A stretch of DNA of 64,000 bases, from assembly GCA_000310025.1 (NCBI GenBank), contig FN649730.1:2134647-2198646 (forward strand), given 5' to 3'. This DNA comes from Ectocarpus siliculosus. Its lineage: Eukaryota > Sar > Phaeophyceae > Ectocarpales > Ectocarpaceae. Positions 1 to 64,000 of this stretch are shown piece after piece. The number at the start of each line of letters is the position of its first letter. Within the stretch, counting starts at the first letter, position 1. A program made the translations under genes and the position numbers. The notes beneath the pieces were generated by a model. The model saw only the letters and a program-made list of their open reading frames with translations. It ran no database searches and had not been told where the DNA came from.

Positions 1-1902
1 CGGGAGGGGAGATTCAACCACACGATCCTGAAGCGGTTGCAGCCAAGCGCAGAGCGCGTAGTATCTGTGGTCCCGTAAGAGCACCGTCGCTTTTGGAGCG
101 TGTTCGTGCGTAACCTAGAGGGGCTCGCGGCGTCCGGGAGTGTGTTCGACAACGCTACCGTCGCTTGTGATGTGGGTGGCGACCACTATTGAAGCGAAAC
201 AAGTAACACAACTTCGGAGTGAAGAGATGACATCGTCCTTGCTTCGTCCTTCAGCCGCAATTTATCAAGCAAGTCCGATGCCCCAGCTCCTTGCCTTGAG
301 GCTTCGTTTTCCAAGGCAGCACACCGAGCTTCGGCCGGAGCTTCGGCCTTCCGAAACTTCTCCAAGGCTCCTGCTGTCACCTCCCTTGTCTGCCCGTCCG
401 TCTGATCTGGGACAGCACCCTTCCTTGCGTCCGCGAACAATCGGAGGGCAACCGCCACTGCCCTGATTCGGCTTGTTGCTTTTCAATTGGTGGTCTTGGG
501 GAGACATGAACGAGAGACGCCCGCCCGCCAAGCTTCGTGTACTTCTGTTCGGCCGCCAAAATAAGCATCTCAGCCATCTCGCCCTCCGGCCATCCGACGG
601 TAGGGTAAGGCTGGCCATGCCACCAGCTTCCCGACAGGCTCTACTTGAGCATATACACGGCAGTTTCTTTGCCGTCGGAGGAGGTTGGTTGTGCTGTACA
701 CAGGGTATACCAGTGTGTATGCATATGTATGTATGTAGGTACCGGTGACTAGTCGATGTAGACTAGAGCTGTGTGTACTGTACAAGTAGTATGTATTTTT
801 TTAAATTTGGAGATTTAATAAAAGAGGAAAATTTTGTTTTGCGAACCGGCATCGCTGGGGACCGCTGAAATAGCCTGCGACTGGGTCGTTCTCGGAATGT
901 TTCAGGCCGAAAAATTAGTAGTCTATTCGAACGCACGTCCTGTGCTTCCGAAAACTCTGTAGTTTCAAACATTCGATCATTTAGCGAACACTTGGTCGAC
1001 AAGTAATTCGATCTTTGCACGGCGAACCTTCCAATTTTGTATGTTTCGTGCGTATGCCGTCTTACTGGCAGACAGCTAGCATACTACATCGATACAGCGC
1101 GGAATGAGCCGCGGGGTACGGCTCAGTACCTTGCAGAAATCTGTCTGCGATACCGCTAGTGACGTGTAGCTGGGTGCACCAGGCACACGCGTGGGACGGG
1201 CGCCTCGGCACCTGCTGTTTTTGATGACAGACCCCGGGGTGTGTGTGTGGCGTTTCCTCTGTTTTGTCAGTGGGTTTGTACCGCGTGCGTGCGTGCGATT
1301 TCCGAATTTCTCGTGCATCCATTACCTCCACAGGTCCAGGGGTTGGGTTTTACGAAATTTGGGCACAAACGCCCATGTAGCACGGCCATCTGTTGTCGGA
1401 TCACGACGAAACCGGTGTGACGAAAGAGTGCCCGATTTTTCTTCTTCCTCAGAAGGCAATAGATGGCCAATCGGTGCCCTATAGGTCTTTGTTGGGTCGA
1501 AAAGGAAGGCTATTAGGCTTCCCGGTAGTCAAACTTGGGGCTCCTGCATCGTCTTGGAACAGGCCGATATTTTGAGCCTTTTTTCCCTCCTGGGATGAAG
1601 CAAAAACCGTTCGCGCTTCGCGCTCCGAGGCTCAATATGATGACACTTGTATAAAAATTGCACCCTGGGTTCTTCCTCTATCACCCCACGTTGGAATGCT
1701 CGTACTGTACTTTCTTCGTTCTGGGAGCGGATCATTTGATGCGGAAACTCTTCTGTGTACGGACAACGGTGTTGTATGTTATTATGCGGGCAAAGCCCGC
1801 GATAGCGCGCGGGACCCTTTTTTTGTACGCAGAAAATGGCCGAACGCTTGGCGACCTTGTCCCCTGATCTACTGTACACATTAGACCCTTCTTTGTGGAA
1901 AC

Positions 1903-1990
1903 AGAATCTTGCAAATATATCTTGGCATTTTGACCCAAGATTTGCTCACAATATATCTCCACCAAGATTTGCAGTATCGCGATTTATGGG
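1903..1990. repeat. CAAGATTT motif cluster, left
   Basis: This AT-rich stretch has several copies of CAAGATTT or its complement, plus ATATATCT words. It ends in CGATTTATGGGGG, the inverted form of a word (CCCCATAAATCG) in the cluster near 2,930. The two clusters may be the diverged inverted ends of one element of about 1 kb. Confidence 0.4.
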
Positions 1991-2603
1991 GGAAATATGT
2001 TGAATGGTGAAAAAGCGGCGAGTTGTTCCTCTCTTCTGCTTGAAGTTGATAAAGGCACAACGGCCACTTGGTCCACAGAAAATGCCAAGGTGTGGCGAAA
2101 AGTGACCATGACGCAGTTGAAGAAGGAGCGTCCCTCCCCCAGCTGTATTGCTTCAATACTATGGGTGAATACTAGCGATGGGCGCCTGCCTGGGGTGCAA
2201 AATAGAAGCCGTTGCCCACGAGCTCCTGTCAAGCAGAGAAACAAAATTGTTCCATTGCTGTCCAACTGACAAGAAAGTGCATCAACCCGAAGCCGATTAC
2301 ACCCGTTCACGTATTTCACTCAAAGCAGCAGGCGTACCGAGGTCAAACCTCCGGCGCTGTCATCTGCACTCACGGATCTGGCTCGGGTGCAAAGGGATTT
2401 GGGTGTGGGGGGTGATTCGATGAAGAGATAGAAGCGTCGCACACGACAGAGCTGTGTTGGCAAAACGTTCCTCCTCCTCTATTTTTCTACTTCAAAATAA
2501 AGTACTCTTTGAACGGTCCCTCGACAGACTGGTGATGACGCACGTGGAACGAGCCAGGGCAAAGACGCATTTTTTTCGCGCGCCTTGGTCGTTTTCGTTC
2601 GCT

Positions 2604-2624
2604 GTCGGCGCCCGTGGCGCCGAC
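2604..2624. repeat. Perfect 9-bp hairpin
   Basis: GTCGGCGCC and GGCGCCGAC are exact reverse complements separated by CGT. It would form a very stable stem in DNA or RNA. No gene context explains it. Confidence 0.5.
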
Positions 2625-2734
2625 ACAGTGACGCCAGGGTGGGTTTGAGACCCTCGCGAGTGTGCCACGTGCAGATTTCATGGCGTTATGGACGATTAGG
2701 TTGACTGACCTTCGGTGATCGCGCCGCAACCAGG

Positions 2735-2940
2735 CAAGATTTGTTTCGCCGCCTCAAGATTTGTCGGAAGGCTCGTTTTCGACAGATCTTGGGTCAAGAT
2801 TTGTTCGAAAGGGCAGATTTCGGGCCTCGAGAAATCTTGGCCAAGATATATCGGAAGATTCCGCTCCCATAAATCGTGAAACAGGCAGATCTTGGCCAAG
2901 ATCAAGATTTATCGACAAGATTTTGTCCCCATAAATCGGG
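2735..2940. repeat. CAAGATTT motif cluster, right
   Basis: About eight copies of CAAGAT(TT) and the inverse ATCTTGG lie within 200 bases, several in the palindromic form ATCTTGGCCAAGAT. CCATAAATCG occurs twice. Nothing here codes for a recognisable protein. It could be a subterminal repeat region of a DNA transposon or a protein-binding array; only the repetition itself is seen. Confidence 0.45.
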
Positions 2941-4167
2941 TTCTCTTGTTTCCGGAACACATTGTGCGTTGTTCTTGTATCGAATGTAGGTGGCAGTAGT
3001 TGTAGACGGGACTGATAATTTATGAAATACATTGAGCGGGAGAAAGCTTGATATTCTTCCACCAAAGGTCGGTGTGTGGCCCGTGTGCTGTTGATATTTT
3101 GCCCCTCGATGAAGAGCAGGCAACACCAGAGCAGCGGTGTCGTCGCGGCCATGAAAGGACCACCGTAGAGACATATTTATCATATCTCTCAGAAACAAAG
3201 TGAATCCGACGAGGGTACTTGTGGACGGGACTTGACTTGCATCGTGCGAACGATTGATCATGACGCCGTTGGTACACTAAACATTTATTGCCAAAACTAC
3301 ATATCGTCAGCAACAGGTACACGTTGCCAAAGCACCATAACAATCTCATATGGTATCCTGCAGCAGGTGTTCAACCGCGGCATCCATCACGTACGTCCTT
3401 CAACTGCATCATTTTCTGGCCATCGACAGATCGATCCGACCGACCTTTCACGGGGTGCCGCCGTCTGCCCGTGGTTATATTCGGCCCTCGCAAGAACGCC
3501 CACACTATCAGCGGTGCCATGACTTCCGAAGGTGAGAGGGATTGGGTTGAATTGAGGTTGCCACGGCAGAAAGAGGAGGACGCAGGTGGCAGGTATCCCT
3601 GCCGTTTCTGCGATATTCAGTCCGCTACACTCACACCGTATATAGGCATCCGCCTCGACAGATGTTCGAATGTACTGAGCAGAGGCAGGAATGTTTTTCA
3701 GTGTAAAGCCCACTGCTACAGTACAAGGATAAGGACGCCGCCAAACAAAGAAAACAAGACGAGGCAACAACTTCCGAACGCCGGTTCTTCACAGCAAGAA
3801 GAGAGTCAATTGTCCCAAACACAAGCAGCGCCGAGAAGGCTATGAAATACTCTCCAAAGAGGGATCGATCGGCTTTGTGTCGTTATCCACGTTCCGCCCG
3901 TCCGCCCCCTGCCCCGCTGGGAAACCGACAATGATGCACTTCTACAAGGCTGTATGCATGTGTAGCCTTTTCTTTCTCGTCATTGGAGACTTCCGTTGGT
4001 CGGGCGGCACGGCGCGGGCGGCAGTATGCATGTATGTCGAAACACCCACAAGGAAGCAAACGAGCTGCCATGCGATTTAGGCGGGGCTCTATTACGGGTT
4101 GTGTGATACCCGAGTCTGCGACGAAATGTTAGCAAGGTCGAGGTAGCACGGGGGGGGGGGGGGGGGC

Positions 4168-4223
4168 GTACTCTTATGTTTTGCATGCCTTAGCGGTTAG
4201 ACCATTGACCACGCGTCCTCGAG
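4168..4223 (-). repeat. LINE 3' tail unit with A-box-like core
   Basis: On the minus strand this reads GGACGCGTGGTCAATGG, then CTAACCGCTAAGGCATGC, then AAAACAT...TACGCCCC. The TGGTCAATGG core resembles the A box of tRNA-type promoters, and CATG-CAAAA-CATG is a small hairpin. The unit recurs without the LINE body at 17,398-17,587 and 23,268-23,382, each time next to a G/C-run. Confidence 0.65.
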
Positions 4224-4295
4224 AGGACGGAGCATTGTTCCCACAGGACCGATCACCGATGGCCAATCGTTCCTTCCTACTTTGCCAAAGGTGGC

Positions 4296-5417
4296 TCAAA
4301 ATGTTTTCCCTAGTCTGTCGATCCTAACGATGTCCCTTCCCGCCTTTTCAAACCACTTCCTACTCCCCAGTACAGCTACCGTCCTCTCCTCTCTATTCCA
4401 TGCTTCAAACATCTCCCTGTACGTCCCTTGTATTTTTCCCAGCTCAGGCATGTACACTTCCCTCTCCTCTTCGTACCACGGACATTCCGCGACAACATGA
4501 ACACGGTCTTCGCATTCGAAGCCGCAATCACATTTGAACTTGTCGTCTTCGTCGTCTACCGTCCTATGTCTTCGTCGACGTTCTCGAAGGCCTATGTCCC
4601 CGGTCCTGAATTTGCCCTTAAGCTTTGCCCCTGCATCCATTGGTCCATGTAGGTAATCCTTGAACCCTATTCCTTCTTTCAACATTCTGTACACTTCTAG
4701 ACCCACCTTATCCTTGGTTTCTTTCCTTAGATTATGTTCTTCTCTCTCGGCACAAGCAACAGATATATTCTCCTTGAACCCCTGTAGACCCTCCGTTTCC
4801 AGCGTTTCATCTTCGTCGATGTCTAACCCCTTCCATACGTCCTCTACAACCTTGACCCATTCCGTGGGTTGTCTACCCCTCTTTTTGTTTGCCCACTTCG
4901 CCTCCCATACTATTCTCGGCAACCTCTCCTCTCCCATCCCGCACATGCGATACTGCCATGTCAGCTTCCTTGCGTCTCTTCCCGACCGTAGGGATTGGAT
5001 CCCCAATTCTGCCCTTACGGCTGCATTACTTGTGCGCTTGGAGCATCCTGGGATGATTTTCGCTGCTTTCATCTGCGCCGCCTCGAGTTCTTTCACTACC
5101 TTCTTATTTCCTTCCCATACTTCTCCGGCGTACTCTAGCGACGGTACGATTACGCTCTTCCAAACCAATTTGATGCGTGTATCGAGGTGCCGGTTTGCGA
5201 GTATTGGGTGTTGCTTCCCTGCTCGTGCTTTGCCCTTTTCCGCTACCTTGGACATGTGTGCCTTCCACGAGCAGTCGTTTGCGATCTCTACTCCGAGGTA
5301 TGTGTACTGGTCCACTACTGCAATCTCCTCGATCCCCCACTTCCATCTATGTTCTACTGGTTCCTCCCTGACCTCGTTGCACACCATGACGGCACTCTTC
5401 TTAACGTTGGCAGACAA
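4296..5417 (-). pseudogene. LINE RT, C-terminal part
   Basis: This is the longest open part of the LINE (373 residues). It starts in the RT thumb region (D-Q-Y-T-Y-L-G-V-E-I), continues through a helical Lys/Glu-rich region and ends with a C-D-C-G-F-E-C...H-V-V-A-E-C-P-W-Y cluster that resembles the zinc-binding tail of LINE proteins. It is in the same frame as the upstream RT palm fragment (5,756-5,421) but separated from it by a TGA where Trp is likely ancestral. It is part of the truncated element and not a host gene. Confidence 0.8.
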
Positions 5418-5420
5418 TCT

Positions 5421-5952
5421 TCATTTATCAGTTAACTTCTTCGCCGCGTCAATTTGTAGTTGCAGTCCCTCAGGGGTGTCCGACATACCAACAAAATCAT
5501 CCTCAAACAGCATTCCTGACACCGAAGTTTCCGTGTCCCCTACTTTTACTCCCTTCCGGACTGCCTTTACGACTTCCAACAGATCGTTGATGAACACCTG
5601 GAACAATGTTGGGGACAGCGTGCAACTTTGTGGGACCCCCTGCTCAATGTCGAAGAACTTAGACAGTTCTCCGTCTAGCATGACCGCGCTTTTCGTACAC
5701 TCTGTCATCTTCTTCAGCACTCTCCACATTTCCCCCTTGATCCCGTACTTGGACAATTTTTTCCACAGCCCTTTTCTCCATACGGTATACGGTATCGTAT
5801 GCCTTTTTCACGTCCAGGAAGGAGCAGTACGTCGGCTTTCCCGCCCTCTTTCTACCTTGGATGATTCTCCCCACCGTGAATGCGTGGTCTACGCACCCCC
5901 TCTTCTGTCGGAAACCTGCCTGGCCCTCACTAATGCTACGTTCCTTCTCCAA
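5421..5952 (-). pseudogene. LINE RT, fingers and palm part
   Basis: Two overlapping frames together cover the RT core. 5,952-5,659 holds the GQAGFR and F-L-D-V-K-K-A-Y-D blocks, and 5,756-5,421 holds G-V-P-Q-S-C-T-L-S-P and L-F-E-D-D-F-V-G. The frame changes near 5,790. The replacement of Ala by Glu in the F-A-D-D box would probably weaken catalysis. Everything 5' of this (endonuclease, ORF1) is absent. Confidence 0.8.
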
Positions 5953-5955
5953 TAC

Positions 5956-6558
5956 ACGGGGGGGGGGAGGGGTATATCGGGGCGTTCCTTGAGGAGAAAG
6001 ACAATGAAAAACCCGTTGGTAGTAGAAGCCAAGGCGTTGAACATGACATACTCCACCAGAGGTGGAGTGGGTACTCCGGAACTTGGTTTAATAGCCTTGA
6101 CAAATGAATGCCTGTCCTGCCGAGAAAACTGTACAGAGCTTCTAGTTTTTTCGTGTCGTGTAAGTACCAACTCGGAGAGCCTCCCCCCGTCCCTTCCTTC
6201 TCCCCTTTTGTCCGACTTCACCCACCTAGGCGCGCAGCAAGAAACTGTCCCAAGGCCGACAACATGTGTAAGAGGGAACAAGTGCCTTGAGGTCCTCAAC
6301 GTCGCATTGAAGCAGGCTTGCGATGGACATGACAAACGTTGGTACACGTCTACGCTGGAGCTACAGCTTGTGTCGCTGGGGTTATGCGTCGCGTGCAGAG
6401 ATGTCCCGACCTTGCACTTGCGTGTTGATCGACGAACGCCTCCCAGTCTGTGGTCTCCTCGCAAATCACGCACCACACCCACCAAGCGCAGTCGAGAGGT
6501 CTGCACCTCGAGCCGCGTGCCAGCTGTGCAGGCGTTTGGTTTGACGTGGGCACTTCCG
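5956..6558. other. Spacer between LINE and FNIP gene
   Basis: No coding region can be defended here. Frames are open on both strands, including one continuous with the downstream FNIP array, but none shows conserved composition. It may contain the promoter or a 5' exon of the FNIP gene. Confidence 0.4.
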
Positions 6559-7632
6559 ATGGACGTTCTGCTGCAAAGAGCTGCCATGGAGCCAAGAACA
6601 GGTTCAGAATGTCAGCGGCTAACGGGACCTTCATCTGCGTCGAGGCTACAATGGGCAATTTGGCCTCTAAACCTCAAACGCCTGGAATTTGATTCGGACA
6701 TGCCAGTGAACACGGTTTCGTGGCCGGCCTCCCTGCAGCAGCTATCGTTTGGTACTGAATTCAACCAGCCCATTGTGGAAGTCGCGTGGCCGGCCTCCCT
6801 GCAGCAGCTATCGTTTGGTACTGAATTCAACCAGCCCATTGCCGAAGTCGCGTGGCCGGCCGGCCTGAAGCGTCTGTCGTTTGGAGTGCTCTTCAACCAG
6901 CCCATTGCCGAGGTCGTGTGGACAGCCTGTCTGAAGCGTCTGTCGTTTGGTACTGAATTCAACCAGCCCATTGCCGAAGTCACGTGGCCGGCCGGCCTGA
7001 AGCGTCTGTCGTTTGGAGTGCAATTCAACCAACCCATCGCCGAAGTCGCGTGGCCGGCCGGCCTGAAGCGTCTGTCGTTTGGAGTGTTCTTCAACCAGCC
7101 CATTGCCGAAGTCGGGTGGCCGGCCGGCCTGAAGCGTCTGTCGTTTGGTACTGAATTCAACCAGCCCATTGCCGAAGTCACGTGGCCGGCCGGCCTGAAG
7201 CGTCTGTCGTTTGGAGTGCAATTCAACCAGCCCATCGCCGAAGTCGCGTGGCCGGCCGGCCTGAAGCGTCTGTCGTTTGGTACTGAATTCAACGAGCCCA
7301 TTGCCGAAGTCGCGTGGCCGGCCGGCCTGAAGCGTCTGTCGTTTGGAGTTTACTTCAACCAACCCATCGCCGAAGTCGTGTGGTCGTCCCCCCTGCAAAA
7401 GCTATCGTTTGGGCGTTGCTTCAACCAGCCCATTGTGGAAGTCGCGTGGCCGGCCTCCCTGCGAAAGCTATCGTTTGGTACTGAATTCAACCAGCCCATT
7501 GTGGGAGTCGTGTGGCCGGCCTCCCTGCAGCAGTTGTCATTCGGGGTGGACTTTGCACAGTCCTTGGCTCAGGTGGTACGGCCGACCTCCATACACAGTG
7601 TGACTCAAGCCGAAGTAGGTAGTCTGCTATGA
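6559..7632 (+). CDS. FNIP-repeat protein
   Basis: This frame encodes a solenoid of about fourteen 22-residue repeats (W-P-A-x-L-x-x-L-S-F-G-x-x-F-N-Q-P-I-x-E-V). They match the FNIP repeat family known from Dictyostelium and abundant in brown algae, usually regarded as leucine-rich-repeat-like binding surfaces. The ATG at 6,559 is the first in the frame shortly before the first degenerate repeat; an ATG at 6,586 is an alternative. An upstream exon is possible, because the frame stays open further 5'. The last unit decays before the stop, giving about 357 residues. Repeats 5-7 and 8-10 are almost identical at DNA level, a recent 198-bp duplication. No catalytic domain or signal peptide is visible. 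Its specific partner is unknown. Confidence 0.75.
   Translation: MDVLLQRAAMEPRTGSECQRLTGPSSASRLQWAIWPLNLKRLEFDSDMPVNTVSWPASLQQLSFGTEFNQPIVEVAWPASLQQLSFGTEFNQPIAEVAWPAGLKRLSFGVLFNQPIAEVVWTACLKRLSFGTEFNQPIAEVTWPAGLKRLSFGVQFNQPIAEVAWPAGLKRLSFGVFFNQPIAEVGWPAGLKRLSFGTEFNQPIAEVTWPAGLKRLSFGVQFNQPIAEVAWPAGLKRLSFGTEFNEPIAEVAWPAGLKRLSFGVYFNQPIAEVVWSSPLQKLSFGRCFNQPIVEVAWPASLRKLSFGTEFNQPIVGVVWPASLQQLSFGVDFAQSLAQVVRPTSIHSVTQAEVGSLL
6730..7590 (+). repeat. 66-bp tandem repeat array (FNIP units)
   Basis: The DNA of the FNIP gene is about 13 tandem units of 66 bp. Because 66 is a multiple of three and the units lack stops, several other frames, including two on the minus strand, also stay open across the array. 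Those are by-products, not genes. Confidence 0.9.
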
Positions 7633-8054
7633 CAGCTGTCGAGAAACGCGTCCGGTTGTGTGGGTCTTGGTAGAATAGGGGGCTAGGCTCAGGCACCCGT
7701 CTAGAGTAGATTCACATCTGCGAATTTGATATCTACGTAAGACACACCCACTGCTATCAGCGAGGAAGCCTGTGATGTCCATACGCGTCAAGTTGGCGAT
7801 CCCCTCAAGTGCACGACTTCTTCCTTCATGACTCGACACGCACGCTCGAAAGTGGTATCAATTGCTTGGGAGGCAGCAGTGCAAACATCGTGGAGGACAT
7901 CGGTTATAGCCGTTGTGTGTGATAGACCAATGTCCTGGTACCGAGCCTCAACGACGGTTATTTGGAATTTCGCCGAGATGGGGGCGTGTGATTAGGGTAG
8001 CGCAAGAGCAACCGTTAAGAAAGGTAATGCTAATCACGACACCAACCACATTCT
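7633..8054. other. Spacer, nothing recognised
   Basis: This follows the FNIP stop codon and probably includes its 3' UTR. No gene, RNA or repeat was recognised. Confidence 0.4.
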
Positions 8055-8510
8055 CTGAGTTCCTACGGCTCTCACCTGTCGTGCAAGCCCTCGTTCCTCC
8101 CATGGTGACCGGTGGCGTCGATATATGGTCCTAGATGATGTCAAGGCAACACCTCGGCGGTGTCGCCAGTTGGCATACTGAAGACACCGCGCGAAACGCT
8201 CCCCATCACCTGCAATGGGCACGAAACTAATTTCACTGCCCCAATCTGTCGCACAAGCCGTGATTTAGCAGAAACCAACACGTGGTTCCCGAGATACGCC
8301 CCAAGAACGTGTCAGCACCACATCGGCATTGTCGCCCTACATTCGCCTTAATTACGACACCGCGTGAAATTTTGCACAACATCATTAAATTGAGACGAAA
8401 CTACCGTAGACGCGCTGTGTTCCCACGGCGCCCAGCTGCCGCGAAAGTCATCGAATGACCCCGACTGACACGTGGTTGCCGACACACATAGTTGCTCTTT
8501 TTAAGACGGC
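8055..8510 (+). repeat. Diverged ~190-bp tandem repeats
   Basis: Two full copies and one partial copy of a roughly 190-bp unit follow each other. Shared words are the CAAGCC start, GGTTGCCGAGATA-like, CACCTCGGCGGTGTCG, and ACACCGCG(C/T)GAAA. A further copy lies inverted at 9,570-9,760. Similarity is clear but far from identity, so the array is old. Confidence 0.55.
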
Positions 8511-8687
8511 TGAACGAGGGCGCAGGGTGGCTCGGCTGTTAGAATCCAAGCAGACGGCCATCTCGATCGCTGCAATCAAACGAATGGAAAACCTGGAGGC
8601 GTTGGCCAGCATCTTGGTCAGCACTTCGGCCAGCGCACAGGACCCAGAGGTCAACATGCTTAGTGGAACGGCCCCGACTACCAAGAC
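8455..8687 (+). CDS. Possible exon of unknown protein
   Basis: An open frame ends at a strong splice donor (exon end AAGAC, intron GTAAGTAAG). Its last 50 residues have a normal protein composition (A-I-S-I-A-A-I-K-R-M-E-N-L-E, predicted helical), unlike the neighbouring spacer. Possible acceptors are CGCAG at about 8,530 or TTTTAAG at about 8,504, so the ATG at 8,455 may not be the true start. A basic stretch after the GCAG near 8,788 could be a following exon in compatible phase. I do not recognise the product. The 5' part overlaps the 190-bp repeat, which argues for caution. Confidence 0.3.
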
Positions 8688-9246
8688 GTAAGTAAGCGTA
8701 ACACCTCGGTCGCGGAAGGAGGGTGGGGGGTGGTACGCCAAAACCCTTCAGCGAGCGCGCCGGAGGGTGTCAGCGGCGGAAACGCAGCCATCAGCACAGT
8801 CAGCAAGAGCGTGCGGGTCGGAAACTACTTCGGGCGGTGAATAGGTTTCGGAGAAGGAGAATTGTGGGGCAGCGCGGCAGCGCAAGGTGGGTTGACATAC
8901 ATTTGTGTTTCCTCGCCTGTCGCTACTCTGACTACCGCAGAATCTGCTGTGAATGGCACGGACATATAGAGTAAAATGTGTCAGGCGCGTTTCCATGAAG
9001 CCCTGAGGTTTCACCAATCGGTATCATTTTCCTTGGATTATCACAATGGTTTCGTACAAATTGCACATACAAATCTCCAACAGCATAAAAATGAGAAGTT
9101 TTAGGTTTAGACTAGATTGCAACAATCGGTTCCCTCAGCGACGAGGAACCCACGTCGAAGCCCAAAGTGAACAGATCATTAATCGACGACGCCCCGCATT
9201 TTCATACTTCTGCTTCTATCCAACCAACCAGGGAAACACGTGCGGG

Positions 9247-9440
9247 GGAGTGAGGACTAGGTTTCACACCGGGACTTCGGACATGGGAAGCCCTCCTTAT
9301 GAATGTTATGGACAAGGAGAATAGAGTGAAGCTTTGTCACGTAGGGTCCCGACAGTGAACCATTATGTCTTGGAGGGGTCGGGACTCGGTTTCACAACGG
9401 ACGTGGGGCACCGAATACCCTGCCTATGCATGTCATGGGC
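9247..9440 (+). repeat. Tandem duplication, ~128-bp offset
   Basis: Two copies of a segment around GGTTTCACA(C/A)CGG lie 128 bases apart (near 9,260 and 9,388). Each is followed by a similar ATG(T/A)(T/C)ATGG(A/G)CAAG-like stretch. They are moderately diverged. Confidence 0.4.
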
Positions 9441-9569
9441 AAGAATGAAACATGAATTCATGAAGCCCGTATCCGTGGAACTCAATTTCTTCAGCGATTC
9501 ATATGCATACCATGTTTACTTTAGGCCTACATGTAATCGGGAACTACATGTGCAGACAGCTGGGGGCCG

Positions 9570-9870
9570 TGGTAACACAGCGAATTTAGTTTCGTGCCCA
9601 TTGCGGGATAATCGAAGAATCCGGAAAGTCTCGTGCGGTGTCGTGAATATGACACCGCCGACGTGGTGCTTTGACATCATTTTGGGCCATATCTCGGCAA
9701 CCAACGGTCACGATGAGACGAACGAGGGCTTGGGTGACAGCTGAGAACCGTAGGAACACAGAGAACAATGTGGTTTTCGAAGCATGTTGTGCGGTGTTGT
9801 AAATAGAGTACCGTTTCCTAAAAAAGCGTCGGCACTCGAGAAAAATAAGTACATAACTCGGCACACGACA
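9570..9870 (-). repeat. Inverted copies of the 8-kb repeat
   Basis: Read on the minus strand, 9,760-9,570 aligns with 8,055-8,250: the same order of CTACGG.TCTCA.CTGTC, CAAGCCCTCGTTC, GATGTCAA, CGGCGGTGTC, and CAATGGGCACGAAACTAA. A second partial copy reaches about 9,870. With the tandem copies this forms an imperfect inverted-repeat pair about 1.3 kb apart. Confidence 0.6.
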
Positions 9871-12800
9871 ATCCAGTAAGGCTGTAGTTCTTCGACAGCC
9901 AGAGATCTTGATCAGGCAGAGTTATTGCGTAACCCTTACAGGTGGCACGGACCAGTGGAAAGAGATGCAAATGCAAAGCTATAGGCAGAAATCACAAGTC
10001 CAGCCTCTCCCAGGCGACACTGGACCCTCCGTTCGAAGAGATTCAACGCCTTCCGCCTCGGTTACTACACGTTATTATATTATTAAATACTATTTCGCTC
10101 GAGTATAATCGGTTGCGACACCCCGAGATGACGACGGAAACGGCACCTATTAATTCTCCCTAAACATTAGTTCTCCCGAAACGACGGTTAGGCGTAATCA
10201 CCCACTAAGCACCTCGGCAAAGGCGATCCCGAAGCGCAACATACATACACATACAATAAGCTTGCCGGTCCCTGGAGGGGCAGCATTCGTCTTCAGACGG
10301 CTGTTGAAAAGTCCGGGTGAAGATAAACAACAAACGAAACGAAACAACGAATAATGCGCGCATCCGACTGCCACGAAAGTACCGACCCGAAAATCCCCAA
10401 GCAAGTACCTCTCTGCGGGCGCTTGTCTGGTCTACCTACCACAATCCTTTTCCTCCCTTTGTCTTGGTCTCCACCATCAGATCAATGGTCAGGCGACACG
10501 AACCAGGGCAGTTCGGTTGGTTGCCATGCAACTGTGAGGTCCTCGACGAGACAACGTGTGATGAATTAACTCGCACTACACACCCGACCCAACCTAAAGC
10601 TATAAAAAAAACTATTGCTGGAAAAACACTCGAGACTCTTGACGGGCTCGATCACCATCTTCTTCTCGACATAACCTTTACTTCTTTTCTTGTCCGCAGT
10701 AAAGCAATGCACCTGTTCGACAACAGGCACATACAGTACGGCGGGGAAAATCCCGACTGCACCTGGAAAACAAAAAGTCCTTGTACAACGCCAGTTAGAC
10801 TAGGGGCAAAGACACGGCTGTGTACATGCAGGCTGTGCATATAGATAAGTGGACGCTGCATGATGCGGGGGAGGAGCATCACCGCGGAAGAAAGAATGTT
10901 CGTTGCAAAATGACTAGTCTAACACCACACGAAACAACCCAACTACACACCGTGTTGTACTGGAAACCGACGCAACGAAAACTTGTCACTATCACTACTT
11001 ACAGAGAGTGACCTTTTTCGTTCACGCACTCACACCTCCCCAACTCGATCAATACAGTATAACCAGCCCTCATCCATATATTCAACATTTCTTCGTTGTA
11101 CTGCTGCTGCTGCCGTGCGCCAAATTCGCCCTACTGCCTTGGCTACTCTTGTATAACGTCTCTTATTTCCGGCCTCCGGTCCCTAGCAAAAACAACCAGC
11201 ACCCCAACCATCCATGCACAGCAGGGTAGACTCGGCTTCTGCACATCGGGCACAGGCCGGCAAAAGTACCCAAGACGTGTCGAAGGCAAGCAGCGTCCAT
11301 TCGGTTATCGGCTCTTGTCCACACCCGCAAGACTTCCAACAACGCGTGCTACTACTTGAATAGTTTTACAGAGGATATTCCAGGCATATTCCAGAGGGGA
11401 AGGATCGCGGGCGGCTAGATTACAGAGCCGACCGGGCCTCCCAAGGAAAAATCGACAAAAAACTAGCGTAGAAAAGCGTAACTTGGTTATTACCACCCTA
11501 ACGGATGAACACAGCACCGGAATACGAACACCCCACCACATTATGACACCAGCAACCGTTCTTTTTACTGCTGGCTTGTAGGGAAAACGCCTTTAGGTCG
11601 CACGCAACAAACTGGCAGTACCGAATTCTACCGCCCTGCACGGTACGTTATCGCACCGTGCATGTCGCGCCATACTGTACGCAGCGGCATTACCAACATA
11701 TATATTCTTGCGTCGCCCGCTCTGAGATCAGCACGTACTCCGCGACGTGGGAAAGAGCGCGACTCTAAAGACCATGTATACTGTACAACAAATCGTAGCA
11801 AAGTACAGTAGTTGCTGCGGCTTGCTGCCAGAGCAGCAGTTGGAGGCAGGAACTCCGTGGTGAAGCAAAGCAGCAAGAATCGTGTGTACTTTAACCTCGG
11901 GACTAGTGCCACGATAGGGGGGAGGGGCGCAACATCATCCCGGGGCCTGCCAACGATAAGAAACTCTTGTCCCCAGCCAAAAATAAAACTTATGAAAAAT
12001 TACGGTGCAGCACGATATGGGCTGTATGGACAGACCATCATCGGGCAAAAAAACTTGAACTCTTGAAATTGTTAAAAACGGTTAAGCAAAAAAATACGGA
12101 AAGGTCCCTCTTGCCGAAGAAACCCGAAAACGACGGCGAAAATCTTGAGCCAAAAACGCATGTACGTACTACATGCCCCCTCCTCGGTATGGCTCTCAAA
12201 GGAATGGACGAGGGCACACGAACACACGGAACACACGACACACATCTCCTACTTCCCTGATCCCCTCCCTCCTGCCACACCGTCTTTCCCTCATCTATCG
12301 CTTAGACAATATGCGGCGTAAAATCTTCTTTACCCCCCCTCCCCTTTGAGAGACGAGAAGAGCCGCTGACGACGAAAATCGAAAACAGTTGCGGCAGGCC
12401 GAGCGAGCGAGCAAGCGAGCCTACACGAAAAAACGATTGCAGCACGCATGACAGAACACCAACTCCAACACCACCAACGGGAAATCCATACAATTCGTAA
12501 GTCGTGTTGGTGTTGGGCCGAACACACTCTACTGCATCCAAGGCCTCCCGGTGTACCTCCGGGAACCATTCGTGTATTGACAAAAATAGAAAATAGACAA
12601 AAATGACGATTGCAGAACAGTCCCTACCCCCGCCATGCGTGACACAAGCTTCCTCGCGGGGGTCTCGCACCACCCACACTTTTGTCACAAAACCGGTGGC
12701 GCGAAAAGCTCGAATGCATAGACAACACTACCACAACCACCACCACCAGCACAAATATTGACCCCCGTCCATCTTGCGTCGAGTCTGGGAAGCGGGGAGG

Positions 12801-13006
12801 GTTGTTGTCCCGTCGCACCTTCCGGCGACGATCAGACCGACCCCCCCAGCTACGAATCGCAACCAACCAGAACCTACACCCACTTACAGCTTAATCGTGC
12901 CCCCACCACAGTACATAAACAAACATATCGACGGAACAAGTCTCGGGAAAAATAGTCCAACGTGCTGAATAAACAAAAACAATGCCTAATGTTTTCTTTC
13001 CTGTTG
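9871..13006. other. Downstream region of the large membrane gene
   Basis: No gene is supported. The part nearest 13,006 should contain the 3' UTR and polyadenylation site of the minus-strand membrane gene. Small simple-sequence tracts occur, for example CGAGCGAGC at 12,396 and CCA repeats near 12,735. The many short open frames show no recognisable content. Confidence 0.4.
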
Positions 13007-14907
13007 TTAACGCTGCAAGCTTCCTCTCCCCCAGACCTTGGCGTTGATGCTGTTGACGCGCTCCGAGACGCGGATGAAGCTGACGGGGTCCCCGGCCAGG
13101 CTCCCGTCGTCGTCCTCGAAGTCGAAGTTCAGGTACTGCTTCAGCTCCGCCGAGGTCAGGGGGGTCTCCGCACCGCCGCCCACGGGCGATGACCTAGACC
13201 CGATGGCGGACGGGAGCTTCCTTCCGCCCCCGCCCCGCTTGTTCACGTACCGGCCGCCGCCGCCGCCGCCGCCGTTGTCGGACTGGTCCTGGGAGAATGT
13301 GGAGCCGGCGTCGTCGCCCGTGTCCCAGTAGGCGCCGTTACCGCCGGTACTCGCGCTCCCGCCGTCGCTGGCTTCGTCCCCGACCGACGCCTCGTCGCGA
13401 CCGCCCTCGGGGGGGCAGCGGGAGTCGAACGAGCTGGTGCCGGAAGCCCTGGCGCGGACGAAGGCCCGGAAGTCGTCGATGTTGCTCCCGCCGTCGGCGT
13501 TGCTGAAGCGCCGCTCGTTGAGGTGGTTCTCGTCCCCGAACATGGCCTCCACGCGGGCCGCCGCAGCCTCCCTCTCCGCCGCCTTCGCCCGCTCCTGCGC
13601 GGCCAGCACGAGGTCCGGCGGGGCCCCGGCGGCAAAGTCGCTGCCGCCGCCGCCGCCGCCTACGCCAAGGCTGTGTGAGCTGTCCCCGCCGCTGCGGGAG
13701 GCGTGCTCGATCCACCACCTGGGCATCGCCGAGCTCGCCGGGAGGTCGAGCGGCCAGCCCCCTCGCGCGTTCTGCCCGACCCAGTTCGTGCCGAGGGTTC
13801 TCGAGTCACCCACGATCGGTTTCTGTCCGTCGGGTCCCTCAGTGGCGGCGGGGAAGTTCCCCAAGCCCTGGAGCATCTTGAGGTCGATCTGCCCGCTCGA
13901 GTAGGACCGGGAGCGCTCAGACCGAAGGCGCCGCAGCTCCGTCGGGCCCCCCTTGCCCCCGCCGCCGCTCGTCGCGCTGCTGTTGCTCTGCAGGCTCAAG
14001 AAGCTGACGCCCCCGTTCAGAGCCTCGCTGGATTTCCTCCGGAACATCTTCCCTCGGCCCCTGTTCCCGACGGGCGCGGGGGTCTGTTGGTCGGTCGGGG
14101 TGACGCCTCCTCCGGAAGACGAAACCCTGCTCATGGTCCGCCGCGAGCGAGACCCCGAGAAGCCGGTCGACCCCGTGCTGTTTCGCCAGCTGGCCAGGAC
14201 GCGGGCCTGGTCGCTCCGCCTCCGACTCCGACTGGTCTCGGACGCCCCGCTCTCGAAGCTCGTGCTCGCGAAGCTGGAGGGCGACTGCTCAATGGTCGGC
14301 GCGCCGAAGCGTCGTATGTGCCCGTCGATGGTCGGCGCCCCCGGCGCCAGGACCGGGGCGCGGGGAGGGGCGCGGGCGCGGCTGATCGCGGACGGGTGCT
14401 TGTTCGCGTCGGCCGCAGCTGCCGCAGCTTCCGCCTCCGCGGATGCCGCTGCCGCTGCTGCGGCTGCTGCCACCCTCGACGCGGTCACGGCCGTCTCCAC
14501 CGTGCGGGGTGCAGAAGGGTGGTCACCTTGACGGCGGTCACCGGCGGAAAAGGACGACAGGCCGTCGTCGCCGTCGCCGTGTAGTTGGCGGCCGCTGCCG
14601 CTGCTCCCGCTCCACTTGCGGCCCTCCTGGCTCCCGGCCTCCGAGCTCGCGGCCATCGGCACGGGGATGCCGCCGTTACCGGTGTTGGAGTAGAACCGGC
14701 CGCCGGCTGCCGTGAGGTGCGCGTCGATCGACGACCTCATCGACGCGCTGCCGGACCCGCCAAAGGTGTCGAACACCCGGGATGTACCGGCGCCGCCAGA
14801 CCCCCCGCGCTCGCCTCTGGAGCTGCTACTACGGCTGAAGCCGGGACCGGTCCCCGACGTTCTCGGCGACTTGGACAGCAAGTAGCGCTGGAACTGGCCA
14901 GGGCGGC

Positions 14908-14945
<38 letters not shown>

Positions 14946-15610
14946 CTTCCGCCCCTGGTCGCGCGAGGCGGCACCGCCGCTGCCGCCGCCGTTTCCGACG
15001 GCACACGGTCTTCGCCGGAGCCGTCCTCGAACATGGGGTTCACGACGCAGATGGAAGAATCCGACGGCTGCCGGTCCAGCTTCATGCCGGCTGACGACGC
15101 GCCGGCACCGCCGGCGCCGCTGCTGCTGTCGCTCCTGCTGTACCTCACGAGCTCCTGCAGGGACGGGAGCCGCCTCGTTACCTGACCCCTGCCGCTGTCG
15201 GGAACAGCGCTGCTCTCCGACCGAACAGCCGCGGCAACGAAAACATCTCGGCCGGGGACACTGGCGGAATCCGGGCCCCCACCGCAATCGCCGTCGCCGT
15301 CGCCGCTCCTGCTGACCGAGTCAGGCCCGGCGTGTCGCAGTGGAGGCGCCTTCTGGCGCCCTCTGGTGCTACTACTACCAAGGTCTCCGTCGTGGTGGTC
15401 GCCGCCCACGCTAGGGCCGACTACAGACGGAAACGCTGACCGGGAGTCGCGACGGGGGATGATGGCGGCGGCGGCGGCCGCGCTGCTGCCCTGCTCGGCG
15501 CACGAGAGCCTCCACCCCCCGCACAGGCAGACGGCCAGGGCCAACACGAGGGAGATGAAGATGCCGGCGGAGACGACCACCCACGGGGACCCCGTGTCTG
15601 CAGCCCCGAT
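13007..15610 (-). CDS. Exon 12: last TM and long cytoplasmic tail
   Basis: Acceptor ATGTTATTCCCAG. It opens with W-V-V-V-S-A-G-I-F-I-S-L-V-L-A-L-A-V membrane segment and C-L-C, then about 830 residues of Ser/Gly/Ala/Arg-rich, probably disordered sequence with a 12-Gln run (plus-strand CTG repeat near 14,913-14,943) and Ala-runs. A short ordered-looking block near the end (L-T-S-A-E-L-K-Q-Y-L-N-F-D-F) stands out and could be a docking motif. Stop at 13,007-13,009. Confidence 0.85.
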
Positions 15611-18600
15611 CTGGGAATAACATAATATAGGTTGGGGGGGGGGGTGGATAGACACATCCCGTGAGAGGAGCCGATGTGTTGCTCGCGCGCCAAAATTGAC
15701 ATGCACAGCCCCGAATATCAAACCACCGCAAGTTCAACCGGTTCCGCCCACCCAAAGGTATTTTCTTTGGGCAATACACGCAAACACGCACGAAGAGCGT
15801 TCATCATGACTCATCACCCAAACCAGACACGGCGCCGGCAACACACCCGACCCAAAGAGCGCTCTTGGCTTGCTTTACCTTTTGGGCCAGCCCGGTCAGG
15901 TTCGCCAGCAAGATGGCAAAGCCCCCCTGGTGACAGCACGCACAACAACGCGGGGGAAGTTTGGGAAATCACCCAGAGAATACAGGGTAACAAATTATAT
16001 TGAGGAGTTAGGGTGCGCCCGCGAGGGGGGGGGGGGGGCGGCGGGGGGGCGCATGGCATTCAGAGAGTTCACGCAAGCACGCAGAGGAACGTTCCATAAA
16101 AAAATACTACGGGCGAGGGTGACCAACCAACGAACGGCAAACGTCAAATGTGGGGGAAGGTTGCGGAAACACGTGCCAACATCGAGTGAAGAGGACGTGC
16201 GGTGCTACCGTTTGTTGCGAAGTATAGCACCCCTCATGTCCAAAGCTCCATCACTCCACACGTCGACGAGGAATTCACAATCGAAGGATACTTTTTCGGA
16301 AAGCTCTGAACGAGGCAGTCTCAACGCCGTTATTTTCGGCACCGAGACTGTTCTTGGTGTAGACCAATCCAGCTTCGGAAACTCGGTTCGTCCAGGGGGT
16401 GGGGAGTACCCCATGCAACCGACGGCACGCCACATGGGACTATCAATGGCCGAGCAGGGAGAGGGACTGCACCTCGAGGAGCCATGGCAGCGGTCACATC
16501 AACACAAAAAAGAAGCACATTGCGCATACGCCAAACTTCATAGAGCAGTGACAATATTCCTGAAAGCGTACCGGTTGAGATCTTGCCTACTAGGCTAGGC
16601 ATTGTGCCACGGATCAATACCAATTCATCCCAGTCTGTTTGCCACCGAGTCGAATGCATACACACGTTAACGTTCACGCCAACGAAAAGAACGAAGCCCT
16701 CCCCGTGTTCAGCCACAGCAAGAGCAACATCGACACTACCGCTGTACACGATACACGTGACACGTCATGTTTCTCCCTCCTCAACAGAGCCGCTACGCAA
16801 TAGGATTGGTACTACAGCAGTAATGGGCCCTGTATAGTGACGGTCGAATATTTCCAGGTGCCCGGTAGTTTGTGTTGTTTTCGCTCGCACACATACACTG
16901 AAATACCAAGTCGATCTGTACTTTGATTAGGGTCGGTGCCCGGTATCGTGCCGGTAAAATCTCTAGACACATACCGGCACTACAGAGGGCCCACTGCTGT
17001 AGATGGACGGATGGACGGCACACGCGAAACCGCAAAAAAAAAGGAAACACAGCTTAAACAAATAAAAAACATCACCGCTAGCAACCTTACCCCGCGGTAA
17101 ACCCAGCCGATCCAAGGGTCCCTGTGCGGCCGGACCACCTCGCCAACCACTAAGGACACGCCCGCTAGCGCACACGCCACCGCAACGCGCATGAAACCCT
17201 CCCCGGGGGGCACCGCGGTCAGGAACCCGGTGAGCAGCAAACGCCTCCCAATCTCCCAGGCCGCGAACCCCTGGCGGCCTGCCTTGTAGGGGGACCAGAC
17301 AGGAATGGTGCTGCGCCATCTCCTGTTATTCCTCTTGGAAGACGTCGTCTGTGGGGTGGGGGGGTCCGGCGAACGGGGCCCGGGGGAGGGAGGGGGGTAC
17401 TCGTGTTTTGCATGCCTTAGCGGTTAGACCATTGGCCACGCGTCCTCGAGGGGAGGGGGGGCGGGGGGGGTACTCGTGTTTTGCATGCCTTGCGGGTACA
17501 CCATTGACCACGCGTCCACGAGGGGGGGAGGGGGCGTACTAATGTTTTGTATGCCTTAGCGGCTAGACATTGACCACGCGTCCACGAGGGGGGGCGGCGT
17601 CGGATGGTGAAAGGACAACGTGAGGGTTGGGGTGGTGAGCGGTGGCGGCCAAAGCCACTACCAAGATAGCTTCCTACGCGAGAACGAGTCTTAGCATGTA
17701 CGGTGGCGACAGATCGTCGGGGACAGAGGGGATTGGATGGGGCTACAGCAGTTAGGCCGCTGTGATGCGGATGCCCAATATAGTGCGGGTGAAATTGGCT
17801 GGCGCAGATGTAATGAACAAGCGTATACTTGATAGTGGGGGTGCCCGCTATGGTGCCAGCCACAGCGGTTGGCACTACGGCGGGCCCCGTACCGCAGTGA
17901 GGGCCATGGTGTTGGGACCGTGAAAACGGGGGAACAGGCCGGTAGTAGGATAGTAGAGGGCGCACCGGTGCCGCCGCTACCCTAATTTTCAGTTCCTTCC
18001 CACCACGCAGCCTAAGCACCCCCCTTCTTCTCGTCACTCTCAACACTGAGAACAAGGCGCTGCCTGCTGCTGTACCAGCACCTACCTCCCAAGAAGAATC
18101 CGAGTCGGGGGACATGGACTTGCGGACGGCCAGAACCCCTCTCCCCGACGCCCTCCACGCCTTGCTCTTCGACAGCCACACGCAGCACCCCCCGCTGCCG
18201 CCGCCAGTCCGGGGGGAAGCCGCCGCCGCCGCCGCCGCCGCCGCCGCGACGCTGGCGTCCACGTGTCCCGAATCCCCTCCCCCACTCCTCCGGCCTGCCC
18301 GGGCGATAGCCGACGCCGCCGAGGTGATGTTGACGCCGTTACCGTTACCCGCGCGCTCGCCGCCGTCCCCGCCCGAGAGAGTCGGCGATGACGTCATCGC
18401 CGCTAGGAAGGAAGCATCTTCTTCGACGGACCCCGCCCCTGATGCTCCTCGTCCGCGGGGCGGGAAGCCTCCCCCCCCCCCACCGCCGCCGCCGCTGGCT
18501 GCGGGGCCCCCTTGCAGGAGAGCCCCTCCTCTCAGCCTCCGGACCGCTACGGTGGTGTCGTTGGTATCGTCATCATCGTCATCATCGTCATCATCGTCCG

Positions 18601-21192
18601 GTGCAGCGGCGGCGGAGGCGGAGGGAGGCGCCACGTCGCGTTGATCTTCTTCGCCGGACTTGGCCCAATACACGATGGTCGCCAGCGCCAAGGGCAAGCC
18701 GAGCCCGTACAGACCCAGACAGGTGGCGGCGATCATCTTGAGGGGTAGGCGGCGCGCAATAGGGCGGGGGGGGCGGCGGCGGGGGGGGGGGGGGGGGGTA
18801 GGGGAAAATTTTTTGCCCAAAATTTTCCAACACTTGAAAAGCGGGGACCAACCGGCCCAAAAAAAAAAAACCCTTCCCCTTCAACCCTTTTAAGGCCCTT
18901 TTTTTTCCCCCCCCTTTGGCTTGGGAAACCCCCCTGGGAAAAAAAAAGAGGTTCCCCCACCCCTTCTATTCAACCCCTTTGAATCCCCGGGAAGGGGCCC
19001 CCCTTTGAAACCGGAAACCCCCCCTGAAAAAAACAAAAANNNNNNNNNNNNNNNNNNNNNNNNNNNNNNNNNNNNNNNNNNNNNNNNNNNNNNNNNNNNN
19101 NNNNNNNNNNNNNNNNNNNNNNNNNNNNNNNNNNNNNNNAAGGCCACCGCGCCCGGGGGGGGGGGGGGGGGTAGGGGTAAGTTGCTTGCGCAGAAATTTC
19201 CAACATCTGAAAAGCAGGATACTACGTGCCAGAAAAAATACGACCCTTCCCATTCGACGCTTCTGATGCCCTTGTTTCTGCACGCATCTTGACATAGGAA
19301 ATCCAACATGACATAAAAAACGATGTCCACCAACCCTTCGTATCACACGCTTCTGATTCCCGTGAATGTGCTCGCATTTGACATCTGACATCCAGCATGA
19401 AATAAACGACGATGTCCACCAATCACCCGTTACCTCGTAGGATGTGTGCTGTCCGGAGGAACACTCGACGGTCGTGTCCGCCCTGAGCCAGCTGCCTTCC
19501 CCGTCGTCGGCGTCTCCATTCCCTTCCCCGTCCCGGCAATCGAACACTCTCAGCAGCACCGTGCACACCACCGGGTACAAGAGGAGGCAGACCTGATAGA
19601 CAAGGCCACGCAACGTTGTTGTTGTTGTTGTTGTTGCTGTTGTTACCTTCACATTAAAAACCGTTCCGTTCTCTCTGCCCAGTACCTTCTTCTGTCCATA
19701 CTCGTCTATCACTTGACGGGGTCGATTCCCGTGGTCACAGAGCGGTGTTTGTTGTTGTTGTTGCTGTTGTCTCGTCGTCGTTGTCGTATTTGTGTAGATT
19801 TAGATTTGAGTTGTTCGATTTTGTTGGCGGCGCCGTTGTATTCGTGTTGTGCTCCCAGCTTCTTGTTGGCTGTCTCGCTCTAATGTCATCGCAAGACCAC
19901 CTCACCCTTCTAAGGAAGGCTACTGTTCCCCTTGGTGATGCATTTGACCATTCCACAGCGAGAAAGATGAAAGACGGTCGTGCACGACGCAACCGCATCG
20001 TCTTGTGGACAGACGTCACCACAAGGACCGCTCACTGGCACTAGCAGAACCAACACAACCGAATGTGGGCAACAAACTCCAACCATACACTTGTGGTGGT
20101 GGTGATACAATCAGCTACCAGCAGTAGCACCAAACGCGCGTGGAGACAACAACGACATCGCACGACACGACAAGATCGCGCCGCACCGTAGAGTCGCAGC
20201 GGCCCCACTGCCGCCCCCCCCCCCGCCCCACTATCACCGCCAAGCAACAAACATCCACCCTCAATTTTCGTGCTTCATGACCCGAACGCGGGAGTATGTG
20301 GCCGCGATTCGTTACTTCGGATCACTCGATCATTTTTGGTGATGCCGTGTGTATGAAGGGTGGCGGGGCACTGGTTATTGCTTGTCTAACGATCGTTCTT
20401 GTCGAGACTACTGTAACAGAGACGCTGAAAAGATCGGAGTACAACTCGTTGACCTTCCCCGCCATGAGAGTTCCCTTGGAATTGTTCTGCCCAAAGATCT
20501 AGGTTGGCCTCAAAATCAGGCAAGAGGTTTGCAAGGCAAGAGAGGTTACACGCGAAGAGGCTGCCAGGCAAGGGGCTGCGGAGGAATAGGCTGCAAGGGA
20601 AGAGGTTGCACGTGCAGAGACTGCAAGGCAAGAAGAACAACTCACCACCACAGCGGCGCAGGTGTGTCTCTCAGCAGCGCTCCAGCGACCCCACCGCTCC
20701 CAAGCATCACTTCTCAAGCTCCCGCTGCCGCCACCGGTCTCCATCTGAACGGAGGAAACCGGAGCACTGTCGTGCCGCCCCCCCCAAGCACCCTCGCCCT
20801 GCCGCACCGAAGCTCCCTTGCGCACCGGATGGTTGCCGTTGTTGATGCCGCTGTTCTCCCAGTCGGTGCAGAAGCCGGCCAGGACGAAACTCAGGAATAG
20901 CGCCACCAGGGCAACCGTGAGGAGGCCGACTGTACCGTTCACGCTGATTTCGGGGGGAGGGGGGTAGAGTGCAGAGGTTGTGATATCCCCTTGAACAGAA
21001 AGAGTTTCGGTGGCCTCGGTACGGTTCTATCTCGCCCCCATGCCCCTCTCTTTTCGTGCACCGTAGACGCAAAATCGCTACCTCAACTGCTGCCTTCAAC
21101 AACAATTTTACGCTGCTCGATAACCGGGGTGGAGCTGTACGGTTGCTGAGTACACGAGCAGCAACACTACGTTGCAAGAGCGACGTGCGATA

Positions 21193-21268
<76 letters not shown>

Positions 21269-24200
21269 TCTTACCGGTCCAAAAAGGGAAGCTCGGGCAA
21301 CACGCAGCTCCCGGCGAAGGATTGGGGGTCCACGTTGGTCCACTTGAGCGCCGACAGCACCCTCTGCATGGCCATGGGAAACTCTAGCTCCATCACTTCA
21401 GACCCCTGCGTTGCATGCGACAAGATTTCGGGTCCGATTTCCTATTGATCCGTTGTAGGCCGTTGTCTTAGAGTGGTGTTGTTTTGTTTTGTTTTGTTTT
21501 GGAGGTTGTGGTTGTTGTCGTTGCTGATGGTGGTGGTGGTGTTGTCGCGACACGCCATCCTCGTCAAAATTCCCTGGAAAAATAAAGTTCCCACCTAACC
21601 TCCGTCTTGTCTGACATACTACCACACATTAATGAAAACGTGCTGCCGCCTGGTGTGTTTGTTGGCAGCATGAAACGCTCTACAACTACCTCTGTACACT
21701 GCTGTAGACATGGATGGCGGAATCGCGCTCGACGAAAACAAAACGATCCCGACCTCGTTCTCGGATGCAGCCAAGACAAACAGACATTTCTCACCAGGGT
21801 AATGATTTGTGCCGTGACTGGGAGCGCCATGTCGAGACGTGAGGAAATTTCCAGTTTCCAAGAGGGTAGAAAAATCGACGGAAATGCCGGGAAATGTACC
21901 CAGCCCACGTGGTGGCGGAGGTGACAAGTTAAACGAAAAAAATACACAAGGGAGTGAAAATCGGGACATCAGAAGTGACTACAACCACGGCGGTTTCGCG
22001 AGAAAACATTCATGTTCATGGCCAGATGAGAAGGGCCCTGCATGTTCATGTTCATGTTCAGATAGACGGGGAGAGCTGAGCAGACAGCTTCAAGGCAAGG
22101 TGGCACGTACACGTTGCAGATGCAAAAACCTCCGTATGATACACTACCAAAAGTGACCCACGGTCGTCAGTGTCGAAGAGTCAATTTTTCCAACCGCCCC
22201 CACAACAGAAGATTGGCACACAACAACCCCAGCTACCCTAAGCTCCCTCGCCACAACCACCACCCAACACCCAACACCACGTGTCCAGAGCCCTCGAGCG
22301 CCTCCAACGCCGCTACCGCCTGCCTGCTCACCCACGAAAACCAAGCCTCCCTGCAATAACCGCCCCAAGCCCTCGCGTCCGCAGCTGTCCCCGCCCGAAG
22401 CATCATTCCCCCCCCCCCCCCCGGCCCCCGACCGTCCTGCTGTTCGCGGGCCATTGCCGTTGGCGGCAAGGTGTTTGGAAGAACGGCCGTGCGACGATGC
22501 GGACATCGGAGCGGCGTCCTCCTTCGAGCCCCTGTTCGTGATCCCTCCCCACATCTGCGCGATCCTGCGTGGCGGCGACTTCCCGTTCCACAAGGCATCC
22601 TGCGGGGTGGCGGGGCGTGGTACACGAACGATGGTTACATCGAAAAATGCTGGTATTCGGGCAACACACCGTTACGCTCAGATTTCTGACATTCGGAGAG
22701 ACACCTTGTCTACAATAGTCCTCGGGACGGTGGAGAGCACAGCAGAGTATCAAGAGGGCCAGACCAAGGGTGCAACACAGAGGAGTGATAACGACACCTA
22801 CTTGCTAAGAGGGGTCGGAATAAAAGGAAAAAAATCGGTGATGCAGTAATTTTTCGAGCAAAGTTAAAAAAAAAATGACACATTTAAAATTACGTTTTGC
22901 ATCTCTAGGTTTACTTATGTTAGTATACCTAGTTGGCCAGACATTAATAAATTACGTTTTGGATCTAACCCTACTAAATTTTAGTATACCAGACATTTTT
23001 TAATCAAATCTTGGATCATTAGTTTTACTTGATTTTAGTATACTCCTTGGCCAGGCCTATGAAAACGACCGCCGCCTCTCACCAGAGTGAAGCAGAGTAT
23101 CAAGACGGCGAGGGTGACGAAAACAACCGCCCGGACGGCGTTGCCGACGGTGCACTGAGACCGAGCCGCCTCGCACTCGCCTCCCTCCGTCTCAACGAAC
23201 CCCGAAGCGCACTCGGAGCAGGCTGTGGCGAAACAACGACCAAGGGTCAAGACGGGGTGGGGGGGAGTACTCATGTTTCGCATGCCTTAGCGGTTAGACC
23301 ATTGACCACGCGTCCTCGAGGGGGGGGGGGGGACTCATGTTTTTCATGCCTTGGCGGTTAGACCATTGACCATGCATCTTGGAGAGGGCGGATGGAGCCT
23401 TGTTTCCACAGGACCGACCGCTTCGTTCCTTCCCAATTTGCCAAATGTGGCTCGAAAAGGGCAGGCGTGGGGCGTGGGACAAGCAGCGGGAACAGGGGCG
23501 CGGTTTACCCTCCTTCGTCGTGCATCATCCAGGGTCCCCCCAATCTTTGGTCGTAGTGAAAATTAATGACTTCTTCCACCACCGAGCCCTCACCCGCCAC
23601 GATACTCATTGCTGCTGCTGTTGCTGTTGCTGTTGTTGTTGCTGTCTTCGCACTAAAAATGTTCCGGCCTGCGCTCATAATCTTCGACTCTCCGTATTGG
23701 TCCAACTGACACAGACGCCTTCCGTGGTCACGAGCCAACTACCCAAAGGGGGTGGGGTTGCAACGGTCCAACTGGCCGGCCACGGACGCGAGGAACGATG
23801 GTAGGGAGGTCTAGATCGCACTGGCGATTGTCGAGATTCGAATGAATGTGTTCAGTAGAGCTGACCGGCATGTCAGTGTGCGTTGTGGGCTCGGACATGG
23901 AAAGTGAGCTGCCCCTTGCTGTACCGTTCACCATGGAGGAACACACTTGACTTTCTCGCAGGCGCACACGGCCCAGACTGGTAAGGAAGGTACAAACGAG
24001 AAACATCAAATCTTGAGACACACAACATGTCAAAGTGTTGCAAGTAAAAGAACGCACAACAATGCCACGCACGGCGAAAGCGTAAGACGAGGTGACCCCC
24101 CTACCGTAGCAATCAGGTGGTGTAGAAACAGAATGAGGGAAAACGTGCCTAAAGGCATATGCTACGCAATGTACTCACAATCTCCGAAGTAGCCCTCGGG

Positions 24201-27200
24201 GCACTCCACCAAGAGACCCCTGCGGCCAAGACCTCCCGCGGGGGCGATGTCCATCTCGTGGTCCTCGTCCTCCCCGCCAGCCTCCCCCGCCACCCCGCTC
24301 CCGCCGCCTGCTGAACCTGGGGGCGACGCCACGGGATTCTCGCCCCCTCGCAGCCCCCTCCCCTTGCCGGCACTCCCGGTGGCCTCACTGCTCGCACCAA
24401 GCCGCGGCACGCCGAACAGCCGCTCTTGCAAGGCGAGGAAGCCCCGGGTGCCGAAAGGCAACCACCACCACGACCGCTGCTGCTGCAGCGCCTGGAGAAG
24501 ATTATCATCACCCCCGGCGAAGCCGTCCGCCTCTCGCAGAGCGTTCCCGTCGACGACGGCACCTGCGGTGCCGCCGCCGGTCGAGTGCACCCAGAGCTGG
24601 GACCCGTCGCCGGACACCCAGACGGAGCGGTGGCTTTCCACGCTGCCCGGCGGCGAACGCGACCGCATGGGGGGCGCTCCGTTCGGTGGCGGCGGCGGCG
24701 GCGGCAGCAGAAGCCTGCCGTCAAAGACGCCCCAAGAAGTCGACTCGAGGAGCGGCGCGTCAATCTCTTCATCGTCCACCGCCGGGGTGGTGGTGGTGGT
24801 GGTGGTGGTGGTGGTGGTGGTGCCACTCAAGTGTTGGTATTCCGTGCTTGACGTCGGAGCGACGGCGGTTACCGCTCCCTTGGCTTGATGCGCCTCGACC
24901 CGGCCGCCGCTAAGCAATGGCGCCGCTCCCGCCCACCTCAAGAGCAACACTCGGCTCTCTACCCACGCAGCGTCGCGGCCGCTCGCTCCTCCCGCGAAGC
25001 CCCCCTCGGAGAACTCGCAGTCGACCAGGGTAGCGGTGCCGCCGAGCAGCCGCAAGAGCGTCAACCCCGCGCCGTAGTCACTTGTACCGCGCACATTGTG
25101 TGTTGCGGCATCCTCCTCGAAGGACTCCGTTTCTGGCGGTCGGGTTGCTGTTGCTACGATGCGGCGAAACGCCATCGACTCCGCGAGAAACTCCCCGCCG
25201 CTCTCCACAACCAACGCCGCCGCCAGCCAGCCACCGCCGTTCCGTGCTGGCTCTCCGCCTCCAGCGCTCGGGCTGCTGCTGTCCCGTAGCACGACCGAGC
25301 ATCCGTCCGCCAGATGCAAGCGACTGCTCTTCGCGACGTGGGCAACAGCAGGCGAAGCGCTCCCGCCGCCGCCGCCGGCAGGACCGAAGTAGCACCCGCG
25401 GGCCTCTACGAGACTTCCAGGAAGCAGGTCGAACAGCAGCAGCGCAGGCCCACCGCCGCTGCCGCGAGGGTCACCGCCGCCACTGCTGTCGCTCAACACC
25501 GACAGGTTTTCCACCACCAAAGTTGCGTCCTTCTCGACCTGGAACAGAGCGCCCACATCATCTTCGTCACCGCTGCTTCCGGCGGCGTCTGGCCGTCGCC
25601 AATCGGCGTTGCCGGTAGCGGGTCGGGAATACGTAACCGTTGCACCCGGGCTGCCGCCCAAGATGGTTAGCCGGCTGGAGACACCGACCTGCGGAAAAAG
25701 GGTGTTCGATGGATGAGGTGGTGCAGGGTACACGACGGGCGGAAGCCGCCAATCGTTTGTTTCATGGTGGAGCAGCCTACATGAATATTTCGGCGGGTCG
25801 GGAAAAGCTCTGCAGCGCTACATACAAAAGCCGGTCTCCACATTAGAAGTTCTATCGTGAATAGAAGGTACCTTTGCTATTGTACCATGGCATGAGAGGG
25901 CGAGGCTCGGAAACAATTTGTACCCAACCATGAATTGATGCAAATCGGGCACTTTCACAAAAAACAATCACGGTTCAATAACAATCACGCATTTCCGTCA
26001 AAACGTTATTTCGGTACTCGGCGGGAGCCCATATTCTGCCGACGTTTACCGTCCCTCTCTGAAATCCGTGGCCTGTTCCTCGCTTTGCTTGTACCGAGGG
26101 TGGGGTGGGGAGTAGCCCACGCCGGCGGCAGCATCGGCATGCCAGACTCTGTAGCTTACAAAGGACCCTCAAAGGAGAGACGGTACAACTAAAAATCAAT
26201 AATCAATCATGTCGATCCCTCAATATTGTTCCCCCCCTCCCGGACATGTGCCGTAGCATGTTGTTGTTGTTGTTGTCTCCACATCAACAACCGTTCCGAC
26301 TTCTCTATCCGGCACGTTAATCAATTGTTGTTGTTGTTGTTGTTGTTGTGGTCTTAACATCAAGCACATTTCCTAATAAATGCTCTGCAGAAATGCATGT
26401 ATTGCCGAAGCGGAAGGCAAAAGTAGATATGGTAGGTAATTTCGTAATTTCCGGTTGACAAATGAGATACTTGTACCAGGACGCTGTGAAATGTGGTTTC
26501 CGCGATGGGCAAGATCTCCGGAGAGATGTGCAGGTGCATTTCAAGTTGCCGTCTACAATCTACAATCTCTCTCGTGATCAAATTTTTCACACCCAACTGC
26601 ACCAGCCAGTCTTTCAATCTTTCTTTTTTATGTGCCGCATGCTCGGCGAGTTTGATCCCCCCAAGTCCCAAGAAAAGAGCTGGAGTATGTGCCAAAGTCG
26701 ACGAGAGGTCAAAATAGAAACGAAAATCACCCCGGTGGAACTATTTGTACAACACCACAGCCGCATGCATACATGTAGATATATAGCCGTTGGGTGTGTG
26801 TCTGGTCTGAAAATACTGCGGGTGGAAATGATGGGCGGGCCAGGGCGGATATAGTCTATGGATGGTACACTTGGATGCAGGCATTTGTTTCCACCCCCCC
26901 TGCACCGGTCGGGCAAAATCAAAGTTTCGAGGTAACCACTTCCACATCTACAGGTTGAACGCTGAACCGATCAACCACTTCTTGGGGCGAATTTTGTATT
27001 TCTCATGAAAAAAGGTCCTGCTGTGTGACCCCGGCGGATACATGCGTCAGGACGTCGGGTAGATACGCCGAAACACCTGTAAACCGGCGCCAGAATACAA
27101 ATGTAGATGGGGCGGACACACGCACTATGCTACAAAAAAGAAACACACACACACACACGCTGCCGGCGGGGGAGTATCATATCTACAACATGCCTGCAGT

Positions 27201-28058
27201 CTGGATAGACTAATGTGTATGCCTGATGCATATCACAGCCAGCAGTGGTGGGGTCAACAACCAACTTTGACGACTTGCCGCAAAAATGCGTGCCTCCCGG
27301 AGCTCGATAGCCCAGACGGCAAGAGAGGGGCGCGCACAAAAAGGCGTGCACTTCGTATGAATATCAGTACTTTGTATGCTATCATACAACAAAAGAGTCT
27401 AAAAACCTGTTTGTATGTACACACGTACACACGTCCCTGCTGCGGACCACGGGTGTGGCGTTGGAGGAGGAGCATGGAGCAGGATCGCCGCACACAGCAC
27501 TTCACTTGTATTTCTCACTGTCATGATCTCCGCTACTGCTGGTTGTACGTAGCTGAAGCATATTTCAGTGAAACGCTATGAAATGCACTGCTGTCCATTG
27601 TGCTGATGCGGTAGCATATCTAAACTCTGCTTGAGAAAGATACTTTCGGAGTTATTGGTCATGAAGATGCGTGAACATCAAAACTTGATGCTCAAAATGA
27701 ATAATACCCCAAGGAGAGAATATAGACTATATGCTATAAAAAAGCAGTGTACAAGCATTTGTCGAAAACAAACGAAAGACAAACCACACAGCATGCATCC
27801 AAGCAGGGCGAACGCCTTCCACTGGCCACACACGAACATCGTCACCGGGCACCTCACCTTGATGGGCTCATGCAGAGTCACCGACCCAAGCCAGGAAGCA
27901 TGCACGACGGCACCCTCTCTGGCGACACAAGAGGCGAGGAGCGCGGCATCCGCTGCTGAGGCCACGACATGATGGTAGACTTGGGGATGAGCGCCGTAGG
28001 CTCGGGCGCGACACAAGAGGGTGGCAGCCAACAGCGCCTTCGCCACCACCCAAATCAT
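13007..28058 (-). CDS. Beta-helix ectodomain multi-pass membrane protein, 12 exons
   Basis: I threaded twelve exons with GT-AG borders and consistent phases: 28058-27858, 25688-24179, 23222-23083, 22599-22332, 21817-21795, 21405-21275, 20943-20646, 19592-19434, 18736-18086, 17333-17091, 15926-15879, 15610-13007. They give 6,276 nt, about 2,091 residues. Order: signal peptide (1-21), beta-helix-like ectodomain (about 30-560), short Cys-rich stalk with C-P-E-G-Y-F-G, about nine membrane segments between residues 600 and 1,255, then a long Ser/Gly/Ala-rich cytoplasmic tail. The core has landmarks (L-L-Y-P-V-V, F-D-C-R-D-G, S-W-L-R-A-D, R-R-L-L-L-T-G) shared by large stramenopile membrane proteins with pectin-lyase-like or GCC2/GCC3 ectodomains. 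A surface receptor or channel role is inferred only. Least certain are the start codon and the 23-nt exon. Confidence 0.8.
15879..15926 (-). CDS. Exon 11: short TM exon
   Basis: It has 16 codons, acceptor GCTGTCACCAG and donor GTAAAG, phase 0 on both sides. It reads G-G-F-A-I-L-L-A-N-L-T-G-L-A-Q-K, supplying the membrane segment expected between exons 10 and 12. Confidence 0.7.
16021..16046 (+). repeat. G-run in intron 10
   Basis: A G-rich run lies just upstream (in gene orientation) of exon 11. Nothing else of note was recognised in the 1.16-kb intron 10. Confidence 0.6.
17091..17333 (-). CDS. Exon 10: RRLLLTG membrane core
   Basis: Acceptor GTCTTCCAAG, donor GTAAGG, phase 0 on both sides. 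It encodes W-S-P-Y-K-A-G-R, then W-E-I-G-R-R-L-L-L-T-G-F-L-T, then F-M-R-V-A-V-A-C-A-L-A-G-V-S-L-V and V-R-P-H-R-D-P. The 'PYK...WE...RRLLLTG' signature is the hallmark of this protein class. Three LINE-tail units sit about 65 bases upstream of its acceptor. Confidence 0.85.
17398..17587 (-). repeat. Three tandem LINE-tail units in intron 9
   Basis: Units at 17,398-17,450, 17,471-17,522 and 17,537-17,587 each match the LINE 3' tail at 4,168-4,223 (GCATGCCTTAGCGG on plus), separated by G-rich spacers. No LINE body is attached. The block lies just upstream of the exon 10 acceptor. Confidence 0.75.
18086..18736 (-). CDS. Exon 9: fifth TM and acidic loop
   Basis: Acceptor CCCCTCAAG, donor GTAGGT, phase 0 on both sides. 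It begins M-I-A-A-T-C-L-G-L-Y-G-L-G-L-P-L-A-L-A membrane segment, then an unusually long loop of about 190 residues with an 11-Asp run and Gly- and Ala-runs, ending at S-S-W-E. The runs are triplet-repeat expansions (plus-strand ATC and GCC repeats). Confidence 0.8.
18790..19039. other. Low-quality sequence flanking an assembly gap
   Basis: The stretch consists of smeared homopolymer runs. It aligns, run by run, with the clean sequence at about 19,150-19,310 (GTAGGGG...TTTCCAACA.CTGAAAAGC...CCCTTCCC). It looks like the noisy end of a Sanger read covering the same or a tandem sequence as the other side of the gap, and not like real intron sequence. Confidence 0.65.
19040..19139. other. Assembly gap, 100 N
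   Basis: This is a run of 100 N inside intron 8 of the membrane gene. The flanks resemble each other, so the gap may be an unmerged overlap or a collapsed tandem repeat. Confidence 0.95.
19236..19430. repeat. Two ~97-bp tandem units in intron 8
   Basis: The units both hold ACGCTTCTGAT(T/G)CCC and end ACGATGTCCACCAA. Traces of further units appear in the low-quality sequence left of the gap. The second unit reaches to within a few bases of the exon 8 donor. Confidence 0.6.
19434..19592 (-). CDS. Exon 8: fourth TM and FDCRDG motif
   Basis: Acceptor TTGTCTATCAG, donor GTAACG, phase 0 on both sides. It encodes V-C-L-L-L-Y-P-V-V-C-T-V-L-L-R-V then F-D-C-R-D-G, an acidic insert, and S-W-L-R-A-D-T-T-V-E-C. 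These two motifs are the most diagnostic part of the membrane core. A CAA-tailed repeat lies immediately upstream of the acceptor. Confidence 0.85.
19614..19745 (-). repeat. SINE-like element with (CAA)n tail, copy 1
   Basis: On the minus strand: a GGGAATCGACCCC box resembling a tRNA B box, about 75 bases of body ending CGGAACGGTTTTTAATGTG, then (CAA)n. Related copies lie at 23,610-23,738 and 26,260-26,374. A second CAA-tail at 19,748-19,770 suggests a further, less clear copy next to it. Confidence 0.5.
20646..20943 (-). CDS. Exon 7: third TM and loop
   Basis: Acceptor CCGAAATCAG completes an Arg codon, then N-G-T-V-G-L-L-T-V-A-L-V-A-L-F-L-S-F-V membrane segment. A polar Gly/Ser-rich loop follows, ending T-C-A-A-V-V at donor GTGAGT, phase 0. 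Confidence 0.75.
21196..21266. repeat. (GACA)n microsatellite
   Basis: About 18 repeats of the tetranucleotide. In gene orientation it is (GTCT)n and starts 8 bases after the exon 6 splice donor. Confidence 0.95.
21275..21405 (-). CDS. Exon 6: extracellular loop
   Basis: Acceptor GCAACGCAG, donor GTAAGATT, phase 0 in and phase 2 out. It encodes E-L-E-F-P-M-A-M-Q-R-V-L-S-A-L-K-W then D-P-Q-S-F-A-G-S-C-V-L, the conserved amphipathic loop with one Cys seen in this protein class. The intron that follows starts with a GTCT microsatellite. Confidence 0.7.
21476..21545 (+). repeat. GTTTT and TGG simple repeats in intron 5
   Basis: Simple repeats: (GTTTT)4 followed by a GTT/GGT-rich stretch. Nothing else was recognised in intron 5. 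Confidence 0.7.
21795..21817 (-). CDS. Exon 5: 23-nt microexon
   Basis: It lies between acceptor CTCCCAG and donor GTGAGA. It completes the Val codon left by exon 4 and adds T-A-Q-I-I-T-L, which joins in phase 0 to exon 6. The reading makes one continuous hydrophobic segment V-F-V-V-T-A-Q-I-I-T-L. The short length makes it the weakest exon; a longer exon with another acceptor is possible. Confidence 0.45.
22332..22599 (-). CDS. Exon 4: first cytoplasmic loop
   Basis: Acceptor CCACCCCGCAG, donor GTGAGC, phase 0 in and phase 1 out. It is polar and low-complexity (Gly/Ser/Arg) and rises to a hydrophobic end L-L-Q-G-G-L-V-F-V that continues into exon 5. The donor was chosen because it keeps phase and ends at the hydrophobic segment. 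Confidence 0.6.
22862..23045. repeat. AT-rich tandem repeat in intron 3
   Basis: Three diverged units of about 55-60 bp share ATTACGTTTTG(C/G)ATCT, TTAGTATAC and CCAGACATT. They fill most of the AT-rich part of intron 3, up to the exon 3 donor. Confidence 0.6.
23083..23222 (-). CDS. Exon 3: Cys-rich stalk and first TM
   Basis: Acceptor TTTCGCCACAG, donor GTGAGA. It enters in phase 1 and leaves in phase 0. It encodes a stalk with five Cys (C-S-E-C...G-G-E-C...S-Q-C) and then a hydrophobic segment V-R-A-V-V-F-V-T-L-A-V-L-I-L-C-F. Fused to exon 2 it gives C-P-E-G-Y-F-G-D-S-C-S-E-C, resembling one GCC2/GCC3 or EGF-like unit next to the membrane. Confidence 0.75.
23268..23470 (-). repeat. LINE-tail copies in intron 2
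   Basis: Two tail units (23,268-23,320 and 23,334-23,382) are followed by about 85 bases that also match the LINE just inside its tail (4,223-4,310: ACAGGACCGA, TTTGCCAAA(G/T)GTGGCTC). It is either a severely truncated LINE insertion or a non-autonomous derivative. It lies about 45 bases from the exon 3 acceptor. Confidence 0.7.
23610..23738 (-). repeat. SINE-like element with (CAA)n tail, copy 2
   Basis: It matches copy 1 in the order GTGACCACGG, CGAAGATTATGAG, CCGGAACATTTTTAGTGCGAAG, (CAA/CAG)n on the minus strand. It lies in intron 2. Confidence 0.5.
24179..25688 (-). CDS. Exon 2: beta-helix ectodomain
   Basis: Acceptor TTTTTCCGCAG. The protein runs V-G-V-S-S-R-L-T-I-L-G-G onward through repeated short strands (for example A-T-L-V-V-E-N-L-S-V-L and G-G-T-A-T-L-V-D-C-E-F), the pattern of a right-handed beta-helix (pectin-lyase-like). 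It then passes a 12-Thr run (plus-strand GGT repeat near 24,787-24,822), a low-complexity stretch, and ends C-P-E-G-Y-F-G-D at donor GTGAGT, phase 1. The Gly-rich inserts and the Thr run look like local repeat expansions inside the solenoid. Confidence 0.8.
26260..26374 (-). repeat. SINE-like (CAA)n fragments in intron 1
   Basis: Two short pieces: (GTT)n then CCACATCAACAACCGTTCCG, and (GTT)n then GTCTTAACATCAAGCACATTTCC. They look like 3' ends of the CAA-tailed family. Confidence 0.4.
27138..27160 (+). repeat. (CA)n microsatellite
   Basis: A short CA run in intron 1. The rest of this 2.2-kb intron shows no other recognised feature. Confidence 0.8.
27858..28058 (-). CDS. Exon 1: signal peptide and start of beta-helix
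   Basis: The first exon has 67 codons. The ATG at 28,058 begins a classic signal peptide (M-I-W-V-V-A-K-A-L-L-A-A-T-L-L) with probable cleavage after A-R-A-Y-G-A. The mature part leads into beta-strand-rich sequence ending S-V-T-L-H-E-P-I-K at donor GTGAGG, phase 0. The frame is open upstream, but the extra residues are Ala-rich low complexity, so this start is preferred. Confidence 0.75.
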
Positions 28059-29275
28059 GTCTCGGGCACTCTTCCTTGCTGCTGTTGCTGCTGCTGCTTT
28101 TGCCCCTGCTGCTGCTGCCGCCGCAAGCCGCGTGCACGAGCAGCGGCAAAAAGATTGAAGCAAACAATACGCTTGAGCGTGTCTGTCGTGGTACGAAAAA
28201 CAGAAAAAAAGAGATGGATACATACATGTCATACAGATGTCGCCGAGCGATTGAGAGAGAGGGTGGGAAAGGGTGTGAGGGGAGGTTGTCACGGGCGGCT
28301 GGCCCACACTTCAACGGGAGTGGGCATCGCATGCACTCTCCCGTGCGAGACAGACCGACAGGTATAGCAAGAGAAAGAGAGGTTAGGGGTAGCGAGAAAG
28401 AGACAAGAGACACTTTTACGGCAAATACTTGCAAAGAGCAGAAGAGAAAAAAGAACGGGCAGACAAATCGACCGTATCGTCGTGTCTCACCCACCAAAAT
28501 GCACCTCTGTCCGTGCTGTATCAGCCGCCGGCCCCGCTGACGTTCGCCTCAGGATACACACCAGCCAGCCCAGTTCATGCCCCGGGTACCGCCGGTGGCA
28601 GTACTCCTACTATGCCTGTCTCCTCGCTGCGGGTGGTGTGTGAGTGAGAGATCAGTAGCAAGTGGCCCGCGAGCGTGAGAGCGCTCGTGGTTGGTTGATG
28701 GTTTGAGTTGTTTTCCGGAATATTTTGTAGTTTTTGGTTTTTTATTTCCAAAATAATGTCCAAAAAATAGACTCTTCGACAATCTTGGTCCCCACGTCGT
28801 TGTACCCGTCCACTTTGGCTAGCTGTCCATCACTCCCCCGTGTATGAGCCTGCCGTGTGCTTGGCAAGAAGGATGCGTGAAATAACTGGAGGTTCTCACA
28901 TGCACGCTAATCGTGACCTGCACCGGTGGGCCCTCCTGTCCACTGGTGGCAGCGGTGAGATACGTGTCATCTCAGAGCAAGAAATCGCAAATAACATGCA
29001 ACCTATACGGATATGTTCCGTGTACTCTGACCATGGTTGGAGTGTCGGAGTCGCCACGCGAAGGATTCCGGGATATTTTTTTAATACCCGTTGAGTTGTC
29101 CAACAGTCCCGGGATCTTTGGTCTCTTGTTCCATATTTGTTTCCGGAACGGGATGTACTCGGCATACGGTACCCACACCAGGACTGGCATACAAATATCC
29201 CCGCTGCTGACACCCGAGAGAAGAGAACACAAGGCAGCGAGGTGTGTACGATAGGTACCTTTGGGCAGCACCATC
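28059..29275. promoter_or_regulatory. Putative divergent promoter region
   Basis: This lies between the start of the minus-strand membrane gene and the ATG of the possible plus-strand gene. About 1.2 kb must hold both promoters if both genes are real. A CTG-rich stretch just upstream of 28,058 could encode Ala/Gln or be 5' UTR. No specific binding site could be identified. Confidence 0.3.
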
Positions 29276-29551
29276 ATGAGCTTGCTGCAGGCCAAGGCTG
29301 CTGCAGTGCTAGTAGCGCTGGGATGCACCTCGACGTCGACTACCACTACTGTGTCTGGGTTTGGTGTGGTGGTACCCGTTGTATTAAACAAGAGGGCTGC
29401 AGCAACCAGTTTTCTGCCGCAGCAGCAGCAGCAGCTCCCTCTGCATGGGGCTTCGACCATCAGCAGTAGGGCTACCAGCCAACGCAAGGCGCCGTTTACG
29501 ATCATGCAAGCCTCTGGCGATGGAAACGGAGAGCCGAAGGCAAAACGAGAG
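29276..29551 (+). CDS. Possible first exon, N-terminal targeting sequence
   Basis: The ATG at 29,276 opens a frame of 92 codons ending at a donor (CGAGAG, then GTACGC), phase 0. The N-terminus is hydrophobic (S-L-L-Q-A-K-A-A-A-V-L-V-A-L-G-C), followed by a Ser/Thr-rich basic region, a Gln run and more basic residues, with a Phe in T-T-V-S-G-F-G. That layout (signal peptide then transit-peptide-like, Phe-containing stretch) is what heterokont plastid-targeted proteins show, but the mature domain is not visible. No following exon could be identified before the retroelement at 31 kb, which could sit in its first intron. Confidence 0.4.
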
Positions 29552-29907
29552 GTACGCGGTCCTGTTTTTTTCGGACGTGGTCGAAACGAACACAGCACAC
29601 GCAGACACGGCGGTTGATGACGATGCACTCTTGGTCTCTCCCAGTAGTATAATAGTACAATTCAGCGTGCATGCAGGGAAGGAAAGGTTGAGCGGCTGCG
29701 TGTGTGTGAATCTCTCGGCGCGAGTCGCTTCGTGTAGCATATGGTGTTATTGCTGGGTCACCTCTTGATATTCCTGATAAAGCGTCACCGCTTTGCACGC
29801 TCACAGAGCGTCACTGCAGGCACCCATTGCATTGTATCTGTCTGCAAACGAACAACAAAGTTGTGTATGCTACATTATAGTCTACATACTTCGTACAAGT
29901 ATTGTAC

Positions 29908-30019
29908 GGCGGTGCTGAGCGCGTGTTACGTACCACTTCGGTACGTACCAACATGAGGAGGGCTTGGCATAGGGCGGTGCTATTTGAGCGCGTGAAACGT
30001 ACCAAGTACTGTAGGTACC
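29908..30019 (+). repeat. Tandem duplication with GTACC palindromes
   Basis: Two units start GGCGGTGCT and contain GAGCGCGTG..ACGTACCA. The first ends CTTCGGTACGTACC and the second AGTACTGTAGGTACC. Each can fold into a small hairpin. Confidence 0.55.
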
Positions 30020-30919
30020 TTGGGTGAGGTGCAGGCAATAGACGCTAGCACACGCACGCGCCGCAGGGTAATTCCTCTGTAGAGTAGGACAGCAGTAAGG
30101 CATCAACTCGGAAAAGCTCGCTGTTTACATGTAACTGGGCCATGCTGCCACCTACACAGCAGTTGATCGAAGACGCAACAACACAGCGTGCAGCTCAACA
30201 TTTAGAATTTTAGACAGAGTGCGAAGAGTTATTGCCCGATATGTACATCTGGGTCGATCATCGATAAACAACGGCAGGGTGCGTTGGACACAGACAGGCG
30301 TGACCACCCGGAAATTTCTGTTTGATTCATTTCCGCTGGATGGCCAAGAAACAAACTACAATCCGATTTGATGCATGCAGAGCACTGCTGTACACTGAGA
30401 TGGTGTTGTAGCAGTGCTGAACGTGGGAGGTAAAAATCTGAATTTTGGAACGTTGTTGAGTTAAACTACCCGCGCGTTGAACTTTCTCTCTTCCTAGAAA
30501 ATATCGCTGCAAAAAAATAAAACACGACTAGTCTATTGTACCCGTTCGGGATACAATCTTAATCTTTCCTGCTCTCCTGATGGTGCCGTTGGTGTACTGT
30601 AACAGTACAAACGTAAAGACAGCGCCATGCTTTCGTCAGTGAAAATCTGTTTACGTTTGTCTCACGATCGTACGCGTACGTGCATTTGGTGTTTGGTTTG
30701 TGCAGCCTTGACCCTCCCCTCGCCCTCCCCACAACTCCCTGCGGAGGCTCGAGAATGTGTGCGGTACTCATGTTCATTCACTGTAGCACCGAGCAATTTC
30801 TCCGGGGATCAGGGGTCACCCACGGAACAGTTTTCAGACATCGAAGGTTAATCATTCGACGAAGTAAAAAGAACCGGACCCCTTGTAGAAGCATGTTAGT
30901 ACGTTAGTACAGAGTAGTT

Positions 30920-30956
30920 ACCTATACCTATACCTATACCTATACCTATACCTATA
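30920..30956 (+). repeat. (ACCTAT)n minisatellite
   Basis: About six repeats of the hexamer, adjacent to the 3' side of the LTR element. Confidence 0.9.
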
Positions 30957-31046
30957 CTACAGTAGTACACGAAACATTCCCTGCTGGTTTCCTCACTGAT
31001 CAAGTCAGGAGCGAGAGTGGTGTAAAAGGTACTTACACTAGCCTTG

Positions 31047-34000
31047 CTACCTGTACTGCATTGCATCGTAGCGTTCTGTTACACCGGAAGGAGGTGACTC
31101 ACATGATGCATCCATCCGAGGAGGCAACCATTGGTCTTTTGTNNNNNNNNNNNNNNNNNNNNNNNNNNNNNNNNNNNNNNNNNNNNNNNNNNNNNNNNNN
31201 NNNNNNNNNNNNNNNNNNNNNNNNNNNNNNNNNNNNNNNNNNTGGTGTCCCGAAATGTAGTCGACCTCGAGGCGCCCAACAGGCACCGACACATCATCTG
31301 CGGTGACGTGAAACGGTGGACATTTGTCGCCGAAAGAGTGCAAGACATGACGCGAAAGCTCAGCGGGTAGAGATTGAGGCAGGTCGTCCGTCTCGTATGG
31401 ATTGCGACAGGGCTTGCAACGAAGGACAGATACCCGACATCGAGCAGCTGGGCCGGAAAGATCCGAAGGCAGGTCCAGGTAGAGGAGTTTGCGCGCCAAC
31501 GGGCTTCCATCTGGGGTGGCGTCGGCCGAAGCGGGACCCACCGCAAGAACTTTGTAAGGCCCCGTCCAGGAAAGCGCGAATTTGGCCTTGAGCACCTGTT
31601 GATCCGTGTCCTTCCGCACACCCTGTCGAATTGTAGCAGCCGTGTTGTAGACCCAAGCCCACCCGCCAACAGTAAATTGCGGGAGCTTGTGGATGGCGTC
31701 CAGCAGGGATGAATTACTGCGTTCGACTCGCGAAATCTTCAGGGCGTTGTACTCACGGACCAGGTCGTAGGCCCGGCGCTGGCGATCGACAGCCAAGTTG
31801 CAGTACTCGAGTTGGTCACGGGCTAAGCTTTGATGACCACCGACCGTTGGATGATCGAAGACCGAAAGCGGAAGCCGCGGAATGCGTCCGATATGGATCT
31901 CGTTCGGCGCCAATCCAGTCGACTGGTTCACGGAATTGTTGTAGGCAAATTCAACGTGCGGGAGATGTATGTCCCAATCGTTTTGCTGGTCGTTGACGAC
32001 TACCGCAAGCATCTGAGCCATCGTGTGATTGACGCGTTCCGTGCCGCCGTTGGTTTGCGGGTGGTAGGAGCTGGTGGTGACTTTCTTGATTTTCATCATC
32101 TCATAGATCGCCATGGAGAGCTTCGAGCAAAATTGCAGTCCGTTGTCCGACAATAACGTAGTCGGACATCCCCACTTGGTCATGTACTGGTTGACGAAGA
32201 TGTGAGCCGTCCCTTTCGCCGTAAATTCCGCCGCTGTAACCGCGAACATGTCGGCTCTCCGGCTGAAACGGTCTGTGAACAATAAAATGTAGGAGTTGCC
32301 CTTGGCAGTCACGGGCAGGGGTCCGAAGAAGTCGACGCCGACGACCGTACCAGGCCCCTGTGGCAATGGCATAGCGATGACGGGCCACCGAGCGGTTTGA
32401 CGCGAAGTCTTGCGAGCTTGACACACCAAACACGCGCGAAGCCACCAGCGTACGGATCGATCCAGACCAATCCACCAGTAGAAACGCTCAAGCAGACGTT
32501 GTGTACGATGAACATCAAGATGGAAGGACGCGGCGGTATGGCAGGCATGAAGGACCCACGGACGCATCAACATGGGCACGTTGACACGGGGCACACCAGT
32601 ATCCGGTAGACGAGTGGCCCTGCCGCCAGAGCGCCCGATCGGCGATGGCGCCGGTTTATGTACGAGGAGGGTGACGTTATCATCGGTCGTGTGCAGCCTG
32701 GTTTTCGCCGCCAACGCAAGGATATCGTCTAACCGAGGGGAGCGGAGCGGGGCACTAAGGGTGAGCAAGTCAGAAGGGGGTGGGGAGGGAGAGCCACGAG
32801 ACAGAAAACGCATAGCCACCACGCATTCCCTCTCCCGCTGTTGTTCCCTAGCCCAGTCCACAGTGCCGAAGCTCTGAACGCAAGCTCGCAAATGTGAGGG
32901 GTCCAAGTCAGTTGGCTCCAACCCAGAGTCAAGCGATCCCACGGAAGAGGCTGTAGAACGAGGAGCCTCAACGACTGGTGAAGTTGCAGACAGCGGTGTC
33001 ACCCTAGGAGGAGGCATCGGGAGGGGCGACGTCCCAGGCGAAACCTGGATAGAGGGCAAAACCGAGGATGCAGCGCGCGCCGATGCCGGCGAAGGCACCT
33101 CTGGCGCAGAGGCAGTCGACGAAAACGCCGACGTTGGCGTCGCAGATGACGGCAGGGGACGCGTGCCGGTCTGGATGGTCTTGTTTGTCGAGCGGGACCT
33201 GCTAGGACGACGGGCAGTGGACGATGCCCGAGGGACGATGGTAGCCCGCGGCTGGCGTCCGAAATAGGTGGGACCGGTGACGGTGCCTCCAGAAGCAGCG
33301 GTGGTCTTGGCCCGAGTTCGTGAAGAAATGAGCGGTCCCCGCTCCGGAAGCGAAGACAGGACGTGCACATATCTATTCGCCAAAGACGCGGCCGGAGACA
33401 TTCCGCGGGACGTAGCCGGAGCCAAACAGGAAACAGGCACCGGAGACGCGGAAACATGTGAGACCACGAAGACTCCCGAAGACCTCCGAGAATCTTGATA
33501 ATCAATCGGTGAGTCCGATCGAACATCCAGCAGGCGCGGGTGATGACGGCGAAAATCCCCAAAATCGGATGGCTGTAGCGCTGGGGGTGAAAAGACGCCT
33601 GCGGAGCAGGGAGGGCGGAGCCCACCCAAACCGACCTCCGGCGTAGACGACGAGTGATAGTTGAGTCCACAAGCCCGAATGAGGAAGACACCAGCGTGAT
33701 CGACACCATCAATGCAATCGGGGCCGGTTGTGTCCGTGTCTTGTGCTGGTAAAGGCAGCCGCGAAAGAAAATCCGCGTTGCCGTTTGCCGAACCTTTCCG
33801 ATATTTCAGGGTGTAGGTGAAGTTGGACAGGAATTCGAGCCATCGTTGTACCCTGGCGTTGTGTTCTCCAACCTTGCCAATGCTCTCTAAGGTTTTGTGA
33901 TCTGAATAGATGATGAACTTGGTTGACCATAAATAGCCCCGAAGACGCTTAATGGCCCAAACAATGCCACCAGCTTCCAGATCCAGAAGAGTCCAGTTCC

Positions 34001-37000
34001 GCTCCGCCGGAAGAGTAGCGCGGCTGATGTACACAATGGGTCTTACCGAGCCATCGAGTTGTTCTTGTTCCAGGGAGGCTCCAAAGCCGTCAATGCACGT
34101 GTCGGAGCACAAACGGAGAGGACGGCTGTTGTCCTCGACCGCAGCCCAATCCGGGAAGACCAAAATCGGGGGACGCGCGAGTTCGCTCAACAACGTTTTG
34201 ACAACCTTGACCATGCCCGGGGTGTACTTGAAGGGGACGCCTTGTTTGAGAAGAGAGTTGAGAGGCCGCACCTTGGTGGCGAGATTCTGAAGGAATTTCC
34301 GGTAGTAGCTGAGGCCACCGAGGAGGCTCCTAAGCTGCTTAACATTCGTCGGCGGCGGCATGTGCGTGAGCGCCCGAACCTTGACGCCATCAGGGCTAAC
34401 CCCAGCCGGGGAGATGGTGTGACCGAGGAAATTGGCGTGGGTGGCGCCGACACGAGCCTTCCCTGGAGACAGCTTGAGGTTGTACTGGCGCAGCCGTTTG
34501 AAAAACTCGATCATGTTGAGCACGTGTCCCAGAGGTTCCTCATCGAAACAGATAACATCATCCAGATAGGCAAGCACACGCTCCAGACCGTGCACCACTC
34601 TGCTGATGACCTTGACGAACCAAGACGGGCTGGCGTTGGCTCCTTGCGGCATCCGAAGCCATTCGAACAACTGCGTGGGAGTGCCAAAGGCGGTGAGCGG
34701 GACAGTGTCTTCGTCACAAACGATCTGGTGGAAGGCCGAATTGAGATCGAAGATGGAGAACACTTTCCCGGTGTAGAGAGAATCCAAGATACCGTCCACC
34801 CGAGGGAGAGGTTGTCCATCCAAGTCCACCAGGGCGTTGAGTCGTTTGTAGTTGACGGTGATGCGAACCGATCCGTCCTTCTTGGGGATGACGACCAGGG
34901 GAGAAGCCCAGGGAGAAGTGGAATGCTGAATGAGCCCTGCCGCCAAATACTGATCCAAAACGGCATCCACTTTCTTCTGCATTAACGGGTTAATACGATA
35001 CGGGCGCGATGCGACGGGCTTCGTCCCGGCGGGGACAGAAAGAGCGAATGGCATGACGGTGCAAGAACCAAAATCGGTTTTCGAAGTAGAGAACACGTCG
35101 GAATACGCAACAAGGGCGTCGGCCAAACGATCAATAGCCTCCGGTGTCCATCCCGGGTTGTGAAGATCGAAAGCGATGTCGTGCATATGTGCGGGCAGCC
35201 TAGCCCACAATCGCAGAAAACTGGAACGCTGGGCCTCGGAGAAGCGGTCAAGCAGTTCTTGTGGGGGCGGCTTCGGAGGAGGCGGGGCGGAGGCTGGGTC
35301 CGGAGAGCGGCGAGTCCCGGACTTGGGGCCAACGGCGTTGACCCGATGCGGTGATGTAGAGGATGGGGGGGCGGTGGGAGTCGAAGATGGAGCCGCCTTC
35401 AGAGTTTCTACCGGTACTCGTAATAGCGGTGCAGCAGACACGCCAAGAACGTCGCCCGGCTCCAATTCGGCACAACCTGCAAGGGGAATACGCTGAAGAC
35501 CATTGGAAACAAATGCATCGGGGGACGAAAGTGCACCCACTTCAGGTCGGAACGATACGAGATATTCGCCGATCAGCGCAGGCATGCCCGAAGAACGGAC
35601 GAGGTCCACCTCAACAAGGGCCGGCTCCGGCCCCAAGGAAATGCCCGAGCTCCCTGCATATTTGAGGTGAAACGAAGAGGCAGGAGCGTCGTCGTGCGTA
35701 GCGTAAACACACGCGCCAGCGGTGAAACGTGGAGAGAGCGTGAGCTCGCCCATAACCCGGCCGTTTGGTCCAGGGTGGGGGAGGGTGGTGAACACTCGAG
35801 AGTTGAACCGCATCCAGCTATCGCGACCCAGAAGCACGGCGTGCCCCATGGCGGCATCTGGAACAACGCAGGCCCAGACCGCCAACGAAGCGGTAGCTCG
35901 AGCTCCATGAAGAAAATTAACGGTGAGACGAACTGACCGAGTGGTCACAAGGGCGGGTCCATCACCAAGCCCACCCCAACGACGAGAGGGAGAAACACGA
36001 ACGCTGCCAGCTGTCAAGGCTCCAGCAGCTACCATGGCGGTGACCACGGAGTCGGACACAAAAGACGAAGGAGATCCAGAGTCCAGCAGCGCCACTCGCG
36101 CGAGTTGAGAAGTGGCTGTAGGTCCTCCATGCAGCAGAACCCGGGTGGTGTAAGAGTCCGAGTCCAACAGGAGCGTGCCGCCGACCAGATCGGGCCCGTG
36201 TTCCAGAAGAGGAGGTTGGTCTGCACAAGCGGAGGTCGAGGCCACCAGATGAACACCAGGAGCATGGTCCCCCGGAGCGTCCAAATGGAGACAGGCTGGG
36301 TCTTCACCCCGGTCCTCCCGTGACGACGAACCTGCCACGGTAGCAACCTCGTGGATGCGTCTACGGCCATGTGGAGGAGGCTGCAAAATGGGAGGTGCGG
36401 GAGAAGTGGAGGCGGGGAGAGCTTCGCCAGACAGGGGATGATCACGCAAAAGGCGCCGAACTTCCATCAAAGCTTTTCCCAACAAGTTTTTACCACTAGA
36501 CGCCCACTTGGATGAAACGCTAGCCTCCGGAAAGCATGCAGACATGCCGATACCCCAAACGCGATCGAAGGGGCTGGCTTCCGCAAGGAGGCGGGTACCC
36601 GTCTCCAGTAAATGTTGTTTCATGTCGTGGTTTTGAGCGAATTTGGCATACGACCCCGTAAGCACGATCTCTTCTCGACGACGCTCCCATTCAGCATAGT
36701 CAAAAGGACGTACGTTACGACCCAAGTACTTGTGTGTCTTAGGATCTGGTGCAGCCATGATTTTGTCATACGACGTCATATCCCCAAACAACTTCGCTTT
36801 TTCAGACATCATAAATTGCTCACCACATGAATAACGTACCCCCAGTACGTCAAAAACCGAGGGAGTCCATTGCGAGAACACAGACGGAGGTTTCCAGAAG
36901 AGGAGGACGTCATCCGAAGCGTACTCGCATTTGTCATCAAACGGCGGAGCCGGTGCAGGGCGCAGAGGCAAAGAGCGGGCACCAGGCACGGGCGGGGGTG

Positions 37001-37751
37001 GGCCAAGCGGACGGGTCCTCATCTCCGACGGGGAGGACCCAGAAAGCGAGGGAGGAGCGGGCGAAGTCGCTCCGGTCCATGATCCGGAGGGCGGCCTACG
37101 GGTGGCGGCTCCGGCGAGGTCAATGTTAGCAGAGGCCATTCGGCTATTAGAGACTTGTTCGTTAGGAGAAGTCTTTCCTGCGGCAGACGGATATGTGTGA
37201 ATGGACGCAGGGCGCTCTGGACTACTCCCCCGTGACAAAGGAGCCGAACCTTCCACAGAACGGTGGGCACTACCATCCGATCCCGATGGCAGTGGTGCAG
37301 TCAGCACGTTGTGGGCAGCAGAGGAAGACGCATTCGTATCAGGTGCTGCCACACGGGGGCAGCGGACGGTCGAAGACAACGAAAGCTGCGAGAGAGAAGG
37401 AGAATCGACGGGGTCCCCGACGAGTGTAGAAGAAGGCTCGTGTGCTATCCGAGAAGAGGCCCGGCTGACAACACCAGGAGAGTCTTGGCGAACAGTAGTA
37501 GACGAGGTTCTTGTTCCTTCTGTAACCCGAGACGGCGAGGTGAGCAGGGGTGAACCACTCGACGTCTTACCTCCCTGTCGCCCACACCACAAAGGTTGTG
37601 CCGGAGTGGGTTTGTCATGTCCAATACCAGCAGACGATGAGGTGGGTGACGAGGAGGCGGGCCGAGAAACTAGATGTGATTTGGGGGCGTGGGGAGTATC
37701 CAAAGAAGTAGGCTGTACACGAACATCCTGGGAGACTCCAAAAGGGTGCAC
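31047..37751 (-). CDS. Pol of the Ty3/Gypsy element, with NADAR-like domain
   Basis: An open frame of 2,234 residues. Ser/Pro-rich N-terminus (1-270); NADAR-like domain (about 283-437); aspartic protease (about 540-655, L-L-D-S-G-S); RT (about 930-1,100, with I-F-D-L-N-S-A-F and Y-L-D-D); RNase H (about 1,205-1,310); Ser/Pro-rich linker of about 350 residues; integrase with zinc-binding H...C-L-V-C and D,D,E core (V-G-V-D-F-F-G, L-S-D-N-G-L-Q-F); then a G-W-A-W-V-Y block and a chromodomain-like end (E-V-D-Y-I-S-G-H) running into the assembly gap. The long linkers are unusual for the family. Confidence 0.9.
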   Translation of the reverse strand: MHPFGVSQDVRVQPTSLDTPHAPKSHLVSRPASSSPTSSSAGIGHDKPTPAQPLWCGRQGGKTSSGSPLLTSPSRVTEGTRTSSTTVRQDSPGVVSRASSRIAHEPSSTLVGDPVDSPSLSQLSLSSTVRCPRVAAPDTNASSSAAHNVLTAPLPSGSDGSAHRSVEGSAPLSRGSSPERPASIHTYPSAAGKTSPNEQVSNSRMASANIDLAGAATRRPPSGSWTGATSPAPPSLSGSSPSEMRTRPLGPPPPVPGARSLPLRPAPAPPFDDKCEYASDDVLLFWKPPSVFSQWTPSVFDVLGVRYSCGEQFMMSEKAKLFGDMTSYDKIMAAPDPKTHKYLGRNVRPFDYAEWERRREEIVLTGSYAKFAQNHDMKQHLLETGTRLLAEASPFDRVWGIGMSACFPEASVSSKWASSGKNLLGKALMEVRRLLRDHPLSGEALPASTSPAPPILQPPPHGRRRIHEVATVAGSSSREDRGEDPACLHLDAPGDHAPGVHLVASTSACADQPPLLEHGPDLVGGTLLLDSDSYTTRVLLHGGPTATSQLARVALLDSGSPSSFVSDSVVTAMVAAGALTAGSVRVSPSRRWGGLGDGPALVTTRSVRLTVNFLHGARATASLAVWACVVPDAAMGHAVLLGRDSWMRFNSRVFTTLPHPGPNGRVMGELTLSPRFTAGACVYATHDDAPASSFHLKYAGSSGISLGPEPALVEVDLVRSSGMPALIGEYLVSFRPEVGALSSPDAFVSNGLQRIPLAGCAELEPGDVLGVSAAPLLRVPVETLKAAPSSTPTAPPSSTSPHRVNAVGPKSGTRRSPDPASAPPPPKPPPQELLDRFSEAQRSSFLRLWARLPAHMHDIAFDLHNPGWTPEAIDRLADALVAYSDVFSTSKTDFGSCTVMPFALSVPAGTKPVASRPYRINPLMQKKVDAVLDQYLAAGLIQHSTSPWASPLVVIPKKDGSVRITVNYKRLNALVDLDGQPLPRVDGILDSLYTGKVFSIFDLNSAFHQIVCDEDTVPLTAFGTPTQLFEWLRMPQGANASPSWFVKVISRVVHGLERVLAYLDDVICFDEEPLGHVLNMIEFFKRLRQYNLKLSPGKARVGATHANFLGHTISPAGVSPDGVKVRALTHMPPPTNVKQLRSLLGGLSYYRKFLQNLATKVRPLNSLLKQGVPFKYTPGMVKVVKTLLSELARPPILVFPDWAAVEDNSRPLRLCSDTCIDGFGASLEQEQLDGSVRPIVYISRATLPAERNWTLLDLEAGGIVWAIKRLRGYLWSTKFIIYSDHKTLESIGKVGEHNARVQRWLEFLSNFTYTLKYRKGSANGNADFLSRLPLPAQDTDTTGPDCIDGVDHAGVFLIRACGLNYHSSSTPEVGLGGLRPPCSAGVFSPPALQPSDFGDFRRHHPRLLDVRSDSPIDYQDSRRSSGVFVVSHVSASPVPVSCLAPATSRGMSPAASLANRYVHVLSSLPERGPLISSRTRAKTTAASGGTVTGPTYFGRQPRATIVPRASSTARRPSRSRSTNKTIQTGTRPLPSSATPTSAFSSTASAPEVPSPASARAASSVLPSIQVSPGTSPLPMPPPRVTPLSATSPVVEAPRSTASSVGSLDSGLEPTDLDPSHLRACVQSFGTVDWAREQQRERECVVAMRFLSRGSPSPPPSDLLTLSAPLRSPRLDDILALAAKTRLHTTDDNVTLLVHKPAPSPIGRSGGRATRLPDTGVPRVNVPMLMRPWVLHACHTAASFHLDVHRTQRLLERFYWWIGLDRSVRWWLRACLVCQARKTSRQTARWPVIAMPLPQGPGTVVGVDFFGPLPVTAKGNSYILLFTDRFSRRADMFAVTAAEFTAKGTAHIFVNQYMTKWGCPTTLLSDNGLQFCSKLSMAIYEMMKIKKVTTSSYHPQTNGGTERVNHTMAQMLAVVVNDQQNDWDIHLPHVEFAYNNSVNQSTGLAPNEIHIGRIPRLPLSVFDHPTVGGHQSLARDQLEYCNLAVDRQRRAYDLVREYNALKISRVERSNSSLLDAIHKLPQFTVGGWAWVYNTAATIRQGVRKDTDQQVLKAKFALSWTGPYKVLAVGPASADATPDGSPLARKLLYLDLPSDLSGPAARCRVSVLRCKPCRNPYETDDLPQSLPAELSRHVLHSFGDKCPPFHVTADDVSVPVGRLEVDYISGHXXXXXXXXXXXXXXXXXXXXXXXXXXXXXXXXXXTKDQWLPPRMDASCESPPSGVTERYDAMQYR
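31143..31242. other. Assembly gap, 100 N
   Basis: This run of 100 N lies in the chromodomain-like end of Pol. Sequence to either side is in the same frame, so the gap size may be close to real or arbitrary. Confidence 0.95.
36441..36905 (-). other. NADAR-like domain within Pol
   Basis: Residues about 283-437 of Pol follow the NADAR (YbiA) pattern throughout: an F-W-x(5)-F-S-Q-W start, a V-x-Y-x-x-x-E-Q-F-M segment matching the family's T-S-E-H-Y-F-Q, K-A-x-L-F-G-D, L-G-R-x-V, W-x-x-x-R-x-x-I, A-K-F-x-Q-N, L-L-x-T-G, E-A-S-P-x-D-x-x-W-G-I-G, and finally G-K-N-L-L-G-x-A-L-M-x-V-R. NADAR enzymes are N-glycosidases; members remove ADP-ribose from guanosine in nucleic acids or act on riboflavin intermediates. 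The Glu and the W-G-x-G positions are kept, so the fold is probably intact. A role in countering host ADP-ribosylation is inference. Confidence 0.85.
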
Positions 37752-37973
37752 GGTGGTTGCTAGTGACGGTAGTACCGGCTGAACTCCGCCATCGGAATGT
37801 CATTTCTTACCCTTCCAGCCCCTCTTAGCCGAAGTGGAAGCCTCCGATGAGGATTCTGTGTGCGAGGACTGTTTCATGTCCGATGTGTCAGATGAACGGC
37901 GGGCGCGTCCCGAGGAGTGAGCACGGGGTGGGTTGCGTCCTGTAGGTCGTCTATACGAGGTCATGCGCTTTTT

Positions 37974-40900
37974 CTACCGACTCCAAAGTGTGGGATCTTT
38001 TTCCATGCAGAGCTTGATGTCATTGTTAAGCAGACCTGTGGCGTTAATGAACCCACGAGTACAAGATTTGAAGGAGTGGTCTTCCCCTAAGCAGTTGAGG
38101 CACTTGCCCTTGTACAGCCGAAGCGCGTTGCGACGGTCTTCAGCCGAGACCAAGGGGGTGAACAATGGCGGATCATTCTTGGTTAGAGCCATCTCACTAG
38201 CGACGTTGTATACCTCTGGAAAGTGTCCTTGCAGCGGCCAGTCGCTGTAGTGCAACAGAAAAGGGTCTCGATCATCATATGGTAGAGGGTCAACACTCAT
38301 CACCGCAGCCGAAGAACCTGGACTCCACGAAGGGGTCACCGACGACCGCAACGCCGAAGAAGCTACAGCACGCGAAACAGCAGACGAACTCCGAGCATTC
38401 GTGGAAGACACCGAAAAAAAATCGTCACCATGTACCGCCGGCGTGTGAGCGAATGCACGCTTGTCCAACACATCCCACATATCGTCCAAACACGAAGCAT
38501 GTCGCCCAAAAGGGGCTTCCATGGAGAGCTGCTCATCCTTGTACACCTGTCCAGACACTACGGGAAACTGCTTCAACATGGAGTCGCGAACAGCTATCTG
38601 CACTTGTGCATCCGAAGGCTTGAACGCGTGATGAGAAACCATGACAGTCATGGCCAGAGCCTTATAGCGACGAATGTATTCTCCGTACATCTCGCCGGTG
38701 GACACGCCAAAACTACGAAGGCGATCGATCCCCGAGCTCTTGTCTTGAGTGTCCCAGGCGGCCGCCAATTTCTGGATGAAGAACGCGTACGTCGAGGGCC
38801 CGGCCGGTTCCTTGCGCAGATGGTTTTCTACCTGTTGGAAAGTGGCATCAAGAAATTCCAGCGTGGCACGGTTGGTGGTTTGACCTTCAACGACAGCAGC
38901 ACGAACACGTGTGCGCAACAACGGAAGCCATCCTGTGACCCAGGTGGAGGAAGCGAAAGTCTGCTTGCGTTTGACGTCGCTTTTGGTGAGGATCTCGGTG
39001 ACCACGCCCTTGCAGCTAGACGCGAAACGAGCAAATTCATCAGGATCAGAACCAAGGGGCAAGCGTGTGACACTATCAAGTTGTTCCGGCTTCAGCTTGT
39101 CCATCTTGTCTTGAATGCGGATGGTGTCGGCCTCCGCTACAGCGGCGTCCGCAGCGTCCAAAGCCTCCTGCCTCGTCCTCGCCCCCGTGGAAGACAAAGG
39201 CAAGCTAGCATCATCCTGAGGCAACGGCGATGTCGCGTTGGCCGGTGACGCCATGACGTGGCCAGTCGCCGGGCGAGGATCGATCAGGATAGACGTACGC
39301 GGAAGGGGGGGGGGCACCACCAAAGGCTGTTGTAGCAGAGCTGGAGCGGTCGACGCTGATGGCACCACCAAAGTCTGTTGCGGCAGAGCTGGGGCGGCCG
39401 GCGCTGGTGACGATGACACTGCCGTGGCCCTGGCAGCCGCCTCATCGTGAACCTCGTACCCTGAACGAACTCCCGAGGAACTCGAAGCGTGGTCTTGCAG
39501 TGGTGCCAAATGCGTCCGCGACGAAAAGGGTGGGGCAGAAGGTGGCATGCTAGGGGCGTTCGAGGGCACAAAAGGTGGTACATTCGAGTCGGCAGCAGCA
39601 TCCACAACTTGGCCAGACGTTTGCGCGCGCAGGAGAGTGAGCACTTGTTCCAACAGCATTTCAGTACGGGAAGCCGAAGTTGAGGCGTGTGATGCAGCAT
39701 TGCGTGGTGAACCAACCCGTTCGTCCAAAAGCAAGGAAGATGTGGGCTGATCTACCACGGTGCGTGTAGGGGCATGGCTTTTAACCGCGGCGGAATGTTC
39801 ACGAAGTTGCATGTTGGCAAGTTTGAACGCCAAGGTAGACACGGGCGGCGGTCCTACATCAGCGGGGGGGAGCAAAACCGGTGGCGAAGAACAGAGTGAA
39901 CCATCTTCTGAGGCAGTCTTACGTTCCCCCAACAGCCCAGAACTACGAAAATCACACCGATCATACTGCACTTGCCTGCGACCCCGACCTGACTTCCGTC
40001 GCCCTTTGCCCCCTCGACCGCTGTCCGAGCTGGTCGCCCTGCTGTTGCCCCCGCTCCTCGTCGGACTCCGGCTGCGGCTACGCCTACGCGAAGGCGTGTT
40101 GCTCCCGCGGCGGTCGCTGCTCCGGCTGCGACCACGCCGAAACGAAGGTGCGTGACGTGGCTGGCGGTCCGTGCTCCGGCTCCGGCTCCGGCTCTCGCGG
40201 TGTCGACGCTTGGACGAAGATTCCGCGTACCCCCGCCCGCCATCTTCAACACCCGGCCCTCGCGAAGTGCGCTCGGCCGTCCCGCTCTTGGCCGTGGGGG
40301 CTTGATCACCCCAACGGCTCCTTCGGCTGGTGGAGGCAGGAGCCGCCGACAGATTGTAGTCCTTGGTCCCTCCGGAACCATGCGCACGGCTTGCAGAATC
40401 CTGCTGTGGGAGCTGCAGATCATGCTGAAAATCGTCGTTGGTTGCAGTACGAGCTAGCGGTAACCGAATTCCCCCATTGTGCACCACCACCGCGGTTCCC
40501 TGGGGACCCTCGGTGAAGGAAGCCCTACGGAGAGCAGACACCAACCGAAACACACTCTGTCGTAAGGATGGTTGAAGCTGGTCGAGGAACGGACTCGATA
40601 CAAGATGTGCAAAACCAAGGTCTGTATAAGAGTCAGGACAGCGGTCACGCACAATTTGTTGGAGGCCAGCCCACGCAAAAAGGGCACGAGTTCGGTCAGC
40701 ATCATGGAAGGTGATCACATCTGTGGGTGTGGAAAGGGGGCGGGACAGGAACGCTGTGTCTTCTGCGTGAAACCTGTACTCCTCGGCTTCGTCGTCCGAC
40801 GCTCCATCGGCATCCCCGGCCGGCCCACCCAGCGTCACAGAAAACTGGGGAGCAGCAGCCACTTCCGGAGCCGCCTGGGGCGTGGGAGGGGGCACGACAC

Positions 40901-42344
40901 GACGATGGGCGGGTCGCGAAAGCAAAGTTGAAGCTTGCCGCCGGTGCTCGAGGTCCTCCAGCCGTGATCGGAGCGCTCCCTGCTTCGCCCTAGCAATCCG
41001 GACATACTCCTCGCGCGCCGCTAGTTCCGCTTTCTTCTGCGCAGCAGCCCGAGCAGACTCGCGCTCCTCCTCCTGCTTCCTCGCCGCCTCCGCCAGAGCA
41101 GCCTCTCGCTCCTCCTCCTGCCTCCTCGCAGCTTCCGCCATAGCAGCCTCACGCTCCTTCGCCTGCTTCTTCGCAGCCTCCGCCAGAGCAGCCTGACGCT
41201 CCTCCTCCTGCTTCCTCGCATCATCCGCCAGAGCAGCCTCACGCTCCTCCAGCAGCTTCCGCTCTTCCGCCGCCGCTACCTTGCTAGCCAGACCGCGGTG
41301 CCACATCTCGGTCAATTCTTGAAAGGCGACGAACTCATCTTGCGGCAAGTGCATCACCGTGTCTTCCTGCGGGAGCGAGAAAGGGCGAGCGCAAATGGGG
41401 GAACCAGGAGACAAACGAGCCGCCCTGACCACGTCGCGCAGGGAGATCCGTCCAGCGGTGTACGCCTGTTCCAGGTCCGCCGGATCCGCCGTGGCGATGT
41501 TGTACCTCAGGTCCTCAGCTGTGGACGCGCCTGGAGTGGACTCGCTCTCGTCGCCCGTCCCGGCCCCTGCCATCAGCTCCGCGGTGGACGGCTCGCCCTC
41601 GGCCTCGTAATCGAGGATTTCCTCATTGCCGTCCATCAGTTCCACATAGCCGCTGGACATGGTGTTCTCTTTTTTCAAAAGGACAGGGCCAGAGGAAGGG
41701 CAGCTACTATCGATTTTTACAAGTGCAGAAAGGCCAGCAACAGCAGATGTGTCACCCCCAACCGCTGTTGCGACAGCAGAACCGATTTCAGCGGAAACAG
41801 TAAAGTGGGGCGTAATCGCGGTAGAAGCAAGCCGAGGTCCATGCGAAAAACGGAGATACCCACAGGATAGCATACGCCCGGTGATAAAAGCTTGATGCAT
41901 ACGAGGTTGAAGCGGATCCAACCAAGCAGAAAATGCGTCCAAAAGCACACCATGCCACGCATACACAGCAGTGGAAGCTAGCACAAAAGGAACGATATTA
42001 ACTGGAGACACGAGATTGTCCGACCAAAACACACGCAGAGCAGCACGGCGTTCCTCCGCAACGGGTGCCGAAGTGCGAGCAAAGACCGCTGTGGGTTTGC
42101 GCTGTTGAAAGGTTTCCAATTCAAATGCCTTGAGGGTGAATGATGCTCCAAAAAAAATTTCCATGTGATTGCGAAAAATGGAGGGAAGGCTGGTGGGGCG
42201 GCTGATACCCAATTTGTGTGCACACAACGCTCTCCACGTCGAAACAAGCGGAGTCAAATCGGAGAGCACCACAGGGAAATCCGCGGACATCGGCCGGTAC
42301 GCCGGCATGAATGCAGTAGAGGTGATAGCGGACGCGGGAAGCAT
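37974..42344 (-). CDS. Gag of the Ty3/Gypsy element
   Basis: An open frame of 1,456 residues, very large for a Gag. In order: an N-terminal region of about 230 residues without recognised motifs; a likely in-frame start M-S-S-G-Y-V-E-L at 41,661; an acidic stretch; a coiled coil rich in Glu, Ala, Arg and Lys (about residues 350-470); an Arg/Ser-dipeptide-rich block (about 690-780); a Pro/Ala-rich region; the Gag core (about 1,100-1,320); and a zinc knuckle C-L-N-C-L-G-E-D-H-S-F-K-S-C near the C-terminus. The RS-rich block is reminiscent of splicing factors and could serve RNA binding. The Gag and Pol frames are separated by about 220 bases. Confidence 0.85.
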   Translation of the reverse strand: MLPASAITSTAFMPAYRPMSADFPVVLSDLTPLVSTWRALCAHKLGISRPTSLPSIFRNHMEIFFGASFTLKAFELETFQQRKPTAVFARTSAPVAEERRAALRVFWSDNLVSPVNIVPFVLASTAVYAWHGVLLDAFSAWLDPLQPRMHQAFITGRMLSCGYLRFSHGPRLASTAITPHFTVSAEIGSAVATAVGGDTSAVAGLSALVKIDSSCPSSGPVLLKKENTMSSGYVELMDGNEEILDYEAEGEPSTAELMAGAGTGDESESTPGASTAEDLRYNIATADPADLEQAYTAGRISLRDVVRAARLSPGSPICARPFSLPQEDTVMHLPQDEFVAFQELTEMWHRGLASKVAAAEERKLLEEREAALADDARKQEEERQAALAEAAKKQAKEREAAMAEAARRQEEEREAALAEAARKQEEERESARAAAQKKAELAAREEYVRIARAKQGALRSRLEDLEHRRQASTLLSRPAHRRVVPPPTPQAAPEVAAAPQFSVTLGGPAGDADGASDDEAEEYRFHAEDTAFLSRPLSTPTDVITFHDADRTRALFAWAGLQQIVRDRCPDSYTDLGFAHLVSSPFLDQLQPSLRQSVFRLVSALRRASFTEGPQGTAVVVHNGGIRLPLARTATNDDFQHDLQLPQQDSASRAHGSGGTKDYNLSAAPASTSRRSRWGDQAPTAKSGTAERTSRGPGVEDGGRGYAESSSKRRHRESRSRSRSTDRQPRHAPSFRRGRSRSSDRRGSNTPSRRRSRSRSPTRSGGNSRATSSDSGRGGKGRRKSGRGRRQVQYDRCDFRSSGLLGERKTASEDGSLCSSPPVLLPPADVGPPPVSTLAFKLANMQLREHSAAVKSHAPTRTVVDQPTSSLLLDERVGSPRNAASHASTSASRTEMLLEQVLTLLRAQTSGQVVDAAADSNVPPFVPSNAPSMPPSAPPFSSRTHLAPLQDHASSSSGVRSGYEVHDEAAARATAVSSSPAPAAPALPQQTLVVPSASTAPALLQQPLVVPPPLPRTSILIDPRPATGHVMASPANATSPLPQDDASLPLSSTGARTRQEALDAADAAVAEADTIRIQDKMDKLKPEQLDSVTRLPLGSDPDEFARFASSCKGVVTEILTKSDVKRKQTFASSTWVTGWLPLLRTRVRAAVVEGQTTNRATLEFLDATFQQVENHLRKEPAGPSTYAFFIQKLAAAWDTQDKSSGIDRLRSFGVSTGEMYGEYIRRYKALAMTVMVSHHAFKPSDAQVQIAVRDSMLKQFPVVSGQVYKDEQLSMEAPFGRHASCLDDMWDVLDKRAFAHTPAVHGDDFFSVSSTNARSSSAVSRAVASSALRSSVTPSWSPGSSAAVMSVDPLPYDDRDPFLLHYSDWPLQGHFPEVYNVASEMALTKNDPPLFTPLVSAEDRRNALRLYKGKCLNCLGEDHSFKSCTRGFINATGLLNNDIKLCMEKDPTLWSR

Positions 42345-43429
42345 GCTATCATCCCGAGTCCCACACTACACAAAGGCAACAACTCCGGTTGCTGCATGCA
42401 AAGCGTGTCCGCCACCGAAATAACTTCATGGACCGCCGATGCAGACAAAATAGCTCGGGAGGGGCGGCGAACGTAGGAAAAATCACCTACAACATCGCGA
42501 TGACCGCCGAGGCGCGTATCCTGCGCAAGGTCCCAGTCCCGCGGACGCTTAGCAAACGCATCGCAAGCCAGCATCTCGACAGGAGAAGAAGCAGAGAAGG
42601 CTAAGTCTAGATTCTCGTGGGTGGTGAGACCAAATAACCAACAACCCAGTGATTGTGAAGAAAGTGTGACAACAACACACAGCAGTGTGGAGGCCGCGTC
42701 CAGCACCCGCTTACCGTGTAATGCCAGCTGACGCCAAGTTTAAAGGAGGGGAAGCCGTGGGCGGTAGCTTGCTCCTAGAGATAGATGAAGGTAGGTTCTG
42801 TCGTTGACACGCTTGTCCACGATCACGATGAGATGAGAAAGTTGCTTGTTATTGCTGAGAGACGATCAGCAAGGGTCTGAGGTGAAGTGGGGATCCAACT
42901 TCACCTCAGGGGGTACGCAGACTAGACAAATCCTATGAGGGTAGGTGCATGAAGGGTATACCTCCTGGGACCGACCCACATCCTATGAACAATAAGATGT
43001 ACCCTATTCAGGCTAGCAGCCACACTCCTTAACAACATGCCGCCAGGACCCACGACGGAACAGCCACACGGTAAGCAAGCAATTGGGGACAGACACCTAC
43101 GCCACAATGCGTTCAACCTTACACGTCAGGTAGAGGCTGTTCGTCCGCAGCGTTTGGTTTCATTTGGTCGTGGGGTCTCCCCGTGTGCACGCTTCCAGTG
43201 CATGGAGTGCCGCGCTCGCAACCCCGACACGTACGAGCAACGCTGTATGAGGCGCAGGTCAGGCAATGTTGGCGGCGGCCACTTTGGGTTGCACTCCCTT
43301 TTCTCATGGCCTTTACTCGAGATTTCAGGGTCGAAGACCTATAAATAGGGCCATGGGGTCACGCTTCGTAAGACTGTGGGGTTTTCGTGGGACTTCAGTT
43401 TTAAGACGCCTTGAACTAAGTTAGATTTA
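42345..43429. other. Upstream flank of the LTR element
   Basis: The 5' LTR and leader of the minus-strand element would be expected here, but no sequence here matches the other flank by eye. A perfect 11-bp hairpin (42,878-42,908) is the one clear structure. A TATAAATA at about 43,340 (plus) has no assigned gene. Confidence 0.4.
42878..42908. repeat. Perfect 11-bp inverted repeat
   Basis: TGAGGTGAAGT and ACTTCACCTCA are exact reverse complements around a 9-base loop. Confidence 0.75.
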
Positions 43430-43650
43430 CATTATTATACTTACTTATTTAGCAGAAGAGCTTATGACGCGTACATCTTGATTTTAGTATGCTTTCAGTT
43501 TTTTTGTTCAGGGCTTTTTTTTGTGTTTTCATGCCCGTTCTATCTAATCCAATACAAGATTTCGGCACGTACAAATCCACAAATGTTGGAAACATTGGCA
43601 CAGCAGTATAGTAGTGCACCTTTCGCCACGCTTGTTCAACAGATGACGGT
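43430..43650 (+). repeat. Direct repeat A, copy 1
   Basis: It matches 47,745-47,945 in order: GCAGAAGAGCT.ATGACGCG, TACATCTTGATTTTA, CCCGTTCTA...ATCCAAT, CAAGATTTCGGC, GTTGGAAACATTGGCACA, TTGTTCAACAGAT. It was probably part of the same mobile or satellite-like sequence that fills 46.5-49 kb. Confidence 0.65.
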
Positions 43651-45801
43651 GGTGTACAGCATTAACCTGCCTGCAGGCAGATCACATGCTGCAGAAAGAT
43701 CACATCCGTACATACGTCGTGCATCTGTACTACTGCGTTCGTATACATACCTACATCACAACCCGTTATTCGCACATGCATATGGATACGCGTCTGTATT
43801 GTATACCTACAGGACAAGCCGTCATTCGCACGTGCCGTCATTCGCACGTACGGATACGTGTCTGTATACCACGCCAGCGGTATGTCATCGTGGCAACTTT
43901 GTGCTGCGGAATCGCCCTTCAACTCGAATCTCACCGCATATATATTTATCCAATCAGATCATCACATCAAAGACTATCATATGGACATAGTCCAAGACTT
44001 AGCAGGTTACCAAGTGCAAAGGTATGATAAACGAGACACGATGAGTTATATCTGAAGTCATATCGCCGATTTCCCCACATTGAGACCAAAACTAGTTATC
44101 GTTCGAAGTATGCTGTATTACTTAGCCAGTTGTGTAGATTAAAATTTTGCAGTTCGTTGTACACGTATTGAATTTTTGAATTTTTTGAGCGAGCGGCAGC
44201 TAAGTTGATGAGAGATATGTTAACACACCAGACCATTACAAGGTGAATCTTTTAGGCACTAAGCTACACAATTTTCGTCAGGTCTTCTATAGGAAATCAC
44301 GCATACATGTTAGGGATTCTTCGCGTACAGAAGCAAGAGTACAATTTTGGTGTAGAACATAACATTTGGTATCTTATTACCATGGGGGTGATTTATGACT
44401 TTATTTCTTTACTTGTGGGAATAGGGGCAAGGGTAGATTAAGAGCAAAATGACAGGATGTATATTGTCGAAAAAAGTACAGAAAACCAACGATGTTGGTA
44501 TCAACGCAGGTAGCTACTGTAGTATAATTAATTAGGATGTGATGATTGATTTGAATGTATGTGCTAGGAGAGACATGAGGATAGTTGAATGGAGCTCACG
44601 CTTTTATTGGGTACTCCTTGCAAGAAAGGGTCCGACGCGCAGTGTGGATGAATTCTTGTAGGACATCCCGAGGAAATAATACTTGAAACATCACAACTGG
44701 GACACTCGACAATAGAGTAATGGACAACACTCGACAATAGAATAATGGATGATGGATACGAACGGCAATGAGTTGCCAAATTATCCATTAGCAAGGGGGA
44801 GCACAGTGACCCGTGTCCCTTGCCAAATATCATTACTGTAACCAAATTCTTCTAATCTCGGATCGCAAATGACGTCATATGACCCAGTGAAATTTCTTCT
44901 AAAACTTAGACCAAATGACGTCACATGACCAGGTGAAAATACAACACCTCGATGGCCTCCAAATCTACAGTTGAGCCCTGGTCGGGAAGCCCCTTTTGCA
45001 CATTCCCAGTTTGATCCCTACCGCAAGCCTCCCATTGTGTTCGGAGCAGCCGGCATTCGGATTCCTGCCGTGGTACCACATATATAGCCCCTCCGATAGG
45101 ACTTGAGGCAAGGCGGGAAGGCTGTATCGGGTTTCGTGCTAAGGTGCTCTCCCATATTGACCTCGTGGCTGACACACATCGTCTTCGCTGCTGATTGCTG
45201 TACATCCAGGTGGGTAATTTCTACGTGTTGTATCCTTCGCCGTACTCCGTAACATGTCCACACCACTGCTCCACACGGAGAGACCAACTGCTACGCGCTG
45301 CCTCTGCTGACCTTCATGACGGATGTTCTACAACGTGATTACGACATGGTTGCGACAAGATATCTCGACAAACCGCTCTGAGGAACACCAGGGAAGTTGA
45401 CAACAACCACCACACACATTGGATGTAAATCATATGAAAACTTTCCGTGCTCTACTAATGGTGTTTACCAATCCCCAACATAACAAGAAACAAGCTAACA
45501 TGATACAAACTGACTGATATGCCCTACCTACCATGTACCAGGTGTACCATTCTCATCTACTGCTGTAAACAGCACTGATACGTTACCCCAAAGGATCAAA
45601 TACGGTTTGTAAATTCAAAAAACGGCGGGACACACCTGTTGTCCGTGAAATTAAAAAATCTGTAGATTTGAAAAACGAGTGATGTACTGCTGTAGACGTC
45701 GTTCCATCTTCCATGATTTTTACAATATTATTCCTAATATGCAATATGCCTAATAAACCAGCAAGCTGTCAATAGACACTGCGCCGTGTCCCCTGTGAAG
45801 G
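43651..45801. other. AT-rich spacer
   Basis: No gene is supported. Short frames rich in Tyr, His and Arg reflect composition. No RNA gene was recognised. Confidence 0.4.
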
Positions 45802-45901
45802 TTACATTTTACAATACACGACACAACGGAGGGATTCACCCCGACATTTTGTCGTTGACCCAGTAGAGAACTACAGGGAGGGGATGTATTGTAAAATGTA
45901 A
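45802..45901. mobile_element. MITE-like 100-bp element
   Basis: Perfect 16-bp terminal inverted repeats (TTACATTTTACAATAC and its complement) enclose 68 bases that themselves contain a small hairpin (CGACA-TTT-TGTCG). It has the size and form of a miniature inverted-repeat element. A target-site duplication is not clear. It could also be transcribed as a hairpin RNA. Confidence 0.6.
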
Positions 45902-46524
45902 GTTGTATAGTCTACAGATGTTTTTGTACTTAGCACCAGCTGGCATCACTGGAATAAATCATCAGTGTATAGACTTAAAAAGACTCGAAATAAGTCCAGT
46001 ACCCAGCCGGTTTCCCTCCACTCACTGAAAAGACTCCATCACATCCCGTTCGACTGTGGGTATATCTCGAATGGGCATTCTTTCTGTGTGTACAGTGTGT
46101 TTTTATTGTTCCTTAAGACTATCACACACATCGTTTAAAAAAAAAACACGAAACGATAACAGTTATTCCGCGCACAACCCTCCGCACATGTGCTCGAAAG
46201 GTTCATATTTTTTCCGCACCACCTACCACCTACCTCATCCGAATCGACAAACAACAACGTAAACCTGCTGCTTTCATCACGTGTACCTTTAGTTATGCCA
46301 CCGACTACCTCATCCAGATCGACAAACCAACAACGTAAACCTGCTGCTGTCATCACGCGTACCTTCAGGTATATGCCGCCTTCGCAACAATACACCAGGA
46401 GTCAAATGGACAGACGGAACGATTGAGTGCCTAGGCGACGAACAGTCAAGGATGCCTCTCTCTTCGTCCGGAAGACGAACCCTCTCTACATCGAGAGTAC
46501 GCAATTCTGCGACAAGGATAACGA
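45902..46524. other. Spacer with a short tandem duplication
   Basis: Around 46,210-46,375 a stretch containing ACCTCATC(C)(G/A)GA(A)TCGACAAAC and CAACGTAAACCTGCTGCT is present twice, about 72 bases apart. Nothing else was recognised. Confidence 0.4.
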
Positions 46525-47740
46525 GTAATGCTTTCATTTCGTTCTTTATTTTGTCTTTTCTACCACTACTACAGTATTTTTTACAACACTTACTACTTGC
46601 ATACACCAAGGTTGGTTATTATGCCGTTGTTAGCAGTGCCTTGCATTTTGCGCTCAACGCATTTTCTGGTCCGATCGTTCCCCGGATATTCATTCTATAC
46701 TTTCTTTTCTACACATGAAAAATTGATTTCTTCTGCTACGTGTATAACCACATTTGAAGGATCGTGAGCAGTTATTTGGCGTTGACCGGGCCCAAACATT
46801 CAGGGTGGCCAAAAATAGCAAGTTGGACCGAAGTTGGACCGTCAAAAACGTACAGTAGTTTTAATTTTAAGTCTTACCACACAAATCAATATCGGTGTGT
46901 GTACCAGCAAGCAGCAGTTGACATACTGACATACATGATGTGCGGTGTTCTGTAGTTCGGCAGCAGCAACAGACCCGTATGTAGCCTGCTGCAATTTGTG
47001 TTTAGCTCATGTTCTGCAACAAACATGGTCGAACCATATGGTCCGACCGTTGCCTGGACATTAACTTCCACGCACCATTGGTTTCTTCTGCGGTGCCTTT
47101 TTTTTTCATACGCGGTGTTTCCGATATATTCCGCGTTCATTTCGACTTCTCCTTTAAGCGTACGTCATTTTGGCATTTTCCAAGTGCGATGGTGCCGACA
47201 GCAGTCTATTTACGGATGCCGAAGTATTTGTTGCGAAATAAAATACGCCAAAGTAGTTGTTCTGGATTAATCATACATGAAAATTACGACCTTCTCCGCT
47301 TAATTCATGGCCGCCGTGTCCGTCTCGGCCAATGTACGGCGAATGACACAATGGCAAAGATTTTCCTCCAGGCGGCCGTTCCTTGGACATTAACTTCCAC
47401 ATACCATTGGTTTCTTCTGCTGTGCCTTTTTTTCATGCGCGTTGTTTCCGATATTCCGCGTTCATTTCGATTTCTCCTTTGAGCGAACGTTATTTTTCGT
47501 ATTTTCCAAGTGCGATGGTGCCGACAGCAGTCTATTTACGGATGCCGAAGTATTTGTTGCGAAATAAAATACGCCAAAGTAGTTGTGCTGGATTAAATCC
47601 TACATGAAAATTTCGACCTTCTCCGCTTAATTCGTGGCCACCGTGTCCGTCTCGACCAATGCACGGCGAATCACACAATGGCAAAGATTTTTCCTCCAGG
47701 TGGCCGTCCCGCACCTCATCGGCGGGCGGCCGCCTATATC
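46525..47740 (+). repeat. Large direct repeat B, copy 1
   Basis: The block contains, in order, TTTTCTACCACTACT...TTACAACACTT, GCAGTGCCTTGC, CCGATCGTTCCCCGGATAT, a GTTGACCGGG...CAGGGTGGC unit, the TACATGATGTGCG...GTTCGGCAGCAGCAACAGACCC segment, and two tandem ~330-bp units (47,050-47,382 and 47,383-47,715), ending GGCGGGCGGCCGCCTATA. The same order recurs at 47,940-48,965. No coding capacity was recognised. Confidence 0.65.
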
Positions 47741-47744
47741 CTAG

Positions 47745-47945
47745 TACATACTTATATGACAGAAGAGCTGATGACGCGTACATCTTGATTTTAATACGCT
47801 GTCAGCTTTTGTTTGCTTTTTTTTTTTTGTTGCCCGTTCTAATCCAATGCAAGATTTCGGCGCGTACAAAATCCACAAGTGTTGGAAACATTGGCACAAC
47901 AGCGTTATAGTGCACCTTTTCCACACTTGTTCAACAGATATATTT
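47745..47945 (+). repeat. Direct repeat A, copy 2
   Basis: It matches 43,430-43,650 and lies exactly between the two B blocks, so A+B together may be one larger repeating unit. Confidence 0.65.
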
Positions 47946-48965
47946 CTTTCTTTACTTTTGTTTTTCTACTTATTACAACACTTGCATTATCCAAGGTTAC
48001 GCCGTTTTTGGCAGTGCCTTGCGTTTTTCGGTCAACTCATGTTCTGAACCGTGGCCAGACCATGGCCCGATCGTTACCCGGATATAACACGAAATAATTA
48101 TTTCTTCTGCTACGTGTACAACCACATTTTGAACAATCTTGAGCAGTTCTTTGGTGTTGACCGGGACGAAACATTCAGGGTGGCAACAACGAGCAAGTTG
48201 GACCGTTAATAACGTAGTTTTCAGTCTTACCACACAACAAATTGAACAATTCTTTGGTGTTGACCGGTACAAAAATCAGGGTGGCAACAACGAGCAAGTT
48301 GGACCGTTAATAACGTAGTTTTCAGTCTTACCACACAACAAATTGAACAATTCTTTGGTGTTGACCGGTACAAAAATCAGGGTGGCAACAATGAGCAAGT
48401 TGGACCGTTAATAACGTAGTTTTCAGTCTTACGACACAAACATCGGTGTATGAACCAGCAAGCAGCAGTAGACGTAATCACATACATGATGTGCGCTGTT
48501 GTGTAGTTCGGCAGCAGCAACAGACCCATATGTAGTCTATTAGCAGTATGCTGCATTTGGCGTTTAGCTCATGTTCTGAACCAACCATGGCCGAACCATG
48601 GTCCGATCGATACCCGGACATACATTTACACGTACTATTGGCTCTTCGGCGGTGTCTGCTTTTCATGCGCGTTTGTTTCCAATATTTCGCTTTCATTTCG
48701 GCTTCTCCTTTAAGCGTACGTCATTTTCGTATTTTCCAAGTGCGATGGTGCCGACATTCTATTTACGGACGCCAAAGTGTTTGTTGCGAAATTAACTACG
48801 CCAAACAAAGTAATTGTTCTGTAATAAATCATACATGCACATTACGACCTTCTCCGCTTAATTCGTGGCCGCCGTGTCCGTCACCATGGCTAATCACACA
48901 ATGGCAAAATATTTTGCTTCGAGGTGGCCGTCCCGCCTCGTCGGCGGGCGGCCGCCTATACCCTA
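47940..48965 (+). repeat. Large direct repeat B, copy 2
   Basis: It has the same landmarks and order as copy 1, with one ~330-bp unit (48,610-48,940) where copy 1 has two, and an internal expansion of a ~102-bp unit. Confidence 0.65.
48147..48450 (+). repeat. ~102-bp tandem repeat, three units
   Basis: Units start at TTCTTTGGTGTTGACCGG (48,147, 48,250, 48,351). The last two are nearly identical, the first is more diverged. The single counterpart in block B copy 1 is at about 46,770. Confidence 0.8.
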
Positions 48966-48982
48966 TTATAATACACCTCGCC

Positions 48983-49056
48983 CTATTCACAAAGGGAGCC
49001 AGAGAGCCGGCAGGATGTCCGTGTTTTGCGACAGCGGGGAACGTTTCTGCCGCATC
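48983..49056 (-). CDS. Cys-rich terminal exon
   Basis: A 74-nt exon entered in phase 1. It contains four Cys and ends in TAG. It overlaps the edge of the repeat-rich region, so it is the least certain of the three. Confidence 0.3.
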
Positions 49057-50945
49057 CTGTCGCACGAACATACAGACGTGCCTCGCCTAGGGTAAACAGC
49101 TGGGCCCAACGTCAAAGAGGATGTTGGAACATGGCGAAGATTTCGCATTCCAGCACATGCTATTTACGCCAAAATATGTACATATTCGAGCCAGTGGCCA
49201 AGCTCGACGCTTCCAGGCTGTGACAGTGTTTTGGGGAGGAAGGGGTCGACTTACTCATGACTGCTTAGCTTTGACAGAAAACTGACACAACGGTATCCGT
49301 TTCATGTTGCAGTCTCCAACGTCACATGGCATTCATTCGTCTTGCGTCAAGACGGTTTGTTTATATTCATAGTCGAAGGATACGTCCTGACATGGAACAA
49401 CCAGACCGGTATCTAACCCAATATCCCAACATTATACAATACCGGAGGACACTTGGCGCGCAACGCGGTGTGGCAGTCTGTCAGACGAGCGATGTCTTCA
49501 CCTGACATGTACATCAACGACTATTGAGATGAACGTGTATACGACAGGAGTGTTCTACGACGCTTCTGGTGTTTTGAGTCGCGGTTGTGAGCGCGTTCTC
49601 CCTCCTCCCGTCGCGTATCAGCGCAAAATCAACCGCCCCTGATAGGCTACGTCACGTCACCTAACGGAGCACGCTGGTGGGAGTTCACCCATGCACGGTC
49701 TTACCTGACACGCAGCAATGACTCTGAGTACAGATGCCGCAGTCGCCAACATCGTCACTCTCATCACAGAAAATGCCGCAGTCGACATCGTCGCCAAGGT
49801 AAACAGGGGTCGTAGCGTCGCATGTGTTCGCAAGTGCCCATCCTGCACAAAACTCTGCAGCACATGACAAGCCGCCGGGAACGAGGATGCCACACACACG
49901 CGCGAAAGCAAACATTCGGAGGCCCACCCCAGAACGATTTGCGTCAACCTCTTGCATGTCGAGCACATGCCATTCGGTTGGGTTTTTTACCTGGTGTCTC
50001 ACGGGGTCTCTCCCCGCTTGCACGATGGCTTCGCCTCGTTTGCCGCGCTCCCCACCCCCACTAATATTGTAGGGGACCAGGTCAGGCATCTTATGTGGTT
50101 GCGGCGGTAATGTTGGTCTTGCACCTCTTGCTATCATCATGGACGCAATGTGAGAGTTCACGGAGCCCTCGACAAGATCGAATTACATAAGGCCATCACC
50201 AAACAAGACGGCATGAAAATCGCATCAGTCATGCCCGCGTGGATGACCCTTCGTTAGGCTGAAATTTATCGAATTTTCAACCGATGACTCGAACCCTGAG
50301 AATATTCGGTGTACCTCTTGAGTTGTTCCCCGCCGCGTGTTCATTGATTCCGGCCACTATTCGTGTTTTCGAGCGCGGGAGAAGTCAACCGCTTCATGTC
50401 ACATGCATAATATGCGGACGAGTCGCCTAGGGCCACCAGCTGATCCTGGCCTATTTTGAGAGGACAACACTGGAAAAGGCAAAACGTGTTTCCTACCTCG
50501 TGTTTCTTCTTAAGAGATATTTTGCCAAGCTCGAAGCTTCGAGCGGTGAAAGCGTTGATGGGGGACGTCCCACCCACTCACAACTGTTCAGGTTCAACCC
50601 GAAAATACACACCACGCTTGGTTCGGTTCAACGTGCAGTCGCCAATGTGACGTGGTAAGGGTCTCGCGTCAAGGCTGTTGCCTGGCATGCGTGGTCGAAA
50701 CGAAATCCTGCGCCGAGAACGTTCAACACATGCGGTGCAGGATTTGGTCGCGGAGTTGATAGGTCGCTGGTACAACCTTCGATATCACTGCGGCGAGTCA
50801 CCAAAGATGAACCACCCACCGCACATGTCGTCGACGTTGCACATGCCGTCGTCGGTACAACTGCCAACAGTTTCAGGGTCTGCTGCTGACTGACAGCAAG
50901 TACCCTCTGGCTCGTCCGTGCAATCAGCAACGACTTGAGCAAAAA
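48983..50945 (-). CDS. Cys-rich protein, partial, three exons
   Basis: Three exons with matching phase 1 can be proposed: 50,945-50,820, 49,854-49,705, and terminal 49,056-48,983. Exon one encodes D-C-T-D-E-P-E-G-T-C-C...G-S-C-T-D-D-G-M-C...D-D-M-C. Exon two encodes T-C-D-A-T-T-P...V-D-C-G-I-F-C...G-D-C-G-I-C-T-Q-S-H-C-C. The last encodes C-G-R-N-V-P-R-C...S-C-R-L-S-G-S-L-C-E and a stop. Borders are TCCCGGTCAG / GTGGGT, ATGTGCTGCAG / GTAAGA and TGCGACAG. The spacing of Cys suggests small disulfide-rich secreted modules. The 5' exons, including any signal peptide, are not found. The family is not recognised. Confidence 0.4.
49080..49360. repeat. Duplicated intron segment, copy 1
   Basis: It aligns with 50,428-50,680: CGCCTAGGG, GCCAAGCTCGA.GCTTC, GCAGTC(T/G)CCAA(C/T)GT(C/G)AC(A/G)TGG, GCGTCAAG. 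Together with the nearby Cys-rich exons this suggests tandem duplication of an exon plus its flanking intron. Confidence 0.5.
49705..49854 (-). CDS. Cys-rich exon, module 2
   Basis: A 150-nt symmetrical phase 1-1 exon with seven Cys and many Asp, strong donor GTAAGACC. The frame is open further upstream, so a longer exon is possible. Confidence 0.45.
50428..50680. repeat. Duplicated intron segment, copy 2
   Basis: Counterpart of 49,080-49,360, lying 140 bases downstream of Cys-rich module 1 in gene orientation. Confidence 0.5.
50820..50945 (-). CDS. Cys-rich exon, module 1
   Basis: A 126-nt symmetrical phase 1-1 exon with six Cys. The donor GTGGGT was chosen to keep phase; a GTGACT 13 bases on is the alternative. 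Confidence 0.4.
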
Positions 50946-51312
50946 CTGACCGGGAATCAAAAAGAAACAAAGCGAAGGGCGGCGGGGCAGGGTGGTGAAA
51001 TGTGAACCGGTGGCTTAATGCACCACGCGAATATTCCAAAAAGCACTCAATGATTCGCCAAATAGATTTCGCACCGTCGCGGCATTGTTCCGCGGCGATC
51101 ATCGACTATCGACCCATGACGGTCATGCTTGGGTGATAGACGATGAGCGGAAACGGTGAGCGTTGGCGTTGAACGCGTATATGCCACCAGGAACAACTAC
51201 CATCTGGATGAGGATGGTTGGGGGTACCGGTCTCCGCTAGCAGCACCAAATGATGACAAAGGTCATCCCCTTGCAAATCGTGATTATATTGGATATTTAC
51301 ATCGCATCGTAC

Positions 51313-51380
51313 ATGGACCGGTGGTGTAGTGATAATCTCGAAACCGCAAGTGGCAACGTCGTGAGTTCGAATCCCCGTGG
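51313..51380 (+). repeat. tRNA-like A/B-box sequence (SINE or tRNA relic)
   Basis: TGGTGTAGTGATAATC resembles a tRNA A box and, 35 bases on, GAGTTCGAATCCCC matches a B box closely. The arms do not pair well enough for a functional tRNA. It is more likely the head of a tRNA-derived SINE or a decayed tRNA copy. Confidence 0.45.
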
Positions 51381-51784
51381 GGTGAAAAACTAAATGTACA
51401 ACTATTGCAGGTGAGAGACTAAAAAAGCTATATAATCTCGCGAGTACCAAACTTCGCCTTTAGCACCGTCGACGAGGGGGAAGGACGGCTGGACCCTCCC
51501 GCGAGAAAAACAAAAATACAGCACTTAACGCAGGAGGAAGGGGGGGCACCAAAGAAAAAAAGAGGAAGAAAAAGAAAAAGAAGAAAAAAGCCTCCGTGTT
51601 TACCCCCTCCTGTGTCACCCTGGATTATTGGTGTGTACTTGTACGAACAAAACATACTGAACAGTGTAGTACTCTACATACACTGAGAAGTGTAGCACTC
51701 AACATACATACGTACACTAAAACACGTGTAGAACACATCTCGTCACGAAAATGGGGGAGCTGTCGCCATAAGAAAGGGGACGAA

Positions 51785-51802
51785 AACACACACACACACA
51801 CA
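51785..51802 (+). repeat. (CA)n microsatellite
   Basis: A short CA run. Confidence 0.85.
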
Positions 51803-52079
51803 TTTTGTCTTTGATCCGGAGAATACGTTAGTCTCCCCCATGCCGCCCCCTCACGGGGTCCCAGTTAACGGCATTGAGAAGTGTTTTGTGTTTTCAACGG
51901 CACTGAGACTGACGTCGTTTCCTTTTGGTCCGCCGGTTTGCGCGGTCGATGCTAAGAGAAAAAATACACACAGACAGGCAGACTTTGCGGTGCAGGTGCA
52001 TTGTCGCCGTGCAAAGAGCGGTTGAGCAGAGCCCACTCCCTGGTCTGCACGAAGACCGGTGCTTCAACCTTCCTGCACA

Positions 52080-52371
52080 ACAGGATGGTTCGCGTGATGT
52101 TGAAGACATTACGCGAATGCGCCATATGCAAATCGCGGTTGAAGATTCTTCCCCATTTACCACAGGCACTGGTAGGGGAAAAGGGCTCTACAAGATGGAT
52201 TTGGTGATCCCCCCAGGAATACACGCAGGAGATAAAGAAGAGGAACTCTGCACCAAGTCCATTCTTGTAGATGTAACAATCATCAACCCATCCGCAGGTC
52301 GAAGCATCGAAAAGTCCATCCAAATGCAAGGATCCGCGCTCGAAGATCGAGCTGCAAGTAAGGCAAACTAG
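52080..52371 (+). pseudogene. Possible LINE C-terminal remnant
   Basis: The frame ends with a segment of protein-like composition (K-S-I-L-V-D-V-T-I-I-N-P-S...S-A-L-E-D-R-A-A-S-K-A-N, stop). 'DVTI.NP' followed by an Ala/Lys helix resembles the C-terminal domain that follows the RT in some LINEs. No RT core precedes it. It could instead be the end of an unknown host exon. Confidence 0.25.
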
Positions 52372-53009
52372 GGTTAAGGATTGGCCCCTCGCCCCCCAAT
52401 GGGGCGGGCAGCCACACCGGGATGGATGGTGGTTGAGGGTTTGGGGGGAAGGGAGGAATAAGTAGAAGGAAGAGACGACACGTTAGAAGTAGCAAGGGAC
52501 GGTGTATTGAGACGCTTGCAATGAAGACGTGAAGACAGACGTGAAGACGTTCGCGAAGAGCGAGAGGGCACGGGAGGGTGAAGCATCGGCCCCCGCGCCC
52601 CCAGTGTGCAGGGGGGGCATAAGGTGTGACAGATGCTGAGTAGGTCTGCGAGAACGGCCGACGTGTGCTGCGCGGCTATGGTCGATGCTGCCAATCATTT
52701 TCTACATGCTGTTCTAGTTCGGGACCACCTCTCGATCATTTCATGCCGTCGGCAGACTAATCATGGAAAAAACGTCGTGTTGAAAGCATTTCTTGTCCCA
52801 TACAACCAAGACGAGCGTCACCAATCCACATCCTTCATTCGGTGCGGCAACAGTCGATCCATCTACTTATTATATCGTGCAAGCTTTTTGACGATAGCAA
52901 CCCTAACCCTAACCTTTTTGTTACAAACAGATCCGAACACTGCGAAGTTCACGAAGAGCTTTGCCGTAGGCGAGACTGAGAAGGCGGCGGTGGTGGGAAA
53001 GCTAAATAG
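52372..53009. other. Spacer, nothing firm
   Basis: Pro- and Arg-rich frames are compositional. A segment near 52,668-52,705 (GTGCTGCGCGGCTAT...CAATCATTT) recurs at 54,520-54,560. A CCCTAACCCTAACC word at about 52,903 is only two telomere-like units. Confidence 0.4.
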
Positions 53010-53383
53010 AGGGCAAGGGTACGGCTGTCAGAGCCCCCGGCACACGCGGAAAGGTCTCACACCAGAAGAGTACGGCTGGCAAAGCCCCCGTAGCACGCCG
53101 TAAGGTCTCGCCGGGGGCGGAGGGGGTTGATGGTACAGACGGGTCACTCTCAGACGAGTCCTCAGCGGAGACGGGGGACTCAGTTGAAGATGAGAGCTCG
53201 GGGTCGGAAGAGGAGGAGGAGGAGGAGGAGCACGAGGAGGAGGAACAGGAGGAGAAGGAGGGGAGGCTGGGGGTGAGGGGGGAAGAGGATGAAGGGCGAA
53301 GGCGCTCAACGCGAAGAAAGCGCTCGAAGAAACGGCGGTTTAGTCTTGTTGAGGGAGGTGTAGGGGCTTCGGGGAGTGAATAA
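53010..53383 (+). CDS. Possible terminal exon, H3-tail-like, acidic then basic
   Basis: A frame without its own ATG runs from a possible acceptor (GCTAAATAG) to TAA at 53,381. It starts with two related 48-bp units, the second encoding K-S-T-A-G-K-A-P (53,066-53,089), seven of eight identical to the histone H3 tail around K9-K14. There follows a Ser/Glu/Asp-rich segment with eight consecutive Glu, and a basic end R-R-R-S-T-R-R-K-R-S-K-K-R-R resembling a nuclear localisation signal. A second frame over the same repeats is also open but shorter. No upstream exon was identified. A nuclear, chromatin-linked protein is a guess. Confidence 0.35.
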
Positions 53384-53759
53384 TAAGTACCATGCAAGAC
53401 AAATTGCTATTATTTGTTGATGGGTGTTGCACGTGGCGAAGGTGATTCCACCGCCGTAGGCTCATCGACAGCCCCTCTTCGGTATGTTGCCGGCTTGAGT
53501 AAGCTTGGAATGATGACGTTGGGTATGTGTCATTTGGTTGTGTCATGTCGCCACATTCGACCGAGGTCAAATGTCGTGGACTTGTAGCTGAGGGGTTGTC
53601 CCCAAGCACTACTGCTGTACTTCAAGACATGAAAACCAAATAATAAGAAGTGTCCCCAGCCCATCACAGTTTATTTCAGTACATGAAGTAGCAATTTACC
53701 CCTTCTTAGTAACAAGGTCCTGTTTGCAGGTGGTCCGGTAAACCCCCCCCCACGCAAGC

Positions 53760-53880
53760 CCACCCAAGGGAGAGGGAGAAAGCCAAAAGAAAGCCCTGTA
53801 GGAAAATTTTAAAAAAAATAAAACTTTTTTCCCCCCCCTCCCGGGGGGGGGGGGGGGGGGGGTAGGGTTAGGTGTCGGAA
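53760..53880. other. Suspicious homopolymer-rich join
   Basis: Successive runs of C, A, T, C and about 20 G resemble the low-quality flank at 18,790-19,039. A contig-end artefact is likely. Confidence 0.5.
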
Positions 53881-56840
53881 CTTTTTTTTTTGTGCGCCCT
53901 GGGTGGGATGGCCTGTTTTTGGTCGGAGAGGCAGCAACTCAAATCCACAGCACCACGCAGTACTAGAGCAGCAGGGTTAGACACGCTAATTCTTTCGGAT
54001 TGGTAATGTATGTATGTGATGCTGGCCGTCAGCGCCGCTGCCGCCGTATGTTGTGAGCTCGTCTACCCTTCGACAGGTCGTGGTCAAATCAGGGGGGGTC
54101 GCACAACGATGAAGAATCAGCCGCCAACCAGCACCAACGGGAAAAAATCGCAAGCAAAACCACCCGCGTTGCGACACTCTTCCCTGGGCCTGTAGTTGAA
54201 AACAGCAAGCCGGGTGGACGGTGTCTTAATAAGAATGCTGTCCTTTGTGTCGGGTGCTGCTCTATGTGATTTTTCCGCTGCTCTATGGAGAGCAAAACCA
54301 AGTCAACCTGTTGTATGTCGAGCAAAGCGTGTACTCACCTGAAGGGCATGGGTTAGTATTGCGATGACATCACGATTACGTAGAGCAAGCGCGAAAAGTC
54401 GGATCTTCTTTTCAACGTTCCGTGAAAAAATGCGTGAATTTTTTCGTGAAATGGTTAAGCAATAATACTAAGCCTTAAACCTTACTTGGCTTGCGGTATA
54501 AGTCTGCATGTACGGCCGCCCGTGCTGCGCGGCTATACTCCGTGCTGTCAATCATTTGCGACGCGTGTCGGCCTTTATCATGCGGTTGCGCGTGCCCGAA
54601 CGTGAGCCTTCGGTGTCTGGTTCAAACTGTGCTGTGTTGTAGCCAAAAACAAAATCGAGGTACGATTTAGAGAGATGTGTCACGACACGACGACCATCCT
54701 GCAAGTATATATGCAGCATATGATAAAAAAATCACACACACATGCGTTAACCACAGGTTCACAGCGGTACGTACAATGTCCTCACCTTCGTATCAAGACA
54801 GGCAGTAGTAGCGCAGGCGTGCATTCTGTGTTTGATATACTGCCGGACAAGCAGAGCACATTTGATAGGAAATGTCTATTATTCAGCTACATCGGCTATC
54901 CGTGTTGTAGTATATATTTTTCTCCTAGAAGTCTCCTTCTGGTGCAAATTGACTTTGTTCTTGACGTACATACGTACGTTTTCAGCAGCTGTCATTCTGA
55001 GTATCACAGCTTGCTGAGTCGTATTTCGGACGTACGTACTTCGCTAGAATTACTTGTGTTGCTGGCAACTATAAATAGTTGATGCATAGCATGTGGTGGT
55101 GATTGGTCAACCAAACTTTGAGTGAGTACGTTTTGTATATACGTACGAGACGACGTATCTTTGCCCAAGGGGTCATGCTGTCTCATTGGTTGACAATTTG
55201 GTATATATAAGTTCAATTATATTTCCGTCGGAATGTTTTGCTGAGATGGTGCAGCCCACGTGCAGCCCCACTCCTCTCACTCTGAATTGTTTTCTGTCTC
55301 TCCGACTATTGTAAAAGTCAAAATTTCTTCACGTATAAATATTTAGACCACCTGGCTGGGAATTCTTCGTCCTCGTGTAAGAGTCTGCCGGCACAACTCT
55401 CTCACGGAGGTTGATTGCCACGAGCGGTGTCGCAACGCACCACGTCCGGATACACGCCGTGTGCTCTGATGTGCGCTTGCTTGTGACCGACTTTAAAATC
55501 ATATCGGGTGCGTTGCTTACTACGTACTTGCTGCCGGACGTCACTTGCATTAGATTTGTGGTCCGCACGAGCTGCAGACAGAGACCTGAATGTTTCTCTT
55601 CCCACACACTTGACAAGCCCGTGCTCAAGAAATATCATCTAGGTATGACGCGCGGTTTTCGTCAGCTGCCTCATTCCACACCTCCATTCCCGAGAGACTA
55701 TCCCCTCGCAATGCAGTTACTTCATTCATTGCGGAAAATAAACAATTTGAGGATCCAGCACAAACAAAACGCATGGTATCTGAACATGAATCGAGAGCAC
55801 ATTGCAGCAGAAGACCGGCCGAGAATACCTCAAAAACAAATCTTTGACGTGGGCATGCATCATCCAGCCTTCCTCAGCACTGATGAATGGAAAAACCACA
55901 AAGGTGCAATCAGATACCGAATAGCTCACCACCATGGCTGATAAACGACAGAATGAGGGCAGCTCCTCCCAATACAACGTTCAGAAACCGCATGGCTGTC
56001 ACCCTGTGCAATGCCTGTCAGTATCAATTGCCGAAAGGGGGGAGAGGGAGACAGAGGGGGGGAGAGAAAGCGAGAGAGCTGGGGGGTGGGGTTCGGAACG
56101 AAACACGCCGGTTGAGACTCAAGCACACTTACTTGTTAAAGTAGACCACAGGCCGAAAGCTCGGCTGACCCTAACTCAAACGTATTTCTTAGTTTAGCTC
56201 AAGTGGACGAACTGACTCACTTACGACGAAGACACACCTAAACATCGACTTAGAAGGCATGCGACAACGAGGCACCATTGGCGGCCGTGAAATTTTCTGG
56301 TTTTCTGGCCCCATCCTTTGGGGAACGTCGTTCCGCATATGTACATATATGATTTGGTCACTTTTCATGCCTCGACATTTCTTTCTCTCGCCCCAGCGAG
56401 TCATTTCTTGCGGTTCCTTCTCAGGGGCACGCGGGAGGCCCGTCGGTACATTAACGCCCGTGTCCGGAGCTCGGCAGACCTCCGTAGCGCGTGTAGTTAA
56501 CCGTCAAAGTTGCGAAAATTGGCTCAAAACCCAGGGGACGCGTTCCGCGACGACAATGCCTCCCGAACCAATTCCTGAAACCTCTCTGTTGCTGTCGTGC
56601 AATAAATCAACCCTTGTTTTAGTCAGTGTAAGAAGACTTGGGGTAGTTTAATCGCAGTGTATATGTTGAGACGTGATGTGATGGACTTAAGAATGATGGC
56701 TCTGGGAGCAGGGTGGGAATTTAGTTCTGGTTGAGATATCGTCAACTAAGGTCAGGAAAAGTATATGAGGTGGAGACTAGAAGTGAGAAAGTGTTAGTTT
56801 ATGGTTGGAATGATGAGCTTATGAGGGAATTGCAGTTAGT

Positions 56841-56841
<1 letters not shown>

Positions 56842-56896
<55 letters not shown>
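56842..56896. repeat. (GA)n microsatellite
   Basis: About 27 GA repeats. Confidence 0.95.
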
Positions 56897-56898
<2 letters not shown>

Positions 56899-57443
56899 GA
56901 AGAGAAAATGAAGCTGCGCAATTGGATAGATACAGGGAAGCGGCGCAATTAGCTGGCGTCAGCTGATGTTGCGTGCCCCCCTTTTCAGTGTTCAAATTCC
57001 CAGCTGTTCGCGGCCCACGAAGGCCTAAGAAACACACTTTGATCGCACGCATCTTCGAGACGCGTACACACACGACCCCACCGGCACATCTACACACATA
57101 TCTAAGCGCGAATAGGCCACCGCCGGCCGATTGTACGTCACTGGCACCGAAGGAGGGGCTGTGTTTAAACGCACTGCTTGCGGTGTGCTCTTCTCATGGC
57201 ACAGAGAGGTGAGGGGGGGGAAGGAAACAGCGATGAAGGGAGAGTTGGACACTCGGACCACGGGGGTGGCGGTGGTTATAAGGGTGGTGGGTTGGATGAG
57301 TTGTCGACGGAAGGGGATGAGTCGGCTGCAAAACTGCTGTAAATGAAGGGGGAGGCGTTGACAGAGAGACCTCGGGAGGAAGGGAAAAAGAGGTCGGGTG
57401 GAGACGTTGAAGTTGGAGACTCAAATCAGACAAGGGAAGTGGT

Positions 57444-58703
57444 GTGCAGCAGACATCCGAGGATGCACAACAGACACAGGCTAAGGTCTCTGGGCGAAAG
57501 GGTGGATGGCCTGAGGGCAAGGCGGGTTATGCGGGTATTGCACACGTTCATCAGTGCGTGAGGTGCGGGAGGCATGGACACTCACTCGGCGACTGCAATG
57601 CGCCACGACGCTTTGAAGGCCACTACACTGCTTGCGGTGAGTATGGTCATCGGCGCCGCATGTGTTGCACAACCGGCCGCATGCAACAGCGCGTACATGT
57701 CGGTGATGGAGAGGGTCTCAACGCGAGTGGCAACGACACTATGCCGTACCAGCAGCGGAAGCGACGACGCTAGAGGAGGAACAGACACAGGCATCAGCCG
57801 GAGTCGCTCCTCCCCTTTGCAGATGGAGCGGTGGCATGGGGCACAGCAACTGCTGTGGGAGCGGCGACCGGTGGTGGTGGTTTCCCCGCTACGGTGGCGG
57901 GGGGAACGGCCGCGGCGCAGGCACTCGCGGCTGGAGCGGCGGCATCGGAGGCAGCAACGGCGGCGAGAGCGGGGACCCCCGGCAACAGAGTCTTCCCCGC
58001 GGCGGCGGCAGGGGGAACGGCCGGGGAGCAGGCACGTGCTGTTGAAGCGACGGTATCAGTGGTGCCACCTGCGGCGGCACCGGCGACGGATGAACTCGAA
58101 AGTATGAAAGAAGAGCTTGCTGACATACGGAGGCAAAGGGAGAAATTGGCGGCCAAGAAACCGGCACTGCATGTACAGCCGGGCCCACCACTTGTGTCGT
58201 CAGCAGGCGTGGCTTCAGCAGCGGAAACAACGGTGGGGACGACGACAGGTATTGGTGTTTTCCCCGACTCGTCGATGGGGGGAACGGCCGGGGCGCCGTC
58301 AGCTGCAGGAACGGGGCACTGGAGGTTTCGTCGACCTGCGGCCAGATACCCCCCGCCGTACCAACTGGGGGGGCGATCGCAGTGCCCACGTCAGCAGCTA
58401 CACCGGCACCAGCAGCGCAAGAAGCGGAGGGCGCGTGCGATGAGGATGGCTGTTGGTTGGACAATGGCGACGAAGGCGGCAACAGCAACGGCGGCAGCGG
58501 CGACGGCAGCTTCGTGGCGTTGTTTACGGGTGCGGGTGCGGGTACGGGTGCGGGGCACCCCGGCGCCCATCCGACCGTGTACAATGGTATCTGCGTGGTG
58601 CGGGACGATGGGGGGTAATGTCAGGGCTGGACATTCGATCGTGTCTGGAAGGGTGCGGCATGAATTGAGAGGCTACGTGTTCGGGAGCTACCGTGCGAGA
58701 TGA
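57444..58703 (+). mobile_element. Gag-like CCHC sequence, copy 1
   Basis: It encodes a CCHC zinc knuckle (C-V-R-C-G-R-H-G-H-S-L-G-D-C) followed by a second knuckle-like unit, then Ala/Pro/Gly-rich repeats of the V-F-P-A-A-A-A-G-G-T-A-G type, a short coiled coil (E-S-M-K-E-E-L-A-D-I-R-R), and a basic end. It is related to copy 2 at 60,702-62,955. Paired CCHC knuckles suggest a retroelement Gag, but no protease, RT or integrase is seen nearby, so a host nucleic-acid-binding protein is the alternative. It appears broken, with about one or two breaks. Confidence 0.5.
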
Positions 58704-58984
58704 CCGTGGTTACACAATGAGTCTACGCGCGATTCAGGCACGTTCGCGAGAATTATGTTTATTTGACTATCTATTTTCTGGGTCGATTTTGTTTGTTGAA
58801 AGCCATGAGTTTGAGAACTGCGTCGACGTAGGCTGTTGTGCTGCGATGCGCACGAACGAACGTGGTGTTTTTGGTCTGTGGTACATGCGTTTTTCATTTG
58901 TCAAGGATATGGTTTGCATAGTCTAGGACTTCACCGCGCCGAATGGTGCAGTTGATGTTGTTGGGTCACTGCTAGCACTGCTGT
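58704..58984. other. Spacer after copy 1
   Basis: Nothing was recognised. Confidence 0.4.
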
Positions 58985-59130
58985 CGAAAATCATGGGGGG
59001 GGGTGAATGTGATGCTGAGATGCCATGATATTCGCCGCAGTACAAGCAGAGTTCTAGCGGACGTTCGGGTTTGATGGTTCATTTTGTTCACGTTTTCCGC
59101 GTTTTACCTGCGGAAAATGAGGAGAAGTCC
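58985..59130 (+). repeat. Shared flank, copy 1
   Basis: It matches 63,735-63,935: GCTGTCG.AAATCATGGGGGGGG, AATGTGAT, GTTCAT, TTTTCCGCGTTTTACCTGCGGA. It follows gag-like copy 1 as its partner follows copy 2, supporting a tandem duplication of a 4.5-5 kb unit. Confidence 0.6.
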
Positions 59131-59320
59131 TCAATTGTTGTTTGTTTGCGATTCCGCGTTTGTTTACCTGCGGAGTTTGAGGCAACTTCATAATACTTGT
59201 CTGATTCCTCGTTGCTAGGATAAGAAATACATTTCTTGTTTATTCGCGATTCCGCGTTTTTCCCGCGGAGTTCGGAGGTAACTTCATGATATTCGTTTGA
59301 TTTCCCGTTGTTTGGATCCG
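59100..59320 (+). repeat. Repeated TTCCGCG...TGCGGAG units
   Basis: Three diverged units contain GATTCCGCGTTT(G/T)T(T)T..C(T/C)GCGGAGTT, GAGG(C/T)AACTTCAT(A/G)AT. Each has the short inverted pair TCCGC/GCGGA. Confidence 0.5.
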
Positions 59321-59324
59321 AGAG

Positions 59325-59515
59325 TTGTTGCAGCAGGGGGGCTGTCAAGCTGTTGTGCTTTGGGAGATGATGCAGCAGGGGGACTGTTAAGCTTTTATGT
59401 ATTGGGAAATGATGCAGCACGGGGTCTGTTAGGGTTTGTGTTTTGGGAGATGATGCAGCAGGGGCGCTGTTAGCGTTTGTGGTTTTGGAGATGATGCAGC
59501 AGGGGGGCTGTCAAG
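59325..59515 (+). repeat. 42-bp tandem repeat, 4-5 units
   Basis: The unit is TGATGCAGCAGGGGG(G/A)CTGT followed by TTGGGAGA-like ends. The core CAGCAGGGGGGCTG also ends the window (about 63,981-63,996). The core is purine-rich and resembles a polypurine tract, but no LTR was recognised. Confidence 0.7.
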
Positions 59516-60117
59516 ATGTTTGAGAAACGGCATAATTGGCGAAAGTTTCCTCTGGCGTCTTCGAACGCCGGGTTTTTAACGTTTGTCTATTTGTGCCGCA
59601 TGTATTTGGTTTTGATGACTGTTCTGAACGATGTATTGTGGAGGAAGGATTTGACATCTTTTGGTAAGACATGGTTGAGGCCTATGTGCTTCCGAAGCTT
59701 ACTTCAACTTGGTCAATGAGTTGAAACACAGTTTTGTGCGAGGATTTTGTTCGAGGTATTTGTTGACGCGTTTTGCCAGAGTTGTCCGTCCAGAGTCTTT
59801 ATGACGTGGCTCTGATGTAATGTTGATCTTTGCTGAGTATTCTTCCAAGGACAATTCTTTGTATTTGACTGCTTGAGAATGTGGTGACGACATTTTCTCG
59901 AGAGGGGTGCTTGTTAAGACTCTTAGCGAAGTTCCATAGTCGTAGGAGGAGTAGTAACCTGAAACTTGAATAGTCGATAGATCCGGGAGTTGAGATGATT
60001 TATGGATACGAAAGATGAATAGTTTTTAGATTTGTTGCCGTTTTACCTGGCGATATGTACGGAGGATCTCGTAGATCCTATCTCGTACCGAGTAGGGGGG
60101 CTGTTTGTGTGTGTACT

Positions 60118-60410
60118 CGGCAGGATACAATTCTCCGAGATCTCCGAGGGGGTTACGCAGATGAGATAGATATGGGTATGATAGACAGACTTGGTGCAGC
60201 AGGCTTTGCCTCTTCTTGCTCACGTCTGTCACTCGTTAAACTCTCTCTAGTAATCAAGGAACTTGTTTGGGGTGCTCGGCAGAGTATACTGTCTATGGGG
60301 CCTCCGGGGGGTACGCGGATGAAATGTGTTGATGGGCATGCTGCATGGCGATGGTTTTGCCTACCGCATGTCTCTCACTCTCTAATCAACCAAGGTCTTG
60401 AGTCAACCTT
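60118..60410 (+). repeat. ~165-bp tandem duplication
   Basis: Both copies contain GG(G/C)A(G)(G/A)ATA, CTCCG(A/G)GGGGGT(T)ACGC(A/G)GATGA, GATGGGCATG/GATATGGGTATG, TTTTGCCT/TTTGCCT, and TCTCTCACT/CTGTCACT followed by AATCAA(C/G)CAAGG. They are moderately diverged. Confidence 0.5.
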
Positions 60411-60701
60411 CTTTCTCTTTCGGCCTCTGACGGGCTACCGCACCCAAACACAATATATTGTATGGCCTGGTGTTGGTAGTGGGTATTGGCGTCTGAGCTG
60501 TATGTGCCGGGCCAATGGGGCGGCGAATACGATATATATAGCTAAGCTGGGACGTGGCCAACGGGGACGGGACATCACGGCAGCGGGTAGTGTATAGCTG
60601 GGACGGTGGCCATCGGGGACCGGGACAGCAGGGGGTGTATTGCTGGGACAGCGCTTCAGGGCTGGGACAGCAGGGTACGGGATATTTTTCAAGCGTAGAC
60701 T
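60411..60701. other. Short GGGACAGCAGG repeats before copy 2
   Basis: GCTGGGACAGC and GGGGACGGGAC words recur several times between 60,545 and 60,680. No gene was recognised. Confidence 0.4.
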
Positions 60702-62955
60702 ATGGCGGAGAGAAGCGGCGGAATAGGAAGAGATTCGCAAAGGGAGGAGGGTACAGTTGTGCGCATCAAGATGGAGGAGAGGTCGCGCAACGCAGCAGAG
60801 AAGCTACGAGCTGCCGAGTCGGAGGTGGAGAGGCTGGTGAAGGTGCTCAGAGCTGCGGAGGCTGCCGAGTATGAGAAGGAGAGACTTAGGCGGCAGCAAC
60901 AACAACAACAACAGCAGCAGCGATGGAGTGCTCAATGGCAGCAGCAGCCATCGCAGGTACAGCAGTGTTCTCGTAGTGGTTTTGTCAGTCAGCAGAACCA
61001 ACATTGCGTTTTCACTCAGAGCCACCAGGCGCGGCAGCACCAGCAGTTGGCGCGGCAGCAACAGCAGCTGCCGCCAACCGGAGTTGGTGGGATATATGAC
61101 TGCGGGAGCAACGCCGTGTATTTCCAGCAGGAATCACCCCCTCCGCCTGGTACGGTATACCATTGCACTCGGTGCGGCAGGAACGGCCACCACGGCGAAG
61201 AATGCGCCGCACCCCGCAGGTTCGAGGGTACGTGCGGCGCCTGTGGTCAGTACGGCCATATGTGGCGGAAGTGCGCCGTGCATCTTCATGGCAGCAGCGG
61301 CGAGGATGACGGCCGTATCGTCCGCGGTGGCTGCTGGATGGGCGTCAATGGCGGCGGCAGCTGCATGGACATCGGTGGAAGCTCGGTTGTACAGCAGCAG
61401 GTGGTGGTAGAGAGCGAGTACCGCTCTGATTTTGTCGACCTGGTTCACGTTGGCGGCGAGGTGATGGCAGAGAGCGAGTACCGCTCTGATTTCGTCGACG
61501 TGGTTCACGCTGGCGGCGCTGTGGACGGTGATGATGACGGATGGTTTGGATGGAATGATTCTGTGGACATGGTTCACGCTGGTGGCAGTGTCTGCGATGA
61601 TGTTTTCCCCGCCGCTGGGGCGGGAGAAATGGCCGGAGCGCCTGCGTTGGCGACTGGAGTGGCGGCATCGGCAGCAGCTCCAGCGGCGACGGCGGCGATC
61701 TCCGGCGGCAGTGTTTTCCCCGCGGCGGCGGCGGCGGGGGGAACGGCCGGGGTCCCCGCGGTGGCAGCACGAGCGGCGGCATCGGCAGCAGCTCCGGCGG
61801 CGATGGGGGCGACCTCTGGCGGCAGTGTTCCCCCCGCGACGGCGGCAGGGGGGATGACCCGAGTCCCCGCGGTGGCAGCACGAGCGGTGGCATCGGCGGC
61901 AGCTCCAGCGGCGACGGCGGCGACCTACGGCGGCGGTAGTGTTGTCGCCGCGACGGCGGCGGGGGGAATTGCCGAGGTTCCTGCAGTGGCGGCAGGAGCG
62001 GCGGCATCGGCAGCAGCTCCAGAGGCGACGATGGCGACTTACGGCGGCGGTAGTGTTTCCCTCGCAGCGACGGCGGAGGAAGCGCCGGGGAGGGCTCGCG
62101 GCGACAGCTGGAGTAACGGCATCGGCGGCGGTTCCAGCGGCGACGGTTGCGGTGCCCGGCGACACTGTTATCTCCGCGACGGTGGCGGGGAGAACGACCG
62201 GAGCGCCCGCGTTGGTGCTTGGAGCGTCGGTATCGACGGCGGTTCCAGCGGCGACGGCGGCGGCACCCGACGGTGTTGTTTCTCCCGCTGCGGCGGCGGG
62301 GAGAATGGCTCGAGAACCCGCGCAGGTGGCTACAATGACGGCATCGGCGGCTGGAGTGGCGACATCGGTGACGGCACCACCCGCGACCGCGGCGATGGCA
62401 CCGGCCGCTACGATGGCGACCGTCGGTGACGTTCCCCCCACCGTATCGGTTGGGGGGACGGCCAGCAACGGGGAAGCGGTGGTCAACGGCATTGACGACG
62501 GTAGCGATGATGGCGGTTGGTGCGCAGGTGAGGTTGATGGCTGCTGGGATGACAGCGTCTGTGGCGAGAGGGGGGCGTCCACGCACCCTTTCGATCCCGG
62601 CACCGTGTGTTCGGGGGTGCGCGGCGCCAACTATCCCGGGGTGGACGACCTGGTCGATGGTTCCAGCAGCAGCAGCAGCAGCAGCTGCAGCGGCAGCGGC
62701 AGCAGTAGCAACGACGAGGCGGAGGGGTTGGATGTGGCCTGGTTTGGGGCACTGCTGCGCCCCTTCGACCCGGGGGAGTTGTGCCGGCTGAAGGCTGGGA
62801 GAGTGAGGCCGGTGATGGGGGTGGACACCCCGTTCGACCGTGGAAAGATGTCGCGGGGGCAACGGCCGGGGAGCCCGTGTTCGCGACCGGAACAACGACA
62901 GGAGGATCATGAAGCGGGGAAGGGAGTTCGGAAGACCGGGCGAGTCCGACAATGA
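60702..62955 (+). mobile_element. Gag-like CCHC sequence, copy 2
   Basis: It starts with an Arg/Glu-rich coiled coil (A-E-K-L-R-A-A-E-S-E-V-E-R-L), a Gln-rich stretch, and two CCHC knuckles (C-T-R-C-G-R-N-G-H-H-G-E-E-C and C-G-A-C-G-Q-Y-G-H-M-W-R-K-C). Next come two copies of E-S-E-Y-R-S-D-F-V-D, several Ala/Pro/Gly repeats of about 39 residues, a Ser run, and two H/R-P-F-D-P-G motifs. It is related to copy 1. No enzyme domains are present. It appears broken, about one break, and is otherwise well preserved. Retroelement Gag or host RNA-binding protein cannot be decided. Confidence 0.55.
61600..62400 (+). repeat. GC-rich ~117-bp coding minisatellite
   Basis: About six to seven diverged units, each with TTCCCCGCGGCGGCGGC-like, GGGGGAACGGCCGG and GGCGGCATCGGCAGCAGCTCC words. 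Lacking stops in most frames, the array keeps long open frames on both strands; those on the minus strand are by-products. Confidence 0.75.
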
Positions 62956-63734
62956 CGGCAAGCAGCGCGACTTCTGCTGGGGTCTCAAACTCGCCAAGGC
63001 ACGTGATGTTTGTTTGCGTATTCTTCTTGTCATTTTTCTATTATTTGTTGTGTGCAGGATGTTGTTCTTGTGTTTTGATCTTCAGATACAATGCTGCACT
63101 TTTCATCGTTGTTTGAATGTCTGCAAATCATTTTTCCTATCGTTGACACATTTGCAGGTTTGGATTTGCTTTTGTTTTGTTCTGTAGAGATGCCCACCCG
63201 CGTTTTACCTTGCAGGGACACTAATTTCCACGGCCAAATGGCAGGGAATTTCCATGGCTGATTATTGTTGTTTTTCTGGGAGGCAAATGGAATGTTGCGG
63301 CCGGGGGGCTGTTGTTTGCCGGGAAAATATCTCAAATGGCGGTGGTAGTATTATTTCTGCGTACGGTTTGTTCCACTTTGGTTTTCCCTCTTTGTTGGGA
63401 TAACATTCTCTATGGTAGTTACCGCTATGTTTTTCTGGTGGTGCTGGATATTCGTAGGCGTTGGCTTGGCGTGCGACGTGCTGGGTAAAGACGTTGGGGG
63501 GCACGCTCCGTTTCTCTGTCCCTCCGATGTACCGTACCCGACGAGTCAATCCTTGCGGAGTACCAGTTTTCCTTTCGAAGTAGGCCTGTACGGCAGGCTG
63601 GTATGCGCTGGACGTGTGACGCCTTTTCTTTGATATATTTTCTTTTCTTGTTTCGGTTTGGAGTTGATGAAGTTCGATGCAGAATTGGCATGCTGGATTT
63701 TGCGGAATCACGCCTGATTGTTGCACTGCTGTCG
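62956..63734. other. Spacer after copy 2
   Basis: No gene is supported. Minus-strand frames at 63,262-63,726 are compositional. Confidence 0.4.
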
Positions 63735-63935
63735 GAAATCATGGGGGGGGGAATGTGATACCATGCTGTCCGCCGCAGCACAACAAGCAGTGTTTCTGAC
63801 ATCGGGTTTGGTAGTTCATGTTGGGATTTTCCGTGTTTTCCCTGGGGGTTTTATATGGAATTGATGTTGGCTGATGGGATTTGGGTAGCTCATGTCTGGA
63901 TCGTTTTCCGCGTTTTACCTGCGGAGGTGACATGG
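63735..63935 (+). repeat. Shared flank, copy 2
   Basis: Counterpart of 58,985-59,130, with a second GTTTTACCTGCGGAG unit. The window ends about 65 bases later in CAGCAGGGGGGCTGC, the core of the 42-bp repeat near 59.4 kb. Confidence 0.6.
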
Positions 63936-64000
63936 AATTAAATATTGAATGGGGTTTTCGTTGCGTTTATATGAGATGTCCCAGCAGGGGGGCTGCTGGA

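What the first reader, a model, noticed from the sequence alone, without database searches (positions are those of the whole stretch)
36441..36905. NADAR-like domain inside the Pol frame of a Ty3/Gypsy element
Seen: about 155 residues between the Ser/Pro-rich Pol N-terminus and the protease follow the YbiA/NADAR pattern from end to end, including the conserved Glu, the W-G-x-G and the G-K-N-x-L-G-x-x-L-M motif. Known: NADAR enzymes are N-glycosidases, some of which remove ADP-ribose from guanosine and act as antidotes to ADP-ribosylating toxins. Inferred: the element carries an enzyme that could undo host or rival modification of its nucleic acid, a possible counter-defence. I cannot say whether this pairing has been described.
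Basis: partly seen in the sequence, partly recalled or inferred. Interest (0 to 1): 0.92.

Follow-up and report, generated by a model that had tools for sequence, protein, structure and literature searches.

The report
De-ADP-ribosylation enzyme domain in algal retrotransposon
A Ty3/Gypsy retrotransposon, apparently of a brown alga, really does carry a well-preserved NADAR enzyme domain (a kind that strips ADP-ribose from guanine bases) at the front of its polymerase protein; this pairing was already reported in Ectocarpus in 2025, and what the enzyme does for the element is untested.

The parts
42739..43034 (-). 5' long terminal repeat (about 296 bp, begins TG; followed within a few bases by a TGG-starting stretch that looks like a tRNA primer-binding site)
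   Evidence: most long genome copies begin at query base 367 = window 43034 (listed starts 362-368), and pieces of the first ~300 bp recur alone; 5'/3' LTR pairs of sister copies on C25 and C33 align over 298 and 296 bp. Primer-site reading is by eye.
37974..42365 (-). Gag open frame (stop to stop) with a CX2CX4HX4C zinc knuckle near the C-terminus
   Evidence: no Pfam hit at E 0.01; knuckle read by eye in the window, by pattern in L022 and L027
37800..37802 (-). In-frame UGA followed by C directly before the Pol frame; same arrangement in 9 of 20 flanked loci. The window copy has one further in-frame stop upstream (37974-37976, end of Gag)
31243..37799 (-). Pol frame up to the assembly gap (Ser/Pro-rich N-terminus, NADAR, protease, RT, RNase H, integrase)
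36444..36899 (-). NADAR domain (Pol residues 301-452)
35700..36134 (-). Aspartic protease region (LLDSGS motif; Pol residues 556-700 as used)
   Evidence: tblastn match between NADAR and RT in 20 of 20 loci; protease name is from the motif, no Pfam hit
34230..35009 (-). Reverse transcriptase (Pol 931-1190 as used)
33780..34214 (-). RNase H-like domain (Pol 1196-1340 as used)
32025..32594 (-). Integrase (H2C2 zinc finger and core; Pol 1736-1925 as used)
31143..31242 (.). 100-N assembly gap where recognisable element sequence stops; Pol tail and 3' LTR are not in the window

Best explanation
This is a member of the Ty3/Gypsy lineage known from Ectocarpus that took up a YbiA-type NADAR domain, most simply once, and has kept it as a working part of Pol. 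SHOWN by sequence: domain identity, fold, intact ADP-ribose pocket, purifying selection (comparable to RT in the one pair measured), co-inheritance with RT, and a UGA in the Pol frame just before Pol in copies of four families. INFERRED: Pol is made as a Gag-Pol readthrough product, so NADAR is carried into the virus-like particle next to the RNA, RT and integrase; there it acts as an N-glycosidase that removes ADP-ribose from guanines (or from ADP-ribosylated ends) of the element's RNA or cDNA, so that reverse transcription is not blocked. Whether the ADP-ribose is put there by a host defence or arises otherwise is open.
Against: No assay, no expression or particle data. No DarT match and no Tpt1/KptA match in this genome; PARP matches are four short pieces, and that search had no positive among its 14 control genomes. 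Within family c the NADAR pN/pS is 0.70, and in four c copies NADAR is no more constrained than the linker: expected for young copies but no support. Eleven of 20 flanked loci show other stops instead of the UGA-C; family e has no flanked locus. The UGA has no clear downstream RNA structure in the window copy (z -0.36); a Pol start at an internal Met is not excluded. On the RT tree the NADAR label at face value needs 7 changes (at least 5 forced by starred branches); I read most of the missing ones as truncated frames. The window copy has a second in-frame stop before Pol and no 3' end, so this copy itself is probably dead.
Confidence: 0.5

Rival explanations
1. The domain acts on RNA-processing by-products or small ADP-ribose derivatives during the element's life cycle, not as counter-defence (close to the reading offered in PMC12477816).
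For: The authors suggest processing of the RNA intermediates of transposition; viral NADARs have been linked to RNA repair or low-molecular-weight ADP-ribose derivatives (PMC9503650, passages).
Against: A fixed place at the start of Pol, inside the presumed particle, fits a nucleic-acid substrate better than a soluble metabolite (inference); no Tpt1 match in the genome.
Confidence: 0.25
2. It is a binding or targeting module: the ADP-ribose pocket docks Pol on ADP-ribosylated chromatin or broken DNA and steers integration; catalysis is secondary.
For: Ectocarpus Gypsy elements of all four lineages carry chromatin-reader domains (PMC12477816, section 5 part 1); PARP-like pieces exist in the genome.
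Against: Both glutamates implicated in catalysis are invariant in 39 of 39 copies, more than binding alone would need; NADAR lies far from integrase in Pol.
Confidence: 0.15
3. Passenger: a gene fragment caught by chance, or an assembly chimera, without use to the element.
For: Retroelements do pick up host sequence (general knowledge); a single copy could be a chimera.
Against: 150 scored matches in the genome, same order in 20 of 20 loci, relatives in other public assemblies, purifying selection.
Confidence: 0.03

Closest known systems
NADAR-bearing Gypsy lineage of Ectocarpus sp. 7 (Gypsy-12_Ec32 and kin; PMC12477816, Genome Biology 2025)
   Same: [quoted passage not shown] nearest named Pol here is from Ectocarpus sp. 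CCAP 1310/34 (P0123, 95% in RT).
   Different: I could not compare with the Ec32 sequences. The C-terminal chromodomain reported there is not detected by Pfam in a sister copy's tail and is not in the window (gap).
Tx1 LINEs of Crassostrea gigas with NADAR in ORF1 (reported in PMC12477816; not examined here)
   Same: A retrotransposon with a YbiA-type NADAR domain.
   Different: Non-LTR element, other protein (ORF1), said there to be divergent hits.
Free-standing YbiA-type NADARs: Phytophthora nicotianae NADAR (8bau), E. coli YbiA (2b3w)
   Different: Those are separate proteins; here it is a Pol domain.
DarT1-NADAR toxin-antitoxin pairs and phage NADARs
   Same: NADAR fold and presumed chemistry.
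   Different: YbiA-type glutamate (E407) where PMC11543638 describes aspartate for the BC4488 type and histidine for phages; no DarT match in the genome.
NADAR in polyproteins of positive-strand RNA viruses (PMC9503650, passages)
   Same: NADAR embedded with a polymerase in a polyprotein of an RNA-replicating element; same proposed counter-defence logic.
   Different: Unrelated replicase. These RNA viruses were not compared here; the viral NADARs I scanned were IMG/VR contigs, best identity 50% among 80 kept.

Membership tests
NADAR / YbiA family (PF08719) | Score above Pfam gathering cut-off over the whole domain | tested here: met
   153 against 35.1 bits, profile 2-163 of 163
NADAR / YbiA family (PF08719) | YbiA fold | tested here: met
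   [not shown]
NADAR / YbiA family (PF08719) | Catalytic Glu and Lys (E43, K50) and the YbiA-type Glu (E125 in 8bau) | tested here: met
   Pol E327, K334, E407; identical in 39 of 39 copies; mapping and PMC11543638 section 12
NADAR / YbiA family (PF08719) | Hydrolysis of guanine-linked ADP-ribose | not testable with these tools
   needs an enzyme assay
Ty3/Gypsy LTR retrotransposon | Pol order PR-RT-RH-IN | tested here: met
   (protease by motif and position)
Ty3/Gypsy LTR retrotransposon | Two LTRs | tested here: inconclusive
   5' LTR in the window; 3' LTR not in the window (gap); sister copies C25 and C33 have LTR pairs 298 of 298 and 294 of 296 identical
Ty3/Gypsy LTR retrotransposon | Gag with zinc knuckle | tested here: met
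   CX2CX4HX4C at the end of the Gag frame; also in L022 and L027
Ectocarpus NADAR-Gypsy lineage (Gypsy-12_Ec32) | NADAR at N-terminal region of Pol | tested here: met
   description
Ectocarpus NADAR-Gypsy lineage (Gypsy-12_Ec32) | C-terminal chromodomain | tested here: inconclusive
   3' end not in the window; no Pfam match in sister tail L140 at E 1
Ectocarpus NADAR-Gypsy lineage (Gypsy-12_Ec32) | Same clade in RT tree as the Ec32 families | not tested
   Ec32 sequences not at hand; nearest named Pol is Ectocarpus sp. CCAP 1310/34
DarT1-associated NADAR antitoxin (BC4488 type) | Asp in place of the YbiA Glu, gene next to DarT | tested here: not met
   Glu at that position; no DarT match in the genome

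The most novel reading that the evidence does not exclude
The lineage makes, by UGA readthrough, a Gag-Pol that carries a packaged guanine de-ADP-ribosylase, which repairs ADP-ribosylated element RNA or cDNA inside the particle. This would imply a so far unseen nucleic-acid ADP-ribosylation defence against retrotransposons in brown algae, and a retroelement counter-defence enzyme taken from a cellular NADAR gene.
Probability: 0.22. Interest if true: 0.85.

Novelty: already known. Interest (0 to 1): 0.42.

Why it matters
If the enzyme is active in the particle, nucleic-acid ADP-ribosylation would become a testable front line between eukaryotic hosts and retroelements; the passages I saw of PMC9503650 argue such a conflict for RNA viruses. 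The lineage also offers a natural experiment: a selected NADAR in one Gypsy clade beside neighbouring Gypsy rows without it. The pairing itself is already in print, which lowers its interest here.

Tried and rejected
Assembly chimera: rejected (150 scored genome matches; 20 of 20 loci with the same order). Two low-scoring full-length rows (C89:161521, C46:327197 = L047, L048), first taken as possible host genes, are frameshifted element copies. Bacterial origin as published: not settled. In the 64-row tree a starred branch (97/96) sets the 15 Pol NADARs, five standalone algal-type genes and 11 other rows apart from 33 rows (among them named Actinoplanes, Amycolatopsis, Phyllosticta and Ostreobium proteins; most unnamed). 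But the Pol NADARs as one side of a branch have support of only 49/10; holding them with the five algal-type genes is not rejected (p-AU 0.446), nor is holding them with the 33 rows (p-AU 0.532; that tree even scored slightly higher than the free one). A larger quick tree put the algal genes next to them at SH-aLRT 83, which I do not count as support. Against a host donor: one unnamed metagenome protein (P0009) is as close to the window domain (59%) as the nearest algal genes. Viral donor: best of 80 kept IMG/VR loci 50% against 59% for the nearest algal genes; phaeovirus genomes were not searched by name. Readthrough-stimulating RNA structure: none by energy in the window copy (z -0.36). Chromodomain or Tudor in the Pol tail: looks so by eye in L140, but Pfam at E 1 and PDB at E 1 give nothing. 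Target-site duplication: not established. LTR age of the window copy: not possible, 3' LTR absent.

Full report

ELEMENT BOUNDS. Most long genome copies of the 5' end begin at window 43034 (listed starts differ by at most 5 bases), and pieces of the first ~300 bp recur alone: a 5' LTR of about 296 bp that begins with TG. Sister copies on C25 and C33 have LTR pairs identical at 298 of 298 and 294 of 296 positions, so the family moved recently. In the window, element sequence stops at the gap: 31047-31142 matches only itself, 30000-31046 only itself and one 44-base piece, and the sequence after the gap does not align with a sister Pol tail that matches before it. So the last residues of the Pol frame in the window are not shown to be element, and the 3' LTR is not there: in the gap, or lost.

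NOT A CHIMERA. The genome (189.5 Mb, 492 contigs) gave 230 NADAR candidates, of which 150 were scored; all 150 listed rows pass the cut-off, many of them fragments; 24 of the 150 report open frames of 2,000-2,600 residues (my count). Twenty loci with flanks (the 20 best-scoring rows) all show NADAR, protease, RT, RNase H and integrase in that order; some are frameshifted, and L019 has extra RT and RNase H pieces further on.

ACTIVE SITE AND SELECTION. Of 41 NADAR stretches (window, 20, 20) two were frameshifted and dropped; the 39 left, two with one stop each, I sorted by eye into five families. Thirteen pocket residues named for 8bau (PMC11543638 section 12) were mapped through the alignment; eleven are identical in 39 of 39, Y84 is Phe in all, D86 varies. 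Between families pS is 0.73-0.89 and pN 0.23-0.35; within families pN/pS is 0.16 (a), 0.26 (b), 0.70 (c), 0.49 (d), 0.15 (e). Window against L022: NADAR 0.13, RT+RH 0.18, integrase 0.23, protease 0.27, RH-IN linker 0.57, N-terminal linker 0.72; 4 nonsynonymous of 13 changes against 78% expected gives p 0.00035. Against this, in four family-c copies NADAR is no more constrained than the linker, as recent copies decay neutrally.

LAYOUT. In the window and in 9 of 20 flanked loci (a: L022; b: L027; c: L011, L012, L015, L017, L021, L026; d: L020) the Pol frame is preceded by UGA followed by C, with open sequence in the same frame before it; L017 has one more stop after it. In L022 and L027 that upstream frame holds the Gag knuckle; in the window a further stop parts it from Gag; in the others the fetched stretch holds no knuckle. 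The other 11 of 20 show different stops in that frame, several with many stops; no flanked locus of family e was fetched. UGA-C being a leaky stop context is recalled, not from a call. I infer Gag-Pol readthrough, which would put NADAR into the particle. No stimulating RNA structure was seen (z -0.36), the region before the first Met is only weakly constrained (0.72), and an internal start is not excluded.

HOW FAR IT REACHES. A search for long proteins with this NADAR gave 8; five have RT. A search with RT gave 232 proteins, 120 listed; 55 of these went into a tree with the window. A clade of 26 rows (100/100) holds every NADAR-bearing Pol of that tree: 16 with NADAR (window included; P0157 and P0132 only in part) and 10 without. 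Eight of these 10 start too close to the protease or RT to hold it; P0142 (299 residues before the protease) and P0148 (892) have room and lack it. Taken at face value the label needs 7 changes on the tree, at least 5 forced. P0142 is the earliest branch (92/80), so NADAR came after its split or was lost there. The next four rows (P0153-P0156) have none; three of the four have room. NADAR and RT distances agree (Mantel r 0.886; window and 10 Pol proteins, near-duplicates and partial ones left out). One uptake, then joint descent, is the simplest reading. The only named hosts among these NADAR Pols are Ectocarpus sp. CCAP 1310/34 (P0123, P0136).

ORIGIN. PMC12477816 reports that outside Ectocarpus blastp of these NADARs almost only found bacteria and suggests horizontal transfer. 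Among the 120 listed of 507 relatives here, two short Ectocarpus CCAP 1310/34 proteins (93% and 91%) look like element pieces; next come single-domain NADAR proteins with a Cys/His-rich N-terminus in Ectocarpus sp. 13, E. fasciculatus, Pylaiella littoralis and Scytosiphon promiscuus (60, 56, 51, 50% identity; sequences read); the named bacterial rows are at 50% over less of the domain. The window's own genome has such a gene in at least four exon-like pieces at C24:2125206-2127066. So a cellular algal gene is a live donor. But an unnamed metagenome protein, P0009, is as close (59%), and the trees do not decide (details under Tried and rejected). The 64 rows of the careful tree were chosen by me out of 141.

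SUBSTRATE. No DarT and no Tpt1/KptA match in six frames; four short PARP-like matches. These searches ignore introns, so absence is weak evidence; controls rang in 1, 3 and 0 of 14 genomes.

IN PRINT. Papers seen: PMC12477816 (NADAR passages and part 1 of 2 of section 5); PMC11543638 (passages, section 12); PMC11125620 and PMC9503650 (passages). Library searches: 20 of 104 listed; 15 of 15; 20 of 1,372; 2 of 2; in these listings I saw no paper other than PMC12477816 on NADAR or YbiA in a transposable element, and opened only the four papers named. In the passages read there is nothing on the UGA layout or on selection; supplements were not available.

VERDICT. Observation right; identity as NADAR-bearing Gypsy right; already described in 2025; counter-defence open. 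What is added: intact pocket and selection, co-inheritance, UGA layout, a host gene as possible donor, a window copy cut at a gap.

Noticed in passing
P0154, P0155 (relatives): Neighbouring Gypsy Pol proteins (43-44% in RT) list a C-5 cytosine DNA methylase domain (PF00145) and PF00385 (chromodomain, name recalled) among their precomputed Pfam domains: another enzyme capture nearby. A report of methyltransferases in retrotransposons is recalled, not looked up.
   Followed up: no
G000:C24:2125206-2127066 (L059): Host NADAR gene in at least four exon-like pieces with an N-terminal Cys/His-rich stretch, shared with single-domain proteins of other brown algae.
   Followed up: partly
L140 (G000:C25:565700-567300): Pol tail after integrase looks chromodomain-like and then Tudor-like by eye, without any Pfam or PDB sequence match.
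   Followed up: partly
window 36441-36905: The NADAR domain also matches NCBIfam NF053876 (NADAR family anti-phage protein) weakly, 33.3 bits against a cut-off of 240.
   Followed up: no
P0128, P0129: Very long NADAR proteins without RT: one with a DprA-like domain (2,912 aa), one with FHA (2,816 aa).
   Followed up: no
window 6653-7678: Tandem array of a 66-base unit, 12 overlapping copies reported, 64-89% alike to the reference.
   Followed up: no
window 46888-48922: Several direct repeats 61-103 bases long, spaced 101, 325-329, 1,231 and 1,551 bases.
   Followed up: no
P0148: Gene model with Pfam PF14214 (a Helitron helicase-like family by recall) listed and then a Gypsy Pol without NADAR although there is room for it; may be a model joined from two elements.
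   Followed up: no
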